This document shows, one piece after another, positions 1 to 64,000 of a stretch of DNA of 64,000 nucleotides (positions are counted from its first letter, which is position 1; each line of letters opens with the position of its first letter). A program made the translations under genes and the position numbers. This stretch comes from Metabacillus sp. B2-18. Its GTDB lineage: Bacteria; Bacillota; Bacilli; Bacillales; Bacillaceae. The notes beneath the pieces are model-generated. The model made no database searches. It was not told the origin of the DNA and saw only the letters and a list, made by a program, of their open reading frames with translations. Location: assembly GCF_021117275.1 (NCBI RefSeq), contig NZ_CP088245.1, forward strand, positions 1,029,501 through 1,093,500, in the 5' to 3' direction.

Positions 1-42
1 GGAGGTCCTTCAGGTATAGGTGCGTTTAACATGAATATTTAA
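1..42 (+). CDS. 3' end of an unidentified gene (partial)
   Basis: Frame 1 is open from the window edge and closes with TAA at 40-42, giving a C-terminus that ends GGPSGIGAFNMNI. Only 13 codons are visible, so the product cannot be identified. The next feature on the same strand is the promoter of the riboswitch, so this gene is probably a separate transcription unit. Confidence 0.4.
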   Translation, partial: GGPSGIGAFNMNI

Positions 43-97
43 ATGCAACAAGTTTTAGAGTTGAAAAATGAATTTTTAAAAGCTTTATGAAAAGTAG

Positions 98-126
98 TTG
101 ACAAAAACCAATAATTTATTTATAGT
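98..126 (+). promoter_or_regulatory. Sigma-A type promoter of the riboswitch/TerC transcript
   Basis: A consensus -35 TTGACA at 98-103 and a -10 TATAGT at 121-126 are separated by 17 bp. They lie just upstream of the Mn2+ riboswitch aptamer, so transcripts starting near 133 would carry the whole aptamer. Confidence 0.7.
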
Positions 127-135
127 TTGATTAAC

Positions 136-240
136 TAAATAGTTTCTCCTAAAGGGGAGTAGCTTTTACAGCAAAGTCGTCATTTCGGAGATTTCGTATC
201 TCTCGGCTTTGTTGGCAACGTTCGGTTGTTAGCAAGACCT
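136..240 (+). ncRNA. yybP-ykoY (Mn2+) riboswitch aptamer
   Basis: The stretch carries the hallmark of the yybP-ykoY class: an AAAGGGGAGTAGC start, a central GTCGTCATTTCGGAG segment, a variable stem, and a closing GGCAACGTTCGGTTGTTAGCAA-type segment. It is followed directly by intrinsic terminators and then a TerC-family gene. In the known class, Mn2+ binding prevents terminator formation and turns on metal-export or TerC genes. The match was made by eye, and the exact aptamer ends are approximate. Confidence 0.8.
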
Positions 241-262
241 TTACCAATTGGTAAAGGTCTTT
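235..262 (+). terminator. Riboswitch expression-platform terminator 1
   Basis: AGACCTTTACC and GGTAAAGGTCT form a perfect stem around an AATT loop, followed by TTTTACTTTTT. It sits right after the aptamer, where a Mn2+-controlled terminator is expected. Confidence 0.75.
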
Positions 263-271
263 TACTTTTTA

Positions 272-310
272 TTAAAACCTTTACCGTTTACGGTAGAGGT
301 TTTTTCTTTT
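272..310 (+). terminator. Second tandem terminator after the riboswitch
   Basis: AAAACCTTTACCG pairs with CGGTAGAGGTTTT around a TTTA loop and is followed by a long T tract. The stem repeats the ACCTTTACC sequence of the first terminator, so the two look like a duplicated expression platform. Confidence 0.6.
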
Positions 311-463
311 TTCCGGAGACTAAAAAACTTTTTATGGAAAATTCACATTACAAAAGGAGTGAGTCAAAATATTGGTTCGTAAGAGCTAAAAGTAACCTTC
401 AAGATTGAAAGTTTACTGAGTGTGAGATTTATAAATTAAGGGTTAATAAGGAGGAGAAATTAT

Positions 464-1237
464 TTGGAACTTTCAATTTTAATGGAGTATGGTTGGGTGT
501 TGATCTTATTAGTTGCACTGGAGGGCTTGTTAGCAGCAGATAATGCACTTGTTTTAGCAATCATGGTTAAGCATTTACCGGAAGAGGAAAGAAAAAGAGC
601 TCTCTTTTATGGTTTAGCGGGAGCCTTTGTGTTCCGATTTGGTTCACTCTTTGCGATTTCGTTCCTAGTGGATGTGTGGCAGGTGCAAGCGATAGGTGCT
701 CTATACCTATTATTTATTGCTATAAATCATATAGTAAGAAAGCTTGTATTCAAAAAGAAAGAGGGAACAAATGAAGAAGAAAACAAAAAGGGAAAATCTG
801 GTTTTTGGGGAACTGTTTTAAAGGTTGAATTAGCTGATATTGCATTTGCAGTTGACTCAATTTTAGCTGCTGTAGCCCTTGCTATGACACTGCCAAACAC
901 AAACCTTCCACAAATTGGTGGAATGGACGGCGGTAAGTTTCTTGTCATTTTTGCCGGTGGAATTATTGGATTAATTATCATGCGTTTTGCAGCTAACCTT
1001 TTTGTTAAGTTACTTCATTCAAGACCAGGTCTTGAAATAGCGGCTTTTGCAATTGTTGGATGGGTAGGAGTGAAGCTTGCTGTGTTAACATTAGGGCATC
1101 CTGATGTTGGTGTACTTTCTTATGAATTTGCCCATTCCACTGGATGGAAGCTGTTCTTCTATACTGTATTAATTGGAATTGCTGCTGCAGGGTGGTTCTT
1201 AACGAAAGAAAAGAAAGAAGAGAAGCAAGCTGCATAG
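464..1237 (+). CDS. TerC family membrane protein (YkoY/YceF type)
   Basis: This 257-residue integral membrane protein belongs to the TerC family. Bacillus TerC proteins are implicated in moving Mn2+ to or across the membrane, including metal loading of exported enzymes. Two conserved acidic motifs typical of the family are visible in membrane segments: AADNALV at residues 24-30 and ADIAFAVDS at 124-132. A charged Lys/Glu-rich loop at about 96-113 separates the N- and C-terminal halves. The start is TTG at 464, placed 9-10 nt after AGGAGG; the N-terminus then matches the family length of about 255 residues. Control by the upstream Mn2+ riboswitch fits this role. A hairpin terminator follows the stop codon. 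The assignment to YkoY rather than YceF (MeeF) is not settled here. Confidence 0.9.
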   Translation: MELSILMEYGWVLILLVALEGLLAADNALVLAIMVKHLPEEERKRALFYGLAGAFVFRFGSLFAISFLVDVWQVQAIGALYLLFIAINHIVRKLVFKKKEGTNEEENKKGKSGFWGTVLKVELADIAFAVDSILAAVALAMTLPNTNLPQIGGMDGGKFLVIFAGGIIGLIIMRFAANLFVKLLHSRPGLEIAAFAIVGWVGVKLAVLTLGHPDVGVLSYEFAHSTGWKLFFYTVLIGIAAAGWFLTKEKKEEKQAA

Positions 1238-1250
1238 TGGATTATAATTA

Positions 1251-1281
1251 AAAAGCTGCTCTTCGTAGAGCAGCTTTTTAA
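1251..1281 (+). terminator. Terminator of the terC-family gene
   Basis: AAAAGCTGCTC, a short CGTA loop and GAGCAGCTTTTT form a strong stem ending in a T run, 14 bp after the stop codon. Confidence 0.85.
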
Positions 1282-1333
1282 ATACGTTCTTACGCTATTG
1301 GGTTAAGAAAAATAAGCTTGTTGTAAACAAATT

Positions 1334-1828
1334 GTGAAATATTTATTAATAATCAGTTTATTAGTTGTAAATTCTACGTTTGGTAAATATAATCAAACTA
1401 TCACGTTATGGTTTGGAGGGTTATCCTTTGGGACTGAAAAGTTAAAAATCGGTGAACTGGCTGAAAGAACAGGTGTTACAAAAAGAACAATAGATTACTA
1501 TACTAATTTAGGACTTCTTAAAGCAGAACGTTCCCCTTCGAATTATCGTTATTACGATATTTCTGCTGTTGAACAGTTAAATGATATTGAGAAGTGTAAA
1601 GAACAAGGAATGTCGTTAGACGACATAAAGAAAAGAATGATTGACAAAAACGCAGAAGAAATTGACGTGTTGGAGTTACGTCTTAAAATAAAAGGATTAG
1701 AAAAAGATGTAGCAGAGGTTTTATCTCAACTTGAAAACAGCAACCTAAAAAATCATGAGTTTATAAAAAAGAATGTTTCTCAAGAAAGTCTGTCTTTGAT
1801 TCAATCATTGTTATTACTGCTCAACTAA
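1334..1828 (+). CDS. MerR-family transcriptional regulator (start uncertain, possible frameshift)
   Basis: The protein contains an N-terminal winged helix-turn-helix of the MerR family (KIGELAERTGVTKRTIDYYT, then NLGLL) and a C-terminal coiled-coil helix at about residues 105-150. MerR proteins usually sense metals or stress. The gene lies 47 bp upstream of a CorC/MpfA-like metal exporter, so it probably regulates that gene or its own operon. The start is odd. The frame extends to a GTG at 1334 with no good ribosome site, adding about 37 unusual residues. A good site (GGAGGG, 1416-1420) precedes a TTG at 1428, but that frame stops after five codons. One extra A in the GAAAAG run near 1436 would join them to give MGLKKLKIGEL. 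So either a 1-nt deletion has broken the 5' end or the read is in error. Confidence 0.75.
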   Translation: MKYLLIISLLVVNSTFGKYNQTITLWFGGLSFGTEKLKIGELAERTGVTKRTIDYYTNLGLLKAERSPSNYRYYDISAVEQLNDIEKCKEQGMSLDDIKKRMIDKNAEEIDVLELRLKIKGLEKDVAEVLSQLENSNLKNHEFIKKNVSQESLSLIQSLLLLLN

Positions 1829-1842
1829 TTAATATCATTACC

Positions 1843-1878
1843 AGGAGGTGTACGTCTTACTTATAAGACGACTCATTG
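1843..1878 (+). promoter_or_regulatory. Ribosome-binding site with a hairpin between Shine-Dalgarno and start codon
   Basis: AGGAGG (1843-1848) is 27 nt from the TTG start at 1876, too far for normal use. The spacer holds a perfect 7-bp hairpin, CGTCTTA (1853-1859) and TAAGACG (1864-1870) with a CTTA loop. Folding removes 18 nt and leaves an effective spacing of 9 nt. The start codon itself is supported by family alignment. Confidence 0.6.
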
Positions 1879-3198
1879 ACAACCATTAATTTACTTTTAA
1901 TTTTAGTATTAATAGCATTAACAGCATTCTTCGTGGCAACTGAATTTGCCATTGTGAAAGTACGTGTTTCAAAAATTGATCAGTTAATTTCAGAAGGAAA
2001 TAAAGGTGCAGTAGCTGCTAAAAAAGTTGTAACACATTTAGACGAATATCTATCAGCCTGTCAATTGGGAATTACAATTACAGCATTAGGACTTGGTTGG
2101 TTAGGGGAACCGACTGTGGAGAAACTATTACATCCTCTTTTTGAACATTTTGCTTTGAATGAATCCGTTACACATATTCTATCGTTTGGTATTGCGTTTG
2201 CTTTGGTTACGTTCCTTCATGTTGTAGTAGGTGAACTTGCCCCTAAAACAGTTGCGATTCAAAAAGCAGAGGCTGTAACATTACTGTTTGCCCACCCCAT
2301 TATTTGGTTTTACCGTTTAATGTATCCATTTATCTGGTTCTTAAATGGTTCTGCACGTGTGTTGGTAGGTTTATTTGGATTAAAACCTGCATCAGAACAT
2401 GAATTAGCTCATTCAGAAGAGGAGCTTCGTATGCTTTTGTCTGAAAGCTATAAGAGCGGAGAAATTAATAAGAATGAGTTAAAGTACGTAAACAATATCT
2501 TTGAATTTGACGAAAGAATTGCAAAAGAGATTATGGTTCCTCGTACTGAGATTGTTTCTATAGATATTGATACAAGTTATGAAGAAATTGTAGAGATTAT
2601 TAAGAATGAACGATATACAAGATACCCAGTTATAGATGGAGATAAAGACAATATTGTTGGTTTTCTTAATATAAAGGAACTGTTAACTTCCCATTTTACT
2701 GATGGGGGTAATGCTAAAAAGTTCAATATAAATACATTTATTAATCCGGTTATTCAAGTAATTGAAACAATAGCAATACATGATTTATTGTTAAAAATGC
2801 AAAAAGATCGAACGCATTTAGCTATATTAATTGATGAGTATGGTGGCACATCTGGATTGGTAACAGTTGAAGACATTCTTGAAGAGATTGTTGGGGAAAT
2901 ACGAGATGAATTTGATGAAGATGAGGTTCCCGAAATTCGAAAAATCAATGATGATCATTATATTCTAGATGGAAAATTATTGATAGATGATGTTAATAAT
3001 CTTCTAAATACAGATTTTCCTAATGAAGATATTGATACAATTGGTGGATGGTTTCTTACACAAAACTTCAACGCAACTGTTGGTGTAGAGGTAGAAAATG
3101 ACGGTTACCTCTTTAAAGTACATGAAAGTGACGGACACCATATTCAATATTTAGAAGTTACCAAAGTGAAAAATAATGTTATACCTATACACCAATAG
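1876..3198 (+). CDS. Hemolysin/CorC family metal exporter (MpfA/YhdP-like)
   Basis: This 440-residue protein has the standard CNNM/CorC architecture. An N-terminal DUF21 (CNNM) membrane domain covers about residues 1-190, with a first hydrophobic segment from residue 5. A CBS-domain pair lies at about 205-325 ([15 protein letters not shown] begins it). A C-terminal CorC_HlyC domain lies at about 345-435. In Bacillus subtilis the related YhdP (MpfA) protects against Mg2+ overload and is needed for Mg2+ export; the CBS domains bind nucleotide. Neighbours are a MerR regulator upstream and a Mn2+-controlled TerC gene, giving a small metal-homeostasis cluster. The TTG start is read through a hairpin-bridged ribosome site (see 1843-1878). 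Which ion is carried cannot be told from sequence alone. Confidence 0.85.
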
Positions 3199-3223
3199 GA
3201 AATTGTATAAAATGTGAAAGTCG

Positions 3224-3252
3224 CGCTCATTAATTGATGGGCGTTTTTTTTA
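3224..3252 (+). terminator. Terminator after the CorC-like gene
   Basis: CGCTCAT pairs with a TGATGGGCG arm around TAAT and is followed by eight Ts. Confidence 0.7.
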
Positions 3253-3323
3253 TAAATAAACTTAGGTTACCTTAGATTTAGAAGGGGAATCATTAGTCTA
3301 TAGTTGCTTTATATGACATTTAT

Positions 3324-3403
3324 GTGACAGCTTGTCACTTTGAATTGACTTGTGACAAGGTGTCACATATGATTGGGGTATAGGAATTGTGACACCTTGT
3401 CAT
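3324..3403 (+). promoter_or_regulatory. Promoter with three palindromic TetR operators
   Basis: Three copies of GTGACA-N3-TGTCAC occur at 3324-3338, 3352-3366 and 3389-3403. The last copy ends in T instead of C. A promoter is formed by TTGACT (3345-3350) and TATGAT (3368-3373), with 17 bp between. The middle operator fills that spacer exactly, and the third lies over the expected transcription start. This is the arrangement expected for tight autorepression of the TetR gene just downstream. Confidence 0.75.
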
Positions 3404-3428
3404 TCACCCCGAATAGGAGATAAAAATC

Positions 3429-4043
3429 ATGCCAAAACAAACGTTTTATCACTTACCAAAAGAGAAGAAGGATACGTTAATATTATCGGCAAAAGAAGAA
3501 TTCTCACGGGTTCCCCTTCATGAGGCATCAATTGCCAATATAATAAAAAGTGCAGGGATACCAAGGGGAAGCTTTTATCAATACTTTGATGATAAAGAGG
3601 ATTTGTACTTTTATTTGTTAGATGAATTTACACAAAACACAAATAGAAGAGTAATGACCATTCTAAGAAGAAAACAAGGGAATTTGACAGAAACCTTGAT
3701 TGATCTTTTTCAACATATTGTTCATAACCGGCACAATCAGGATAATAAAGCTTATTTAAAAAATGTATTTTTAAATATGTATTTTAAAATTGAAAATACG
3801 TTGGCAAGAAGTATGTATGAAGAAAATCAAAAATCTCATTACCAAAGTCTACTAAAATTAGTGAAAACAGATCATTTGAATATTAAATCTGAACAAGAGC
3901 TGAATGACATGATTGAAATAATGGTCTCAGTTACTATTCATAATTTAGTTCGTGTATTTGTACTAAACTTAACTGAAGAAGAAGCACTAACCAAATATAT
4001 CAATCAAATTGAATTACTAAAAAAGGGATTTCAAAAGGAGTAA
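3429..4043 (+). CDS. TetR/AcrR-family transcriptional regulator
   Basis: This 204-residue protein starts with a TetR-type helix-turn-helix at about residues 12-60; the recognition region reads SIANIIKSAGIPRGSFYQYF, followed by DDKEDLYFYLLDEF. The C-terminal all-helical domain (60-204) would bind an unknown ligand. The ATG is preceded by AATAGGAGATAAAAATC, a good ribosome site. Three palindromes in its promoter point to autorepression. TetR regulators usually control a neighbouring efflux or metabolic gene, but what follows is only a 39-codon open frame and then an IS3 element. The natural target may therefore be elsewhere, or have been lost. Confidence 0.88.
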   Translation: MPKQTFYHLPKEKKDTLILSAKEEFSRVPLHEASIANIIKSAGIPRGSFYQYFDDKEDLYFYLLDEFTQNTNRRVMTILRRKQGNLTETLIDLFQHIVHNRHNQDNKAYLKNVFLNMYFKIENTLARSMYEENQKSHYQSLLKLVKTDHLNIKSEQELNDMIEIMVSVTIHNLVRVFVLNLTEEEALTKYINQIELLKKGFQKE

Positions 4044-4047
4044 AACT

Positions 4048-4167
4048 GTGGGAACTGATCTTGTAAAGAGTAAGATTGATTTTAAAAGCATAGTAAAGAA
4101 ACTACAAAAACAAGGCATTAATGCTCAATTAATCAGAAGACCTACAAAAACAATTCAATTAAAATAG
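4048..4167 (+). CDS. Small protein of 39 residues, unknown function
   Basis: A GTG start 4 nt after the tetR stop codon and 7 nt after AAAAGGAG opens a 39-codon frame ending with TAG at 4165. The peptide is basic and helical (KSKIDFKSIVKKLQKQG in the middle, RRPTKTIQLK at the end). Ribosome-site quality and tight coupling to the TetR gene support translation. I do not recognise the family. It lies just before the ribosome site of the alarmone synthetase gene that the IS3 element split, so it could be the middle member of one operon. Confidence 0.4.
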   Translation: MGTDLVKSKIDFKSIVKKLQKQGINAQLIRRPTKTIQLK

Positions 4168-4281
4168 TAGTCTAAACACTATCTTGTTTTAAATAAAGGA
4201 GTACTGAATCGGCTACACTTAACTAGACAGAAAAATTAAGGTCAAGTAGACTACAGATAATATTATCGAGGAGAATCTACA

Positions 4282-4566
4282 ATGACTAAAAGAGAACGCC
4301 GAACATTTACTGAGGAATTTAAACAACAGATTGTGCAGCTTTACAACAGCGGCAAACCTAGAAAAGAGATTATTCAAGAATATGATCTTACTCCTTCGTC
4401 TTTAGATAAATGGGTGAGTCAGAATCAAACTTCTGGTTCTTTCAAGGAAAAAGACAATTTAACACCGGAACAAAAGGAACTAGCTGAGCTTAGAAAGCGA
4501 AATAAGCAATTAGAAATGGAGAATGACATTTTAAAGCAAGCCGCGCTGATACTAGGACGAAAGTAA
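4282..4566 (+). CDS. IS3-family transposase OrfA
   Basis: This 94-residue protein has the N-terminal helix-turn-helix of the IS3 family (HTH_Tnp_1: TFTEEFKQQIVQLYNSGKPR, then KEIIQEYDLTPSSLDKWV). A C-terminal leucine-zipper-like coiled coil lies at about 63-90 (ELAELRKRNKQLEMENDILK) and is used for multimerisation. An ATG is preceded by GAGGAG. The stop TAA at 4564-4566 is followed two bases later by the orfB start. In this family, OrfA-OrfB fusion by -1 frameshifting often makes the active enzyme. I did not find a long A6G slippery run here, so re-initiation is also possible. Confidence 0.9.
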   Translation: MTKRERRTFTEEFKQQIVQLYNSGKPRKEIIQEYDLTPSSLDKWVSQNQTSGSFKEKDNLTPEQKELAELRKRNKQLEMENDILKQAALILGRK

Positions 4567-4568
4567 AT

Positions 4569-5402
4569 GTGATTAAGAATAACCAGCACAAATACTCGAT
4601 ATCAGCAATGTGCAAGGTCCTACAAATACCTAGAAGTACTTATTATTATGAAGCAAAAGAACGTCAGGCTGAAGACGACATCACTTCAGATATTATTGAG
4701 ATTTTTCATGAGAGTTTCCAAAATTACGGGACTCGTAAAATCAAAAAGGAACTAGCTAAGCGTGGAAAGGTTGTGTCTAGACGTCGAATCGGACGAATAA
4801 TGAAAGAACAAGGCCTGGTGTCTTCATATACTCTAGCGCAATTCAAGCCACATGCCAGTGGGACAAACGAATCGGAACAGAAAAATGAGCTTGATCGTCA
4901 GTTTACACAAGACGAAGCATTATCAGTCGTAGTAAGTGATTTAACATATGTGAGAGTCAATAAAAAATGGCAATACATATGTATATTTGTTGATCTTTTT
5001 AACCGTGAAATTATTGGATATAGTATCGGTCGTCATAAAAATGCTTTATTAGTTTATCGTGCGTTAGCGTCAATCAAAACAGATTTACGTAAGATTAAGC
5101 TGTTTCATACAGATCGAGGAAGTGAGTTTAAGAATAAGCTCATTGACGAGGCATTAGCGACTTTTAATATCCAGCGATCGCTAAGCATGAAAGGATGCCC
5201 ATATGATAATGCAGTAGCAGAAGCTACATTTAAAATCATTAAAACTGAGTTTGTCAAGGGACGTCATTTTGATAGTCTTGAAGAATTAGAGAACGAACTA
5301 CAACAGTATATCCATTGGTTTAATCACAAACGAATCCATGGAACATTAGGCTATCTTAGCCCAATTGAATTTAAACTTGGACACCTTAAAAATGTTGTCT
5401 AG
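4569..5402 (+). CDS. IS3-family transposase OrfB (DDE integrase core)
   Basis: This 277-residue protein has an N-terminal HTH_21 region (about 50-100: FQNYGTRKIKKELAKRGKVV) and an rve-type catalytic core. The DDE residues appear in the expected contexts: VVSDLTYV for the first Asp, FHTDRGSEF for the second Asp, and NAVAEATFKIIKTE for the Glu. The C-terminus HWFNHKRIHGTLGYLSPIEF is typical of IS3 OrfB. The frame is intact, so the element could be active. The GTG start at 4569 overlaps the end of orfA closely. Confidence 0.92.
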   Translation: MIKNNQHKYSISAMCKVLQIPRSTYYYEAKERQAEDDITSDIIEIFHESFQNYGTRKIKKELAKRGKVVSRRRIGRIMKEQGLVSSYTLAQFKPHASGTNESEQKNELDRQFTQDEALSVVVSDLTYVRVNKKWQYICIFVDLFNREIIGYSIGRHKNALLVYRALASIKTDLRKIKLFHTDRGSEFKNKLIDEALATFNIQRSLSMKGCPYDNAVAEATFKIIKTEFVKGRHFDSLEELENELQQYIHWFNHKRIHGTLGYLSPIEFKLGHLKNVV

Positions 5403-5431
5403 TTTAGTGTTGACTATCCAGTACTAACAAT

Positions 5432-6139
5432 TTGGATACAATAAGTTTAAGAGATAATAACAAAATGGATCCATTAGAACTTGTAAAGTTTATTATGACC
5501 TATAAATTTGCTGTTAATGAAATCACCACAAAGCTTAATATTTTGAATGAGGAATTTAAGTATGTTCACGACTATAATCCAATTGAGAATATAAGTTCAA
5601 GAGTGAAAACACCAGAAAGTATTTTGCAAAAAGTTAAAAGGAAGAATTGTGATTTATCTATCATGTCAATAAAGGAAAATATTAAAGATATAGCAGGTGT
5701 TCGAATAACATGTTCTTTTATTTCTGATGTATATAAAGTGTATGAGATGCTTCAAAAGCAAAAAGATATAGATGTGGTTCAATGTAAGGATTATATTAAG
5801 TCCCCAAAACCTAATGGGTACCAAAGTCTTCACCTTATTATTAGAATACCAGTTTTCCTGTCTGATCGAGTAGAAGACACTTATGTTGAGATTCAAATTA
5901 GAACAAAAGCAATGGATTTTTGGGCAAGCTTGGAACATAAGATCTATTACAAATTTGGGAAAGAAATTCCTGATAATTTAACAAGTGAATTAAAAGAAGC
6001 AGCTTTATCTGCTATTGAGCTAGACAAGAAAATGGAGAGGCTTCATGAAGAGGTAAAACTCATAAAAAATATTGAAAATGATAACGAGCCGGTCATTAAC
6101 ATACAGGTGAATGGATCGAAACTAAGCCAATTATTATAA
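5432..6139 (+). CDS. sasA: Small alarmone synthetase (YwaC/SasA/RelP-like) with a split translation start
   Basis: This 235-residue protein closely resembles the RelP-type (p)ppGpp synthetases of Bacillus (YwaC, also called SasA). Its RelA/SpoT nucleotidyltransferase motifs are GVRITCSFISDVY, KPNGYQSLHLII, VEIQIRTKAMDFWASLEHK and IYYK. No hydrolase (HD) domain is present, as expected for this class. It would transfer pyrophosphate from ATP to GDP or GTP during cell-wall stress. The TTG start at 5432 gives the family's usual N-terminal length. Its native ribosome site AAAGGAG is now 1.2 kb away, on the far side of the IS3 element. No replacement site is visible, and an internal ATG at 5464 also lacks one. 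Expression is therefore probably strongly reduced or depends on IS-borne transcription. Confidence 0.85.
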   Translation: MDTISLRDNNKMDPLELVKFIMTYKFAVNEITTKLNILNEEFKYVHDYNPIENISSRVKTPESILQKVKRKNCDLSIMSIKENIKDIAGVRITCSFISDVYKVYEMLQKQKDIDVVQCKDYIKSPKPNGYQSLHLIIRIPVFLSDRVEDTYVEIQIRTKAMDFWASLEHKIYYKFGKEIPDNLTSELKEAALSAIELDKKMERLHEEVKLIKNIENDNEPVINIQVNGSKLSQLL

Positions 6140-6237
6140 GAGATGGATCCTATTTGTGGTAGTGTCAAAAGATTTATGAAAACTACCTAAAGGGTTAGCT
6201 TCTCTCCTATTTACTGGATGGAGATGCGCCGCAATCT

Positions 6238-6364
6238 CTCTTGACAAACACGCCAATGGTTTGTGGATTGTTTAACAAGGGCGAAGGGAACAAAAGAAGG
6301 CATACCAAATAAGCCCTTGGTTGTTTCCATTTTAAACCATTGGCAAGTTCGGTTTGTCAAGAGT
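6238..6364. other. Nested inverted repeats in the non-coding end of the 1837-bp IS
   Basis: Between the transposase stop and the IS end, three arm pairs are nested: CTCTTGACAAAC with GTTTGTCAAGAG, CCAATGGTTT with AAACCATTGG, and AAGGGC with GCCCTT. Weaker outer pairs such as GCAATC/GATTGC extend it. The same structure is at about 47347-47473 in copy 2. It could be a structured RNA at the end of the transposase transcript, a cruciform, or paired transposase-binding sites. Confidence 0.5.
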
Positions 6365-6413
6365 TCGCTCCGCCGATTGCTGAATTAGCTTAAGGGCTCA
6401 GCTAAACAAAAAG

Positions 6414-7853
6414 TTAGGCTTGTCTTTGTTCTACTATCCATTGTTGTGCTAATCCAATGAGCTTTGTCCAACGTGCTGGCATTGTTGGAAGCCCCTTGAG
6501 TTCTGGATTCACTACGGGCACTTTTCCTTCTAAGGCGGCATGCGGACGCAAAAAGTTAAAGTAGGCCGTAAATAAGGTGACGTATGAAATGGAACCATGT
6601 TCAGAGCCGAATCCATGAGTGGAGCGATAATTGCCCTTAAAGGTGCGGTTAAGTCTCTCAATTATTTGTTTCATTGGTCTATATTCGGTTGAAACAGGGT
6701 CCTCATTGGTTAATCCAATGACCTGCTTCACATCGAATAAAATCTCATGTTGAGCGAAGAAATGTTGGGCTAAAAGATAGATTGGATTCCCGTCTACCAC
6801 AAAGGTCAGATTTTCTGGAATCTCTTTCATCTTGATTAAGACCTCATCAATTGCTCGAATGGCTGTTGCTGTGTCTCGATTAGGCGACACCGGATACGAA
6901 AGAATAATCTTTTTCACGGCGTCAAAAAAGAAAAATAAATAATGCCATCGACCGTTTACTCTGATATACGTTTCATCACCGCAGAATTGGTCTGAAAGTT
7001 CATAGGGATAGTGATCCACATAAGGTTTAAGTAATAAAGCTACGCTATTTTCGTAGTTCAATACAGTCTGATGTGAAATCATCACTCCGTGTACGTCCTG
7101 CATAATCGCAGCTGTTTTACGGGCCGAAAGGCCATAGTTTACATGATAGGTTAGGATCAATCCTAATGTATGTGGGGATGCATAAATCTTTGATAAGTCC
7201 ACGGCCGGCAGTTCTGGTGATTCCTTAGATAACGGCTGGAAATCGATATAAAACTGACGGAAAATGTATCTCAATTTAAATGCTTGAGGGTCCTTTTTGA
7301 ACCTTTTCTTTTCTTTTGAAGTCATCCCATTGAGCTTCTTTTGATAATAAGAACAGTCATTGTTCTTGCACTTAAACACGTGAAAATCTTTTCTTTCTTT
7401 TATTTTCTCGAGAGTCTTGGAACAATGAGGACACTTCAGGATGGCCTCCTTAGAGTAACGGTTCTTTTCACTGAAAAGTTCTGTACACACCTTGCATTGA
7501 TACTGACCTTTATCTCCATTGTTGGCATAAAGATAATCCGATGGAGCACCACACTTTGGACAGTTCATGGCTTTAGGTACGGAAACTTTTGCATTCTTAC
7601 GCCTTTGAACAGGTTTGAGAGCTTTCCCGTTCTTCTCTAGATATTCACTAAGAAGAACTCGATAATCAAGCTGTTCTAGAACTTCAATGACCGGAAGGTC
7701 ATCCACTTGAAGTTTTCGATAAGGTTTATTTACGGGCTGTTCAGTAGGTTTATCGAACATGCTTTTACCAATCAATAAAGTAAGCAATGTTCGAATGAGT
7801 TGTTCTTGATAGTTTATAAAAGTTAATAAATAGGTTATAATTTGAGGGTACAA
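6414..7853 (-). CDS. DDE transposase of the 1837-bp IS, copy 1
   Basis: The frame encodes 479 residues. Two zinc-ribbon-like cysteine pairs occur in the N-terminal third (CPKCGAPSDYLY with CKVCTELF, and CPHCSKTLEK with CKNNDC). A helix-turn-helix-like segment follows (YGLSARKTAAIMQDVHGVMI), then an RNase H-fold DDE core: CGDETYIRVNGRWHYLFFF for the first Asp, FVVDGNPIYLL for the second, and IIERLNRTFKGNYRS for the Glu. The frame begins at a TTG; an ATG about 31 residues in (MFDKPTEQPV) is an alternative start. It is identical in sequence to the copy at 45858-47297, which implies recent transposition. Confidence 0.85.
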   Translation of the reverse strand: MYPQIITYLLTFINYQEQLIRTLLTLLIGKSMFDKPTEQPVNKPYRKLQVDDLPVIEVLEQLDYRVLLSEYLEKNGKALKPVQRRKNAKVSVPKAMNCPKCGAPSDYLYANNGDKGQYQCKVCTELFSEKNRYSKEAILKCPHCSKTLEKIKERKDFHVFKCKNNDCSYYQKKLNGMTSKEKKRFKKDPQAFKLRYIFRQFYIDFQPLSKESPELPAVDLSKIYASPHTLGLILTYHVNYGLSARKTAAIMQDVHGVMISHQTVLNYENSVALLLKPYVDHYPYELSDQFCGDETYIRVNGRWHYLFFFFDAVKKIILSYPVSPNRDTATAIRAIDEVLIKMKEIPENLTFVVDGNPIYLLAQHFFAQHEILFDVKQVIGLTNEDPVSTEYRPMKQIIERLNRTFKGNYRSTHGFGSEHGSISYVTLFTAYFNFLRPHAALEGKVPVVNPELKGLPTMPARWTKLIGLAQQWIVEQRQA

Positions 7854-8017
7854 ATTGTCACTTCCATTCTTGGTTGTTGGGTGTGTGGTAACCTCAATTA
7901 TCCAAAGAATTTAGGGGGTGGCAATTTTTTTGCCTATAAAGCCCTCTATGGAGATATTTTATAACCTATTTCTTATAGAAGTTTTGACAATACGCTATTT
8001 GTTAGGGGGATAATTAT

Positions 8018-8446
8018 ATGAAACTTATTAATTTGGATTTGCCGAATTTTGCAAAGAAAGAAATTGAGAAATTACAAGAAGTGATCGCTCCATTTGCAAA
8101 AAAAGCATCTCGGTATATTTTTTGGTCCTTCCCTTTAATTGTTTTATCTATCATTAATATAGTTACTATGTTATTTGGAGCTGGTTTTAACGAATCAATA
8201 ACACCTTCTTTAGTAGTGTATGCGATAATGGGAGCGCTAGGCATGGCTCTTTCAAAAGAAGCAAAACTTCAACAGGCAGAGATACAGAAAGTAAGTATGG
8301 ACTATATAGTTGAACGAATAAAGAAAAGTGAGGTTGTATCGGACCGTGTTAAAGAGAAATATATCTCTTTAGTAAAAGAAAGACCGTTACAGACTTTGAA
8401 CCATTTTGTGAATTTTTTAGAAGTAGAGAATAGAGTAATGAATTGA
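8018..8446 (+). CDS. Small membrane protein, DUF5392/YwnF-like
   Basis: This 142-residue protein has an N-terminal helical segment (LPNFAKKEIEKLQEVIAPFA) and two hydrophobic segments at about residues 33-54 and 66-78. Its C-terminal half is charged and probably cytoplasmic (YIVERIKKSEVVSDRVKEKY). It resembles the Bacillus YwnF family (DUF5392), whose function is unknown; the match is from memory. The ATG at 8018 follows TTAGGGGGATAATT. The 1837-bp IS ends only 23 bp upstream of the start, leaving the ribosome site intact but removing whatever promoter lay before it. Confidence 0.65.
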   Translation: MKLINLDLPNFAKKEIEKLQEVIAPFAKKASRYIFWSFPLIVLSIINIVTMLFGAGFNESITPSLVVYAIMGALGMALSKEAKLQQAEIQKVSMDYIVERIKKSEVVSDRVKEKYISLVKERPLQTLNHFVNFLEVENRVMN

Positions 8447-8450
8447 AAGT

Positions 8451-8493
8451 AGAGTGTTTTAAAGGTTGAGATAGCCTTTAAGCACTCTTTTTT
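8451..8493 (+). terminator. Terminator after the DUF5392-like gene
   Basis: A long imperfect stem (AGAGTGTTTTAAAGG against CCTTTAAGCACTCT) is followed by a T run. Confidence 0.8.
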
Positions 8494-8631
8494 ATTAAGC
8501 CTGGTTAAAGTTATGTACCCCAATAACACTTTCTAATGATGAGTTGACAACCATTTTCCCCCCCTTCATAATAGAAAAAATATAATTCGCTTTGAATTTA
8601 TTAATTTAAATCTTAAGATGAGGGTTTTATT

Positions 8632-11274
8632 ATGCGACTGTTTACTATCTTTTCATACTTAATCTTATTTTTTTATCTTCTCGTTGTTTATTCTCTTATC
8701 TTTTTAGATAAAGAAGTCATCTTTAATCTATTGCAAGAATTCCATATCCAACTCTGGTTAAGTCAAATAGTTTTTGTTGTTTTGTGCCTATCGCCCTTAT
8801 ACTTCATTTTAGATTATGTAAGAAAACAACAAAAAAGATATTCTACTTCTCAAATGGAAACCGAAAAGTATCAAGTAACTCTTGAAAATTCTTCAATAGC
8901 CGCCTTTATATATAAAGATGATGCTTTCCTCTATGTCAGTCCTGCTTTTGCTCAATTATTTGGATATACTCGTGAAGAAATATATGAGACTCCTTTAAGT
9001 GCTAATCATTTATTGGCCGAGGAATATCAAGACATTTTGGCTAAACATATTGAAGGACTGCTAAATTCGAATACTATTCGTAGTAATTTTCAAGCTAAAG
9101 GCAAAAGAAAAGATAACACAGAACTCGATCTAGATATATACCCTTCTAGACAAATCTTTTATGGTCAGGAAGTAATGGTAGGAAGTGTGGTTAACTTCAC
9201 AGAAAAACGACACATTCTAAATGAGTTAGAAAAGCGGGAAAAAGTTTTATCACAGGCTCAAAAGATTGCTGGAATACTATATTGGGAATATGACAATGTA
9301 AACAATATTCTAAGTTGGAGTGAGCAAATTTATGCTCTTTTTGGGTTATCGTTAGACCAACAGCCAACGTTTGAATTTTTATTATCAAAGGTACATCCTG
9401 ATGATCGGGAAACATTAAGTAACAGTAGGGAAAAGGAAATAACAGGAGAATCCATTCTTAATATCTATCGTATTCTATTAGAAGATGGAACAGAAAGGAC
9501 ATTACATTCAATCTCACAAAGCATTTTTAATGAAGATGGACAACCTATACAAACCATAGGAACTATGCAGGACATTACAGACCGTCTTGTAGAAGAAAAA
9601 AAACTGGAACTATCAGAGAATCGCTATAAATCGTTGTTTGATAATAACTTAGATAGTGTGTTCTCACTAGATCTTAAAGGAAGTATTCTTTCGGTTAACG
9701 AAATGGCGATCAAAACGTTTGGCTATTCAAAGGAAGAATTTATCCATCAAAATCCACGTGATTTCATTATCACTGAGTTCAAAGAAGAGGTATCTGAGCT
9801 GTTTAAAAACGTACTTTCTGGTGAAGCAAGAAGAATATCTATCCAAGGGCTTCATAAAGACAGCTCAAGGGTTGATCTAGATGTAACGGTGATGCCTATT
9901 ATTGTAAAATCACAAGTAACAGGGGTGTTCTGTCTTGCAAAAGACGTTACGAAAGAAAGAGAACATGTAAAAACGATCGAGAAATTGGCTTATCATGACC
10001 ATTTAACAGGTTTACCGAATCGAAGAAATTTAATGATTCTGACGGATAACTATATACAAAAAGCTAAAAAACAAGACTTTATGATCGGGGTTTTATACAT
10101 TGACTTAGACCGATTAAAATTCGTAAATGATTATTTGGGACATGAATATGGAGATGAAATGATCATTGAAGCAAGTAATAGGATACTAGGATGTATTCAA
10201 AATACAGATACTCTTGCACGAGTTGGAGGGGACGAATTTATCTTAATTCTTCCAGAAATAAGTGGTGTTGATCAGACGATTGAGGTCGCAGAGAAAATAT
10301 TAGAGGCATTTAATCAAGGGTTTTATCTCAAAAATAAATTATTTAAAACAACTGCTAGTATAGGAATTAGCATCTATCCTTTGAATGGAGAAGATATCAC
10401 TCAATTATTCAGTAAAGCGGATAAGGCCATGTATTTTGTTAAAACACATGGTAAAAACTCTTATAAATTTTTTGAAAATACCCTGGAGGAGAAAGAAGAA
10501 AGGAAATTTTTAATTGAAAATGCCTTAGAGACTTCTTTAAATGACGGAGATTTTTTTCTTATGTATCAACCTAGATTAGATGTGGAAACAGGTGAGATTT
10601 CTACCTTTGAATCACTGCTTAGATGGAAACATCCTGAATTGGGAATGGTCAGTCCGGGAGAATTTATCCCTGTGGCCGAAGAAACAGGAGACATTGTTAT
10701 AATTGGTGAATGGGTGTTAAAAGAGTCTGTAAAAACTCTTAAGGAACTCCAAGCAAAAATAAACACGGATGTTCGAGTATCAGTTAATGTGTCTGTTAGA
10801 CAGCTCTATCAATCAAATTTGGATCACTTGATAAATACCCTATTACGCGAGTATAATCTTTCTCCTCATTTACTGGAACTAGAAGTAACGGAAAGTACCT
10901 TAATTAATGACGATCCTGCCATACTAGATACTTTGAAAAATATTAGAGAGTTAGGTGTTCATTTGGCCATTGACGACTTTGGAACAGGAAATTCATCTAT
11001 TACCTATCTAAAACGCTTGGAAGTGGATATTATTAAAATTGATCGTTCCTTTGTATCGGGCGTACCTCATGCAAAAGAAAATGCTGCTATTACCTCAGCT
11101 ATGATTGATATGGCACACGACCTCAATATTAAAGTAGCCTGTGAGGGAGTTGAAACAGAAGAAGAACTTCAATACATTAAGGATAAAGGCTCAGATGAAA
11201 TTCAAGGTTACTATATTTCTTATCCACTGATTAAAAAAGACCTCTTTACATTTTTACAAAGAGGTTGTAATTAA
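8632..11274 (+). CDS. Membrane PAS-PAS-PAS-GGDEF-EAL cyclic-di-GMP signalling protein
   Basis: The 880-residue protein begins with two transmembrane helices (about 5-27 and 42-62). Three PAS sensor domains follow (about 80-195, 205-320 and 325-445). A GGDEF diguanylate cyclase domain has an intact GGDEF at residues 532-536. The C-terminal EAL domain carries ESLLRW at about 660-665 in place of EALLRW/ExLLRW, plus DDFGTG at 781-786 and KIDRSFV, consistent with phosphodiesterase chemistry. No RxxD inhibitory site is obvious before GGDEF. Both halves may be active, so the net effect on c-di-GMP cannot be predicted. The gene stands alone, with an ATG after AAGATGAGGGTTTT. Its signal input is unknown. 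Confidence 0.9.
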   Translation: MRLFTIFSYLILFFYLLVVYSLIFLDKEVIFNLLQEFHIQLWLSQIVFVVLCLSPLYFILDYVRKQQKRYSTSQMETEKYQVTLENSSIAAFIYKDDAFLYVSPAFAQLFGYTREEIYETPLSANHLLAEEYQDILAKHIEGLLNSNTIRSNFQAKGKRKDNTELDLDIYPSRQIFYGQEVMVGSVVNFTEKRHILNELEKREKVLSQAQKIAGILYWEYDNVNNILSWSEQIYALFGLSLDQQPTFEFLLSKVHPDDRETLSNSREKEITGESILNIYRILLEDGTERTLHSISQSIFNEDGQPIQTIGTMQDITDRLVEEKKLELSENRYKSLFDNNLDSVFSLDLKGSILSVNEMAIKTFGYSKEEFIHQNPRDFIITEFKEEVSELFKNVLSGEARRISIQGLHKDSSRVDLDVTVMPIIVKSQVTGVFCLAKDVTKEREHVKTIEKLAYHDHLTGLPNRRNLMILTDNYIQKAKKQDFMIGVLYIDLDRLKFVNDYLGHEYGDEMIIEASNRILGCIQNTDTLARVGGDEFILILPEISGVDQTIEVAEKILEAFNQGFYLKNKLFKTTASIGISIYPLNGEDITQLFSKADKAMYFVKTHGKNSYKFFENTLEEKEERKFLIENALETSLNDGDFFLMYQPRLDVETGEISTFESLLRWKHPELGMVSPGEFIPVAEETGDIVIIGEWVLKESVKTLKELQAKINTDVRVSVNVSVRQLYQSNLDHLINTLLREYNLSPHLLELEVTESTLINDDPAILDTLKNIRELGVHLAIDDFGTGNSSITYLKRLEVDIIKIDRSFVSGVPHAKENAAITSAMIDMAHDLNIKVACEGVETEEELQYIKDKGSDEIQGYYISYPLIKKDLFTFLQRGCN

Positions 11275-11442
11275 ACTACAAGGAGTTGTCGATGAGGTAG
11301 CTCCTTCACTGAGGCCATTTGTTAAGCATCCTTTTTTATAAGGACTTTTTAAATGCAAGATTCTAGTGAATTTTATATACTGAAAAAAAGTAACGATAAT
11401 TGAAATCTTATAATTTGGATTTCTTTTTCAGGAGGAAACATT

Positions 11443-12201
11443 TTGCTTATAACGGAAAGGCATCGCCTAATATTAGATCTTTTAAAAGAAAAAGAGAATG
11501 TTAAAATCCAAGAGCTTGTTGAGCTTACTTCTACTTCAGAATCTACCTTAAGACGTGACTTAGATCAATTAGAAAAAATGAACTATTTAAAGCGAGTGCA
11601 TGGTGGTGCTTCGTTGTTACAGCGTAAGAGAGACGAACCTAGTGTTATAGAAAGAACAACTCAAAATCTAAAAGAAAAAGAAACTATAGCCAATTATGCC
11701 GCGGGTCTGATTACAAATGGAGAGTGCATATACCTTGATGCTGGAACAACCACCTATCAAATGATAAGGCATTTACAGGAGAAGGATGTTGTTGTTGTAA
11801 CTAACGGGACAGACCATTTAAACACATTGTTAGAAGCGAATATTTGTACATATTTTATCGGTGGCTTTGTAAAAAAGGTGACAAAAGCAACAATAGGACG
11901 CGATGCCTATGAAAGTATTAAAAATTATCGTTTTGATAAATGTTTTATGGGCGCAAATGCCATTCATCATGAACTGGGGCTAACAACACCAGATCCAGAA
12001 GAAGCACAAATAAAAGAAAGAGCCATTTCCTTATCAAGAGAAACTTACATTTTAGCAGATCATACCAAAATTGGAGAAGTCTCCTTTTCCAATTTTGCAG
12101 ACCTTAATCAAGTGAAAATTATTACAAATAAAGTCGATTATGTAGATTTAGAAAAATATAAAAAATTAACAGATATTATTGAAGTTAAAGAAACACAATG
12201 A
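11443..12201 (+). CDS. DeoR-family sugar-operon regulator, FruR-like
   Basis: The 252-residue protein has an N-terminal DeoR helix-turn-helix (VKIQELVELTSTSESTLRRD) and the RVHGGA junction motif. The C-terminal DeoR sensor domain begins at about residue 75 and includes YLDAGTTT, VVTNG and ADHTKIG. It resembles Bacillus FruR, which senses fructose-1-phosphate and represses fruRKA. The TTG start is preceded by AGGAGG 8 nt upstream. In fru operons, fruK follows directly. Here the stop codon overlaps an ATG (ATGA) of a frame that ends after 17 codons at the border of an IS1182 element, and no fruK or fruA is visible. The regulator is therefore probably cut off from its operon. Confidence 0.82.
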   Translation: MLITERHRLILDLLKEKENVKIQELVELTSTSESTLRRDLDQLEKMNYLKRVHGGASLLQRKRDEPSVIERTTQNLKEKETIANYAAGLITNGECIYLDAGTTTYQMIRHLQEKDVVVVTNGTDHLNTLLEANICTYFIGGFVKKVTKATIGRDAYESIKNYRFDKCFMGANAIHHELGLTTPDPEEAQIKERAISLSRETYILADHTKIGEVSFSNFADLNQVKIITNKVDYVDLEKYKKLTDIIEVKETQ

Positions 12202-12251
12202 ATTTTTTAAAAAATATACTTGGTTGGTTTAAGAAACTCGCTCATGTTTGA
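12198..12251 (+). pseudogene. Truncated translationally coupled frame at the IS1182 border
   Basis: An ATG overlaps the stop of the DeoR gene (ATGA). The frame encodes MNFLKNILGWFKKLAHV and ends with TGA exactly at the edge of the IS. It may be the 5' stub of a gene cut by the insertion, or a chance short amphipathic peptide. It does not look like the start of FruK. Confidence 0.3.
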
Positions 12252-12274
12252 GAGGCCACTGAAAAAGTCCAAGT

Positions 12275-12317
12275 AAAAGGTAGAAAGATTCACTTAGGTG
12301 AACTTTTCTACCTTTTT
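12275..12317 (+). terminator. Hairpin inside the left end of the IS1182 element
   Basis: AAAAGGTAGAAA pairs with TTTTCTACCTTTT and is followed by Ts. It lies before the transposase gene and would stop outside transcription from entering the element, limiting transposase expression. Confidence 0.65.
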
Positions 12318-12359
12318 TACTTTATAATTAAAATTATAAATATAAGTGGGTGGTTTCCA

Positions 12360-13811
12360 ATGATACAAAAACAACAAACAATGATGTTTAGTCCATATGT
12401 GGCTCTATATGATATCGTCGTTCCTCAGGATAATATGTTACGAAGAATTAAGGATCTAATTGACTTTTCTTTTATTTACGAAGAATTAAAGGATAAATAT
12501 TGTCTAGATAATGGGCGGAATGCGATAGATCCTATTCGCATGTTTAAATATTTGTTTTTGAAAACCATTCATGATGTTTCAGATGTTGATATTATCGAGC
12601 GTTCAAAATATGATATGTCCTTCAAATATTTTTTGGATATGGCTCCGGAGGAAGCCGTTATTGATTCAAGTTCTTTGACAAAGTTTCGTAAGCTTAGGTT
12701 AAAAGACATGAACTTATTAGACATGCTTATCAATAAGACAGTGGAGATTGCCATTGAGAAAGAGATTATTAAAAGCAAGTCCATTATTGTAGATGCCACC
12801 CATACAAAGGCGAGATATAATCAAATGACTCCAAAAGAAATACTAATGGAGCGCTCCAAAAACCTCAGAAAAGCAATTTATAAAATTAACGAGAGTATGA
12901 AGAAGAAATTCCCCGTAAAGCCAAACAATGATCTACTTGAAGATGAGATTACTTATTCCCAAGAGCTCATTGAAGTGATTGAAAAGGAAGAAAGCCTTTT
13001 AGAGTATCCAAAAGTCAAGGAACATCTTAATCTCCTGAAAGAAGCCGTTGCAGATGATATCGAACAGCTACAGTCCATGAATGATCTAGATGCCAAAGTC
13101 GGACACAAAGCAGCTGACTCATCATTCTTTGGCTATAAAACTCATCTGGCGATGAGTGAAGAGCGAATTATTACAGCCGCAACGATTACAACCGGAGAAA
13201 AAAATGATGGAAAAGAGCTACAGACACTTGTTGAGAAAAGTATAGATGCAGGAATGGAAATTGAAACGGTTATTGGGGATACTGCGTATTCTGAGAAAGA
13301 CAACATTCAATATAGTAAGGAAAATGGAATTAAACTGGTCTCAAAATTAAATCCTTCCATAACTCAGGGTACCCGAAAAAAAGAGGATGAATTTGAATTC
13401 AATAAGGATGCGGGCATGTATGTCTGCAAGGCAGGGCATATGGCTGTACGGAAAGCTAGGCAAGGTAAAAAAGGAGTAGGCAAAAACCAAGTTGATACCT
13501 ACTATTTTAATGTTGAAAAATGCAAGAGATGTCCTTTCAGAGAAGGGTGCTACAAAGAGGGAGCCAAAAGTAAAACATATTCTGTTTCCCTTAAGTCTGA
13601 TCAACATTCATCCCAAGCACAATTCCAGAAAAGTGTATATTTTAAGGAAAAGTCTAAAGAGCGTTATAAAATTGAAGCGAAAAATAGTGAATTAAAACAC
13701 AGACACGGGTATAATGTGGCAAAATCCTCGGGTCTAATTAGCATGGAGTTGCAAGGCGCCATGGCTATATTTACGGTAAACATTAAAAGAATTCTAAAGC
13801 TACTAGGGTAA
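12360..13811 (+). CDS. IS1182-family transposase
   Basis: The frame encodes 483 residues with a DUF772-type N-terminus (FSPYVALYDIVVPQDNMLRR, later DPIRMFKYLFLKTIHDVSD). The DDE_Tnp_1 catalytic core includes VDATHTKAR for the first Asp, VIGDTAYSEKDN for the second and the region ending in KIEAKNSELKHRHGYNVA for the Glu. Cysteines near 390-410 (CKRCPFREGC) are typical of IS1182 transposases. The frame is intact and begins with an ATG after GTGGGTGGTTTCCA. It lies between the two terminator hairpins of its element. Confidence 0.92.
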   Translation: MIQKQQTMMFSPYVALYDIVVPQDNMLRRIKDLIDFSFIYEELKDKYCLDNGRNAIDPIRMFKYLFLKTIHDVSDVDIIERSKYDMSFKYFLDMAPEEAVIDSSSLTKFRKLRLKDMNLLDMLINKTVEIAIEKEIIKSKSIIVDATHTKARYNQMTPKEILMERSKNLRKAIYKINESMKKKFPVKPNNDLLEDEITYSQELIEVIEKEESLLEYPKVKEHLNLLKEAVADDIEQLQSMNDLDAKVGHKAADSSFFGYKTHLAMSEERIITAATITTGEKNDGKELQTLVEKSIDAGMEIETVIGDTAYSEKDNIQYSKENGIKLVSKLNPSITQGTRKKEDEFEFNKDAGMYVCKAGHMAVRKARQGKKGVGKNQVDTYYFNVEKCKRCPFREGCYKEGAKSKTYSVSLKSDQHSSQAQFQKSVYFKEKSKERYKIEAKNSELKHRHGYNVAKSSGLISMELQGAMAIFTVNIKRILKLLG

Positions 13812-13841
13812 AATTAGAGAAAATATGTGGCTAATGCAAAG

Positions 13842-13891
13842 AAAGAGCCGACTTTTTTTCCTTTTTTAGGAATTAAAGTCGGCTCTTTTTA
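13842..13891 (+). terminator. Terminator of the IS1182 transposase
   Basis: AAAGAGCCGACTTT pairs with AAAGTCGGCTCTTT, followed by Ts, 31 bp after the transposase stop codon. Confidence 0.8.
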
Positions 13892-14189
13892 AACTCACAT
13901 GAATAATCTTTAAAATCGTCAGATTTTCAGTGGCCTCCATTTCATGGGTGGCTTTTTTCGTATAGTTGATAGCATTGTAATTGCTTGTGGGTTGCCCTGT
14001 TTTCTAAAGAAAATAGTATGCTTTCGAATCAACATTTCATACCAAAACCTGAATATAATAAAAAGGATCTCTTTTAGGCGTACAAAAATAATATGATATT
14101 AGACTCAGTACAAACATGCGGACATTTAGATAAAATAAAGATTAATAGACTAATTTTTTACAATAAGAAAATAAAGGGGGCTATGTTCA

Positions 14190-15023
14190 ATGAAAAGCAT
14201 TGAACATATAAGAGAAGAAATTCAACAATTTTCAAAGGCAAATGAATACCTTTCCTATCGTGAAGTCGAAGAATTACAACATATTTTACATGAAGATGAA
14301 ATGATAATGAATGTTACAACCGGCGAGATTGAGGGATATAAGGGTCTATTTTTTGCAACAGACTATAGAGTGTTGTTTGTTTATTATAATGAAATTAACC
14401 AATCAAAAGTATTGGAGGTCGCATATGAAAAGCTGGACTATTTTCATGTAAAACAGGTTAGTTATTATGTGGCAATGGAATTGTTTTTTTCTGGATCAAA
14501 AATTGAAATCACTGATTTACCACCCGATGATGCAGATTCATTTAAAGAGATTTTAGATGGTATTATTGGCTTTAATAAAACGTTAGAAAATAATCGTAGG
14601 GCCCCGAAAAAGAAGTTTGGTTTTATTCGTTTATTACTTTTTATTGGTATTGCTGTTTTAACAGGTTATCTAGTTGGACCACAGTTTCAGGTAGTTGAGG
14701 TATATGATGAAGTGATAACAAATGCTCTGTCTAAAGAAGAAGGAGAAAAAACCTATCAAATCGATTTATCCAATCTAGAGCTTGAGCAGAATGAATATGA
14801 AACGACAGTTAAAGGGGAAATAATAAATAATTCGGATAAGGAATACCGTTACATAAGTATTGATGTACAATTTTATGATAAAAAGGGATCAATCGTGGAC
14901 AGTCAAATTGAATATATTTATGACTTAAAGCCCGGTGGATCATGGAATTTAGAAACATACTCGATCAGTGAGTATGCAGACAGCTATAAAGTTGTCGGTG
15001 TTTATGCAGAAGCAGCAGAGTAA
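14190..15023 (+). CDS. Membrane-anchored PH-like/FxLYD-like protein, unknown function
   Basis: This 277-residue protein has three parts. Residues 1-125 resemble a bacterial PH (bPH/YokE-type) domain, with LHEDEMIMNVTTGEIEGYKG then LFFATDYRVLFVY. One transmembrane helix lies at about 144-163 (FIRLLLFIGIAVLTGYLVG). The outer part, from about 190, is a beta-rich FxLYD-type domain (VKGEIINNSDKEYRYISIDV and VDSQIEYIYDLKPGGSW). The ATG follows AAAGGGGGCTATGTTCA. It stands alone about 250 bp after the IS1182 element. Proteins of this layout are common in Bacillaceae, but I know no assigned role. Confidence 0.65.
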   Translation: MKSIEHIREEIQQFSKANEYLSYREVEELQHILHEDEMIMNVTTGEIEGYKGLFFATDYRVLFVYYNEINQSKVLEVAYEKLDYFHVKQVSYYVAMELFFSGSKIEITDLPPDDADSFKEILDGIIGFNKTLENNRRAPKKKFGFIRLLLFIGIAVLTGYLVGPQFQVVEVYDEVITNALSKEEGEKTYQIDLSNLELEQNEYETTVKGEIINNSDKEYRYISIDVQFYDKKGSIVDSQIEYIYDLKPGGSWNLETYSISEYADSYKVVGVYAEAAE

Positions 15024-15290
15024 GTAATTTGTGACATTCGTGGATGAAAAATAGCTCTGAGTACTAAATAATGAGCTATTAGCAGTAAAAATCTCAGTCC
15101 AGCAAATTAAATCATTTGAACGAGTAGCAGCTTAGGCAGTAGTTACAGGTAATTAAGATACTGCTTTACTGGCCATGACAGTATATCCCCTTGTTCCATC
15201 TGATAAAGTGGGGAAACTAATCTTGGATGAGATGCATGAAGCGCATAAGGGGCACTTATCACAGTTTTTTCAAATAACAGTTGTATAAGA
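15024..15290 (+). other. Intergenic region with a possible degraded gene fragment
   Basis: Between the stop of the PH/FxLYD protein and the next terminator there is no good gene. A 37-codon frame at 15175-15288 (ATG to TAA) lacks a ribosome site. Codon-like sequence continues upstream of it but is broken by stops, so this may be the remnant of a decayed gene. I could not identify it. Confidence 0.25.
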
Positions 15291-15322
15291 AAAGGCCTAT
15301 GCCGAGTAGCATAGGCCCTTTA
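15291..15322. terminator. Bidirectional hairpin terminator
   Basis: AAAGGCCTATGC and GCATAGGCCCTTT form a strong stem with A and T flanks on the two sides. It can serve the plus-strand region and the minus-strand small gene at 15352. Confidence 0.7.
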
Positions 15323-15351
15323 AATATCCCTATAGTAGATTGTCATTTATC

Positions 15352-15507
15352 CTAAAACATGCGATGTGCCTTTGCATTTCCTCTTGCTCTAATGGTATTT
15401 TGTGTTACTTGAGTTTCACCATTTACTTGAGAATTTAAATGCTTACGACTTGTCCATCTATGGTGAAATAACTGAGATTGTTGATCTAATTGATCTTTGT
15501 AGCTCAT
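15352..15507 (-). CDS. Small protein of 51 residues, YpzG-like
   Basis: The peptide begins MSYKDQLDQQSQLFHHRW and ends in AKAHRMF. It is hydrophilic and rich in Gln, Asn and His. The pattern resembles the YpzG family of small Bacillaceae proteins, whose function is unknown; this match is from memory. The start was set at the ATG at 15505-15507 because it lies 6 nt after GAGGTGAT. An upstream in-frame start lacks a ribosome site. A bidirectional terminator follows. Confidence 0.6.
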   Translation of the reverse strand: MSYKDQLDQQSQLFHHRWTSRKHLNSQVNGETQVTQNTIRARGNAKAHRMF

Positions 15508-15705
15508 TATTTTATCACCTCGTGTTAGGATAATGATATTCAAGGGAATATCACTATTTATCCTTTGCGATAAGGATAGAAATTATGTATGGGTTTTAGG
15601 TTTATTACCTTTAAAACGAAATGCTGAGTAAAGCAAGAAATAAAGTTTATAATATAAATAATCGAACCTACATAATGGTATTGCGAAATGTGTAGAATTT
15701 TGCAG

Positions 15706-15800
15706 AATCGCGGATGAAATGAAATAATCGCAGATAAAACTCTAAAATCGCGGATAAAGTGTTCAGAATCGCAGATAAACCCTTCAAAATCGCAGATAAA
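15706..15800. repeat. Five short repeats AATCGC(A/G)GATAAA with 20-21 bp spacing
   Basis: Copies start at 15706, 15726, 15746, 15767 and 15788, varying only slightly (the first reads GATGAAA). The spacing is close to two helical turns. The rest of 15544-16000 holds no gene; open frames across it on the minus strand are simply the repeat being translated. Its role is unknown. Confidence 0.7.
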
Positions 15801-15875
15801 TTTATAATTAACATAAAACGGTCTGAATTTTTCTCAGTAGTGCATTTAAAATGACCTGATTTCATGTTAATAATA

Positions 15876-15918
15876 AGAAAAAACATCAATTCTTGGAGAA
15901 GTTGATGTTTTTTCTTTC
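15876..15918 (-). terminator. Terminator downstream of the GbsR-type gene (bidirectional)
   Basis: AAAAAACATCAA pairs with TTGATGTTTTTT around TTCTTGGAGAAG. It lies about 80 bp after the minus-strand stop codon at 16001. Confidence 0.7.
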
Positions 15919-16000
15919 ATATATATAATAACTTTTTTGTATGATGATATTTTGAAGTTGCATATTGTCCTTATGAAGTATGCATAGCAGGTGATTAGTT

Positions 16001-16543
16001 TTACTCCTTGTCTTTTTTTATAGGAATAAAATCTAGAATTTCCTTTGTCTCAAAACTGTCAATGAGTCTGTTTTGCCATTCGTAATATTCCATTCTCTCC
16101 TCGAGCTTTTTGATATCTTTTTGGGCATGCTCTCGAATTTCTTCGGATGTATCCGGATTATCAACGAGCTCTTGCAAATGTGCTATTGATTTTTCCATCG
16201 CACTGCTATTCGTGGTAATGGCTGTCCTCCATTTAATCGAGAAAAAGTCAAAAAAGCATTGATACCAATCTTCTTTGATTGTGTACAAATCTTTTCTTTC
16301 ACCTTTTATCCAAACCTTTTCCACCATATTTAAATCAAGTAAGCTTCTAACCGAATTACTCATACTTGTTTTACTCATTCCAAGCTCTTCTTTCATATCA
16401 TCAAGTGTAAGCGGTTTATCAGAAAAAAATAGGAGTCCGTATAACCGTCCAGCAGAGGGTGTGAGACCATAAAGGTTCATATTTTGAGCAATTGCATCTA
16501 TAACCACATTTCTGGTTCTGTCTAATGTTTCGTTGTCTTTCAA
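16001..16543 (-). CDS. opuAR: GbsR/OpcR-type (MarR-like) repressor of the opuA operon
   Basis: The 180-residue protein is a GbsR-family winged-helix regulator (PSAGRLYGLLFFSDKPLTLD, then EELGMSKTSMSNSVRSLLDL). GbsR, OpcR and relatives control glycine betaine and choline uptake or synthesis genes. A long C-terminal helix at about 105-165 probably serves dimerisation. The TTG start at 16543 follows AGGATGTG by about 8 nt. The gene is divergent from opuAA-AB-AC, and the shared 258-bp region holds two perfect palindromes that are likely operators. The symbol is an inference from position and family. Confidence 0.8.
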   Translation of the reverse strand: MKDNETLDRTRNVVIDAIAQNMNLYGLTPSAGRLYGLLFFSDKPLTLDDMKEELGMSKTSMSNSVRSLLDLNMVEKVWIKGERKDLYTIKEDWYQCFFDFFSIKWRTAITTNSSAMEKSIAHLQELVDNPDTSEEIREHAQKDIKKLEERMEYYEWQNRLIDSFETKEILDFIPIKKDKE

Positions 16544-16610
16544 ATAAATTCACATCCTAAAATGTTTTTATCTTTATTTTAATTCTACACTACCCATTTA
16601 TAAATTAAAT

Positions 16611-16627
16611 GTAAAGGACTCCTTTAC
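16611..16627. promoter_or_regulatory. 17-bp perfect palindrome between opuAR and opuAA
   Basis: GTAAAGGA and TCCTTTAC surround one central C. It lies 68 bp upstream of the opuAR start and could be an operator for that gene. The regulator that binds it is inferred, not shown. Confidence 0.5.
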
Positions 16628-16668
16628 AGAAGAATAGCGAGTATTTAGGAGTATTTATAAGTAATCCT

Positions 16669-16710
16669 TATGTATAGTACGTACAGTTATTTCTGTACGT
16701 ACTATACATA
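16669..16710. promoter_or_regulatory. 42-bp perfect inverted repeat upstream of opuAA
   Basis: Arms of 18 bp (16669-16686 and 16693-16710) match perfectly around the 6-nt spacer TTATTT. Each arm contains the smaller palindrome GTACGTAC. It lies about 90 bp before the opuAA start. It is likely the main operator of the divergent GbsR-type repressor, or a strong RNA hairpin in the leader if transcription starts upstream of it. Confidence 0.6.
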
Positions 16711-16801
16711 CAATAAACATAATATACACTGTTTGAACTATATTGAATTATCTGTTTATAATTAAGAAGTCCTAAAGAGACAGATAAAAAGAGGTGAAAG
16801 A

Positions 16802-18043
16802 ATGGAAGAAAATCATATAAAGATTAAGGTTAATGAGGTTACTAAGATCTTTGGAAAATCTTCAAAAAAGGCTTTGCAATTAGTAAAAGAAGGAAAATCA
16901 AAGGAACAAATTTTAAAGGAAACAGGCTCAACAGTTGGGGTTAACCGAGCATCCTTTGAAGTTAAGTCAGGTGAAATCTTCGTGATTATGGGTTTGTCCG
17001 GAAGTGGTAAATCTACATTAGTTCGATTGCTTAATCGTCTGATTGAACCAACATTAGGGCAAGTTCAAATTGACGGAAAAGATGTTGTCAAAATGAATAA
17101 GGAAGAACTAAGAGAAGTACGAAGAAAGAAAATAAGTATGGTTTTTCAAAAGTTTGCTTTATTTCCACATAAAACAGTCCTTGAGAACACGGAATATGGA
17201 TTAGAAATTCAAGGTGTAGTTAAGGAAGAAAGAAGTAAAAAAGCCTTAGAGGCACTTGAATTAGTTGGATTAAAGGGCTATGAAAATCAATACCCTAGTC
17301 AGCTAAGTGGTGGAATGCAGCAACGTGTTGGACTGGCGAGAGCACTGGCAAATGATCCTGATGTGCTTTTAATGGATGAAGCTTTTAGCGCATTGGATCC
17401 ATTGATTCGAAAAGACATGCAGGATGAGTTGCTAGAGTTACAATCTAATATGGAAAAGACGATCGTCTTTATTACCCATGATTTAGATGAGGCCCTTCGT
17501 ATCGGAGACAGAATTGCCCTTATGAAGGATGGTAACATCGTACAGATAGGAACACCTGAAGAAATCTTAATGAGTCCTTCTAATGAATATGTTGAAAGAT
17601 TCGTAGAAGACGTTGATCTTTCTAAGGTACTAACAGCACAACATGTTATGAAGCGGGCGGAAACTGTTCAAATTGATAAGGGTCCACGTGTAGCCCTTAA
17701 ATTAATGAAGACTTTAGGTATTTCATCTATATATGTTGTAGATAAACAACAGAAGCTTCTTGGTGTGATTACGGCAAAAGATGCATCAAAAGCTGCTGAA
17801 CAAAATCAGTCATTAGAATCTTTCATAGAAAAAGATATAACAGTTGTTGGAGCGGAAACGTTATTAATTGATTTATTTGAAAAAGTGTCTTCTGCAAGTA
17901 TTCCCGTTGCGGTTACAGATGAAAAAAATCGCTTAAAGGGAATCTTGATTAAGGGTGCTGTAATTGGCGCACTTACGGGTAACGAACAATATATCAATGA
18001 GGTTGCCGAACCTGAAGCACCCCATGCTAAGGAGGTGATGTAA
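16802..18043 (+). CDS. opuAA: Glycine betaine ABC transporter, ATP-binding protein OpuAA
   Basis: The 413-residue ATPase has a Walker A motif (GLSGSGKST), the ABC signature LSGGMQQR, Walker B VLLMDEAFSALDP, and a C-terminal CBS pair at about 275-400. CBS domains in OpuA-type ATPases sense ionic strength. It drives import of glycine betaine or similar osmoprotectants through OpuAB. The ATG follows AAAAGAGGTGAAAGA. It is the first gene of opuA; opuAB starts with GTG two bases after its stop codon. Its length matches B. subtilis OpuAA (418). Confidence 0.93.
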   Translation: MEENHIKIKVNEVTKIFGKSSKKALQLVKEGKSKEQILKETGSTVGVNRASFEVKSGEIFVIMGLSGSGKSTLVRLLNRLIEPTLGQVQIDGKDVVKMNKEELREVRRKKISMVFQKFALFPHKTVLENTEYGLEIQGVVKEERSKKALEALELVGLKGYENQYPSQLSGGMQQRVGLARALANDPDVLLMDEAFSALDPLIRKDMQDELLELQSNMEKTIVFITHDLDEALRIGDRIALMKDGNIVQIGTPEEILMSPSNEYVERFVEDVDLSKVLTAQHVMKRAETVQIDKGPRVALKLMKTLGISSIYVVDKQQKLLGVITAKDASKAAEQNQSLESFIEKDITVVGAETLLIDLFEKVSSASIPVAVTDEKNRLKGILIKGAVIGALTGNEQYINEVAEPEAPHAKEVM

Positions 18044-18044
18044 G

Positions 18045-18893
18045 GTGGAAGGAATGTTACCGAAGCTCCCCTTAGCTGATTGGATTGATGCTTTAGTTGA
18101 TTGGATGACCAATACCTTTGGTGGTTTATTTGATGGTATTTCTACTGGAGTGGACTTTTTTGTTGAAGGAATTGTTGCTGGTTTAGGCTTTATCCCTTCT
18201 ATTATATTAATTATTCTTTTAAGTTTACTAGCTTGGAAGGTTTGTAATATAAGAATTGCACTATTTGCATTATTAGGCTTATTTCTTATTGACAATTTAG
18301 GTTATTGGGAAGAAATGTTAGAAACACTCGCTCTTGTTTTGACGGCAGTGTTGATTTCGGTTGTGATTGGAATTCCAGTTGGTATATGGGCATCACAAAG
18401 TGAAAGAGTAAGACAATTTGTTACACCGGTCCTTGATTTAATGCAAACAATGCCGGCATTCGTTTACTTACTACCAGCCATCTTTTTCTTCAGTATAGGA
18501 GTAGTACCAGGAGTTGTAGCATCTGTCATTTTTGCGATGCCACCAACCATCCGTTTAACAGTACTCGGAATCAAACAGGTACCAGCAGATTTAATTGAGG
18601 CAACAGAAGCCTTTGGTTCTACAACGAAGCAAAGACTATTAAAAGTGCAACTGCCATTGGCTATGCCAACAATCATGGCAGGAATTAACCAAAGTATCAT
18701 GTTAGCTTTATCAATGGTTGTGGTCGCATCCATGGTTGGAGCTCCTGGGCTTGGTACAGAGGTTTATCGTGCTGTTACTCAAATAAAAACAGGTGTAGGG
18801 TTTGAAGCTGGTTTGGCAATAGTTGTTATTGCTATTTTGCTAGACCGCATCACTCAAAATATAGGAAAGAAAAAAGAAGGGGGAACAATTTAA
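18045..18893 (+). CDS. opuAB: Glycine betaine ABC transporter permease OpuAB
   Basis: The 282-residue permease has several membrane helices and the binding-protein-dependent transport (BPD_transp_1) domain at about 90-275. The coupling-helix region reads LIEATEAFGSTTKQRL. The GTG start follows AAGGAGGTGATGTAAG, the ribosome site lying inside the end of opuAA. Its stop overlaps the opuAC start (TAATG), which suggests translational coupling. It forms the membrane channel for OpuAA and OpuAC. Confidence 0.93.
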   Translation: MEGMLPKLPLADWIDALVDWMTNTFGGLFDGISTGVDFFVEGIVAGLGFIPSIILIILLSLLAWKVCNIRIALFALLGLFLIDNLGYWEEMLETLALVLTAVLISVVIGIPVGIWASQSERVRQFVTPVLDLMQTMPAFVYLLPAIFFFSIGVVPGVVASVIFAMPPTIRLTVLGIKQVPADLIEATEAFGSTTKQRLLKVQLPLAMPTIMAGINQSIMLALSMVVVASMVGAPGLGTEVYRAVTQIKTGVGFEAGLAIVVIAILLDRITQNIGKKKEGGTI

Positions 18894-19804
18894 TGCTTAA
18901 AAAATTACTAGGAGTCACTTCAGCATTAACACTAACATTAGGTTTAGCAGCGTGTGGAGGAAATGAAACAAGTGGATCAGAATCATCAGAGTCAGAAGGT
19001 TCAACAGCATCTGTAGGGGAACAAGTAGACTATGAAATTGTGGGTATCGATCCAGGTGCTGGACTAATGAAATTGACTATTAATGAAGTATTACCTGAAT
19101 ACGGCCTAGATGATTGGGAAGTAGTAGAAGGTTCAGGTGCGGCTATGACTGCAGCTTTGAAAAAAGCATACGATAATGAGGAGCCAATTATCGTTACAGG
19201 CTGGAGCCCACACTGGAAATTTGCAAGCTATGACTTAAAATACCTTGAAGATCCAAAGGGAATCTATGGTGGAGCAGAAGATGTTAACACAATTGTTCGT
19301 TTAGGATTAAAAGAAGACCAACCTGACGCTTATAGGCTTCTTGATCAATTTAACTGGGAACCAGAACATATCGAAACAGTGATGAATTTAATTCAAGAAG
19401 GCAATGAGCCTGCTGAAGCAGCAGCACAGTGGGTAAGTGAAAATGAAGAATTAGTTAGCTCTTGGACGGAAGGTGTTAACGAGGTTGACGGTGAAGAGTT
19501 AAAGCTTCTTTATGTAGCATGGGATGATGTAATTGCAAGCTCACATGTTGTAGAGAATGTGCTTGAAAGTGTTGGATACGAAGTAGATTTAGTTCAGGTT
19601 GATGCAGGTCCAATGTGGGCTGGTATTGCTGACGGAAGCGGTGATGCAATGGTAGGTGCATGGCTACCAACAACACACGCTGATTATTATGCTGAATACG
19701 AAGGGAAGTTTGAAGACCTAGGTGCAAACCTTACTGGAACGAAGCTAGGACTAGTTGTACCAGCATATATGGACATTGATTCAATTGAAGATTTAAAAGA
19801 ATAA
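18893..19804 (+). CDS. opuAC: Glycine betaine-binding lipoprotein OpuAC
   Basis: The 303-residue protein has a lipoprotein signal with lipobox LAAC, the lipidated Cys being residue 21. A Ser/Glu-rich linker follows, then an OpuAC ligand-binding domain. Tryptophans typical of the betaine-binding aromatic cage occur in GWSPHWKFASYDLKYLEDP, in VAWDD and in DAGPMWAGIADG. It captures glycine betaine outside the membrane and delivers it to OpuAB. It is the last gene of opuA and is followed by a terminator. Confidence 0.93.
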   Translation: MLKKLLGVTSALTLTLGLAACGGNETSGSESSESEGSTASVGEQVDYEIVGIDPGAGLMKLTINEVLPEYGLDDWEVVEGSGAAMTAALKKAYDNEEPIIVTGWSPHWKFASYDLKYLEDPKGIYGGAEDVNTIVRLGLKEDQPDAYRLLDQFNWEPEHIETVMNLIQEGNEPAEAAAQWVSENEELVSSWTEGVNEVDGEELKLLYVAWDDVIASSHVVENVLESVGYEVDLVQVDAGPMWAGIADGSGDAMVGAWLPTTHADYYAEYEGKFEDLGANLTGTKLGLVVPAYMDIDSIEDLKE

Positions 19805-19838
19805 ATAGGTAAAGTAATAATAATATCAGTTTAAGAAG

Positions 19839-19868
19839 GAAGCACTCATATTTTGGGTGCTTCTTTTT
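19839..19868 (+). terminator. Terminator of opuA
   Basis: GAAGCAC pairs with GTGCTTC and is followed by TTTTT, 35 bp after opuAC. Confidence 0.8.
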
Positions 19869-19992
19869 CATTTGAACGTATTTCTATTCTAAGAGAAAGT
19901 TAAGATATAAGTGGTTGAAAAGTCAAGATAATATGGAATTTTTTAAAATATTTGGAAATAGTAAGAAGAGATGCTATTACTTAATAAGTCTT

Positions 19993-20044
19993 TTGTAAAT
20001 TTAATGTAAAGATTTAATTAATATATTGTAAATTTAATGTTAAG
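19993..20044 (+). promoter_or_regulatory. Two direct repeats upstream of the phosphate transporter gene (possible PhoP boxes)
   Basis: TTGTAAATTTAATGTAAAG at 19993 recurs as TTGTAAATTTAATGTTAAG at 20026, 33 bp apart. AT-rich direct repeats at multiples of 11 bp are the usual layout of PhoP sites in Bacillus. PhoP control of a phosphate transporter would make sense, but the motif match is weak. The rest of 19869-20122 is AT-rich with nothing else recognised. Confidence 0.35.
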
Positions 20045-20122
20045 TTGTTTTCAACTCATATTTACATTGTTACTATATATGAGTATTTTTATTAATATTT
20101 ACTATTTAGGAGTGACATCACA

Positions 20123-21757
20123 TTGGAGATTAACTATCAGGAAATGCTCTTTCAGTTTTTAGGAGGACTTGGAATTTTCCTTTTCGGAATAAAATACATG
20201 GGAGACGGCTTGCAGTCAGCTGCAGGAGATCGTTTAAAAGATATACTTGACCGTTTCACGACAAACCCTTTTATGGGTGTGTTAGCTGGTTTACTTGTAA
20301 CAGTTTTAATCCAATCTAGTTCTGGAACAACGGCTTTAACGGTTGGACTAGTAAGTGCTGGATTTATGACATTAAGACAAGCAATAGGTGTCATAATGGG
20401 GGCAAATATCGGGACGACTGTAACAGCCTTTATCATCGGTATAGATGTTGGCGCCTATGCTTTGCCTATCATTGCGCTTGGTGCGTTTTGTATTTTCTTC
20501 TTTAAAAAGAAGGCAATCACTTCATTTGGACAAGTTGCTTTTGGCTTTGGATCACTCTTCTTTGGTTTAGAATTGATGAGTGGAGGCATGAAACCATTAA
20601 GGTCACTAGAAGCTTTTCATGATTTAACAGTAAGTATGGCTAGTAATCCAATTTTAGGTGTTTTAGTTGGTACCATCTTTACGGTTATTGTTCAAAGTTC
20701 AAGTGCAACAATCGGTATTTTACAGGAATTATTCTCACAGGATGCAATTAGTTTAAATGCTGCTTTACCTGTTTTATTTGGAGATAATATTGGGACTACG
20801 ATCACAGCAGTACTTGCATCTCTTGGGGCTTCAATTGCTGCGAGAAGAGCTGCATTTGTGCACGTTTTATTCAACCTGATAGGAACTGTAATCTTTTTAA
20901 TTCTATTAATTCCTTTCACATATTTAATTACTTATTTACAAGATACATTAAGTTTAAATCCAGCGATGACAATTGCTTTTGCTCATGGGACATTTAATAT
21001 TACGAATACCATTATTCAGTTTCCATTCATTTTTGCTTTAGCATGGTTAGTGACAAAACTAATTCCTGGTGAAGATAAATATATTGATACGAAGCCGCAA
21101 CATTTAAACCCAACATTGATTGAGCATTCACCATCAATCGCTTTAGGACAAGCTAAAGAAGAGCTGAAAAGAATGGGAGAATTTACAGTCGATGGTCTTA
21201 ATGAGGCATTTCAATATTTAAATCTAGGCGAGAAAAAACATGCTGAGAATGCACTTCAATATGAAACAGGAATCAACAATCTAGATAAAAAAATCACAAA
21301 TTATTTACTTGAAATATCAGCAAAACCACTTTCAGTAAAAGAAAGAGATGAGTTTTCAAACATAGCCGATTCTATTAGAGATATGGAACGCATTGGTGAT
21401 CACATGGAAAACATCGTTGAACTTGTTGATTTTAAAATTAACAAAAAAGTTAACCTATCTAACGATGCAACAAATGAATTAAAGGAAATGTATGAATTCA
21501 CGTTAACTACATTAAAAACGGCTTATTCTGCCTTCTTTGAAAATGATGTAGAAAAAGCTAAAGAGGTGTTATCTCGTGAAAATGAGATAGACAAGATGGA
21601 GAGAGTTCTTAGAAAAAAACACATCATGAGATTAAACGAAAGACAATGCTCTGGTGATGCCGGAATAGTGTTCGTTGATATAATAAGCAACTTAGAAAGA
21701 ATTGCGGATCATTCAGTTAATATAGCTGAGACTATATTAACTGTTGAATCGAACTAA
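20123..21757 (+). CDS. Na+/phosphate cotransporter, NptA family, with PhoU domain
   Basis: The 544-residue protein has two Na_Pi_cotrans repeats in the membrane part. The paired QSS motifs are visible as LIQSSSGTTALTVGL and IVQSSSATIGILQ. A cytoplasmic C-terminal PhoU-like four-helix region spans about 345-540 (IADSIRDMERIGDHMENIVE and ISNLERIADHSVNIAE). It would import inorganic phosphate with Na+ and may be gated by the PhoU part. The TTG start at 20123 follows AGGAGTG. It is a single gene with its own terminator. Confidence 0.9.
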   Translation: MEINYQEMLFQFLGGLGIFLFGIKYMGDGLQSAAGDRLKDILDRFTTNPFMGVLAGLLVTVLIQSSSGTTALTVGLVSAGFMTLRQAIGVIMGANIGTTVTAFIIGIDVGAYALPIIALGAFCIFFFKKKAITSFGQVAFGFGSLFFGLELMSGGMKPLRSLEAFHDLTVSMASNPILGVLVGTIFTVIVQSSSATIGILQELFSQDAISLNAALPVLFGDNIGTTITAVLASLGASIAARRAAFVHVLFNLIGTVIFLILLIPFTYLITYLQDTLSLNPAMTIAFAHGTFNITNTIIQFPFIFALAWLVTKLIPGEDKYIDTKPQHLNPTLIEHSPSIALGQAKEELKRMGEFTVDGLNEAFQYLNLGEKKHAENALQYETGINNLDKKITNYLLEISAKPLSVKERDEFSNIADSIRDMERIGDHMENIVELVDFKINKKVNLSNDATNELKEMYEFTLTTLKTAYSAFFENDVEKAKEVLSRENEIDKMERVLRKKHIMRLNERQCSGDAGIVFVDIISNLERIADHSVNIAETILTVESN

Positions 21758-21775
21758 ATAACAATTCATTCACTC

Positions 21776-21809
21776 AAATAGGCTGATTCAAACTGAATCA
21801 GCCTATTTT
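21776..21809 (+). terminator. Terminator of the NptA-like gene
   Basis: AATAGGCTGATTC and GAATCAGCCTATT form a long perfect stem ending in T-rich sequence. It is also usable from the minus strand, where sleB ends at 21869. Confidence 0.8.
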
Positions 21810-21868
21810 GTGTTTGAGAAAAATAAATAAAGTTTGCAAAGAAAGTATATGTAACCATTATCTGCGGA

Positions 21869-22606
21869 TTATTTACAGAAAATATGTTTCCCAATTCGTT
21901 TTATTTGTGGCCTACCCCAAATCCAGCTACTTGTTGCTGTATCAGGATTAAAATAATAAACCGCATTTCCTGTAGGATCCCAACCGTTAATGGCATCAAG
22001 TACAGCTTTTTTTGATGTTTCATTAGGAGTTAGCCAAATCTGCCCATCAGCTACGGCGGTAAAAGCTAACGGTTCAAAGATGACACCTGAAACAGTATTA
22101 GGAAATGTCTGGCTCTCAACACGGTTTAAAATAACAGCTGCCACCGCAACTTGTCCAATATATGGTTCTCCGCGTGCTTCTCCATGAACAGCGTTTGCCA
22201 TAAGTTGAATATCATTTTGGGAATATCCTGATGGTACATTTATAGCTGTTGATTTTTGAGCTTGTCCTTGTCCTGCTCCTTTAGAGTAATCATATTTTGT
22301 TACTTTAACAAGTTTTTGCCTCGTTTTCAAACCTGCTATCCCATCAACATTGAGTCCGAATTCAGACTGAAAATTTCGAAGCGCCCAGTAGGTTCCCCAA
22401 CCAAAAGCACCATCAATTTCTCCTTTGTAAAATCCAATATATTTTAGACGAGATTGCAATTCAATAACATCATCGCCCACTGCTCCCCGCTGAATTGCTT
22501 GATTTGTAAAGGCATTAGTATTGCTTTCCTGAAGTGTTAAAATCATTGTACTTATAAGAAAAACTAAAAGAATAGATGTTTGTTTCTTCTTTTTCATATT
22601 GCTCAT
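21869..22606 (-). CDS. sleB: Spore cortex-lytic enzyme SleB (short form)
   Basis: The 245-residue protein has an N-terminal signal or anchor (about 10-30), a peptidoglycan-binding domain at about 38-100 (GDDVIELQSRLKYIGFYKGE), a Gln/Gly/Ser linker, and a C-terminal Hydrolase_2 domain at about 130-245. The last contains the conserved HGEARGEPYIGQVAVAAVIL, where the Glu at about residue 143 is the likely catalytic acid. SleB cleaves cortex peptidoglycan during germination. The ATG follows AGGAGGAAAAT. B. subtilis SleB is about 305 residues; the shortness here comes from a brief linker. No ypeB gene follows, although sleB is normally paired with it, so this may be a second, stand-alone paralogue. 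Confidence 0.85.
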   Translation of the reverse strand: MSNMKKKKQTSILLVFLISTMILTLQESNTNAFTNQAIQRGAVGDDVIELQSRLKYIGFYKGEIDGAFGWGTYWALRNFQSEFGLNVDGIAGLKTRQKLVKVTKYDYSKGAGQGQAQKSTAINVPSGYSQNDIQLMANAVHGEARGEPYIGQVAVAAVILNRVESQTFPNTVSGVIFEPLAFTAVADGQIWLTPNETSKKAVLDAINGWDPTGNAVYYFNPDTATSSWIWGRPQIKRIGKHIFCK

Positions 22607-22769
22607 ATTTTCCTCCTGATCACCAACATATTGTTATTTTTTGTTTGGAGTAAATTTTTATACTAAATAAGGATCAAGCAGCTATAAAAAGTGAGCAATC
22701 GTAAATTAATACCAGTTATAATAGTAATAGTCCATTTTGGGTAGAAATATATGTGTGATTTTTCCACAA

Positions 22770-22805
22770 CAAAAAAGAGGAACTCATTTGTGAGTCCCCC
22801 TTTGT
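22770..22805 (-). terminator. Terminator of the 94-residue gene
   Basis: Read on the minus strand, GGGGGACTCAC and a GTGAGTTCC-like arm form a stem followed by TCTTTTTTGTT, 20 bp after the stop codon at 22825. Confidence 0.65.
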
Positions 22806-22824
22806 TTCAAACTAGATTGTTCCA

Positions 22825-23109
22825 TTATTTAATTGATAGAGCTATGTTTTTTAAGTTTTCAATGATTGATGGTTTACTTTCACCACAATAGAAGGATGTG
22901 ACCAATTCATAGCACGTATCTTTGTCTATTAAGTAACAACGGTGTGTTCCCATGTCATAGACAAAATGAAATTGCTCTGCACCTTTCTTTCCATCAAAGA
23001 CTTTATATTGTTCTAGTCCAAACAACTCACGAGCCCCATCTTGAGCCAAGACAAGAAACTCGTCTCTCGTTACTTCTCTAATTGCCACTAATCCAATCGC
23101 TTCATTCAT
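22825..23109 (-). CDS. Conserved hypothetical protein, 94 residues
   Basis: I do not recognise the family. It is soluble, with two Cys in the C-terminal half (HRCYLIDKDTCYELVTSFYC, three Cys counted with the last). An N-terminal segment reads IGLVAIREVTRDEFLVLAQD. The ATG follows GGAGGTTTTATATAT, a strong ribosome site, and a terminator follows the stop codon. Both support it being a real single gene. Its neighbours (SleB, Spo0E-like) are sporulation proteins, but that is weak evidence for its role. Confidence 0.6.
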   Translation of the reverse strand: MNEAIGLVAIREVTRDEFLVLAQDGARELFGLEQYKVFDGKKGAEQFHFVYDMGTHRCYLIDKDTCYELVTSFYCGESKPSIIENLKNIALSIK

Positions 23110-23421
23110 ATATATAAAACCTCCAATATCTAAAAAAATTAGTCACAAAAAAGTATTTCTTTTATTACCAACTATATAGGTTGTTACATCATATTATGCA
23201 TGATAGTACTTGCTTTAAAATTTTATCATAAATTACTTTTGAATGAAACTTATTTTATAATAATTATAAAATAAGATTATTTTTAGATATGGTTGACTTT
23301 GAATATGTTAAATGAGGAAATGCAAAAATAAATATGTATTTAATGTAGAAAAAAATATTTTTGTATTTCAAATGTAGAATTTAAGAAAAGTGGCGATACG
23401 TAATGAGGGTATATTTAAGAG
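23110..23421. other. AT-rich intergenic region, nothing recognised
   Basis: The 312 bp hold no convincing frame, terminator or repeat. It must contain the promoter of the minus-strand gene that starts at 23109. The sequence is very AT-rich. Confidence 0.4.
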
Positions 23422-23625
23422 CTATTGGTCGCTTGTTTCATTATCAATACCCATTAATTTTTGATATTGAAGGATCAATTTATCAAGCTTTTGACTCTGA
23501 GAAATAGTTAAAGGATGATTTAAGCCTTTGGCTAAACCTATAGCAATTAGTTCATTTTTGTGGGAGCTAATTCTATTAATTAATTCAGTTTTTTCATTAG
23601 AGTATCTAGAGATTGAACTATTCAA
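23422..23625 (-). CDS. Spo0E-like aspartyl-phosphate phosphatase
   Basis: This 67-residue protein shows the Spo0E family signature near its C-terminus, SQSQKLDKLILQYQKL, matching the SQELD core that dephosphorylates Spo0A-P. The N-terminal helix (NEKTELINRISSHKNELIAI) completes the two-helix hairpin. The length is usual for the small Spo0E-like proteins of Bacillus. The TTG start at 23625 follows AAAGGAG by 8 nt. It would delay entry into sporulation by removing phosphate from Spo0A. It appears to be a single gene. Confidence 0.82.
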   Translation of the reverse strand: MNSSISRYSNEKTELINRISSHKNELIAIGLAKGLNHPLTISQSQKLDKLILQYQKLMGIDNETSDQ

Positions 23626-23801
23626 CAGTATAACTCCTTTAATTAAAAATAAATGGTATCGAAATATTATTTTACAAATAAATACTAAAATTGTAAATTA
23701 CTATATGACTGAATAATAGAAATTAATTTCCTCTAACTTCAAAAAAAAGAATTATTATAGAAGAAAACGACATTCATGTAAGAAAATATCGTCATCATGT
23801 T

Positions 23802-24230
23802 TTATTTTATATCATATTCCCATAATCCAAGCTGTCCTTTAGCTGGGATAGATTGGTCCAACATTTTTATATTCTGAACAATCCAAGCATAATTTCCCTC
23901 TCTATAATCGCCTAATAAATAGTCATTGCCTGATACAATTGTCCCATCTTCTAAAATGGCCCAAGACTGATTATTTTCAGTTACTTTTATACAATTTTCA
24001 AGCATACAGACAGCAATAATTGAGCCAGTTGGAAGAAGATCATTTGTTAATCCATGCTTACTCAGCAATGTCCTAATTGTATCTTGGTTAGTTGCTGTTT
24101 TATCTATTTTTTTGCTTGTATGAATGGCTAGGGGACCACGATATTTCGTGTTCCATGACCTTGTTTCATATTGGATCTCTCCGAGAGTAAAAAGACTAGC
24201 CCAAGGCTGAATCATTGATAGAACTTTCAC
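23802..24230 (-). CDS. ASCH domain protein
   Basis: This 142-residue protein starts MKVLSMIQPWASLFTLGEIQ, and the segment through RSWNTKYRGPLAIHTSKK is typical of the ASCH fold, a beta-barrel related to PUA domains and thought to bind RNA or modified nucleosides. The C-terminus has the usual GQLGLWEY. I chose the GTG at 24230 because it lies 6 nt after GGAGGT; an in-frame TTG further up overlaps that ribosome site. Function is not established for this subgroup. It is a single gene with no obvious operon partner. Confidence 0.75.
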   Translation of the reverse strand: MKVLSMIQPWASLFTLGEIQYETRSWNTKYRGPLAIHTSKKIDKTATNQDTIRTLLSKHGLTNDLLPTGSIIAVCMLENCIKVTENNQSWAILEDGTIVSGNDYLLGDYREGNYAWIVQNIKMLDQSIPAKGQLGLWEYDIK

Positions 24231-24481
24231 TTTTACTACCTCCAACCTTTTTTACTTTTGTTATGCCAAAAGATACCTATAATATGTACTGCTTATTTCA
24301 GTTTCATTGGTCATTCTAATAATGGAAGTTACATCTTTGTGAAAAAATAGACGAATTTGGTTTACAATAAATCCAAAGTTACTTTACTTTCTTTACAATG
24401 TTTTATAGAATAGTTGAATGTTAAGCAAACCCAAAAACATTTATTTTAAGAAAAGTAGACAACCGTGAGGTGAAAGTAAAG

Positions 24482-26437
24482 ATGTTTAATAAAATTCAAA
24501 AAAGTCATCTGAGTCTTTTCTTTTTAGCTGTTGTCTTATTATGGATTAAAACATATATAGTACAACAAACAGAATTTAAATTAGGCTTAGATAATAGTTT
24601 GCAAGAGTTTCTTTTATTTTTAAATCCACTAGGCTCAGTCCTTTTATTCTTAGGTTTATCTCTATTGTCAACGAAAAGAAAATTTTTATGGCTCGTTGTT
24701 TTTGATTTTATTTTGAGCTTTTTGTTATTTGCTAATGTTGTGTATTATCGATTCTTTAGTGACTTTATTACAATTCCAACATTAACGCAGACGCAAAATT
24801 TTGGTGATGTTAGTGGTAGTGTATCCTCACTTTTAAAGCCTTATGATATCTTATTATTCTTGGACACACTAATTGTTCTAGCCCTAGGATTATATGGTAA
24901 AAAGAAGGGGATTACCGCTGTAAATATAAAACGCAGAAGTGTGGCAACTGTATTTATAGCAGCCATCTTAATCATTTCAGTTAACCTTGGATTAGCTGAA
25001 AAAGATCGTCCGCAATTATTAACAAGAACGTTCGATCGTAACTACATTGTTAAATATCTTGGGATGTATAACTATACAATTTATGATGCTGTACTCAGTG
25101 CCAATGTATCAGCAAAGCGTGCGATGGCAGATTCAGATGATGTTACTGAAGTACTGAATTATAAAAGCACAAATTACGCAGCTCCTAACCCAGAATATTT
25201 CGGTGCTGCAAAAGGAATGAACGTTGTTTACTTCCACCTTGAATCAATTCAGAATTTCTTAATTGATTATAAGCTTCATGGTGAAGAAGTAACTCCATTC
25301 CTGAACTCTTTAACTAGAAGTGAAAATATCCTGTATTTTGATAATTTCTTTCATCAAACAGCTCAAGGGAAAACAGCTGATGCTGAATTTATGTTAGAAA
25401 ATTCCTTGTTCGGATTACCACAAGGATCTGCATTTTCATTAAAAGGCATGAACACGTATCAAGCTGCTCCTGCTATTTTAGGTCAGCATGGTTACACATC
25501 AGCTGTGTTCCACGGAAATAAAGGATCGTTCTGGAATCGTGATGAAATTTATAAATCATTCGGCTATGACAAATTCTTTGATTCAAGTTATTATTCATTG
25601 AATTCAGAGGATCTTGCAGAGTATGGATTAATGGATAAGCCGTTTTTAAAACAATCACAGCCTTTGCTTGAATCATTGCCACAGCCATTTTATACAAAGT
25701 TTATAACAGTAACTCACCATTTCCCTTATAAGATGAATCAAGAACTAGCAACAATTGAACAGCATACAACTGGTGATGCGTCTGTTGATCAGTATTTCCA
25801 GACAGCACGTTATGCTGATGAGGCTTTAAAAGAGTTCTTTGATTATTTGAAGGAATCTGGTCTATATGACAACACTGTTGTTATCATGTACGGTGATCAT
25901 TATGGTATTTCAGAAAATCATAATGATGCGATGTCAAAAGTATTAAATAAAGAAATTACACCATTTGAAAGTACTGGACTGCAACGGGTACCTTTATTAA
26001 TTCATGTACCTGGTACAGAAGGCGGTACAATGCATCAATATGGCGGTCAAATAGACTTACTTCCAACTTTAATGCACTTACTGGGAATTGAATCAAAACC
26101 ATATATGCAATTTGGTACTGACTTATTATCAAAAGACCATGATGAGCTTGTACCATTTAGAAATGGAGATTTCGTAGGTCCAGAAATCACTTACACTGGT
26201 GGTAAATATTATGACTCAACTACTGGTACTGAGATTGAAGCAACTGAAGAAGCAAAACAACTGAAGGAAATCATTGAAACGAAACTAGGTTATTCTGATA
26301 AAGTTGTAGAAGGTGATCTTTTACGCTTCTACACTCCTGAAGGTTTTGTCCCTGTTGATCGTTCACAGTATGATTATATTAATAGAAATCCGGTTATTAC
26401 TGAACAGGATAGTATTACTGAAGCGGAGACTGAATAA
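24482..26437 (+). CDS. ltaS: Lipoteichoic acid synthase LtaS
   Basis: The protein (651 residues from this start) has five N-terminal membrane helices and an extracellular sulfatase-like domain. The phosphorylated nucleophile Thr is in QGKTADAEFM (about residue 298; Thr300 in S. aureus). Metal ligands appear in FHLESIQNF, FHGNKGSFWNRD and MYGDHYGISENH. It polymerises glycerol phosphate from phosphatidylglycerol onto the glycolipid anchor of lipoteichoic acid. The ATG at 24482 is preferred over a GTG four codons upstream because GAGGTG lies about 9 nt before it. The sequence is close to B. subtilis LtaS, including the DRPxLLTRxFDRNYxVKYLG block. A terminator follows. Confidence 0.92.
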   Translation: MFNKIQKSHLSLFFLAVVLLWIKTYIVQQTEFKLGLDNSLQEFLLFLNPLGSVLLFLGLSLLSTKRKFLWLVVFDFILSFLLFANVVYYRFFSDFITIPTLTQTQNFGDVSGSVSSLLKPYDILLFLDTLIVLALGLYGKKKGITAVNIKRRSVATVFIAAILIISVNLGLAEKDRPQLLTRTFDRNYIVKYLGMYNYTIYDAVLSANVSAKRAMADSDDVTEVLNYKSTNYAAPNPEYFGAAKGMNVVYFHLESIQNFLIDYKLHGEEVTPFLNSLTRSENILYFDNFFHQTAQGKTADAEFMLENSLFGLPQGSAFSLKGMNTYQAAPAILGQHGYTSAVFHGNKGSFWNRDEIYKSFGYDKFFDSSYYSLNSEDLAEYGLMDKPFLKQSQPLLESLPQPFYTKFITVTHHFPYKMNQELATIEQHTTGDASVDQYFQTARYADEALKEFFDYLKESGLYDNTVVIMYGDHYGISENHNDAMSKVLNKEITPFESTGLQRVPLLIHVPGTEGGTMHQYGGQIDLLPTLMHLLGIESKPYMQFGTDLLSKDHDELVPFRNGDFVGPEITYTGGKYYDSTTGTEIEATEEAKQLKEIIETKLGYSDKVVEGDLLRFYTPEGFVPVDRSQYDYINRNPVITEQDSITEAETE

Positions 26438-26467
26438 TATACTAATAAGCTCGGTGGAGTAAATAAA

Positions 26468-26505
26468 AGAGTATTAATCCAAGAAAGGATTAATACTCTT
26501 TTTTA
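26468..26505 (+). terminator. Terminator of ltaS
   Basis: GAGTATTAATCC and GGATTAATACTC form a perfect stem around AAGAAA and are followed by a T run. Confidence 0.85.
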
Positions 26506-26650
26506 TTGAATAATACATTGTACATAGAGTTATTCAGAGAATATCATTACATAATAAGCTTATTCAGATTTTTGACAAATTTCTTCTAACAAGAGATATA
26601 GAACTAATTTAGTTTAGCAAGTACATTTTACAACTGGAGCTGGTACAAGA

Positions 26651-27448
26651 ATGAAGCTAGGGCAAAAAACACAAACAATCGTACGTTATCTTAGTCCTGA
26701 TGAGAAGGTATATTATGGGATCATTGAAGATGGAGAGATCTTACAATTAACTAATTCATTCACTGAAATAATAAATGATGAAATAACATTTGATGGTGTA
26801 AGACTTAACATTGGTGATGTGAAAATTTTAGAGCCGGTTGTACCACAAAAAGTGGTTAATTTCGGCTGGACATATACAGAACATGCAAAAGAAACTGGAG
26901 GACAAGCTAACCTCAAAGAACCTTTTTTGTTCTTAAAACCTGCGTCTTCCTTAATTCCTAACGGCGGAGATATCATACTTCCTTCTAACAAATTAACAAA
27001 ACAAGTAGAACTGGAAGGCGAAGTTGCTCTTATCATTGGAAAACGTGGGAAAAACATAAAAGAAGAAGAAGCATTGGATTATGTTTTCGGCTGTACTATT
27101 TTTAATGATGTTACCGCAAGAGATCTTACAAAAACAGATCCGCAATTTACACGTGCAAAAGGCTTTGATACATTTGGCCCTTTAGGTCCGTGGATTGTGA
27201 CAGGTTTAGATCCAACTAATTTGCAAATCGTTACAACATTAAACGATCAGGTTGTACAAAATGGCAACACAAATCAAATGTCATTCTCCATACCATTTCT
27301 TATTAGCTGGATTTCACAGGTCATGACATTAGAGCCAGGTGATGTTTTAGCTACAGGCTCTCCATCAGGGAGTTGTCCTATGAAATCAGGAGATGTAGTG
27401 ACTGTGGAGGTAGAGAAGATTGGTAAGCTTTGTAATTATGTGAAGTAG
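26651..27448 (+). CDS. Fumarylacetoacetate hydrolase (FAH) family protein
   Basis: The 265-residue protein has a short N-terminal extension and a C-terminal FAH domain from about residue 65. Family motifs are visible: KVVNFGWTYTEHAKE, VELEGEVALIIGKRGKNI with the metal-binding Glu residues, FNDVTARDL, AKGFDTFGPLGPW and LATGSPSG. Such enzymes hydrolyse or decarboxylate C-C bonds in acylpyruvates and aromatic breakdown products, or act on oxaloacetate; the substrate cannot be inferred. The ATG follows GGAGCTGGTACAAGA. It is followed at once by a 52-bp repeat array and has no clear terminator of its own. Confidence 0.88.
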   Translation: MKLGQKTQTIVRYLSPDEKVYYGIIEDGEILQLTNSFTEIINDEITFDGVRLNIGDVKILEPVVPQKVVNFGWTYTEHAKETGGQANLKEPFLFLKPASSLIPNGGDIILPSNKLTKQVELEGEVALIIGKRGKNIKEEEALDYVFGCTIFNDVTARDLTKTDPQFTRAKGFDTFGPLGPWIVTGLDPTNLQIVTTLNDQVVQNGNTNQMSFSIPFLISWISQVMTLEPGDVLATGSPSGSCPMKSGDVVTVEVEKIGKLCNYVK

Positions 27449-27530
27449 ATCCACTTTTTAGATTTTAACGGCGGTCCATCATATTGTGTTCATAGCAGGT
27501 TGGTGTGTGAAATAGTAGGAGCAAATTTTA

Positions 27531-27788
27531 GTCTCGATCCAAGTGGAATCGGGACACAACCGGTGTTATGAGCAAAGTTATGTCCCGATTCAAGTGGAAT
27601 CGGGACATAACTTGGTGGTAGGAGTACGCTTCTGTCTCGATACAAGGAGAATCGGGACAAACCTCGGCGTTATGAGCAAGCGTCAGTCCCGATACAAGGG
27701 TAATCGGGACAAACCACGGTGTTATGAGCAAGCTTCTGTCTCGATACAAGGGTAATCGGGACAAACCTCGGTAGTTTGAGCAAGCTTC
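27531..27788. repeat. 52-bp palindromic repeat array A1, left part (5 units)
   Basis: Units start at 27531, 27582, 27634, 27686 and 27738. Each holds a 25-bp palindrome with arms GTC(C/T)CGAT and ATCGGGAC and a 9-nt loop such as ACAAGGGTA, then a linker of about 27 bp (AAACCTCGGTGTTATGAGCAAGCTTCT-like). The array continues after an IS21 insertion at 29971. Removing the IS keeps the 52-bp register, so the two parts were one array. Confidence 0.9.
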
Positions 27789-27841
27789 TGTAAATGTCAA
27801 GCTAACGATGTACAATTTTGATCGTTTAAGAATGTACAAAA

Positions 27842-28612
27842 TTAATCATCATCTTCTTTTTGTAAATGATCCTTAATTCTATAAGAGGGACCAACAATAT
27901 TGACAACTGTTGCGTGGTGTAATACACGATCTAATATTGCATTCGCTAATTTAGAATCCTGGAACACCGCATCCCACTCTTTAAAGCTAATGTTTGTAGT
28001 TAAGATTGTACTTTTCTTTTCATATCTCAAATCAATTAGCTGAAAGAATAGTTTGGCATCTTCTTTGTCAATTGGAAGGTAACCAATTTCATCAATAATT
28101 AGTAATTTATATTTCCCATAGTGCTTTAATCGAGACTCTAAGCGATTTTCTAGCTTTGCCTTTTTCAAGTTTAAGATAAGTTCATTACATTTAATAAAAT
28201 AGGTACTTGTTCGTTTTTTGGCTGCAGCGATTCCAATCGAAGTCGCTAAGTGAGTTTTGCCAACACCACTAGTTCCCATGAAGATAATATTCTGTTTATC
28301 TTCGATAAAACGCAGAGAAAGAAAATCAAGAATTTGTTGTTTATTTATCGTTGGTTGAAAATCAAAGTTAAACTCATTTATCTCTTTACGGTGGGGAAAA
28401 GCCCCCACCTTAACCATTGAATTTATCATTGTTTTCTCACGAACATCTATTTCATAGTTCGTTAATTTCATCAATGTGTCAACGAGAGATAATTCATTCT
28501 TGGTACTAAAATCAATGGTATCGTTAAGATGAGTAATCATCTGTTTTAAGTTTAAATATTCTAAATTACTTACTAATTGTTGATAACTACTATTCAATTT
28601 TATACACCTCAT
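27842..28612 (-). CDS. istB: IS21-family helper ATPase IstB
   Basis: The 256-residue AAA+ ATPase is related to DnaC. It has a Walker A motif (FMGTSGVGKTHLATSIG) and Walker B LLIIDEIGYLPID, followed by a sensor region (STILTTNISFKEW). It remodels target DNA and activates IstA. It overlaps the end of istA by 23 bp, suggesting coupled translation. The frame is complete. Confidence 0.92.
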   Translation of the reverse strand: MRCIKLNSSYQQLVSNLEYLNLKQMITHLNDTIDFSTKNELSLVDTLMKLTNYEIDVREKTMINSMVKVGAFPHRKEINEFNFDFQPTINKQQILDFLSLRFIEDKQNIIFMGTSGVGKTHLATSIGIAAAKKRTSTYFIKCNELILNLKKAKLENRLESRLKHYGKYKLLIIDEIGYLPIDKEDAKLFFQLIDLRYEKKSTILTTNISFKEWDAVFQDSKLANAILDRVLHHATVVNIVGPSYRIKDHLQKEDDD

Positions 28613-29888
28613 CCATTGCCAGTAGATTCTTTTTAGCTAGCTCATCAATATCAGGATAGTCTGGCATTCCCCGTGACAATACGTCTGTATAATGTTCTTC
28701 CTTATAATTCAACACCTTATTACTGATTCGATGTTGAGCGATCAAATCCGTGTTATAATATACATGTATGTGATCGTCATAGACTTGTAAACCAACGGTT
28801 TTCCCTTTGTATTCAGCTGGTACTGAATACTGGTTTGATTTGTACGTAATCATGCTCGCAGGGTTAACCTTTACAAGCTTGTGTTTGATCTTATAAGAGT
28901 CTCTTATTTCTTTCCTTGGTAGGGGGAGTAAGTGACTCTTTTCTTGTTTTAAAGCAAGTATTGGAATCTTTCTATTTCCTTGATTAAAACTTTGATTATG
29001 GCGTTCACAAAGCTTTTGTACAAATTGGTGAAGTCCTTCGTAAGTGAATTTCCCCTGATAAGCATGAATCTCATCTAAGAGCTTCATAATACTCTCTACT
29101 TTCCCTTTTGTCCTTGGCCTTCCTGCAATACAAGGTTTGATTTCAAATCCACTATCACTGGCAAACTGTTCAAATCGTTCATTAACCACTCCTTTTGAAT
29201 ACTCTGTTCTATGTTCATCCATTACTGTTTTCATATTGTCCGTTAAAATGATCTTTGGTACTCCACCAATTGCTTCAAAGCACTCCATTAAAAAGGACAT
29301 TAATATACTTTGTGATTTGGATATGGTTAAACCATAAGACTTAAACCTTGAATTTCCTAACACCAACACTCCTACATTAACGTGTATAATCTCCCCATCA
29401 CACGTTATGTATTTTATGTTCTCCTTCCAGTCGAATTGAGCCTGTTCCCCCGGAGGGGTTTCATAACGAACAACAGATTGTGCAGCTTGAGTTCTTTTAC
29501 CATCGGTAAAATATGCTTGGAACTCAGGTTTGTTTGATATGTATCGTCGGAAAGATGACTGGGAACAGTTCAAACTATGGTTATCCTTTAAGTACTCCCA
29601 AAGAACTCTCTTGTAGTAAAAAGTTTGTATTGAATCCTTTGAGAGTAAGTCTGATATAACTTCATATAACTCATCTATTCTAGATTTTCTATTACGGGTT
29701 TTACTTGGCCCCTTTCCATTTAAATATCGATCCACAGTCCTCCGATCTACTCCCAATTCTCGCCCTATCTTACTTTTATTTATTTTCATGTTTAAGCTCT
29801 CCATTAGAAATTTTAACTTTGGTAAATCTTCTAGACTTTTTACTTCTATCTCTGTCGTTAAATCTAGCTGTACATGCATTCTCTCCAC
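28590..29888 (-). CDS. istA: IS21-family transposase IstA
   Basis: The 432-residue transposase has an N-terminal helix-turn-helix (SKIGRELGVDRRTVDRYLNG) and an rve catalytic core. The first Asp is in AQFDWKENI, the second in ILTDNMKTV and the Glu in GRPRTKGKVESIMKLL. A C-terminal beta-rich segment (YSVPAEYKGKTVGLQVYDDH) matches the Mu-type domain of IstA. The start was set at the TTG/ATG region near 29888; an ATG one or a few codons in (MHVQLDLTT) is equally good. The gene is intact, so the element may be mobile. Confidence 0.9.
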   Translation of the reverse strand: MERMHVQLDLTTEIEVKSLEDLPKLKFLMESLNMKINKSKIGRELGVDRRTVDRYLNGKGPSKTRNRKSRIDELYEVISDLLSKDSIQTFYYKRVLWEYLKDNHSLNCSQSSFRRYISNKPEFQAYFTDGKRTQAAQSVVRYETPPGEQAQFDWKENIKYITCDGEIIHVNVGVLVLGNSRFKSYGLTISKSQSILMSFLMECFEAIGGVPKIILTDNMKTVMDEHRTEYSKGVVNERFEQFASDSGFEIKPCIAGRPRTKGKVESIMKLLDEIHAYQGKFTYEGLHQFVQKLCERHNQSFNQGNRKIPILALKQEKSHLLPLPRKEIRDSYKIKHKLVKVNPASMITYKSNQYSVPAEYKGKTVGLQVYDDHIHVYYNTDLIAQHRISNKVLNYKEEHYTDVLSRGMPDYPDIDELAKKNLLAMDEVYKIE

Positions 29889-29970
29889 CTCAAACTAAGT
29901 ATGCATGTACATCACAAAACTGTACATTTTTATGTAATCATCTTTGTTCATTATTAAATTAGCATTTATA

Positions 29971-30833
29971 GCTTCTGTCCCGATACAAGGGTAATCGGGA
30001 CAGAACTTGGTAGTACGAGAAAGTTTCTGTCCCGATACAAGGGTAATCGGGACAAACCACGGTGTTATGAGCAAGCTTCAGTCCTGATACAAGGGTAATC
30101 GGGACATAACTTGGTAGTATGAGCAAGCTTCAGTCCCGATACAAGGAGAATCGGGACAAACCTCGGCGTTATGAGCAAGCTTCAGTCCCGATACAAGGGT
30201 AATCGGGACATAACTTGGTAGTATGAGCAAGCTTCTGTCTCGATACAAGGAGAATCGGGACAAACCTCGGCGTTATGAGCAAGCTTCAGTCCCGATACAA
30301 GGAGAATCGGGACAAACCACGGCGTTATGAGCAAGCTTCAGTCCCGATACAAGGAGAATCGGGACAAACCACGGTGTTATGAGCAAGCTTCTGTCTCGAT
30401 ACAAGGGTAATCGGGACAAACCACGGTGTTATGAGCAAGCTTCAGTCCCGATACAAGGGTAATCGGGACAAACCTCGGCGTTATGAGCAAGCCTCAGTCC
30501 CGATACAAGGGTAATCGGGACATAACTTGGTAGTACGAGCAAGTTTCTGTCCCGATACAAGGGTAATCGGGACAAACCACGGTGTTATGAGCAAGCTTCA
30601 GTCCCGATACAAGGGTAATCGGGACAAACCACGGTGTTATGAGCAAGCTTCAGTCCCGATACAAGGGTAATCGGGACAAACCACGGTGTTACGAGCAAAC
30701 TTCAGTCCCGATACAAGGGTAATCGGGACAAACCACGGCGTTATGAGCAAGCTTCAGTCCCGATACAAGGATAATCGGGACAAACCACGGTGTTATGAGC
30801 AAGCTTCAGTCCCGATACAAGGGTAATCGGGAC
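29971..30833. repeat. 52-bp palindromic repeat array A1, right part (17 units)
   Basis: Palindromes begin at 29977 and then at every 52 bp without a single indel up to 30809. The core is GTCCCGAT, a loop (ACAAGGGTA or ACAAGGAGA), and ATCGGGAC. The linker is about 27 bp with variants of AAACCACGGTGTTATGAGCA then AGCTTCA. Substitutions between units are few and often shared by non-adjacent units, which suggests exchange or duplication within the array. Long open frames seen across it are the repeat read in rotating frames. Confidence 0.92.
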
Positions 30834-31014
30834 AAACCTCGGTGAATTGGATTTAGTATCTGTAGACTGCAAATTTAATGGTAATTATTTTGACTTATCA
30901 GCTGGAGAAATCAGGAAAATCGCTGTTAAAAAAGAAAGTTTAAGTGAACACCTTAGACTTGATTCTTTTAAAGTGCAGTTAACATTAAGGGGTGTTTACG
31001 ACATTTCATCTTAA
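30834..31014 (+). pseudogene. C-terminal remnant of a GH2-type glycosidase-like gene
   Basis: Directly after the last palindrome, an open frame without a start codon runs to TAA at 31012-31014. It encodes about 57 residues including VDCKFNGNYFDLSAGEIRKI and VQLTLRGVYDISS. The NYFDL-x-x-GE pattern resembles the terminal beta domain of GH2 beta-mannosidase-like enzymes, so this looks like the 3' stump of such a gene whose front was lost where the array now stands. The family call is tentative. Confidence 0.45.
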
Positions 31015-31130
31015 CTTACTTACAAGCTCAATTAGGATAGACGGCTTACATATGAATTTAGCCGGTAATATGCTAATGGCTATCACTTGGGTTAAGCATG
31101 TTCGTTTAAAGTGATGAATTAGTTGAAGCA

Positions 31131-31172
31131 CAGCCACAATCTCTTGGGAATTAAGAGGTTGTGGCTGTTTTC
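31131..31172 (+). terminator. Terminator after the GH2-like remnant
   Basis: CAGCCACAATCTCTT pairs with AAGAGGTTGTGGCTG and is followed by TTTTCTG. It probably served the lost gene. The rest of 31015-31348 holds only the promoter region of the next gene, and nothing else was recognised. Confidence 0.75.
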
Positions 31173-31348
31173 TGTTTTTTAAAAAAGCAAAATGAAGGAA
31201 ATGATTTCTTAAGACCTAATCCTAATTACCTAAAAAATTATCTATCATACTTATTTCCTCTTTTTCTAAAGATAGGAAAATTCCACCGAAAAATACAGTA
31301 ATATGTAATCATTGTTATTTTGTTACAGGGTGGAAGGAGAGAGAGTAA

Positions 31349-32728
31349 ATGAAGAGGCTATTGATTGGTTTAGCGATATTATCGTTCATGCTGACAGCTT
31401 GTTCTTCTGGTGATGGTAGCCAGTCGGCACAAACAGATGCTGAACCAAAGGAAACAGAACAAAAAAATGACAGTGAAAAAGAAGAAACATATACACCTAA
31501 GGAAGCAAGCTATTATGAAATGGAAGATTTAGATCGTGAGCTAACAGACGTAGAAAAGGAAATGCTTCGAAAACCTGGAGTTTTTAGTGGTGAACAATAT
31601 GATGAAGCGAAAGTGAAGGAAGCGCTCGATCAATTACCTGATAATCTCACAGAAGAGCAATATATGGAGGAGCTTTTATATTTATTTGCTGAAGATTATC
31701 ATGAAGAAATGCAAACAATGCTTACTTTTGATTCAACGGTTGATGTTTCAATTGAACGTCCAGATGAAACTGTGGATAATCCTACTTTGAAAACAGCTCA
31801 TTATGCTATTTTAGTAGATGCAAGTGGAAGTATGGCAGCAAAAGTGGGAGGTAAAACGAGAATGGATGCTGCAAAGGAAGCTGTTTTGGAATTTGCTAAG
31901 CAAGTACCGGAGAATGCAACCATTTCGTTACGTGTATACGGTCATGCAGGATCAAATAGTGAAGCTGATAAAAAAGCTTCGTGTAGTAGTTCTGGCAACT
32001 TATATAATGCCAGTTTTGATGAAAATGCCTTTCAAAAGGCACTAAGTCAGGTAAAGCCTGTTGGTTGGACACCGATTGCACTTGGGTTACAATCTGTAAA
32101 GTCTGATATCCCTGAAAATGCTGATGATGTAGTTGTATACGTTGTGAGTGATGGAATTGAAACATGTAATGGAGATCCAGTGCAAGAAGCTAAAAACCTA
32201 GTTTCAGCAGATATTCAAACAGTTGTTAATATTATTGGGTTCGATGTTGATAATGAAGGTCAAACTCTTTTAAAAGAAGTGGCAGCTGCAGGGAATGGTG
32301 AGTTCACATATGTTAATTCAGAGCAGGAACTGAAGAAATATATGAGGGCTCAGTATGAAGAAATCCAGAAAAAATGGCTGGAGTGGAAAGAAGCTGGTAA
32401 AGAGCAGGCATTCAAATTGAAGGAAGAAAAAAAGAAGCTAGCTTTTGACACAAAAGAGAGTATGAAAGAAAAGAGCATACGTGAGAAAGAGCGTTTGAAG
32501 GAAGCACAAGCTTATTTAAAAGAGAGATTCGATGATTATGATCACCCTGCATCAAAAATGTTTTCAACGATTGTAGATTATGGAAATGAAAAATGGCGTT
32601 ATGCTGTGGATACAGGAAATAGACTGTATAGGGAAAGTGTAGATAGTGGAAATCAGGAATATCGTGAATATGTTGACGAAGGAAATGAAAAAATTAGAGA
32701 AACAATTGATAAGAAGAATGGAAACTAA
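31349..32728 (+). CDS. VWA-domain lipoprotein with C-terminal 11-residue repeats
   Basis: The 459-residue protein has a lipoprotein signal with lipobox MLTAC (Cys18) and an acidic linker. A von Willebrand A domain at about 148-330 has a MIDAS motif starting at Asp157 (DASGSM) and a later VSDGIETCNGDP. From about 335 it is a long charged helix or coiled coil. It ends in four 11-residue repeats of the form D-x-G-N-x-x-Y/W-R-x-x-V (for example DTGNRLYRESV and DSGNQEYREYV). The front half resembles Bacillus YwmC/YwmD lipoproteins, but those are about half as long. It is probably anchored outside the membrane and binds a partner through metal; the role is unknown. The ATG follows GGAAGGAGAGAGAGTAA. 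Confidence 0.8.
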   Translation: MKRLLIGLAILSFMLTACSSGDGSQSAQTDAEPKETEQKNDSEKEETYTPKEASYYEMEDLDRELTDVEKEMLRKPGVFSGEQYDEAKVKEALDQLPDNLTEEQYMEELLYLFAEDYHEEMQTMLTFDSTVDVSIERPDETVDNPTLKTAHYAILVDASGSMAAKVGGKTRMDAAKEAVLEFAKQVPENATISLRVYGHAGSNSEADKKASCSSSGNLYNASFDENAFQKALSQVKPVGWTPIALGLQSVKSDIPENADDVVVYVVSDGIETCNGDPVQEAKNLVSADIQTVVNIIGFDVDNEGQTLLKEVAAAGNGEFTYVNSEQELKKYMRAQYEEIQKKWLEWKEAGKEQAFKLKEEKKKLAFDTKESMKEKSIREKERLKEAQAYLKERFDDYDHPASKMFSTIVDYGNEKWRYAVDTGNRLYRESVDSGNQEYREYVDEGNEKIRETIDKKNGN

Positions 32729-32894
32729 TAGATTCTTTTATTCTTAGCACATGTTCACTATAAGATCAAAGAGTTGCTTTTCATATTTTGAAGGCAACTC
32801 TTTTGGTTTTCATTTTTTTCCGAGTTTACGAATGATTGAATTATAGGTCGCAATAAGCTACACTACTGATTGAATATCTGAGCGAGGTGCAACC

Positions 32895-34820
32895 ATGAAC
32901 GTGAATGATCGACAAAAGGAATTACTAAGAACTTTATTAGTACAAAACGGACAAACTTTAAATATAGTAGATTTGTCAGGTCAATTAAGATGTTCGGAAA
33001 AAACGGTTCGTAATGACTTGAGCATAATCGAAGATCTTCTTGCTGAATACCCTAATACTTTTATAAAACGGCAACCAGGTATAGGGATTACACTTGAGAC
33101 ACAAGACCACGATATGTCTGAAATTTTTCAAAAGCTACTATCTACTGAACCGAAAACTCAGGAAGATCGTTTTATCGAAATGGCCTATCATTTATTGGTA
33201 AGTAATAAAGCTATTACATTGCAGGAACTATCTAAGAAGTATTATGTTCCCAAAGTAACCATAAAAAAAGAATTAGATACCATTGCTGATTGGCTTACAA
33301 ACTATCAATTAGAGCTCATCTCTAAACCAAGACTAGGTAATATTGTTCAAGGATCTGAACTGCAAAAACGTAGTGCTTTGGCGCATTTAACAGAACTTCT
33401 TTCTTCCTTATCGGATCATAAAAATTACGTTCTTGAGCTTTTTTTACCCTATGAGATAGCAACCGTTAAAAATGCCCTAAATGAATTACAGCATAAATAT
33501 TCGATTGCTTTTACCGATGCTGCGATGGAGAGTTTACTTGTTCATGCACTTATAATGATGAAAAGAACAAGGCAGAAATCTCCTGTAACTGTTCCTAATA
33601 AGGAAAAGGAGGCTGTATATTCTTACAAAGAATACAAATATGCGTTATCCTTTTTTGAACAATTAGAAGCTGTTTTTCGAATTAAATTTCCTGAAGATGA
33701 GCGAATCTACTTTACATGGCATTTGATTAGTGGGAAAAGAAAAAATGATATTATAGAGGATCCCTTTATTAAAAATGAACTTTTATTAAATATTATTTCT
33801 GACTTAACAACAAAGCTTAGTAGTATTACGTTATTTCCCTTTGAAAAGGATGAGATCTTAAAAAGTGGATTAATCGTCCATGTGCATTCGGTTATTAACC
33901 GAATTAAGTACGGCTTTCCTATTACAAATCCACTACTCCCGAATATCAAAAAAATGTATCCTTATTTATTTAATATGGTTTTGCTAGCTTTGAATGAAAT
34001 AAAAGAAACCTATGAATTGGAAGTTCCTGAGGATGAGGCAGCTTACTTGGTTCTTCATTTTCAAGCTTCAATCGAGCGATTAAAAGAAAGTCGAGAGAAA
34101 CAACGAAGAACATTAATTGTTTGTCATATGGGTGTTGGGATGTCTCATTTATTGCAGGCTAAAATTGAGCAACATTACCAGGATATACAAGTTTCTGCTT
34201 GTATTGGAAAAGCTGAATTACGTGATTATTTGCAGAATCATAAAGTTGATTTCATCATTTCTACAGTAGAGTTAGAAAAGGTGGATATTCCTTATATCAC
34301 AATTTCTCCTTTATTAGAAGGAAAGGATAAGGACAAGCTAAATCAATTTTTAACTGAAATGGAAAATCACCAGCAAGCGGGAAGTAAAGAAAAAGTTCTA
34401 ACACAATTAGTTAGAGGTGATTTAGTTCATTTACATGTGGATAAGGAACATCCTTTTCAAGTTATTGAAATGCTAGGAAATGTACTATATGAGAAAGGTT
34501 TCGTTCATAAAGAGTTTATACATAGTGCGCTTCTAAGAGAAAGAAAATCTACAACATCCATTGGTGGATCTATAGCTATTCCACATGGTAGTCCAACAAT
34601 GGTTAATAGATCAGCTATAGCCATTGCTCTTCTAAAAGAGCCTTTAGATTGGGGAAGTGAACAAGTTTCCATCGTGTTCATGCTAGCCATTACAACTGGG
34701 GATCCAAAACTAAATCGCCATGCTGTTGGACAAATTGTAGGTTATAGTGAGACTCCGTCGCTTATCCAATCTCTAAAAGAATCAAAGAATGTAAAAGAGT
34801 TCTTGGAGAAGTTAAAATAA
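32895..34820 (+). CDS. manR: PTS-regulated transcriptional activator ManR (BglG/PRD family)
   Basis: The 641-residue protein has an N-terminal DNA-binding part (HTH_11, LNIVDLSGQLRCSEKTVRND, and a second Mga-like HTH near 100-125). Two PRD domains follow at about 170-400, then an EIIB-like domain with Cys at about 410 (LIVCHMGVGMSHL), and a C-terminal EIIA-like domain with His at about 564 (IAIPHGSP). This is the layout of ManR, which activates the mannose PTS operon when phosphorylated by HPr and not by the mannose EIIB. It lies directly upstream of manP-manA. Length agrees with B. subtilis ManR (about 648). The ATG follows GCGAGGTGCAACC. Confidence 0.9.
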   Translation: MNVNDRQKELLRTLLVQNGQTLNIVDLSGQLRCSEKTVRNDLSIIEDLLAEYPNTFIKRQPGIGITLETQDHDMSEIFQKLLSTEPKTQEDRFIEMAYHLLVSNKAITLQELSKKYYVPKVTIKKELDTIADWLTNYQLELISKPRLGNIVQGSELQKRSALAHLTELLSSLSDHKNYVLELFLPYEIATVKNALNELQHKYSIAFTDAAMESLLVHALIMMKRTRQKSPVTVPNKEKEAVYSYKEYKYALSFFEQLEAVFRIKFPEDERIYFTWHLISGKRKNDIIEDPFIKNELLLNIISDLTTKLSSITLFPFEKDEILKSGLIVHVHSVINRIKYGFPITNPLLPNIKKMYPYLFNMVLLALNEIKETYELEVPEDEAAYLVLHFQASIERLKESREKQRRTLIVCHMGVGMSHLLQAKIEQHYQDIQVSACIGKAELRDYLQNHKVDFIISTVELEKVDIPYITISPLLEGKDKDKLNQFLTEMENHQQAGSKEKVLTQLVRGDLVHLHVDKEHPFQVIEMLGNVLYEKGFVHKEFIHSALLRERKSTTSIGGSIAIPHGSPTMVNRSAIAIALLKEPLDWGSEQVSIVFMLAITTGDPKLNRHAVGQIVGYSETPSLIQSLKESKNVKEFLEKLK

Positions 34821-34836
34821 ACAACTTTCTTTAATA

Positions 34837-34870
34837 AACTTCTGGTAATAATTTATTTTTACCGGAAGTT
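34837..34870 (+). terminator. Hairpin between manR and manP
   Basis: AACTTCTGGTAA and TTACCGGAAGTT form a near-perfect stem, but only a weak T tract follows. It may be a leaky terminator of manR. Confidence 0.4.
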
Positions 34871-34918
34871 GTGGTAAAAACAAAAATCAATTCATGACTG
34901 AATTCCCATTACAATGAA

Positions 34919-34932
34919 TGTAAGCAATTACA
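34919..34932 (+). promoter_or_regulatory. Probable cre (CcpA) site upstream of manP
   Basis: TGTAAGCAATTACA matches the cre consensus TGWAARCGNTWNCW except for A in place of G at position 8, and it is nearly palindromic. Its place between the promoter region and the ribosome site fits catabolite repression of the mannose operon. Confidence 0.6.
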
Positions 34933-34958
34933 AAAAACATTCTTAGGAGGAAAGGTAC

Positions 34959-36878
34959 ATGAAGATCTTAGCTGTCACAGCATGCCCAGTCGGTATTGCT
35001 CATACATATATGGCTGCTGAAAATCTACAAAAAGCAGGCGAAGAATTAGGTGTTGATATTAAAGTTGAAACACAAGGATCAATTGGTGTTGAAAATGCCT
35101 TAACTGATCAAGATATTGCAGAAGCAGACGGAATTATTATTGCTGCTGATAAAGAGGTATCAAAGGATCGCTTTGTTGGTAAAAAAGTAATCGTTACAGG
35201 CGTACAGGATGGGATTCGTAAGCCAAAAGAATTAATTGAAAAAATTCAAAGTGGTGATGTGCCACTATACAGACCCGACTTAAAGTCTGCAGAAGAAATC
35301 AAGCAAAAGAGTAAGCAAAAAGAAAATCCGATTTATAAGCATTTAATGAACGGTGTATCGTATATGGTTCCATTCATCGTTGTAGGGGGACTGTTGATTG
35401 CATTAGCTTTAACTCTAGGTGGTCAACAAACACCAGGTGGAATTGTGATTCCTGAAGATTCCATTTGGAAGCAAATTGAAACACTTGGTGCAACATCATT
35501 TATGTTCATGATTCCAATATTAGCTGGTTTTATAGCTGTTAGTATAGCTGACCGTCCAGGTTTAGTTCCAGGTATGATTGGTGGGTATATTGCAGCGAAT
35601 GGTAGCTTTTATGGAAGTGAAGCTGGTGCTGGTTTTATCGGAGGAATTATCGCAGGTTTCTTAGCAGGTTATCTTGCACTCGCTATTAAGAAAATCAAGG
35701 TTCCAAAAGCGGTACAGCCAGTTATGCCGATCATATTTATTCCGATCTTCTCATCTGTTATCGTTGGACTTTTATTTATTTTCGTGATCGGTGCCCCAGT
35801 GGCGCAAATCTTTGAAGGTTTAACATCAATGCTTGCTGGAATGCAAGGAGCTAGTTCTATTTTATTGGCAGTCATCCTTGGTGCGATGATTGCAGTTGAT
35901 ATGGGTGGACCATTTAATAAAGTAGCATTCTTATTCGGCTCTGCCATGATTGCTGAAGGAAACTATGAAATTATGGGACCAATTGCAGTAGCAATTTGTA
36001 TTCCACCAATTGGGATGGGTCTTGCAACATTAATGAATAAGAAAAAATACCTTCCTAACGAAAGGGAAGCTGGTAAAGCATCATTTACAATGGGCCTTTT
36101 TGGTATTACAGAAGGGGCAATTCCTTTTGCAGCGCAAGATCCACTTCGTGTTATTCCTAGTATTGTTGCAGGTTCAGTTGTTGGATCTGTTATTGCGATG
36201 CTTGGTAATGTTGGTGACAAAGTAGCACACGGTGGTCCTATCGTTGCGGTTTTAGGAGCAGTAGATAATGTTGTAATGTTCTTTATCGCAGCCATTGTAG
36301 GTGTTCTTGTTACTGCATTTATGGTTAACTTTTTGAAAAAAGATGTAGAAAGTGCAACTAGTGGTAAGGGGAAAATGGAAAGTGCTCCAACACCACCTGA
36401 AAAAGCTGAGGAACTAGTAATAAAAAAATTGGTGGATATTACAAGTGAAGATTTAATTCATATAAATCTTGCTGGAACAACTCGTGATGATGTTATTGAT
36501 GAATTAATCGAAACATTCAATTCACAAGGTATCTTAGATTCTAAGGAAGATTTTAAACAAGCAATTTTAAATCGTGAAGCTCAAAGCTCAACAGGTCTTG
36601 GAATGAATATTGCGATTCCACATGGTAAGTCAAATGCAGTAAAACGACCTGCTGTTGCTTTTGGAATCAAGCGTGAGGGTGTTGATTGGAGAAGCCTTGA
36701 CGGTACGGACGCAAAACTTATTTTTATGATAGCTGTACCTGAAGAAAATGCTGGAGACGCACATCTGAAAATTTTACAAATGCTTTCTCGTAAGTTAATG
36801 GATGAAGAGTTTAGAAATCAACTATTAAAAGTAGCTTCTAAGAACGAAGCAATAGCGGTATTAGAAGAAATAAAATAA
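34959..36878 (+). CDS. manP: Mannose-specific PTS enzyme EIIBCA (ManP)
   Basis: The 639-residue permease of the fructose/mannose PTS class has EIIB at the N-terminus, with the phosphorylated Cys9 in TACPVGIAH. EIIC membrane helices span about 115-460 (GMIGGYIAANGSFYGSEAGA, PFAAQDPLRVIPSIVAG). EIIA is at the C-terminus with His at about 555 in IAIPHGKSN. It imports and phosphorylates mannose. The ATG follows AGGAGGAAAGGTAC. It lies between manR and manA, as in B. subtilis. Domain order B-C-A also agrees with ManP. Confidence 0.92.
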   Translation: MKILAVTACPVGIAHTYMAAENLQKAGEELGVDIKVETQGSIGVENALTDQDIAEADGIIIAADKEVSKDRFVGKKVIVTGVQDGIRKPKELIEKIQSGDVPLYRPDLKSAEEIKQKSKQKENPIYKHLMNGVSYMVPFIVVGGLLIALALTLGGQQTPGGIVIPEDSIWKQIETLGATSFMFMIPILAGFIAVSIADRPGLVPGMIGGYIAANGSFYGSEAGAGFIGGIIAGFLAGYLALAIKKIKVPKAVQPVMPIIFIPIFSSVIVGLLFIFVIGAPVAQIFEGLTSMLAGMQGASSILLAVILGAMIAVDMGGPFNKVAFLFGSAMIAEGNYEIMGPIAVAICIPPIGMGLATLMNKKKYLPNEREAGKASFTMGLFGITEGAIPFAAQDPLRVIPSIVAGSVVGSVIAMLGNVGDKVAHGGPIVAVLGAVDNVVMFFIAAIVGVLVTAFMVNFLKKDVESATSGKGKMESAPTPPEKAEELVIKKLVDITSEDLIHINLAGTTRDDVIDELIETFNSQGILDSKEDFKQAILNREAQSSTGLGMNIAIPHGKSNAVKRPAVAFGIKREGVDWRSLDGTDAKLIFMIAVPEENAGDAHLKILQMLSRKLMDEEFRNQLLKVASKNEAIAVLEEIK

Positions 36879-36905
36879 AGTAGAGTACCATATTGGAGGT
36901 AGTGT

Positions 36906-37862
36906 ATGTATAAAGAGCCAATATTTTTAGAGCCTGTTTTTCAAGAAAGAATTTGGGGTGGCCAAAAGCTGCAAACTGAATTTGGGTATAAAATTCCCAA
37001 TGAAAAAACTGGGGAAGCTTGGGTAATCTCTGCACATCCAAATGGTCCAAGTGTTATCAAGAATGGACCTTTAGCAGGAAAAACATTAGAGGAAGCTTGG
37101 GAAGAACACGGAGAGCTATTTAATAAAAATGCATCTAATAATGAAGAATATCCTTTGCTTGTTAAAATTTTAGATGCGAATGCAGATTTATCTGTTCAGG
37201 TTCATCCAGATGATCATTATGCACGAGAAGTAGAAGGTGTTCCTTATGGAAAAACAGAGTGCTGGTATGTTCTCAGTGCAGAGGAAGGTGCCGAGCTTGT
37301 TTTAGGACACCATGCAAAATCAAAAAAAGAGCTTGAAAAGATGCTTCAAAATCAAGAATGGGATTCATTTTTACGTCGTAAAAAAGTAAAAGCGGGTGAT
37401 TTTGTTTATGTACCAAGTGGCACCATTCATGCAATCGGTAAAGGAATTGTCATTTTAGAAACACAGCAAAGCTCTGATATTACTTATCGCGTTTATGATT
37501 ATGATCGCACTGATGCTAATGGTCAAAAGCGTGACCTACATTTAGATCGTTCAATAGAAGTGACGACAGTCCCTCACCAGGATTATGAAACAGCGCAAAG
37601 TGAAAGGATTGTAGGTGATCTTACCGAGAAGAAATTAGTAGAGGCCGAATATTTCACAGTCTATCATTGGAAGTTGAGTGGCGAGGCATCATTGACACTT
37701 CAGCATGATTTCTTACAGGTTAGTGTAACGGCAGGAAAAGGAACAATTACAGTAGATGATCATGTTTTCTTAATTGAAAAAGGAACACATTTTGTTCTTC
37801 CACATGGAGTTGGAGAATACCAGCTGTCTGGTGAAGCAGAGTTTGTTGTATCACACGTTTAA
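36906..37862 (+). CDS. manA: Mannose-6-phosphate isomerase, class I (ManA)
   Basis: The 318-residue type I phosphomannose isomerase converts mannose-6-phosphate, the product of ManP, to fructose-6-phosphate. Zinc-site residues appear in SVQVHPDDHYA and KTECWYVL, and the signature YVPSGTIHAIGKG is present. Length agrees with Bacillus ManA (about 315). The ATG follows GGAGGTAGTGT and the gene is 27 bp after manP, so both are co-transcribed. A terminator follows, and then repeat array B. Confidence 0.93.
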   Translation: MYKEPIFLEPVFQERIWGGQKLQTEFGYKIPNEKTGEAWVISAHPNGPSVIKNGPLAGKTLEEAWEEHGELFNKNASNNEEYPLLVKILDANADLSVQVHPDDHYAREVEGVPYGKTECWYVLSAEEGAELVLGHHAKSKKELEKMLQNQEWDSFLRRKKVKAGDFVYVPSGTIHAIGKGIVILETQQSSDITYRVYDYDRTDANGQKRDLHLDRSIEVTTVPHQDYETAQSERIVGDLTEKKLVEAEYFTVYHWKLSGEASLTLQHDFLQVSVTAGKGTITVDDHVFLIEKGTHFVLPHGVGEYQLSGEAEFVVSHV

Positions 37863-37867
37863 TATGG

Positions 37868-37898
37868 GAAAGGCCAAATCATTTTGATTTGGCTTTTC
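37868..37898 (+). terminator. Terminator of manPA
   Basis: GGCCAAATC and GATTTGGC surround ATTTT and are followed by TTTTCAT, a few bases after the manA stop codon. Confidence 0.75.
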
Positions 37899-37940
37899 AT
37901 ATTAAAAGACACCGCGGTTTCAACTATCTTACTTGGAGAT

Positions 37941-38432
37941 GGTCTTCACTGGCGGAATGAAGACCACGGTTGCAGTAAATTTACTCGGAAATGGTCATCA
38001 TGGGAGTAATGAAGACCAACGTGGCAGAAATTTTGCTTTGAAATGGTCATCATGAGAGTAATGAAGACCAACGTGGCAGATATTTTATTCGGAAATGGTC
38101 ATCATGGGAGTAATGAAGACCATCATAGCAGAAAATTTGTTCGGAAATGGTCATCATGGGAGTAATGAAGACCAACGTGGCAGAAATTTTGCTTTGAAAT
38201 GGTCATCATGAGAGTAATGAAGACCAACGTGGCAGATATTTTATTCGGAAATGGTCATCATGGGAGTAATAAGACCATCATAGCAGAAAATTTGTTCGGA
38301 AATGGTCATCATGGGAGTAATGAAGACCAACGTGGCAGAAATTTTGCTTTGAAATGGTCATCATGAGAGTAATGAAGACAAACGTGGCAGTAAATTTACT
38401 TGGAAATGGCCTTCATGACCTTCAATATATTT
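37941..38432. repeat. 52-bp palindromic repeat array B (10 units), unrelated in sequence to array A
   Basis: Palindromes start at 37941, 37993, 38045, 38097, 38149, 38201, 38253, 38304, 38356 and 38408. The spacing is 52 bp, except one unit with a 1-nt deletion. The first unit is a perfect palindrome, GGTCTTCA-N9-TGAAGACC; later units read GGTCATCA...TGAAGACC with one mismatch. Linkers cycle through three variants (GTGGCAGAAATTTTGCTTTG, GTGGCAGATATTTTATTCGG and ATAGCAGAAAATTTGTTCGG), giving a higher-order repeat of 156 bp. The 25-bp core and 27-bp linker equal those of array A. Confidence 0.9.
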
Positions 38433-38463
38433 TTCAAAAACGAATTAATTCCCAATAATATGT

Positions 38464-38501
38464 AAAGGATCTATTTCCATTTAGAAATAGATCCTTTTTC
38501 G
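38464..38501. terminator. Hairpin terminator between array B and the SDR gene
   Basis: AAAGGATCTATTTC and GAAATAGATCCTTT form a long stem with a T run on the plus side. It separates the array from the convergent minus-strand SDR gene, which ends at 38517. Confidence 0.75.
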
Positions 38502-38516
38502 TTTAACTTCCTATTT

Positions 38517-39233
38517 TTAAGGGTTAGTCGACCACAATCCCGCACCCTTAAGAACAACTCTTGGATTAAGCTTTAATCCAGCTACAAGTAGTTCTGCCAG
38601 ATCTTCAGGCTGCATTACATTCTCTGGATTTCCACTTATTAAATTTGTTTCTACTGCTAAGTCTGTTGCAACAGTACTTGGTGTTAAAGCTGTTACACGA
38701 ATGTTTTTCTTTCTTACTTCAAGCATGAGTGATTCTGTTAACCCTAACACAGCAAATTTAGATGCACTGTATGCACTTGTTACAGGAGCTCCTTTTTGGC
38801 CAGCTGTTGAAGAAATATTAACAATATCTCCGGAGTTTTTCTCAAGCATATCAGGTAACACAGCTCTTGTTACATTATAAACACCCATTAAATTAACTCG
38901 AATAATGTTTTCCCACTCTTCAGGAGATAAGTCAAGGAAGCCACCAAATTTAGCAATACCAGCATTGTTCACTAATATATCAATAGAACCTAGTTCCGAT
39001 TTGATATGCTCTACAGCATGAGTAACTGCTTCAAGGTCAGAAACATCAGCTGTTGCAGCAGAAATTGTGATATCGTATTGCTCTAATTCAGTTGTAAGTT
39101 TTTCAAGATTTGACATAGTTAATCCGATTAATCCAAGATTAACTCCTTCTTTTGCTAAAGCAATGGCAGTTGCTCGTCCAATTCCTCTGCCTGCTCCTGT
39201 AATTACAGCATTTTTCCCTTTTAATGAAGTCAT
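38517..39233 (-). CDS. Short-chain dehydrogenase/reductase (3-ketoacyl-ACP reductase-like)
   Basis: The 238-residue SDR has the NAD(P)-binding motif GAGRGIGRA near residue 12, NNAG (about 89), the catalytic Ser in ISSTAG and the YSASK active-site motif (about 150-154). The sequence is close to the FabG-like proteins of Bacillus such as YoxD, but the true substrate is unknown. It lies downstream of hxlAB on the same strand, with a hairpin (39271-39303) between. It is probably not part of fatty-acid synthesis, because no fab genes are nearby. Confidence 0.85.
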
Positions 39234-39270
39234 ATCATCATTCCTTATACAAATTTTTATGTAGTCATAC

Positions 39271-39303
39271 TGAAGACCGCAAGTAAAAGATTGCGGTCTT
39301 CAC
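39271..39303 (-). terminator. Hairpin between hxlB and the SDR gene
   Basis: GAAGACCGCAA and TTGCGGTCTTC form a perfect 11-bp stem. No T tract follows on the minus strand, so it may be a processing or stability hairpin rather than a true terminator. Confidence 0.45.
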
Positions 39304-39310
39304 ATACCTA

Positions 39311-39868
39311 TTATTCAAGATTGGCATGTTTGCCATACATCTTATTTGTATCATACCCCTTTTTCTCCATGAACCTCAAGATAATAGCATCATAGAAAAG
39401 TAACAAAGTTTGTTCAAAAAGGGATCCCATAGGTTGAATCGTTTGATAATCGCCTTCAGATTGGTCTTTCGGCGATCCAGGCATTTTGATTGTAAAATCA
39501 GCTAATTGTCCAATTGTAGATTCTGGGATTATCGTGACAGCAGCAATTTTACCGCCTATGTTGTGGGCTTTTTAAGCCATCGAAACTAAGCTTTTCGTTT
39601 CTCCTGAGCCAGACCCGATGATTAAAATATCATCTTTTTCAAAATTAGGTGTGGTGGTTTCACCAGGAACATATGCATCAATTCCCATATGCATCATTCG
39701 CATTGCAAAGGATTTTCCCATGAATCCTGACCTACCAGCTCCTGCAACAAAAACCTTCTTGGCTCCTAAAATCCCATTAACCAATTTTTCAGCATCTTCA
39801 TCTAAAATAAGGCTTGAAGATTGCTGAAGTTCATTTAGAATTTTAGTTAGATATTGGGTCGTTTGCAT
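39311..39868 (-). pseudogene. hxlB: 6-phospho-3-hexuloisomerase HxlB with an internal stop codon
   Basis: The gene encodes the SIS-domain isomerase of the ribulose monophosphate pathway (GAGRSGFMGKSFAMRMMHMG, later IIGSGSGETKSLVSMA). At codon 99 (39572-39574 on the plus strand, TTA) the frame reads TAA. The same frame then continues without any shift for a further 86 codons: KAHNIGGKIAAVTI, KMPGSPKDQSEG, MGSLFEQTLLLFYDA and finally GKHANLE before the true stop. The total of 185 codons equals the normal family length, so a single base change (probably GAA to TAA) is the only visible lesion. It follows hxlA by 7 bp. Unless the stop is suppressed or a sequencing error, the isomerase is lost. Confidence 0.88.
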
Positions 39869-39875
39869 TCCTGCG

Positions 39876-40520
39876 TTACCCTACTGATACATTTTCTTTA
39901 ATCATTTGTTGCATTTTTGCCGCTGCAGCCTTTTTATCTTCTTGACCAGTAATACCGCCACCAACAATAACAAGATCTGGTTGTACGTTAATTACTTCAG
40001 CAAGAGTATCTAATTTAATTCCGCCTGCGATAGCAGTTTTTGCGTTCTTTACAACACTTTTAATTGTTTGAAGATCTTCAAATGAATTTTTACCAACTGC
40101 TTGAAGGTCATAACCTGTGTGTACACAAATATAGTCAACGCCTAAAGCGTCTACTTCCTTTGCACGGCCAGCAAGATCTTTTACAGCAATCATATCAACA
40201 AGAATCTTTTTCCCTTGCTTTTTCGCTTCTTCAACCGCACCTTTAATTGACATATCTTCAGCTGCACCAAGAATTGTTACAATATCTGCTCCTGCTTCAG
40301 AAGCTTTCATCACTTCATAACCAGCTGCATCCATAATTTTAAGGTCAGCTAGAACCTTTAAGTTAGGGTATGCTGCTTTAACTTCCTTCACAGCACGAAG
40401 GCCCTCATTGATCACAACTGGTGTTCCAATTTCAACGATATCAATATGATCCTCAACTTCTTTTATCAATTCAATTGCTTCTGGGATATTGACTAAATCA
40501 AGTGCTAATTGTAATTCCAT
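39876..40520 (-). CDS. hxlA: 3-hexulose-6-phosphate synthase HxlA
   Basis: The 214-residue TIM-barrel enzyme belongs to the orotidine-phosphate decarboxylase superfamily. It condenses formaldehyde with ribulose-5-phosphate. Typical segments are VEIGTPVVINEGL, VLADLKIMDAAG (the DxKxxD catalytic motif), CVHTGYDLQAVG and AIAGGIKLDT. The ATG follows a GGGAGTGGGAATATAA ribosome site. It is the first gene of hxlAB, divergent from hxlR, as in B. subtilis. Because hxlB is broken, its product hexulose-6-phosphate would have no dedicated isomerase here. Confidence 0.93.
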   Translation of the reverse strand: MELQLALDLVNIPEAIELIKEVEDHIDIVEIGTPVVINEGLRAVKEVKAAYPNLKVLADLKIMDAAGYEVMKASEAGADIVTILGAAEDMSIKGAVEEAKKQGKKILVDMIAVKDLAGRAKEVDALGVDYICVHTGYDLQAVGKNSFEDLQTIKSVVKNAKTAIAGGIKLDTLAEVINVQPDLVIVGGGITGQEDKKAAAAKMQQMIKENVSVG

Positions 40521-40736
40521 TTATATTCCCACTCCCTTATTTAAAATTAAGCTTACCGTACTAATGTTTCCAACGGTTTATGTAAATCTACCGGTAACTT
40601 CACCCATGATTCCATTAATAGCGGTACAACATTAGTGTAATATGTATATTAAACTTTATAAAGTACGCACTTTTTTCTTACATAGTGACAAAAAGTATAC
40701 TATGTGCTATTCTATGTAAAAATTGGAGGTGGTTAA

Positions 40737-41099
40737 GTGTCACGTATGAATGATAAGACGTTTAACTGTGAAAAAGAATTAACCCTTTCGGTTATCGGTG
40801 GTAAATGGAAAATGCTTATTTTATGGCACTTAGGCAAAGAGGGAACAAAGCGTTTTGGGGAGCTAAAAGCACTTATGCCAGGCATTACTCAAAGAATGCT
40901 TGTTAATCAATTACGCGAGTTAGAAGAAGACCTTATTGTAGAGAGAAAAGTGTACCCTGTTGTGCCTCCGAAGGTTGAATATTCATTGACAAAACAAGGA
41001 GAAACACTAATGCCAATTCTCGATTCTATGTACGAATGGGGAAAGAATTATATGAATAATGTTATTGATCCTGAAGATAAAAATGTATCGGTAAAATAA
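40737..41099 (+). CDS. hxlR: HxlR-type transcriptional activator
   Basis: The 120-residue protein is a small winged-helix regulator of the HxlR family ([40 protein letters not shown]). It is divergent from hxlA; in B. subtilis HxlR activates hxlAB in response to formaldehyde. The GTG start follows GGAGGTGGTTAA. The 216-bp shared region is AT-rich and repeats CTATGT motifs (CATAGTGAC, CTATGTGC, CTATGTAA), possible half sites. A terminator follows. Confidence 0.9.
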
Positions 41100-41103
41100 C
41101 AAT

Positions 41104-41143
41104 AAAACCCCAAGTGGCAGTGTACTACTACTTGGGGTTTTTA
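41104..41143 (+). terminator. Terminator of hxlR
   Basis: AAAACCCCAAGT and ACTTGGGGTTTTT form a strong stem with a T run. Confidence 0.88.
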
Positions 41144-41256
41144 CGTGAGAAAAGAACTTTTTCAGCATTTAGGAAGGAATCTCTGGAGGCTTTGTTTAAA
41201 TTAAAGAGGAATAAACGGGCTTAGATCGAAAGAAGAAGGAAAGTAGGGAGGATATC

Positions 41257-42159
41257 ATGTCTCACATTATTAACCGTTCACAGCCAATATATGCTTTTAG
41301 TAAAGAGCATGCTCCAATTTTGAATATGAAATCTGGAGAAACAGTGATCATTGAAACCTATGATTGCTTTGAAAACCAAATCACTTCAAATAATTCTACA
41401 TATGAAAGTTTGGACTGGAGTAAGGTCAATCCCGCGACAGGTCCTGTTTATGTGGAAGGTGCAGAAGTGGGAGATGTTCTAGAAGTGACAATTGATGATA
41501 TAAAATTAGAAGACCAAGGTGTGATGGCAGTTAGTCCAGGAATGGGCGTTTTAGGTGAAAAGATCACTAAATTTGAAGCTAAGCTTATTCCAATTGAAAA
41601 CGGGAAAGCTATTTTTAATGAAAACATCCACATTCCATTAAATCCAATGATTGGTGTAATTGGAGTTGCTCCACAAGATGAACCAATCTCTTGCGGCACA
41701 CCAGGCTCTCACGGTGGAAATATGGATAATAAAATGATTACAAAAGGAACAACCCTTTATTTCCCAGTGTTTCAACAAGGTGCGCTCTTTGCATTAGGAG
41801 ATCTTCATGCTGCAATGGGCGATGGTGAGGTTTGTGTAACTGGTATTGAAATAGCTGGACAGGTTACTGTTACTATAAAGATGATTAAAGGAAAATCACT
41901 AAGTAATCCAGTTTTAGAAACAGAAGAATTTATCGGGACAATTGCATCAGCAAAAACAATTGATGAAGCAGTTAAGATGTCTGTAGAAGATATGGTTGAA
42001 TTACTTCAGGATCAAACAAGCTTACCACTTAGTGAATTAACGATGCTATTAAGTGCTGTAGGACAAACTCAAATTTGTCAGGTCGTTGATCCACTAATGA
42101 CAACGAGATTCTTAGTTCCAAAATGGGTTTTGGAAAAGAGCAATGTCTCCTTATTTTAA
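41257..42159 (+). CDS. Acetamidase/formamidase (FmdA) family protein
   Basis: The 300-residue protein belongs to the FmdA_AmdA family of amidases, which release ammonia from formamide or acetamide. Characteristic segments are NPATGPVYVEGAEVGDVLEV, SPGMGVLG, CGTPGSHGGNMDNKMITKG (metal-binding region), GALFALGDLHAAMGDGEV and GIEIAGQVTV. The ATG follows GTAGGGAGGATATC. Its place next to hxlR/hxlAB is consistent with one-carbon metabolism, but the substrate is not proven and the family includes many uncharacterised members. Confidence 0.85.
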   Translation: MSHIINRSQPIYAFSKEHAPILNMKSGETVIIETYDCFENQITSNNSTYESLDWSKVNPATGPVYVEGAEVGDVLEVTIDDIKLEDQGVMAVSPGMGVLGEKITKFEAKLIPIENGKAIFNENIHIPLNPMIGVIGVAPQDEPISCGTPGSHGGNMDNKMITKGTTLYFPVFQQGALFALGDLHAAMGDGEVCVTGIEIAGQVTVTIKMIKGKSLSNPVLETEEFIGTIASAKTIDEAVKMSVEDMVELLQDQTSLPLSELTMLLSAVGQTQICQVVDPLMTTRFLVPKWVLEKSNVSLF

Positions 42160-42399
42160 TAAGGGGGTGTTGTTCTTTTTTGCATTCAGGTACAACCTAT
42201 GATTCATTGATGAATTTATGAAGGATGTTCTTAAGTTGAAAGATGTTTACTTAGGTGAATATGTTTTCTTGAAAAAGTAGTTGTTTTTGTTAGTGTTAAT
42301 TTTAGAATAAGAGCATTGGGAAACGCATTGTTCACTGGAATGGAAATAGCTAGTATGTATTTCCTGATTAGATCAGAAGCGAGACAAGATGAGGTAGAG
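42160..42399. other. Intergenic spacer, nothing recognised
   Basis: Between the formamidase-like gene and repeat array A2 there is no convincing gene or strong terminator. The sequence is AT-rich. Confidence 0.35.
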
Positions 42400-42842
42400 A
42401 ATTCGATAACCTGGGAATCGAGACAGGAATGAGGAAGAAGTGTGAAATCTTGTCCCAATAGTCGGGGAATCGAGACACACCGGAGAAAGAAAAGCGAAAA
42501 TGTGTCTCGATACTAGAAGAATCGGGACAAGATCAAGCAAGAAAAGTGTAATTGTGTCCCAATAACTGGAGAATCGGGACACAGCAGCGGAAGAAGTGTG
42601 AAATCGTGTCCCGATAGCCGGGGAATCGAGACACACCAGGGTAAGAAAAGCGAAAATGTGTCTCGATACCAGGAGAATCGGGAAAAGATCAAGCAAGAAA
42701 AGCAAAATCATGTCCCGATAGCCAGAGGATCGAGACAAGACCGAGTAAGAAAAGCGAAATCATGTCTCGATAACCTTAGAATCGAGACATGATCAAGCAA
42801 GTAAAGCCAAACCATGTCCCAATACAGCTGCATGAAATACAG
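42400..42842. repeat. 52-bp palindromic repeat array A2 (about 9 units)
   Basis: Cores begin at about 42400 (degenerate), 42452, 42504, 42556, 42608, 42660, 42712, 42764 and 42816 (partial), exactly 52 bp apart. The core is GTC(C/T)C(G/A)ATA...GAATCG(A/G)GAC, the same palindrome as array A1. The linker is different, for example AAGATCAAGCAAGAAAAGCA. Linkers are similar within this array and unlike A1 or A3. The array lies upstream of the threonine ammonia-lyase gene. The remaining 150 bp to that gene hold its promoter region. Confidence 0.88.
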
Positions 42843-42994
42843 CAAAATATCCATATAAACAAATCAGATATTCCTCTCAATAACTAAACCACAACTAACC
42901 GACCCCTTAAACCAGAAAACTACTCTATAAAAAACATACTTCCCTCAACGAAAGAGCACCCTAGATGTAACAGTAAATATAGGAGGAGTTATGT

Positions 42995-44254
42995 TTGAAC
43001 TTAAGTGATTTTTTCAATGCCAGGGAAAAGTTTAAAGGAATTGTTCACACCACTCCGTTAGATCATTCGAAAACTTTTAGTCATCTTGCACAAAATGATG
43101 TGTATTTAAAACTTGAGAATCTACAAAAAACAGGTTCCTTTAAAGTAAGGGGGTCTTATAATAAGCTTATTTCTCTTACAAAAGAAGAACTAAATAAAGG
43201 GGTCGTTGCAGCATCAGCTGGGAATCATGCTCAAGGTGTTGCGTATTCAAGTCAAATGCTTGGGATTCCTTGTACGATCGTAATGCCAAAGGGAGCGCCG
43301 TTAAGTAAAGTGCTAGCAACAAAGCAATATGGTGCAAAGGTCATTTTAGAAGGAGCTGTCTTTGATGAGGCTCTTGCTTATGCATTAGAATATTGTGATT
43401 CAATTGGAGGTACATTTATTCATGCTTTTGACGATGAAGAGGTTATCATCGGACAAGGAACAGTTGGAATTGAGATTATGGAACAGCTTCCAGACGTGGA
43501 TGCCATTGTTTGCCCAGTTGGTGGGGGAGGGCTTATTGCGGGTGTTGCTAAGGCCGTGAAAGAAAGTAATCCAAATGTTTCAGTTTATGGTGTTCAAACT
43601 CTTGCCTGTCCAAGCATGAAGCAGTCACTTTTGGAAAAAAAACCGGTAATGGTTGAAGCGACCCCAACAATGGCAGATGGAATTGCTGTTAAAAAACCAG
43701 GACTGAAGACGTTTGATATTATTAAAGAGTATGTTGATGATATTGTTTGTGTGGATGAAATGGAAATTGCACGTACAATGCTAATGGTTTTAGAGAGAAG
43801 TAAACTGTTAGTCGAAGGCTCTGGTGCTAGTTCGTTAGCAGCACTTCTTTATCAAAAACTTGGATTGAAGGATAAAAAAGTAATAGCGGTATTAAGTGGT
43901 GGAAATGTGGATGTTAATTTTATTGCGAGAATTATTGAGCGGGGGTTAGTTGAATCAGGTAGGTATGCTCATTTTTCCATAACGCTAAAAGATAAACCAG
44001 GTGAGCTTCAGAAAGTATTAAGCGAGATAACCGATTTAAATGCAAATGTTCAATATGTTAATCTCCAGCATATAGGAAAACATATTTATCCAGGATTTGC
44101 TCAGCTCGAAATGTCAGTTGAAACAAAAAACCATAATCATATTGAAGAGCTTCATAAGGTGTTAAAAGATAAAGGCTATAATGTTCAGATGGATGAAACA
44201 CTTTTCGATCAGTATCCTGCGGGATTTGGAACACCTTTAGAGTACCGTGTATGA
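42995..44254 (+). CDS. ilvA: Threonine ammonia-lyase (IlvA/TdcB type) with ACT domain
   Basis: The 419-residue PLP enzyme deaminates threonine to 2-oxobutanoate. The PLP Lys is in TGSFKVRG (Lys50), followed by SAGNHAQGVA and the phosphate-binding PVGGGGLIAG. A C-terminal ACT-like domain lies at about 325-405. The sequence is closer to the catabolic TdcB-type enzymes with one ACT domain than to B. subtilis IlvA, so it may serve threonine breakdown as well as isoleucine synthesis. The TTG start follows AGGAGGAGTTATGT. It is a single gene with a terminator. Confidence 0.85.
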   Translation: MNLSDFFNAREKFKGIVHTTPLDHSKTFSHLAQNDVYLKLENLQKTGSFKVRGSYNKLISLTKEELNKGVVAASAGNHAQGVAYSSQMLGIPCTIVMPKGAPLSKVLATKQYGAKVILEGAVFDEALAYALEYCDSIGGTFIHAFDDEEVIIGQGTVGIEIMEQLPDVDAIVCPVGGGGLIAGVAKAVKESNPNVSVYGVQTLACPSMKQSLLEKKPVMVEATPTMADGIAVKKPGLKTFDIIKEYVDDIVCVDEMEIARTMLMVLERSKLLVEGSGASSLAALLYQKLGLKDKKVIAVLSGGNVDVNFIARIIERGLVESGRYAHFSITLKDKPGELQKVLSEITDLNANVQYVNLQHIGKHIYPGFAQLEMSVETKNHNHIEELHKVLKDKGYNVQMDETLFDQYPAGFGTPLEYRV

Positions 44255-44260
44255 TTGTTT

Positions 44261-44286
44261 AGCCCCCAAACAAACGGGGGCTTTTT
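44261..44286 (+). terminator. Terminator of the threonine ammonia-lyase gene
   Basis: AGCCCCC and GGGGGCT surround AAACAAAC and are followed by TTTT. Confidence 0.85.
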
Positions 44287-45716
44287 GACAAACCGATGTT
44301 AATAAAATTATTCAAGTGTATAATGAAAGAAAAAGATAAAATAATCGTTAAGTCTACAAAGCCTGGGGGGATTTTGTTGAGATCTAGTGAAGGGTGTAGA
44401 GTAGTCATTGTTGATGATGAGCAGTTAATCAGGCAAGGAATTAAGCATTATATGCAGTGGGAGCAGGAAGGGTTTCAAATTGTCGGGGAAGCTTCAAATG
44501 GTCAGGAGGCTCTAGAGTTAATAGAAAAAACGAAGCCTCATATTGTGTTAACAGATATTGTGATGCCAATTATGGATGGTGAAGAGTTAACTCGAATTGT
44601 TAAAAGTAAATATCCACATATTGAAATTATTATTTTAAGTAGCTATGGTGATTTTGAATATGTAAGATCTACTTTTCAAAATGGGGCAGTTGACTATATT
44701 TTAAAGCCTAAGCTTGATACAGAATCATTGCTTACCGTGTTAAAAACGGCAGTAAGCCGAATTCCTTCGTTACAAGGTGGAAAAGATGAATCGACTGTTG
44801 ATGTGAATATTGGACATATTATTGAAAAGTTTATTTCAGGCTATGACACACAATACGATGAAAATCTCATTTTAGAGGTATTTCCTTATTCTAACTTTCG
44901 TTTGGTTGCAATTGATTATAGATTAATAGAAGATAAGAGTTTAGAGGATATTTCTGCGATTAATTCTGAAATCGAAGTACTTATCACTTCATTTGAGAAG
45001 GATGTGAAACTAGAAATCTTCAAAATAGAAGAAGATGTAAGCGTATTCCTAGTTAATGGTAGTGAAGATTTTTCAACTTTAATTTTAGAGCTCCCTCCTA
45101 AAATATTGGAGCATCATTCTCAACTTTCCATACTAATCTCTGAGACTTTTACAAGCTTTTCACAAATTTGGTTAAAATACAACGAAGTGATTAAAAAGAT
45201 GCTTCAATATCGGTTTTATTTTCCCGAAACCAATATAGTAATAGAAAAGAATCTTCTAAAAGAAACTCCAAAGATCGTTTCTTTTAACCTTGATAAATTT
45301 ACGAATGACTTTAAACATGAACGGTTTGATTTGGCATTTTCTTATTTAGACGAACATGTAACTGCGTTGTCTTCAAGCTTTACGACAGATATTTTTGAGT
45401 ACAAATCATTCTTCGGAAATGTTATTTTTACGATTTCCGTTTTGTTAAGCAATTTAGATTTTGATGTGAAAAATTTAGAAAATGAAAAATTTAGTTTTTT
45501 TAATAAAATTGATAGTGCAAAAACAGCAAATGGTGTTGTTCAGCAGTTACAACTATTTATTACAAAAGCAAAAGAAGTGATTACTACAAAGAAAGCTCAA
45601 CTAGGTTTTTCCAATTTTCAACTCATCCTTGATTATATAGAAGAACATTATGCCGAACCGCTTAGTTTGAGCGATGTTGCTAATACTTTTCATTTTAATC
45701 CCTCTTATCTATCAAG

Positions 45717-47553
45717 CGTATTGTCAAAACTTCTATAAGAAATAGGTTATAAAATATCTCCATAGAGGGCTTTATAGGCAAAAAAATTGCCACCCCCTAA
45801 ATTCTTTGGATAATTGAGGTTACCACACACCCAACAACCAAGAATGGAAGTGACAATTTGTACCCTCAAATTATAACCTATTTATTAACTTTTATAAACT
45901 ATCAAGAACAACTCATTCGAACATTGCTTACTTTATTGATTGGTAAAAGCATGTTCGATAAACCTACTGAACAGCCCGTAAATAAACCTTATCGAAAACT
46001 TCAAGTGGATGACCTTCCGGTCATTGAAGTTCTAGAACAGCTTGATTATCGAGTTCTTCTTAGTGAATATCTAGAGAAGAACGGGAAAGCTCTCAAACCT
46101 GTTCAAAGGCGTAAGAATGCAAAAGTTTCCGTACCTAAAGCCATGAACTGTCCAAAGTGTGGTGCTCCATCGGATTATCTTTATGCCAACAATGGAGATA
46201 AAGGTCAGTATCAATGCAAGGTGTGTACAGAACTTTTCAGTGAAAAGAACCGTTACTCTAAGGAGGCCATCCTGAAGTGTCCTCATTGTTCCAAGACTCT
46301 CGAGAAAATAAAAGAAAGAAAAGATTTTCACGTGTTTAAGTGCAAGAACAATGACTGTTCTTATTATCAAAAGAAGCTCAATGGGATGACTTCAAAAGAA
46401 AAGAAAAGGTTCAAAAAGGACCCTCAAGCATTTAAATTGAGATACATTTTCCGTCAGTTTTATATCGATTTCCAGCCGTTATCTAAGGAATCACCAGAAC
46501 TGCCGGCCGTGGACTTATCAAAGATTTATGCATCCCCACATACATTAGGATTGATCCTAACCTATCATGTAAACTATGGCCTTTCGGCCCGTAAAACAGC
46601 TGCGATTATGCAGGACGTACACGGAGTGATGATTTCACATCAGACTGTATTGAACTACGAAAATAGCGTAGCTTTATTACTTAAACCTTATGTGGATCAC
46701 TATCCCTATGAACTTTCAGACCAATTCTGCGGTGATGAAACGTATATCAGAGTAAACGGTCGATGGCATTATTTATTTTTCTTTTTTGACGCCGTGAAAA
46801 AGATTATTCTTTCGTATCCGGTGTCGCCTAATCGAGACACAGCAACAGCCATTCGAGCAATTGATGAGGTCTTAATCAAGATGAAAGAGATTCCAGAAAA
46901 TCTGACCTTTGTGGTAGACGGGAATCCAATCTATCTTTTAGCCCAACATTTCTTCGCTCAACATGAGATTTTATTCGATGTGAAGCAGGTCATTGGATTA
47001 ACCAATGAGGACCCTGTTTCAACCGAATATAGACCAATGAAACAAATAATTGAGAGACTTAACCGCACCTTTAAGGGCAATTATCGCTCCACTCATGGAT
47101 TCGGCTCTGAACATGGTTCCATTTCATACGTCACCTTATTTACGGCCTACTTTAACTTTTTGCGTCCGCATGCCGCCTTAGAAGGAAAAGTGCCCGTAGT
47201 GAATCCAGAACTCAAGGGGCTTCCAACAATGCCAGCACGTTGGACAAAGCTCATTGGATTAGCACAACAATGGATAGTAGAACAAAGACAAGCCTAACTT
47301 TTTGTTTAGCTGAGCCCTTAAGCTAATTCAGCAATCGGCGGAGCGAACTCTTGACAAACCGAACTTGCCAATGGTTTAAAATGGAAACAACCAAGGGCTT
47401 ATTTGGTATGCCTTCTTTTGTTCCCTTCGCCCTTGTTAAACAATCCACAAACCATTGGCGTGTTTGTCAAGAGAGATTGCGGCGCATCTCCATCCAGTAA
47501 ATAGGAGAGAAGCTAACCCTTTAGGTAGTTTTCATAAATCTTTTGACACTACC
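45717..47553 (+). mobile_element. 1837-bp insertion sequence, copy 2
   Basis: The borders are exact: target duplication CTATCAAG at 45709-45716 and 47554-47561, left end CGTATTGTCAAAA and right end TTTTGACACTACC. It has the same length as copy 1 and an identical transposase, in opposite orientation. The rejoined host gene is in frame, which confirms the 8-bp duplication. Confidence 0.95.
45858..47297 (+). CDS. DDE transposase of the 1837-bp IS, copy 2
   Basis: The 479-residue frame is identical to the product of 6414-7853 (see there for domains). A 13-bp inverted repeat, AAATAGGTTATAA (45745-45757) and TTATAACCTATTT (from about 45871), flanks the leader and overlaps the first codons. In the leader mRNA it could hide the first start codon, a common way to limit transposase synthesis, but this is inference. 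Confidence 0.85.
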   Translation: MYPQIITYLLTFINYQEQLIRTLLTLLIGKSMFDKPTEQPVNKPYRKLQVDDLPVIEVLEQLDYRVLLSEYLEKNGKALKPVQRRKNAKVSVPKAMNCPKCGAPSDYLYANNGDKGQYQCKVCTELFSEKNRYSKEAILKCPHCSKTLEKIKERKDFHVFKCKNNDCSYYQKKLNGMTSKEKKRFKKDPQAFKLRYIFRQFYIDFQPLSKESPELPAVDLSKIYASPHTLGLILTYHVNYGLSARKTAAIMQDVHGVMISHQTVLNYENSVALLLKPYVDHYPYELSDQFCGDETYIRVNGRWHYLFFFFDAVKKIILSYPVSPNRDTATAIRAIDEVLIKMKEIPENLTFVVDGNPIYLLAQHFFAQHEILFDVKQVIGLTNEDPVSTEYRPMKQIIERLNRTFKGNYRSTHGFGSEHGSISYVTLFTAYFNFLRPHAALEGKVPVVNPELKGLPTMPARWTKLIGLAQQWIVEQRQA

Positions 47554-47775
47554 CTATCAAGCTATTTTGCAACGCATAATAAAGAAGGGTTTAATGAATA
47601 TTTGAACAAAATTCGAATTGAGGAAGCTGTAAAGCTGTTAATCAATACAAACACACCGATCTCGGAGATTAGTGGACTTGTAGGATATTCTGATCATAGT
47701 TATTTTTGTAAGGTTTTTAAGAAACAAAAGGGTCTGTCACCAAGTCAATATCGTAGAAATCAAAAATTGAAATAA

Positions 47776-49557
47776 GTGATGGTATTCAATATGAATGTTT
47801 TTCAAAAATATTTTAAACATAACGGTTTATTTGTCATTATGTTTTCGATAAGTGTTATTAGCATTATAAGTGTTTCAATTATTATTACGTGGACAACGTT
47901 CCGTATGTCTGAGCAGTTTTTTATTGATAAATTCAGTATTACAAATGCAAAAGTAATGGATCAAATTAAGGACAGCTTTGAATCTTATAATTATTCGATT
48001 GTTCTTGCATCAAATAATATTTTGCAAAGCGGAACAATTAGAAGGATTATGACCGAAGAGCAATCAAATCGTCAGAAAATGAATTCATTTTATCAAATGA
48101 GTGAGCAAATGAAGCGAATAAAATCAAATGTTGATGCCTATGAAACGGAAATTATTGTTACAGGTATTAATGGGATGAGTTATGCAACAAATCGTCCTTA
48201 TTGGATGATTTCTGATGAAGATTTGAAAACTCATAACATAACAAATGTTTCGTTACAAAACCCTAAAAGATTGATTTATCAACATGATCGACGAATGAAA
48301 GAAACAAAAAACAAAGAAGATGAACAATACATTATTGCGACGAAGCCACTAATGGAAAGAATCTCAGGAACGATATATGGAATGATGTATTTCCCTATTC
48401 ATGAAAGTGAGTTCAGAAAATTCTATAACAACTATACGAGCACAGGTAATGATGTGTATGTTCTTGATAAAACTGGAAGAATTATTTCTAGTAATAAAAC
48501 GGATTTAATTGGTGAGAAAGCAGAAGAACTTTTGCAATATATTAAGGAAAACAATGATAAAGGTGAAAACTACATTGTGAAAGAGTTTAAGGGGACAGAT
48601 TCTATTATCTTTTGGGAATACATCCCTTCTCTTGATATGTATTTATTCAATTTAATTGACCAAAAAACAGCGATTGGTGATTTAATTAATAAAAAGCAAA
48701 TTGCGCTTATGTTATTTTTTATCGTGGTTATTGCTCTTATTATTGTGTTTTTTATTTCAAGAAGAATGACAAATTCACTTTCAACATTGGTTAAGCAAAT
48801 TTCTGATGCATCTAAATATGATTTTGATCAATATGTTTTAGTAAGCGGAACGTATGAAACAAGGCAAATTGGCAAGGCATTTAATAGTATGTTAGATGAA
48901 TTGCAAGATTATTTGGAGAAGCTCGTTCTTTATCAAAAGCAAAAGCGTAACGCGGAGCTAGCGGCGTTGCAACAGCAGATTAATCCACATTTTCTTTATA
49001 ACACACTTACTTCTATTAAATTTATGATTCAGCAGGGTGGAAAAGGGGAAGCAGAGGAAACGATTAATTCTCTCATTTCTTTGCTTCAAAATACGATTGG
49101 CAATGTATGTGAAACGATTACTGTGGAGCAGGAAATAAATAATCTTAAAAACTATGTTCTTATTAATCAAAAACGCTATGGAGATCGAATTAAAGTGAAT
49201 TATTTAGTTTCACCTGATTGCTTACAACATCGAATTCCTAAGCTTATTTTACAGCCATTTATAGAAAATTCATTTTTCCATGGTTTTAATAACAAAACAT
49301 CAGGCTTTATTAATGTAATGGTTTGGCAGGAACGAGACACGCTTATTTGTGAAGTGATGGATAACGGTGATGGCATGGAGATTACATCGAATAAACTGCC
49401 AGCCACCAAGAGTAAGAAGCAGCATTTTACTGGAATTGGTGTAAAGAATGTTCATGAACGAATTCAAATATTATATGGTCATCAATATGGTGTTACCATA
49501 TCAAGTGAAGTTGGACAAGGGACGAGAATAAAAATTACCCTTCCAATTGTTTCATAA
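47776..49557 (+). CDS. YesM-like sensor histidine kinase
   Basis: The 593-residue membrane kinase has a first transmembrane helix at about 17-40, an extracellular sensor region (40-300, Cache-like), a second helix at about 308-330, a HAMP-like linker, and a His_kinase domain with the phospho-acceptor His in QQINPHFLYNTLTSIKFMI. The HATPase_c domain shows LILQPFIENSFFHGF, DNGDGM and TGIGVKNVHERI. This is the Lyt/YesM class, partner of YesN-type AraC regulators, usually sensing extracellular oligosaccharides. It begins directly after the yesN-like stop codon; the GTG at 47776, ATG at 47779 and ATG at 47791 are all possible starts. Its partner regulator is interrupted by an IS. Confidence 0.9.
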   Translation: MMVFNMNVFQKYFKHNGLFVIMFSISVISIISVSIIITWTTFRMSEQFFIDKFSITNAKVMDQIKDSFESYNYSIVLASNNILQSGTIRRIMTEEQSNRQKMNSFYQMSEQMKRIKSNVDAYETEIIVTGINGMSYATNRPYWMISDEDLKTHNITNVSLQNPKRLIYQHDRRMKETKNKEDEQYIIATKPLMERISGTIYGMMYFPIHESEFRKFYNNYTSTGNDVYVLDKTGRIISSNKTDLIGEKAEELLQYIKENNDKGENYIVKEFKGTDSIIFWEYIPSLDMYLFNLIDQKTAIGDLINKKQIALMLFFIVVIALIIVFFISRRMTNSLSTLVKQISDASKYDFDQYVLVSGTYETRQIGKAFNSMLDELQDYLEKLVLYQKQKRNAELAALQQQINPHFLYNTLTSIKFMIQQGGKGEAEETINSLISLLQNTIGNVCETITVEQEINNLKNYVLINQKRYGDRIKVNYLVSPDCLQHRIPKLILQPFIENSFFHGFNNKTSGFINVMVWQERDTLICEVMDNGDGMEITSNKLPATKSKKQHFTGIGVKNVHERIQILYGHQYGVTISSEVGQGTRIKITLPIVS

Positions 49558-49622
49558 TAAGCAATGAATTCATCACCTAAAAAAATTACTAGAATCTAAA
49601 AAAAATACAATTCCACATGTTT

Positions 49623-49636
49623 TGTAAGCGGATACA
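49623..49636 (+). promoter_or_regulatory. Possible second cre site upstream of the sugar-binding lipoprotein gene
   Basis: TGTAAGCGGATACA matches the cre consensus at 13 of 14 positions. Confidence 0.45.
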
Positions 49637-49720
49637 TCATATAAAAAAATCACAAATTTATAAAAATATAGTCCTAAAGAAAAAGAGAATAAAGATGCTA
49701 ACATGATAGGTGTAAGGGAG

Positions 49721-49734
49721 AGATAACGCTTACA
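49721..49734 (-). promoter_or_regulatory. cre (CcpA) site upstream of the sugar ABC genes
   Basis: Read on the minus strand, TGTAAGCGTTATCT fits the cre consensus TGWAARCGNTWNCW at all 14 positions. It lies 28 bp before the start of the sugar-binding lipoprotein gene, so CcpA would block the operon when better sugars are present. Confidence 0.75.
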
Positions 49735-49761
49735 AAAAACAAAAAACATGGGGGTATTTTT

Positions 49762-51054
49762 ATGAAAAAGCTACTCGTTTTAATGATGGCTTGCATGATG
49801 ATCTTGGCTGCATGTTCTTCTGGATCAAAAGAAACAGTAGATTCAGAGTCAAGTGAATCATCAGGTTCAAACGAAATCACAATTTGGGCATGGGATCCTA
49901 ACTTTAATATTAAAGCTTTGAATATTGCAAAAGAGTATTATCAAAAAGAAAATCCTGATGTTGAAATCAAGATTGTTGAAAATGCTCAAGCTGATATTAT
50001 TCAAAAATTAAATACAAGCTTAAGCTCTGGTACAACAAAGGGATTACCAAATATCGTGTTAATTGAAGATTATCGTGCGCAAAGCTTTCTTCAGGCATAT
50101 CCAGATTCTTTTCACGAAATTACTGGATCGTTCAATACCGAAGATTTTGCGTCTTATAAACTAGCACCAACAAGTCTTGATGATAAAAACTATGGTTTAC
50201 CATTTGATACTGGTGTAACAGGTTTATATGTAAGAACAGACTACTTAGAACAAGCTGGTTACACAGTTGATGATTTAAAAGGAATTGACTGGAACGAATA
50301 TATTGAAATTGGGAAAAAGGTTAAGGAAGCAACTGGAAAGAACATGATTACGCTTGATCCAAATGATCAAGGGATTATCCGTATGATGATGCAATCTGCT
50401 GGTGCTTGGTATTTGAAAGAAGATGGTGTAACACCATTTATTGCTGGAAATGAAGCACTTAAAAAGTCATTTGAAATGTACAAAGCAATGCTTGACGCTG
50501 ATATTGTGAAACCAAACTCTGATTGGAGTCAATTCTTAGCGGCATTTAATAGTGGTGAAGTAGCATCTGTTCCGACTGGAAACTGGATCACTCCTTCTGT
50601 TAAAGCTGAAGCATCTCAATCAGGCAAATGGGCAGTTGTACCACAACCAAAGCTTCCTGATGTTGAATCAGTGAATGCTTCGAACTTAGGTGGAAGCTCA
50701 TGGTATGTGTTAAATGTTGATGGGAAAGAAGATGCTACTGATTTCTTAGCAAAAACATTTGGTTCAAATGTTGATTTTTATCAAGATTTAGTAACAGAGA
50801 TTGGAGCAATTGGAACATACATTCCTGCATCAAATGGAGAAGCATATAAAGCAGCTGATGAGTTCTTTGCGGGTCAAACGATTATTTCTGACTTCTCAAC
50901 TTGGTTAGAAGAAATTCCACAAGTGAATTATGGATTACACACATATGCCATTGACGACATCTTAATTGTTGAAATGCAAAACTACCTTAACGGTAAGGAT
51001 ATTGATCAAGTGCTTGAGGACGCTCAACAGCAAGCTGATGCACAATTACAGTAA
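49762..51054 (+). CDS. Sugar ABC transporter substrate-binding lipoprotein
   Basis: The 430-residue protein has a lipoprotein signal with lipobox ILAAC (Cys18) and a type I extracellular solute-binding (SBP_bac_1) domain. Typical segments are ITIWAWDPNFNIKALNIAKE, YGLPFDTGVTGLYVRTDYLE and SVPTGNWITPSVKAEA. It belongs to the group that binds oligosaccharides for MsmE/YesO-like importers. The ATG follows ATGGGGGTATTTTT. It heads an operon with two permeases, LacZ and probably the alpha-galactosidase, so a galactose-containing oligosaccharide is the likely ligand. No dedicated ATPase is encoded; a shared MsmX-type ATPase elsewhere probably serves it. Confidence 0.9.
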   Translation: MKKLLVLMMACMMILAACSSGSKETVDSESSESSGSNEITIWAWDPNFNIKALNIAKEYYQKENPDVEIKIVENAQADIIQKLNTSLSSGTTKGLPNIVLIEDYRAQSFLQAYPDSFHEITGSFNTEDFASYKLAPTSLDDKNYGLPFDTGVTGLYVRTDYLEQAGYTVDDLKGIDWNEYIEIGKKVKEATGKNMITLDPNDQGIIRMMMQSAGAWYLKEDGVTPFIAGNEALKKSFEMYKAMLDADIVKPNSDWSQFLAAFNSGEVASVPTGNWITPSVKAEASQSGKWAVVPQPKLPDVESVNASNLGGSSWYVLNVDGKEDATDFLAKTFGSNVDFYQDLVTEIGAIGTYIPASNGEAYKAADEFFAGQTIISDFSTWLEEIPQVNYGLHTYAIDDILIVEMQNYLNGKDIDQVLEDAQQQADAQLQ

Positions 51055-51071
51055 TAATCCTGCCAACTTTT

Positions 51072-51146
51072 CCTCACATCTGAAGTGAGGAACGAAGCCT
51101 TGAAATTTTAATCTGCTAGAGATGCAGAGGAGATTTTCAAGGCTTC
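51072..51146 (+). other. Two RNA hairpins between the binding protein and permease genes
   Basis: CCTCACATCTGAAGTGAGG (51072-51090) is followed by a larger stem pairing GAAGCCTTGAAA (from 51094) with TTTTCAAGGCTTC (to 51146). Neither has a T tract. Such structures in ABC operons often protect the abundant binding-protein mRNA and reduce downstream expression. Confidence 0.5.
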
Positions 51147-51181
51147 AATTCTATTGATTAAGTTAAGGAGTTGACTTTGAA

Positions 51182-52105
51182 ATGATATCAGCAAAACCAA
51201 GTACAAACACATCCGTTTCCTATTCAACCAAGAAGCGGTTTAATAAAACAACCCTCATCGGTTGGTCTTTTATCACATTAGCTTCTGTATTAATCTGCAT
51301 TTTTTACTTTTATCCAATGGTTCATGCGTTAATCATGTCTTTCCAATCAGGATCAGGGACGAATTTGAAATTTACAGGGCTTGATAACTATGCACGATTA
51401 TTAAAAGATCCGACGTTTATTACAGCCGTAAAAAATACCGTTATATACCTAATTATTCAAGTGCCGGTCATGATATTTCTAGCTCTATTTTTATCAGTGC
51501 TATTAAATGATAAAAATTTAAAGTTTAAAGGATTTTTCCGTACCGCGATTTTTTTACCATGTGTAACATCGCTTGTAGCTTATTCAGTTATTTTTAAGTA
51601 TTTATTTAGTGTCGATGGCATTATTAACATGATGTTAATGAAGCTTTCCTTTGTTTCAGAGCCCATTCAATGGCTAACAGATCCTTTCTGGGCAAAAATC
51701 ACAATAGTAATTGCGATTACTTGGCGTTGGACTGGATATAATATGATTTTTTATTTATCATCACTGCAAAACATTGATTCTTCCATCTATGAAGCGGCAA
51801 AAATTGATGGAGCATCTCCCATTCAACAATTTTTTAAGATTACAATCCCAATGTTAAAGCCAATTATTCTTTTTACATCGATTACTTCAACAATCGGAAC
51901 TTTGCAGCTATTTGATGAGGTTATGAATATTACAAAAGGTGGTCCTGGTAATGCAACAATGACAATCTCTCAATATATTTATAATCTTTCGTTTAAATAT
52001 ACGCCAGACTTTGGTTATGCAGCGACCGTGTCGTATGCGATTGTCATTATGATTGTGATTTTCTCGATTATTCAGTTTAAAGTGGCAGGTGATCGAAATG
52101 CTTAA
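51182..52105 (+). CDS. Sugar ABC transporter permease (MalF/UgpA type)
   Basis: The 307-residue protein has six predicted membrane helices and the permease EAA motif YEAAKIDGASPIQQFFKITI. It pairs with the next gene to form the membrane channel for the solute-binding lipoprotein upstream. The ATG follows AAGGAGTTGACTTTGAA. Its end overlaps the next gene's start by 8 bp. Confidence 0.9.
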   Translation: MISAKPSTNTSVSYSTKKRFNKTTLIGWSFITLASVLICIFYFYPMVHALIMSFQSGSGTNLKFTGLDNYARLLKDPTFITAVKNTVIYLIIQVPVMIFLALFLSVLLNDKNLKFKGFFRTAIFLPCVTSLVAYSVIFKYLFSVDGIINMMLMKLSFVSEPIQWLTDPFWAKITIVIAITWRWTGYNMIFYLSSLQNIDSSIYEAAKIDGASPIQQFFKITIPMLKPIILFTSITSTIGTLQLFDEVMNITKGGPGNATMTISQYIYNLSFKYTPDFGYAATVSYAIVIMIVIFSIIQFKVAGDRNA

Positions 52106-52916
52106 GAAAGTATTTAGTTACGGAGTTTTAATTGTTGCGACGATTGTATCGGTTTTTCCGTTTTTATGGATGGTTGTTTCGGCAACAAATAAGTCAGTTG
52201 ATGTGACGCAAGGAAGATTATTGCCAGGTGCACATTTTGTGGAGAATTTTAAAAATCTATTAGCTACAGTCGATATTGTTCCTGCTTTGATTAATTCTGC
52301 TAAGGTATCAATTTCAACAACAATTCTATCGCTATTAATTGCGTCACTAGCAGGGTATGGATTTGAGATTTTTAAAAGTAAATCAAAAGATGTTGTGTTT
52401 AATATTTTACTTCTATCTATGATGATTCCATTCGCTGCGTTAATGGTTCCGTTATTCCGTATGTTTGGTACGATTTCACAAACAGCCCCTTTTTTAGGGA
52501 TTGATACATTAACAGCTGCGGTATTACCAACACTTACAACTGCTTTCTTAATCTTTTTCTTTCGTCAAAGTACGAAAATGTTTCCAAAGGATATTCTTGA
52601 AGCAGGTCGAATTGATGGATTAAGTGAGTTAGGTGTATTTTTTAGAATTTATGTCCCAACAATGAAAACAACGTACGCAGCAGCAGCGATTATTACGTTT
52701 ATGGCGAGCTGGAATAACTATTTATGGCCTCTTGTTGTGTTGCAATCTCCTGAAAAGCAAACGATTCCATTGCTTATCTCAACATTAGGCTCAAGCTATG
52801 CCCCAGATTTTGGCGTTATTATGACAGCGATTGTTATTGCAACATTGCCTGCTGCGCTTATATTCTTCATCATGCAAAAGCACTTTGTTGCAGGTATGAT
52901 GGGATCAGTAAAATAA
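52098..52916 (+). CDS. Sugar ABC transporter permease (MalG/UgpE type)
   Basis: This permease of 272 residues (from the ATG at 52098) has six membrane helices and the EAA motif ILEAGRIDGLSELGVFFRIY. The ATG was chosen over a GTG three codons upstream because GGCAGGTG is then suitably spaced. Its first codons overlap the preceding gene, indicating translational coupling. It completes the importer with the first permease. LacZ follows 18 bp later. Confidence 0.9.
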   Translation: MLKKVFSYGVLIVATIVSVFPFLWMVVSATNKSVDVTQGRLLPGAHFVENFKNLLATVDIVPALINSAKVSISTTILSLLIASLAGYGFEIFKSKSKDVVFNILLLSMMIPFAALMVPLFRMFGTISQTAPFLGIDTLTAAVLPTLTTAFLIFFFRQSTKMFPKDILEAGRIDGLSELGVFFRIYVPTMKTTYAAAAIITFMASWNNYLWPLVVLQSPEKQTIPLLISTLGSSYAPDFGVIMTAIVIATLPAALIFFIMQKHFVAGMMGSVK

Positions 52917-52934
52917 AGAGAGAGGAAGTTGGAA

Positions 52935-55900
52935 ATGAGGACGAATCCAGATATAAATTGGTTAACAGATGTAAATACGTTTGCCGTAAATCGACTACCG
53001 GCACACTCTAGTCATGTGTATTACGAAACAATGGAAGAGGCGAAGGGGTCTGTTCCAATGGCGATGAGAAAAAGTTTAAATGGAAATTGGAAGTTTCATT
53101 ATGCGATCAATCCAAGCACACGTCCTGAACGGTTCTATCATGCTAATTTTGACTGTAGGAGCTGGAGTGATATTAAGGTTCCAGGTCATATTCAATTACA
53201 AGGCTATGGTAAACCGCAATATGTTAATACGATGTACCCTTGGGACGGAATCAATGAGATACGCCCACCTGAAATTCCGATGGATAAAAATGCAGTTGGA
53301 AGCTATGTTAAGACTTTTCATGTACCTGACAATATGAAAGGAAGCCCTGTTTTTATCTCGTTTCAAGGTGTTGAATCTGCTTTTTATGTTTGGCTAAATG
53401 GCGATTTTATCGGATACAGCGAAGACAGCTTTACACCTGCTGAGTTTGAATTAACTCCTTTTTTACAGGAAGGGGAAAATAAGCTTGCGGTTGAGGTGTA
53501 CCAAAGAAGTACAGGAAGCTGGCTTGAGGATCAGGATTTCTGGCGGTTTTCGGGAATTTTCCGTGAGGTCTACTTGTACACTGTGCCGAAAATGCATGTA
53601 TATGATGCCTATGTTCATGCAGATCTTGATGAAACCTATACAAAGGGAACGCTGAAGGTTGATCTTCAATTAAGTTCACCTGCTGCTGCTGGTTCAAAGG
53701 TTTTCGCTGAATTAGTGGATAAAAAGGGAGAATTTGTTGGATCAACTAGTGTTGATTTAAATGGAGAAAAACTGACGTTTACGATGAATGTTGAGTCACC
53801 AGAATTGTGGAGTGCAGAAAATCCTTATTTGTATAAGCTTTATATTCAACTTATTGATGAAACAGGAGAGATCGTTGAAGTTGTTCCGCAAAAGCTTGGC
53901 TTTAGACGATTTGAACTTGTTGATAAAGTGATGAAGCTAAATGGTAAGCGTATTGTTTTTAAAGGAGTAAACCGCCATGAGTTTCATCATCGAACAGGAC
54001 GTGCTATTACAAAGGAAGATATGCTTTGGGATATAAAAACATTAAAGCAAAATAACATCAATGCAGTCCGCACATCACATTATCCAAACCAAAGCTACTG
54101 GTATGAATTATGTGATGAATATGGTGTTTACGTGATTGATGAAATGAACTTGGAAACACATGGTTCATGGCAAAAGATGGGTGCTGTTGAACCTTCCTGG
54201 AATATCCCGGGAAATAAACCAGAATGGCAGGACATTGTGTTAGATCGGGCAATATCAATGTTCCAACGAGATAAAAATCATCCTTCTATCCTTATCTGGT
54301 CATGTGGAAATGAGTCATATGCAGGTGAAGTGATTCTGAATGTAACGAAATACTTTAAATCTGTTGATTCTAGTAGACTCGTTCACTATGAAGGTGTGTT
54401 CTACGACCGTACTTACAATGATACTAGTGACATGGAAAGCCGCATGTATGCAAAGCCGGCAGATATCGAGGAGTATTTAACAAACAACCCAGAAAAACCG
54501 TATATAAGCTGCGAATATATGCATGCGATGGGAAATTCTTTAGGCGGTATGAATTACTACACAGAATTAGAGGATAAATACCCGATGTATCAAGGTGGAT
54601 TCATTTGGGATTATATGGACCAATCTCTTGTCCAAAAAGATCGTTATGGAAATGAGTTTTTAGCTTATGGCGGAGACTTTGGAGACCGCCCAACAGATTA
54701 CGGCTTCTGTACGAATGGAATTGTTTATGCTGATAGAAAGCTTTCTCCTAAGATGCAGGAAGTTAAATTTTTATATCAAAATATTAAGCTTGAAGCAGAT
54801 GAAACAGGTGTAACGATTAAGAATAAGAATGTGTTTAAAGATACCTCAGATTATTTGTTAAAGTACACTCTTTTTCTTGAGGGGGAGAAGGTGTGTGAAA
54901 AAACAGATGAGGTGAACGTATTACAGCAAAGTGAACAGCGATTGAATATTGCTTGGTGTGATGAGAATCTTGTGAACAAATTTGGTGAGTATTATGTTCA
55001 AGTTGCTTTTCTATTAAAAGAAAAAACAGATTGGGCAGAAGCGGGGCACGAGGTGGCATTCGGGAAATATGTTTTTGATAAAAAAGGTGATGATACCCTT
55101 CCGACCCAATCTGATGAGACTGTTAGATTGGTAGAAGGTGACGTTAACATCGGTGTTCATGGTAGAGATTTTAGCATCATTTTCTCAAAGCAAGTTGGGA
55201 GCTTAGTGTCTATTACTTATTCAGGTAAAGAAATGATTGCCTTCCCCCCTGCACCATTATTCTGGCGGGCAACCACAGACAATGATAGAGGGTATGCTCA
55301 AGCTTTTGTTTCAGGCTGCTGGTTATCGGCAAGTATGGCACGGAGATGTACAAAGGTTGAGCTATCAACTCATGAAAATACCGTTGTGGTCGCATTTACT
55401 TATAAGTTTTCCATTCATACAGATATTGAAGTAAACACGATTTATACGGTAAGTCCTAATGGAAGCATTCATGTAAAGTCATCGTACAAAGGAGTAGAAG
55501 GGTTACCACAGATGCCGATCTTTGCCTTATCCTTTAAGGTTCCAGCTCGCTATGATCACTTAGAATGGTATGCAATGGGACCGGAAGAAAACTATTCCGA
55601 TCGAGCTCAAGGGGCAAGACTTGGTGTGTTTAAGAACACAGTAAAAGATAATATGGCTGCGTATTTGAAACCACAAGAATCTGGAAATCGTACAGGAGTC
55701 AGAAGAGTTCGGATAACAAATGAGGATGGCGAAGGACTGATGATCGCCGCAAAGGACACTCCAATTGAGTGCAATGTCTCACCGTATACAGCTTTTGAGC
55801 TTGAAAATGCACAGCATCATTATGAACTACCTAATGTACATTACACTGTGATCACCGTTGCCGGGAAGCAAATGGGTGTTGGTGGAGATGATAGCTGGGG

Positions 55901-55982
55901 TGCTCCTGTCCATGAGGAACATGTGATAAAAGCAAATAGAGATATGGAATTTGAATTTGTGATTCAGCGTGAAGGGATTTAA
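52935..55982 (+). CDS. lacZ: Beta-galactosidase, GH2 family (LacZ)
   Basis: The 1015-residue enzyme has the full LacZ layout: sugar-binding jelly roll (about 30-210), Ig-like domains, TIM-barrel catalytic domain (about 325-620) and the C-terminal small-chain domain. The acid/base Glu is in CGNESYAG (about residue 460) and the nucleophile Glu is in SCEYMHAMGNS (about 527), matching E. coli Glu461 and Glu537. It hydrolyses terminal beta-galactosides, probably cytoplasmic products of the importer just upstream. No signal peptide is present. The ATG at 52935 was preferred to a TTG two codons upstream because of spacing from GAGGAAG. It is followed by a hairpin and repeat array A3. Confidence 0.95.
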   Translation: MRTNPDINWLTDVNTFAVNRLPAHSSHVYYETMEEAKGSVPMAMRKSLNGNWKFHYAINPSTRPERFYHANFDCRSWSDIKVPGHIQLQGYGKPQYVNTMYPWDGINEIRPPEIPMDKNAVGSYVKTFHVPDNMKGSPVFISFQGVESAFYVWLNGDFIGYSEDSFTPAEFELTPFLQEGENKLAVEVYQRSTGSWLEDQDFWRFSGIFREVYLYTVPKMHVYDAYVHADLDETYTKGTLKVDLQLSSPAAAGSKVFAELVDKKGEFVGSTSVDLNGEKLTFTMNVESPELWSAENPYLYKLYIQLIDETGEIVEVVPQKLGFRRFELVDKVMKLNGKRIVFKGVNRHEFHHRTGRAITKEDMLWDIKTLKQNNINAVRTSHYPNQSYWYELCDEYGVYVIDEMNLETHGSWQKMGAVEPSWNIPGNKPEWQDIVLDRAISMFQRDKNHPSILIWSCGNESYAGEVILNVTKYFKSVDSSRLVHYEGVFYDRTYNDTSDMESRMYAKPADIEEYLTNNPEKPYISCEYMHAMGNSLGGMNYYTELEDKYPMYQGGFIWDYMDQSLVQKDRYGNEFLAYGGDFGDRPTDYGFCTNGIVYADRKLSPKMQEVKFLYQNIKLEADETGVTIKNKNVFKDTSDYLLKYTLFLEGEKVCEKTDEVNVLQQSEQRLNIAWCDENLVNKFGEYYVQVAFLLKEKTDWAEAGHEVAFGKYVFDKKGDDTLPTQSDETVRLVEGDVNIGVHGRDFSIIFSKQVGSLVSITYSGKEMIAFPPAPLFWRATTDNDRGYAQAFVSGCWLSASMARRCTKVELSTHENTVVVAFTYKFSIHTDIEVNTIYTVSPNGSIHVKSSYKGVEGLPQMPIFALSFKVPARYDHLEWYAMGPEENYSDRAQGARLGVFKNTVKDNMAAYLKPQESGNRTGVRRVRITNEDGEGLMIAAKDTPIECNVSPYTAFELENAQHHYELPNVHYTVITVAGKQMGVGGDDSWGAPVHEEHVIKANRDMEFEFVIQREGI

Positions 55983-55987
55983 CAGGG

Positions 55988-56015
55988 GTGAGCTTGAAAT
56001 TCTTTTCAAGCTCAC
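55988..56015 (+). terminator. Hairpin directly after lacZ
   Basis: GTGAGCTTGAA and a TTTCAAGCTCAC arm form a strong stem around ATTCT. There is no T tract, so it may act for RNA stability rather than termination. Confidence 0.5.
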
Positions 56016-56019
56016 TTCG

Positions 56020-56745
56020 GTTTCGAAATAGGTGGGATTGGGACAGGAACCGGTAGATAGAATAGGCTACAGTCTCGATACAGGTAGAATCGGGACATAA
56101 ACCGGTGGAAAGATCAGGGTATTGTCTCGATACAAGTAGAATCGGGACATAAACCGTCGGCTAGAACAGGCTACTGTCCCGATACAAGTAGAATCGGGAC
56201 ATAAACCGGTGGAAAGATCAGGGTATTGTCTCGATACAAGTAGAATCGGGACATAAACCGGTGGCTAGAACAGGCTACTGTCCCGATACAAGTAGAATCG
56301 GGACATAAACCGGTGGAAAGATCAGGGTATTGTCTCGATACAAGTAGAATCGGGACATAAACCGGTAGAAAGATCAGGGTATTGTCTCGATACAAGTAGA
56401 ATCGGGACATAAACCGTCGGCTAGAACAGGCTACTGTCCCGATACAAGTAGAATCGGGACATAAACCGGTAGAAAGATCAGACTACAGTCTCGATACAGG
56501 CAGAATCGGGACAGAAACTGGTGGAAAGATCAAGCCATAGTCTCGATACAGGCAGAATCGGGACAGAAACTGGTGGAAAGATCAAGCCACAGTCTCGATA
56601 CAGGCAGAATCGGGACAGAAACTGGTGGAAAGATCAAGCCACAGTCTTGATACAGGCAGAATCGGGACAGAACCCGTTGGAAAGATCAGAATACTGTCTC
56701 GAACTAGGCAAAACCAAAACCGGGACAGAAACTGTTCCCGAGACC
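56020..56745. repeat. 52-bp palindromic repeat array A3 (14 units) between lacZ and the alpha-galactosidase gene
   Basis: A degenerate unit at 56020 is followed by 13 units starting at 56072 and then every 52 bp to 56696, with no indel. The core is GTC(C/T)CGATACAAGTAGAATC then GGGAC. The linkers are ATAAACCGGTGGAAAGATCA variants. Two linker types partly alternate in the middle, making a 104-bp higher-order repeat. The array sits between two genes of one functional cluster on the same strand. Degenerate pieces continue to about 56770. Confidence 0.9.
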
Positions 56746-56810
56746 AAAATCCATTCCCGATAACAAAGGTAATCAACCAATGAAAGACTGTCAATCAAAG
56801 GAGTTGAAAC

Positions 56811-59039
56811 ATGAACATTCATATAAACGATCAACTGCAACAATTTCACTTAACAAATGGTCAAATTAGTTATATTTTTCAAGTGTTAAAGAATGGTAGT
56901 CTGGGGCAGCTTTATTTTGGAAAGGCCCTTCGTCATCGTGAGGATTTTTCACATTTTCAGCGAAATGATCTTCCTACAGCCGCAAGCTGTCATTTTTATC
57001 AGGATGACCCAGCTTTTTCTCTTGAAACAACACGTCAAGAATTTCCGGTACCAGGTAAAGGGGATTTTCGGGAGGCTGCAATTGAGGTTGTTGATTCTGA
57101 AGGCAGACTTGGAAATTTATTTGCATACCAAGGATATGAGATAGTAAAAGGAAAGCCAAAATTAACAGGACTACCTGCTACATATGCTGGAGAAGAAGAA
57201 GCTACGACACTTATTGTGACACTAGAAGATCACCGGGTAAGCGCAAGTCTTCAATTATTTTATACCGTTTTTCATCATTTGCCGGTTATTACCCGCACTG
57301 TAAAAATTGAGAATATAGGAGAACATACACTTTCATTAAATAAGCTCATGAGTTCATCTATTGATCTTCCAGACTCAGACTTTAAAATGGTGCATCTATC
57401 TGGAACATGGTCTAGAGAGCGACATATAAAAGAAAGAGAACTTGTACAAGGCATTTCTTCCGTCTCCAGTATTAGAGGAGCTAGCTCACATCATGATAAC
57501 CCTTTTATTGCCTTAAAACGAGAAAATACAACAGAGTATCATAATGAAGTGTATGGATTTAATTTTGTGTATAGCAGTAATTTTCTAGCACAGGTTCAGG
57601 TTGATCATTATGAAACATCAAGAGTGATGTTGGGGATTCACCCACATCAATTTCAGTGGAATTTGAAGGAAAATGAAAGCTTTCAGGCGCCAGAAGTAGT
57701 GATTGTTTACTCTCATGAAGGGTTAAACGGGATGAGTCAGGCTTTTCATCAATTATATCGTCAGCATTTAATTCGCGATCCATGGAAACAAGGAGAAAGA
57801 CCTGTTTTAATCAACAATTGGGAAGCAACTTATTTTGATTTTAATGAAGAAAAGTTAGTTCATATTGCGAAAAGTGCTAAGGATTTAGGAATTGAGTTAT
57901 TTGTTTTAGATGATGGCTGGTTTGGAAAACGAAACGATGATACATCATCACTTGGAGATTGGTATGAGGATGAAGACAAACTTCCGAATGGCTTGGAGTC
58001 ATTAGCAAGCAAGTTAAAGGAGTTGGATCTGAAGTTTGGTTTATGGTTTGAGCCAGAAATGATTAATCCGGTTAGTAAGCTGTATAAGGAACATCCTGAT
58101 TGGATAGTAGGAAGACCCGGGGAGCACCTTGTCTTCGGAAGAAATCAACTTGTGTTGGATTTTTCAAGATCTGAAGTAGTGAACTATTTATATGAAAAAA
58201 TGGCGGGTATCATCCGCAAAACAAAGCTTTCTTATATTAAATGGGATATGAATCGAAATATAACAGATGCCTACTCATCGGCCCTTAACCAAGAACAACA
58301 GGGTGAATTTTTCCATCGCTATATTTTAGGTGTTTATGATTTGTATGAAAGACTAACAACTGAATTTCCTGATGTTTTATTCGAATCTTGTGCGGGTGGT
58401 GGAGGCAGATTTGATCCAGGTATGCTTTATTACGCTCCACAAGCTTGGACAAGTGATGATACCGATGCAGTGGAACGTCTTAAAATTCAATACGGAACAT
58501 CACTTGCCTATCCTATTTATAGTATGGGTTCACACGTTTCGGCTGTTCCAAATCATCAAACATTAAGAAAAACACCGATCGATACTAGAGCAAATACTGC
58601 CTATTTTGGTACATTTGGTTATGAGTTAAATCCACTTGAACTAAAAGAGGAAGAGCGGGAAATCATCAAAACTCAAGTTCAATTTTACAAAAATCATCGT
58701 AAACTGATTCGAGATGGAGACTTTTATCGACTTCAAAGTCCGTTTGAAGAAAACGAAACAGCATGGATGATCGTTTCAAAAGATAGGAAGGAAGCGTTGG
58801 TTGGATGGTATAAAGTCCTTGCGACGGCGAATCCAAAGAAGCAACAGGTGCTGCCTTTAAAAGGACTTGATGTTAACTTGTTGTATGAAGTGAATGGAGA
58901 AAAAGCCTATTATGGTGATGAACTAGTTTATCGAGGTTTACCTTTGCCTATTGAATTTAATGGCGTAAACGGAAAATTGGCTGAACGGGGCGGAGATTAT
59001 CAGTCAGCAGTGTTTTATTTAAATGGAAGGGAGAAATAA
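56811..59039 (+). CDS. Alpha-galactosidase, GH36 family
   Basis: The 742-residue enzyme has an N-terminal beta-supersandwich domain (about 1-330) and a TIM-barrel catalytic domain. FVLDDGWFGKRNDDTSSLGDW leads into the barrel in which the nucleophile Asp lies in KWDMNRNITD (about residue 479), and the acid/base Asp is in TSDDTDAVERL (about 549), as in Geobacillus AgaA/B. It removes alpha-1,6-galactose from melibiose, raffinose or galactomannan oligosaccharides. No signal peptide is present, so it acts in the cytoplasm after import. The ATG follows AAAGGAGTTGAAAC. Together with LacZ, it lets the locus handle both alpha- and beta-galactosides. It is separated from lacZ by repeat array A3. Confidence 0.95.
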   Translation: MNIHINDQLQQFHLTNGQISYIFQVLKNGSLGQLYFGKALRHREDFSHFQRNDLPTAASCHFYQDDPAFSLETTRQEFPVPGKGDFREAAIEVVDSEGRLGNLFAYQGYEIVKGKPKLTGLPATYAGEEEATTLIVTLEDHRVSASLQLFYTVFHHLPVITRTVKIENIGEHTLSLNKLMSSSIDLPDSDFKMVHLSGTWSRERHIKERELVQGISSVSSIRGASSHHDNPFIALKRENTTEYHNEVYGFNFVYSSNFLAQVQVDHYETSRVMLGIHPHQFQWNLKENESFQAPEVVIVYSHEGLNGMSQAFHQLYRQHLIRDPWKQGERPVLINNWEATYFDFNEEKLVHIAKSAKDLGIELFVLDDGWFGKRNDDTSSLGDWYEDEDKLPNGLESLASKLKELDLKFGLWFEPEMINPVSKLYKEHPDWIVGRPGEHLVFGRNQLVLDFSRSEVVNYLYEKMAGIIRKTKLSYIKWDMNRNITDAYSSALNQEQQGEFFHRYILGVYDLYERLTTEFPDVLFESCAGGGGRFDPGMLYYAPQAWTSDDTDAVERLKIQYGTSLAYPIYSMGSHVSAVPNHQTLRKTPIDTRANTAYFGTFGYELNPLELKEEEREIIKTQVQFYKNHRKLIRDGDFYRLQSPFEENETAWMIVSKDRKEALVGWYKVLATANPKKQQVLPLKGLDVNLLYEVNGEKAYYGDELVYRGLPLPIEFNGVNGKLAERGGDYQSAVFYLNGREK

Positions 59040-59096
59040 AACGAAATAAGTGACCCCTTCACACAGAATAAACAAGGAAGCAGAAAGAAGAAGTTC

Positions 59097-59336
59097 CTAT
59101 GAATTTCTTCTTTTTCTGCTGTTATACATCTTTGAATCGTTCTGAAAAGATTCATAGGTTTGAATAATCAAGTTTTCCGTTTTCTTTGATATCGGTTTTT
59201 TGGCAGTCTGAGATACTTTTCGAATAAAGGTTCGAAGCTCTTGTTCCTTTTGGAAATCCGTTTGTTTGAAAAATTCCATCATTTTAACAAGATCGTTCAC
59301 CGTTAATCCTGTTCTTTTTTCAATTTCATCAAACAT
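59097..59336 (-). CDS. SpoVIF-like sporulation protein
   Basis: This 79-residue protein begins MFDEIEKRTGLTVNDLVKMM and continues with RTFIRKVSQTAKKPISKKTE. This resembles SpoVIF (YjcC) of Bacillus, a small protein needed for proper spore coat assembly under GerE. The ATG at 59334-59336 is 7 nt after AGGAGG; an earlier in-frame start overlaps that site. The C-terminus (NSRKRRNS) is more basic than I expect for SpoVIF, so it may be a paralogue. Confidence 0.65.
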   Translation of the reverse strand: MFDEIEKRTGLTVNDLVKMMEFFKQTDFQKEQELRTFIRKVSQTAKKPISKKTENLIIQTYESFQNDSKMYNSRKRRNS

Positions 59337-59369
59337 GAGCATACCTCCTGACAATTCCTTGATACCATT

Positions 59370-60428
59370 CTATTTCTTTGTTTCCCTTCTTATTACAGGT
59401 GCTACTTCAGTGGCTAAGCGTTCAATGTTTTCAACCACAGTTTTAAAAGGCATTCCTCCAATATCAATTTGCGCCATAAAACGCTGATGTCCAAAAAGTT
59501 CATATTGATGTAAAATTTTTTCGATAATTTGTTGTGAGCTTCCCACAAATAGTGATCCTTTCTCACTGGTTATCTTTTCAAAATCATTTCTTAGCCATTC
59601 CTGATTTGAATTCATTGATCTCCAATAGCTTGAATGATAGGGAAAGAATTCTTTTTTTGCTTTTTCAGCTGTTTGTGAAAGGTAGGCGTGTCCGCTAACT
59701 GCTACTTTAATCTCTGTAGGAGACACTCCATATTTATCTGCTTCTTTTCGATAGATATCTACAAGCTCTTTATAGACCCGATAATCTTTTCCAAAGGTAA
59801 CGACAACTAATCCGGTACCTAATCTTCCCGCACGTGCAGCACTTTGCGGTGTACTACCAACACCAACCCATAACGGAAGTTTATCTTGAAATGACCGTGG
59901 AACAATATCTGCATGTTGCAGAGGAGAGCGGAACTTCCCCTCCCACGTTACATTTTTTTCTTTATTCAACTTTTGGAATAGGATAATATTTTCCTCGAAT
60001 AATTCATCATAATTTTTTATATCATATCCAAAGAGAGGAAATGATTCCAAGTAGGCTCCTCGACCGGCAATGATTTCGGCACGGCCGTTTGATAAAAGAT
60101 CAAGTGTTGAAAAATCTTCATATAAACGAACAGGATCGTTGGTATTAAAGACTGTGGTTGCGGTTGTTAGTTTTATTCTCTTGGTTACGCGAGAAATCGA
60201 AGACAATACAACAGAAGGAGATGACACTGCATAATCAAATCGATGGTGCTCACCTAAACCAAAAACTTCAAGTCCTGCCTCATCTGCAAGCTTTGCGGCT
60301 TCAATGATTTCTTCGATTCGCTGCTTAGCACTGATCGTTACTCCTGTATAGGGATTAGGACGTAAATCTGCTAAAGAATAAATTCCAAGTTCCATTCCAT
60401 GAGAGTGAACAGTTTCATCATCCTTCAT
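59370..60428 (-). CDS. LLM-class flavin-dependent oxidoreductase
   Basis: This luciferase-like TIM-barrel protein has 352 residues from this start. Typical segments are MELGIYSLADLRPNPYTG, GLGEHHRFDYAVSSPSVVLS, TTATTVFNTNDPVRLYEDFS, LSNGRAEIIAGRGAYLESFP and LPLWVGVGSTPQSAARAG. It would use reduced flavin to oxidise an unknown small molecule. The ATG at 60426-60428 was chosen because GGAGGGAGAATT lies just before it; 23 further in-frame residues upstream have no ribosome site. It is a single gene. A SpoVIF-like gene follows on the same strand 34 bp later, so the two could be co-transcribed. Confidence 0.88.
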   Translation of the reverse strand: MKDDETVHSHGMELGIYSLADLRPNPYTGVTISAKQRIEEIIEAAKLADEAGLEVFGLGEHHRFDYAVSSPSVVLSSISRVTKRIKLTTATTVFNTNDPVRLYEDFSTLDLLSNGRAEIIAGRGAYLESFPLFGYDIKNYDELFEENIILFQKLNKEKNVTWEGKFRSPLQHADIVPRSFQDKLPLWVGVGSTPQSAARAGRLGTGLVVVTFGKDYRVYKELVDIYRKEADKYGVSPTEIKVAVSGHAYLSQTAEKAKKEFFPYHSSYWRSMNSNQEWLRNDFEKITSEKGSLFVGSSQQIIEKILHQYELFGHQRFMAQIDIGGMPFKTVVENIERLATEVAPVIRRETKK

Positions 60429-60617
60429 AATTCTCCCTCCAACATTTTCATACATAAGCTTCGTGCACTCCTTGTTTAGTTTATGTACAAATGTCATAAG
60501 TTGTAATTTGATTTATTATAAATAATCAATTGCCTATGTCTAGAAATCTTTTTTATCCCTTATTAATATATAGGGTGGTATAATCAGTTTAAGAACATAG
60601 GAAAGGAGGAGAGGAAT

Positions 60618-60941
60618 ATGGAAGAGATTTTAAGGCAAATGTTAAACGAAATAAAAGAAATGCGTGTAGATATAAATGAATTGAGAAAAGACACAAATGA
60701 ATTGAAGAAAGATACCAGAGAGTTAAGAAAAGATACAAATGAATTAAAGAAAGATACTTATGAATTGCGGGAAGGTCAGAAAAGACTAGAAGCTGGCCAA
60801 GAAAAGTTGCAAAAAAACCTTGTTGATAGTTTAGGCCTATATACTGATAAGATTGTTGATTATGTTGATGATCGAACAGAAGTATTAAACAAAAGAGTCT
60901 ATAAAGTAGAATCTGAAATAGAAAAAATGAGTAGACAGTAA
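60618..60941 (+). CDS. Coiled-coil protein built of heptad repeats
   Basis: The 107-residue protein is almost entirely coiled coil. Residues 18-57 are near-perfect heptads (NELRKDT, NELKKDT, RELRKDT, NELKKDT, YELREGQ). Further helix continues to the C-terminus, with a short break at VDSLGLYTDKIVDYV. There is no signal peptide or membrane segment. The ATG follows GGAAAGGAGGAGAGGAAT, a very strong ribosome site, so it is surely translated. The function is unknown; similar small coiled coils occur widely in Bacillus. The repeated DNA (GAATTGAAGAAAGATAC and variants) suggests growth by slippage. Confidence 0.7.
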   Translation: MEEILRQMLNEIKEMRVDINELRKDTNELKKDTRELRKDTNELKKDTYELREGQKRLEAGQEKLQKNLVDSLGLYTDKIVDYVDDRTEVLNKRVYKVESEIEKMSRQ

Positions 60942-61124
60942 TAGTAAAAATCTTCACTTGTGAATCGATATGCCGTTCTATTTACGAATCACAATTCTAC
61001 AACTTCTACGTATACCCTCATGAATAATTCCCTAGAAATAGATGCTTCATCTAAATCACTAATTGAATTTTAACTATAACAGGACACCCGAAAAGATTTT
61101 CAGGGCTTGTTTTTTGGCTTATTC

Positions 61125-61200
61125 TTAGTACGCAGTCCAGCCCGCGTCAGCTGCGATCACTTGACCATTTATGAAACTTTGGATAAATTCGCACCAATTT
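61125..61200 (-). pseudogene. C-terminal remnant of a short-chain dehydrogenase gene
   Basis: Read on the minus strand, a frame ending with TAA at 61127-61125 encodes SFINGQVIAADAGWTAY, the typical last residues of SDR enzymes. Upstream of about 61200 the similarity stops and no start or cofactor motif is present. It is a stump left by a deletion. Nothing else was recognised in 60942-61260. Confidence 0.6.
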
Positions 61201-61260
61201 TTGCATTTAAAATAATTCGGGCTTAATATGATGATATAAAGACGTAAAAGAGGTGTTTTC

Positions 61261-61818
61261 ATGAAAACAGAAGAACAGTATTTTAGAGAAGGCAAGTCAA
61301 TTCAACAATATATGGAGGATATGGGCAATTTAAGAGAGGAAAGCTTCAATGTTTATCAATCCTTCCAACTACCAGAAGATGGGTTTGGCAACGAATTAGC
61401 AAAGCATTCACTACACTTTTTAATTATTACAGAAGATTGGTGTGGTGATGCTATGATGATTAATCCTGTGATACGAAAGCTGGCTGAGGCTTCAGATATT
61501 GAGGTTCGTGTTACATTAAGAGATGCTGATACAGAACTTATTGACCGACATTTAACAAATGGTGGACGAGCGATACCGATTGTTTTAATTTTGAATGATG
61601 AAGGTACACTAATTGGAAAATGGGGTCCTCGTGCACCAGAAGTTCAGCAGATTGTAGATGATCTCAGAGCTACACTTCCAGCAAAGGATGATCCTTCTTT
61701 TCCGGAAAAACAAAAAGAAATGATTTCATCATTACAAAGACGGTATAAAGAGGAACAAGCACTTTGGCTGTATGTTTATCAAAGTTTTAAGAAAACCCTA
61801 TTATCAGTTTTAAATTAA
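61261..61818 (+). CDS. Thioredoxin-like family protein with a single-Cys WCGD motif
   Basis: The 185-residue protein has a thioredoxin-like fold at about 55-145. FLIITEDWCGDAMMINPVI corresponds to the active-site strand and helix, with one Cys (WCGD) instead of a CxxC pair, and RAIPIVLIL contains the cis-Pro. Proteins of this type are common in Bacillaceae. A single Cys suggests a thiol role other than disulfide exchange, such as glutaredoxin- or bacilliredoxin-like chemistry, but this is inference. The ATG follows AAAGAGGTGTTTTC. A terminator follows. Confidence 0.8.
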   Translation: MKTEEQYFREGKSIQQYMEDMGNLREESFNVYQSFQLPEDGFGNELAKHSLHFLIITEDWCGDAMMINPVIRKLAEASDIEVRVTLRDADTELIDRHLTNGGRAIPIVLILNDEGTLIGKWGPRAPEVQQIVDDLRATLPAKDDPSFPEKQKEMISSLQRRYKEEQALWLYVYQSFKKTLLSVLN

Positions 61819-61851
61819 AGTACAATTCTTTTTATTACATATAAAACTTAC

Positions 61852-61890
61852 AAATAACTACCAAAGTAATTTTGGTAGTTATTTTTTTAT
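61852..61890 (+). terminator. Terminator of the thioredoxin-like gene
   Basis: AAATAACTACCAAA and TTTGGTAGTTATTT form a stem followed by T-rich sequence. The remaining 61891-62189 is AT-rich; apart from a cre-like site and a ribosome site I see nothing in it. Confidence 0.8.
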
Positions 61891-62129
61891 TTTCCTAAAA
61901 ATATAAAAATGTTGATGTTGTTGTGATAAAACTGGTTTCAGCGTTTTTTAGTAATCTAGCAAAACATAATAAAAGAAACCCTATTGACCACAAGTCATTA
62001 ATTTTTTATAATGAAAGTGGAAATAAACGAACAAAAGTGGCACTAAATAAACATAATAAATAAAAAAGAAACGTTGAATAACAGAGAAACAAAAGGTTAT
62101 GACCAATCAAAGAGAACTTTAAATGAAAT

Positions 62130-62143
62130 TGAAAACGTTTTAT
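62130..62143 (+). promoter_or_regulatory. cre-like site upstream of the GH105 gene
   Basis: TGAAAACGTTTTAT matches the cre consensus at 13 of 14 positions and contains the central AACGTT palindrome. It lies 46 bp before the GH105 start. Confidence 0.55.
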
Positions 62144-62189
62144 CTTTTTGAGATTTAAAGCTATTACAATAATTTTTGGAGGGATTACA

Positions 62190-63293
62190 ATGACTCAAAA
62201 ACAAGCTTTTCTAGAGAAAACTGAGATTATTAACTACATAGATGTATTGATGGATAATCTTTCACAAATAAAAGATAATACAGGTGAATTTTTATTAAAC
62301 TTTGATGGTTTAGTTGTTGATGATAAGAGCTGGAATGTTTGGAACTGGCCGCAAGGTGTTGGGTTGTATGGAATCTTTAAATATTGGAAACTAACAAATA
62401 GTCAGAAGGCATTAACTATAATGACCGATTGGTTTCAAGCTAGATTTGAAGAAGGGGTACCACCAAAAAATGTGAATACAATGGCTCCTCTATTAACGCT
62501 AGCGTTTCTATATGAAGAAACGAAGGATCAGACATTTGTTCCTTATTTAGAAAATTGGGCAGAGTGGGTTATGCATGATATGCCACGAACTGAGGAAAAC
62601 GGTCTTCAACATATGACATACGGCCCTGAAAATAAAAATCAGCTATGGGATGACACCTTGATGATGACGGTTTTGCCTTTGGCCAAGATCGGAAGACTTT
62701 TCAATAAACAAGAATATATTGAAGAAGCGAAAAGACAATTTTTAATTCATATAAAGTATTTAAGTGATCGTAAAACAGGATTATGGTTTCACGGCTGGAC
62801 TTTTGAAGAAAACCATCATTATGCAGAAGCATTATGGGGAAGAGGGAACTGCTGGATTACCATTGCCATTCCGGAATTTATCGAAATTCTTGATTTAAAA
62901 GAGGGAGATTTCTTAAGAGAATATCTTCTTGATACATTAAAAAGACAAATTGAAGCATTAGCTGAATATCAAGATGAAAGCGGATTATGGCATACATTAA
63001 TCAATGACAAAACATCTTATTTAGAAGCTTCTGCAACAGCTGGCTTTGCTTATGGCATTTTGAAGTCTGTTCATAAACGATATATTGGTCAAGAATATAG
63101 AGAAACAGCTTACAAAGCAATTCGTGGAATTGTGAAGGAAATTAATGATGAAGGTGCTTTGCAAAAGGTATCAGTTGGAACAGGTATGGGTGATACATTA
63201 GAGTTTTATAAAGAAATCAAAACGACAACAATGCCATACGGACAATCGTTAGCTGTTTTAAGTTTATCTCAATTTTTATATGAATTTTTCTAA
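62190..63293 (+). CDS. GH105 unsaturated rhamnogalacturonyl/glucuronyl hydrolase (YteR/YesR-like)
   Basis: The 367-residue protein is an (alpha/alpha)6-barrel GH105 enzyme. The catalytic Asp is expected in QLWDDTLMMTVLPLAKIGR, and the substrate groove includes WFHGWTFEENHHYAEALWGR then GNCW. It removes the unsaturated uronic acid that pectate or rhamnogalacturonan lyases leave on oligosaccharides. No signal peptide is seen, so it acts in the cytoplasm. The ATG at 62190 follows TTTGGAGGGATTACA; 14 upstream in-frame residues are not supported. Its closeness to YesMN, a YesO-like importer and galactosidases suggests use of pectic side-chain sugars. Confidence 0.9.
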   Translation: MTQKQAFLEKTEIINYIDVLMDNLSQIKDNTGEFLLNFDGLVVDDKSWNVWNWPQGVGLYGIFKYWKLTNSQKALTIMTDWFQARFEEGVPPKNVNTMAPLLTLAFLYEETKDQTFVPYLENWAEWVMHDMPRTEENGLQHMTYGPENKNQLWDDTLMMTVLPLAKIGRLFNKQEYIEEAKRQFLIHIKYLSDRKTGLWFHGWTFEENHHYAEALWGRGNCWITIAIPEFIEILDLKEGDFLREYLLDTLKRQIEALAEYQDESGLWHTLINDKTSYLEASATAGFAYGILKSVHKRYIGQEYRETAYKAIRGIVKEINDEGALQKVSVGTGMGDTLEFYKEIKTTTMPYGQSLAVLSLSQFLYEFF

Positions 63294-63426
63294 AAAGTTT
63301 ACTCTTTGAATAATAGATTTGGCTAGTGGCGGAGTAAGCGGCTTTCAGCACAAAAGATGATAACTAGTTTAGACAGCTTTTAAGATAAGCTTGTTTTTGC
63401 CTAATTTGTTTGGGTTGTAGAAGCAA

Positions 63427-63471
63427 TAAAAAGGCAACAAATCTATTATCAGATTTGTTGCCTTTTTATTG
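63427..63471. terminator. Bidirectional terminator between GH105 and LysR genes
   Basis: AAAAAGGCAACAAATCT and AGATTTGTTGCCTTTTT form a long perfect stem, T-rich on both strands, between the two convergent genes. Confidence 0.88.
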
Positions 63472-63540
63472 CTTACAAGAAATTATGTATTACAGAGATT
63501 GTGGATTGTACTTTGACATCCAGCTCCAGTACTTTTGTTC

Positions 63541-64000
63541 TTAATGCTGAATAAACTCTACAAATTGAGAAACACCTTCTCGATGAAACCGCTGCGGCTT
63601 TTTAACGAGCCATAAGCTTCTTTCAATATGTACATCTTTAATTTTTATTTCTTGTAAATAGCCTTGTTCTAATTCTCTGGCAACAGTTAGTTTAGAAAGT
63701 ATGCTAATTCCAAGACCTGACTCAACGGCACTTTTTATGGCTTGTGTGCTACCGATTTCCATATAACTATTTATCTTTTCCAAAATTCCATACTCTTTCA
63801 GGGCATTTTCTGCGATGAGTCTTGTTCCAGAAATTGATTCACGCCAAATCATTTTTTCATTTGCTAATTCCTCAATTTGAATTTCAGATCGGTCCTTCCA
63901 TGGGTGATCAGGTGAGCAAACGAGGATGAGTTCATCATTGGCAAATTTCTCAACAATTAGATGTTTATCTTCAACAATTCCTTCAACTAATGCAATATCT
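63541..64000 (-). CDS. LysR-type transcriptional regulator, C-terminal part (runs off the window)
   Basis: The minus-strand frame is open from the window edge to its stop at 63541. It encodes the LysR substrate-binding domain (DIALVEGIVEDKHLIVEKFA, DELILVCSPDHPW, and SAVESGLGISILSKLTVARE with the usual GLGI core). The helix-turn-helix N-terminus lies beyond the window. The resemblance to CysL/YwfK-type regulators is only general. It converges with the GH105 gene, and its target is not visible here. Confidence 0.85.
   Translation of the reverse strand, partial: DIALVEGIVEDKHLIVEKFANDELILVCSPDHPWKDRSEIQIEELANEKMIWRESISGTRLIAENALKEYGILEKINSYMEIGSTQAIKSAVESGLGISILSKLTVARELEQGYLQEIKIKDVHIERSLWLVKKPQRFHREGVSQFVEFIQH

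Follow-up and report, generated by a model that had tools for sequence, protein, structure and literature searches.

The window analyzed here is a stretch of 64,000 nucleotides (contig C1:1029501-1093500) in the 5.47-Mb genome of Metabacillus sp. B2-18 (hereafter G000). Array B (37929..38432), which is purine-rich on the + strand, lies between a gene for a type I phosphomannose isomerase (PF20511; mannose-6-phosphate isomerase-like; 36906..37862, + strand) and a convergent gene for a short-chain dehydrogenase (PF00106; 38517..39233, - strand). A terminator-like hairpin with a T run (37872..37898, + strand), absent from the consensus scan, separates the isomerase-like gene from the array, and a bidirectional terminator-like hairpin found in the consensus scan (38464..38497) separates the array from the dehydrogenase gene, each of the two being detected by one of two scans only.

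Array B consists of ten 52-bp units, in which 27-bp cores of the form TGGTC[A/T]TCAT-N7-ATGAAGACCA alternate with 25-bp spacers; of the tenth, truncated unit only the left half is present. The cores start at 37941, 37993, 38045, 38097, 38149, 38201, 38253, 38304, 38356 and 38408. Six steps of 52 bp are followed by one of 51 bp and two more of 52 bp (eight of 52, one of 51), and the short step results from a 1-nt deletion within the seventh core. These positions bear out the preliminary description of the locus, which had reported ten units at a 52-bp period with a single 1-nt deletion. Its layout of 8-bp arms around a 9-nt loop holds exactly for the core that it described (37940..37966, no strand assigned), GGTCTTCA-N9-TGAAGACC with perfect 8-bp arms, but this first unit is atypical of the array: six other units read GGTCATCAT-N7-ATGAAGACC, with 9-bp arms interrupted by a single internal A/A mismatch. 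Units are thus usually laid out as 9-7-9, this mismatch included, or as 10-7-10 if the outer T/A pair is counted; the right arm of the ninth is altered further. In TRF the array scores 649 for period 52 and 812 for period 156, and a 156-bp higher-order repeat of three units (93% match) spans 37935-38417, which suggests that blocks of units have been duplicated within it. With up to two mismatches allowed, G000 contains 135 occurrences of the core pattern, as against none of a reversed-pattern control; the pattern is therefore not a chance occurrence.

The window contains not two but five 52-bp arrays, as detected by TRF. The other four tracts, all assigned to the + strand, belong to family A, with cores GTCYCGAT-N9-ATCGRGAC: a left part (27531..27791), a right part (29970..30844), a tract of more divergent units (42404..42824) and a tract of about 13 units (56040..56702). 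An IS21-family element (27789..29969, - strand; IstB at 27842-28612, IstA-like integrase at 28590-29888), flanked by a 6-bp duplication (AGCTTC) at the border of spacer and core, lies between the first two tracts. These tracts are contiguous in the relative G006, indicating that they are one array split by the element. The 8-9-8 layout at 52 bp reported earlier for family A is confirmed by 218 exact core matches in G000, with a single match for the reversed control.

A second class of intergenic array with a 21-bp period (two helical turns) combines a conserved AATCGCGGATA with about ten variable bases. It is found at window positions 15706-15801 and at loci L093 (995-1186, 5486-5762 and 9934-10124) and L110 (9097-9399); in genome G014 such arrays lie on opposite strands at early and late chromosome positions. 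A mixed 21/103-bp array with TTGACGTGAT-type direct repeats is present at L047 (16252-16638).

Families and distribution of the 52-bp arrays

Dozens of 52-bp arrays occur in G000, and 27-bp palindromic cores between genes number in the hundreds per genome in G000, G006 and G015 (336 A cores in G006 and 351 in G015). A third core, C (GTCGTTCAT-N7-ATGAACGAC), has 21 matches in G000. As exact patterns, cores A, B and C are found in three, six and four of 21 genus genomes, respectively (for A, three of 60 relatives in all), suggesting that at least these families are dispensable. Families can be mixed with the 52-bp register kept, as in G000, where a C core at 827552 is followed by a B core at 827604, and a B core at 3480935 shares an array with a C core at 3481039. 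Geometry-only sampling of other genus members, which was thin, yielded one further 52-bp array (family D, locus L113 of genome G002) together with 21-bp arrays.

The array position is shared with G006 at all four comparable sites. The orthologous B array in that genome (L144, 19012-19439) has kept its place and has loops and spacers of its own, homogenized within the array, which shows that concerted evolution is fast. On the second contig of G000 (C2, 330 kb), the 60 kb sampled (three 20-kb stretches, L155-L157) contain no array made of at least two exact cores. Spread by phages or plasmids was considered and rejected, as no viral contig holds the C/D/E pattern, the one used in that scan, and no plasmid record is similar to array B.

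GTDB contigs were scanned with TGTCNTTCAT-N7-ATGAANGACA, the one core pattern used on this named collection, which is blind to spacing, and at least 120 loci were obtained. The loci listed come from Neobacillus, Metabacillus, Ureibacillus, Gracilibacillus, Pallidibacillus, Pseudoneobacillus, Peribacillus and other genera, and include Heyndrickxia coagulans and Alkalihalobacillus bogoriensis. Among these listed loci, 193 of 247 pairs of neighboring cores less than 400 bp apart are spaced by exactly 52 bp, 25 by multiples of 52 bp and 14 by 51 bp; 53 of the 120 loci listed have a single exact core match. Records from Lachnospiraceae, Thiohalocapsa and Gallicola have no similar neighboring core and look like chance matches. 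When arrays were built with steps of 50-54 bp allowed, 52 bp was the modal period in 123 of 132 arrays (some rows being halves or duplicates of one array), and single-unit steps of 51 and 53 bp made up 64 and 22 of 885. When 226 loci (3.16 Mb) were scanned by period alone, with six lag-50 matches in runs of masked N dropped, lag 52 was found in 122 of 133 core-holding arrays, and 122 of 125 lag-52 arrays contain a known core, neither being a genome-wide rate because the loci were mostly chosen for their cores. Two of the three lag-52 arrays that have no core pattern are clear variants, TGTCTTTTAT..ATAAAGGACA (L180) and TGTCTTTTA..AAAAGGACA (L285). The third, at L222 (552-712), has three units 52 bp apart that show no clear palindrome; an ordinary pair of palindromes is found some 100 bp away.

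The arms were compared in 131 array consensuses (A, 29; B, 14; others, 88), some of which are halves or duplicates of one array; the arrays are not phylogenetically independent and p-values are optimistic. Arm pairs 3, 4, 6, 7, 8 and 9 vary between families, yet are Watson-Crick in 0.95-0.99 of the consensuses. Pair 5 is CG in 68, TG in 30, CA in 16, TA in 7, GC in 4, AT in 4 and other in 2, and a tenth pair exists in B and the other families and is missing in A. Families end in outer TGTC..GACA or TGGTC..GACCA and most have inner AT..AT; two arm pairs, both changed in a compensatory manner, set B apart from the common family. Arms range from 8 to 10 bp and loops from 7 to about 11 nt, the constants being the 27-bp core and the 25-bp spacer. 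Between A and B, both lengths are preserved although arms differ and the loop changes from 7 to 9 nt. Spacers are near-identical within each array, whereas their interiors are nearly unrelated between arrays (identity of 0.306, compared with 0.282 when shuffled).

On sequence grounds, A, B, C, D/E and the further variants are one superfamily present in many Bacillaceae genera, in which 27 + 25 = 52 bp stays fixed while the arms change. The preliminary description had taken A and B to be unrelated, which is contradicted by their common outer ends, the inner AT..AT common to most families and the two compensatory pairs by which B departs from the common family. What it had said of a shared core size, loop and period stands for core length and period, both fixed while arm letters change, but not for the 8-9-8 layout, which is not constant. 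Further families of the same layout, which it would have counted in support of a shared mechanism, were found (C, D/E and the TGTCTTTTAT variants), and grouping by period irrespective of sequence, as it had proposed, returns 52 bp again and, in these mostly core-selected loci, adds two variants to the known core.

Helical phasing, strand polarity and insertion sites

At 10.4 bp per turn, 52 bp corresponds to five helical turns. In Fourier analysis of the A/T profile, the 10.4-bp term is the largest over all arrays and in the largest group and is third in family B, and in each of three groups it is higher than in any of 200 spacer shuffles; in the plain-A profile of family A, it is within the null range of the shuffles. 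It takes up 0.103 of the power in the arrays, compared with 0.043 in a control set of 1980 intergenic 52-mers from the same genome, relative to which neighboring frequencies are not raised. Spacer and core agree in phase within 0.4 bp overall and 0.2-0.6 bp by family. Taken without its A-rich ends, the inner spacer keeps the phase in the whole set of arrays (z about 5) and also in A and C/D/E, and shows no clear phase in family B alone (z 1.3). This phasing argues for selection on double-stranded helical geometry. As the layout recurs across genera while the letters change, the spacing appears to be read by something.

The arrays are also polar with respect to replication. In G000, purines on the leading strand make up 78% of loops and 69% of spacers, compared with 52.4% of control intergenic DNA. 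Array rows at C1 positions below 2.36 Mb are purine-rich on the + strand in 26 of 26 cases and those above 2.38 Mb are purine-poor on it in 20 of 20; IS-split halves and two single-core rows are counted among them, and the array at 2362523, at the skew switch (purine content of 0.58 on the + strand), is left out of both the counts and the purine composition. This polarity is kept at the arrays at 466698 and 3852584, although both neighboring ORFs are oriented oppositely. The trend is weaker in the named loci: of 120 loci listed, 59 were usable and 52 had a clear skew, and in 39 of these 52 the purine strand is the G-rich strand; 7 of 23 co-directional cases have the purine strand at odds with the genes. 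The Chi motif AGCGG and the SpoIIIE-type motif GAGAAGGG occur in four and none of the 131 consensuses, respectively, and were rejected as causes of the polarity. Flanks in the same consensuses are A-rich on both sides of the core in B and C/D/E and on one side in A. A symmetric double-strand site would require neither the polarity nor the lack of mirror symmetry in the A-rich flanks of B and C/D/E, which is a hint of a single-strand step.

Relative to genes, arrays in the named loci are enriched in convergent gaps (17/45, compared with 38/223 background gaps) and depleted in divergent gaps (4/45, compared with 56/223). Of the 26 gene ends that face 22 hand-listed arrays of G000, 17 are followed by a terminator-like hairpin before the array begins, about four of these hairpins being weak or themselves repeat units.

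Insertion sequences provide another view of array geometry. G000 has thirteen near-full IS256-family copies of two subfamilies, a fourteenth match (27% identity) not being counted; twelve lie inside nine family A arrays and one in a C-run. In the ten copies that are measurable on both sides, 15-18 bp separate the element from the left core and 15-18 bp from the right core, so that the target duplication is centered no more than about 1.5 bp from the middle of the spacer, and two more copies, adjacent to each other, have 16 bp on the free side. Spacer sequences differ between the arrays hit. Were insertions spread evenly and independently over the 52 bp, the chance of finding twelve copies in one 4-bp class would be about (1/13)^11. 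The array has its second dyad at the spacer midpoint, so the element would read the flanking half-sites or a protein bound there; this targeting is seen for family A, in one genome. At L324 (G000:C1:4845403-4848083), two adjoining elements of different subfamilies are located in one family A array. IS256-family elements as makers of the arrays were rejected, because G006 and G015 carry their hundreds of A cores without a match to the transposase query, which did match in G000.

A proposed role and its rivals

The arrays are best read as REP/BIME-like, helically phased, putative DNA-binding arrays that lie mostly behind genes and act as double-stranded DNA, a reading to which we assign a probability of about 0.5. 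A 52-bp unit of five turns would put every palindrome on the same face of the helix, where a dimeric DNA-binding or DNA-wrapping factor might occupy cores side by side, possibly in a cooperative manner. Repeat length would be kept because face alignment matters, whereas loops and spacers would be free in sequence except for A/T phasing and purine bias. The arrays, mostly behind genes, often past a terminator, away from divergent promoters and, in G000, following the direction of replication, would be suited to a role in chromosome architecture or the handling of torsion, as proposed for REP/BIME. Units would be gained and homogenized within each array through recombination or slippage, and IS256-type elements would use the arrays as harmless landing sites, entering at the dyad between two palindromes. 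The mechanism reading geometry that the preliminary description had suggested is indicated by both the 10.4-bp phasing and the midpoint insertions, although the unrelatedness of A and B on which it was argued fails. A bolder version, which we hold only tentatively and consider somewhat doubtful, is that the arrays are an undescribed kind of chromosome-organizing DNA of Bacillaceae, in which a dedicated protein, responding to spacing more than to sequence, wraps or coats replication-polar five-turn units, arms drift in a compensatory manner at fixed 27 + 25 bp, and the IS256 transposase senses the lattice and inserts at its dyad.

The strongest rival, which we regard as improbable but serious, is that these are neutral or selfish tandem repeats whose 52-bp period goes back to a single ancestral array, spread by recombination, and is read by nothing. 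Strong concerted evolution inside arrays, the 156-bp higher-order duplication, the patchy distribution and the preference for non-divergent gaps would all be expected of such repeats; the A/T phasing, the compensatory arm changes and a length that is kept, though spacer interiors are nearly unrelated and 51- and 53-bp steps are common, would not. The covarying, perfect or near-perfect stems and the purine-rich loops and spacers could instead belong to an RNA transcribed from the purine strand, a string of hairpins with unstructured purine linkers. This is unlikely, as polarity follows the replichore even in the two arrays with both neighboring ORFs opposed, a terminator-like hairpin (with the exceptions noted) comes first at most array-facing gene ends, arms show no excess of G-T-type over mismatch-type changes (144:155) relative to unpaired sites (544:616), Rfam 15 has no match in the window at gathering thresholds, and helical phasing is not expected of RNA. 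CsrA-sponge-like RNAs have GGA loops, and an element of this kind was rejected because many array loops have no GGA.

Palindromes with replication polarity might equally form single-stranded DNA hairpins on the lagging-strand template, recognized, as for REPs, by a Y1/RAYT-type or other single-strand enzyme. We consider this quite improbable: Y1 transposase matches occur in 17 of 21 genus genomes and do not track array content, and G013 lacks any Y1 match despite its 14 B cores; no core is present in 16 Y1 loci out of 41 matches or around all five Y1 copies of G000; position tables of the 131 consensuses show no conserved unpaired GTAG or CGTC beside the core; and the helical phasing also speaks against it. 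An origin from RAYTs or REPtrons was rejected on the same lack of association between Y1 genes and arrays. A wobble preference that would mark single-strand hairpins is likewise absent, the raw T.G excess at arm pair 5 (30 versus 16) being confounded with strand mutation bias. With no such preference, a polarity independent of genes and no RAYT link, a single-strand hairpin of either RNA or DNA is the less likely form. CRISPR-like or degenerate CRISPR arrays share with these arrays a palindromic repeat of 27 bp, a spacer of 25 bp and regular spacing, and are refuted on their defining features, so that their probability is negligible: spacers are repeated within each array and not unique, there are dozens of arrays per genome, and Cas1 is found in none of the 21 genus genomes, with nine of 14 control genomes positive.

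Helical spacing that is conserved across genera while sequence drifts is a natural experiment on selection for DNA geometry over sequence, and the arrays may give a practical way in to a nucleoid or topology factor that is possibly unknown. The twelve midpoint insertions are natural probes of array geometry and a ready test of transposase target choice.

Comparison with known repeat systems

Among titles and abstracts retrieved from open-access literature, which leaves most subscription papers outside and is thus weak evidence of novelty, none describes a 52-bp palindrome array of Bacillaceae. No repeat of this kind is named for Bacillaceae in the portions of two papers on REP elements used here (PMC3733652; PMC1525189); the main text of the former mentions no Firmicutes and names Bacillus only for bcr1. 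According to the same portions, bcr1, RUP and EFAR are Gram-positive repeats treated as MITEs with terminal inverted repeats (PMC3733652); like the 52-bp arrays they are intergenic in Bacillus and relatives, but they are not tandem 52-bp arrays.

The closest likeness is to REP/BIME elements, described in those portions as short, high-copy intergenic palindromes, sometimes in tandem, that lie downstream of genes or between convergent genes, form several families per genome and are targets of IS elements (PMC3733652; PMC1525189). Gyrase, DNA polymerase I and IHF are among the partners reported (PMC1525189), and reports of tagged REPs come mainly from Proteobacteria (PMC3733652). The 52-bp arrays resemble REPs in all of these features of placement, copy number, family diversity and IS targeting, and the 27-bp core, at hundreds of copies per genome, falls within the size of 20-40 bp that defines REP palindromes. 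REPs of the GTAG and CGTC super-families carry that tag unpaired at one end, and those of the GTAG type flank an associated RAYT gene. The 52-bp arrays differ in having no conserved GTAG/CGTC tag and no linked RAYT seen, and in their fixed helical period, replication polarity and Bacillaceae hosts.

The insertions extend this likeness. REP-targeting elements listed in the portion used of PMC1525189 are IS1397, ISKpn1, IS621, ISPpu9 and ISRm5, the last of which is, like the elements described here, of the IS256 family. In both systems IS copies are concentrated in intergenic palindromes, and here most copies of one IS family lie in the repeats at a fixed position; that position, in twelve of thirteen copies, is the midpoint of the spacer between two palindromes, with spacer sequences that differ.
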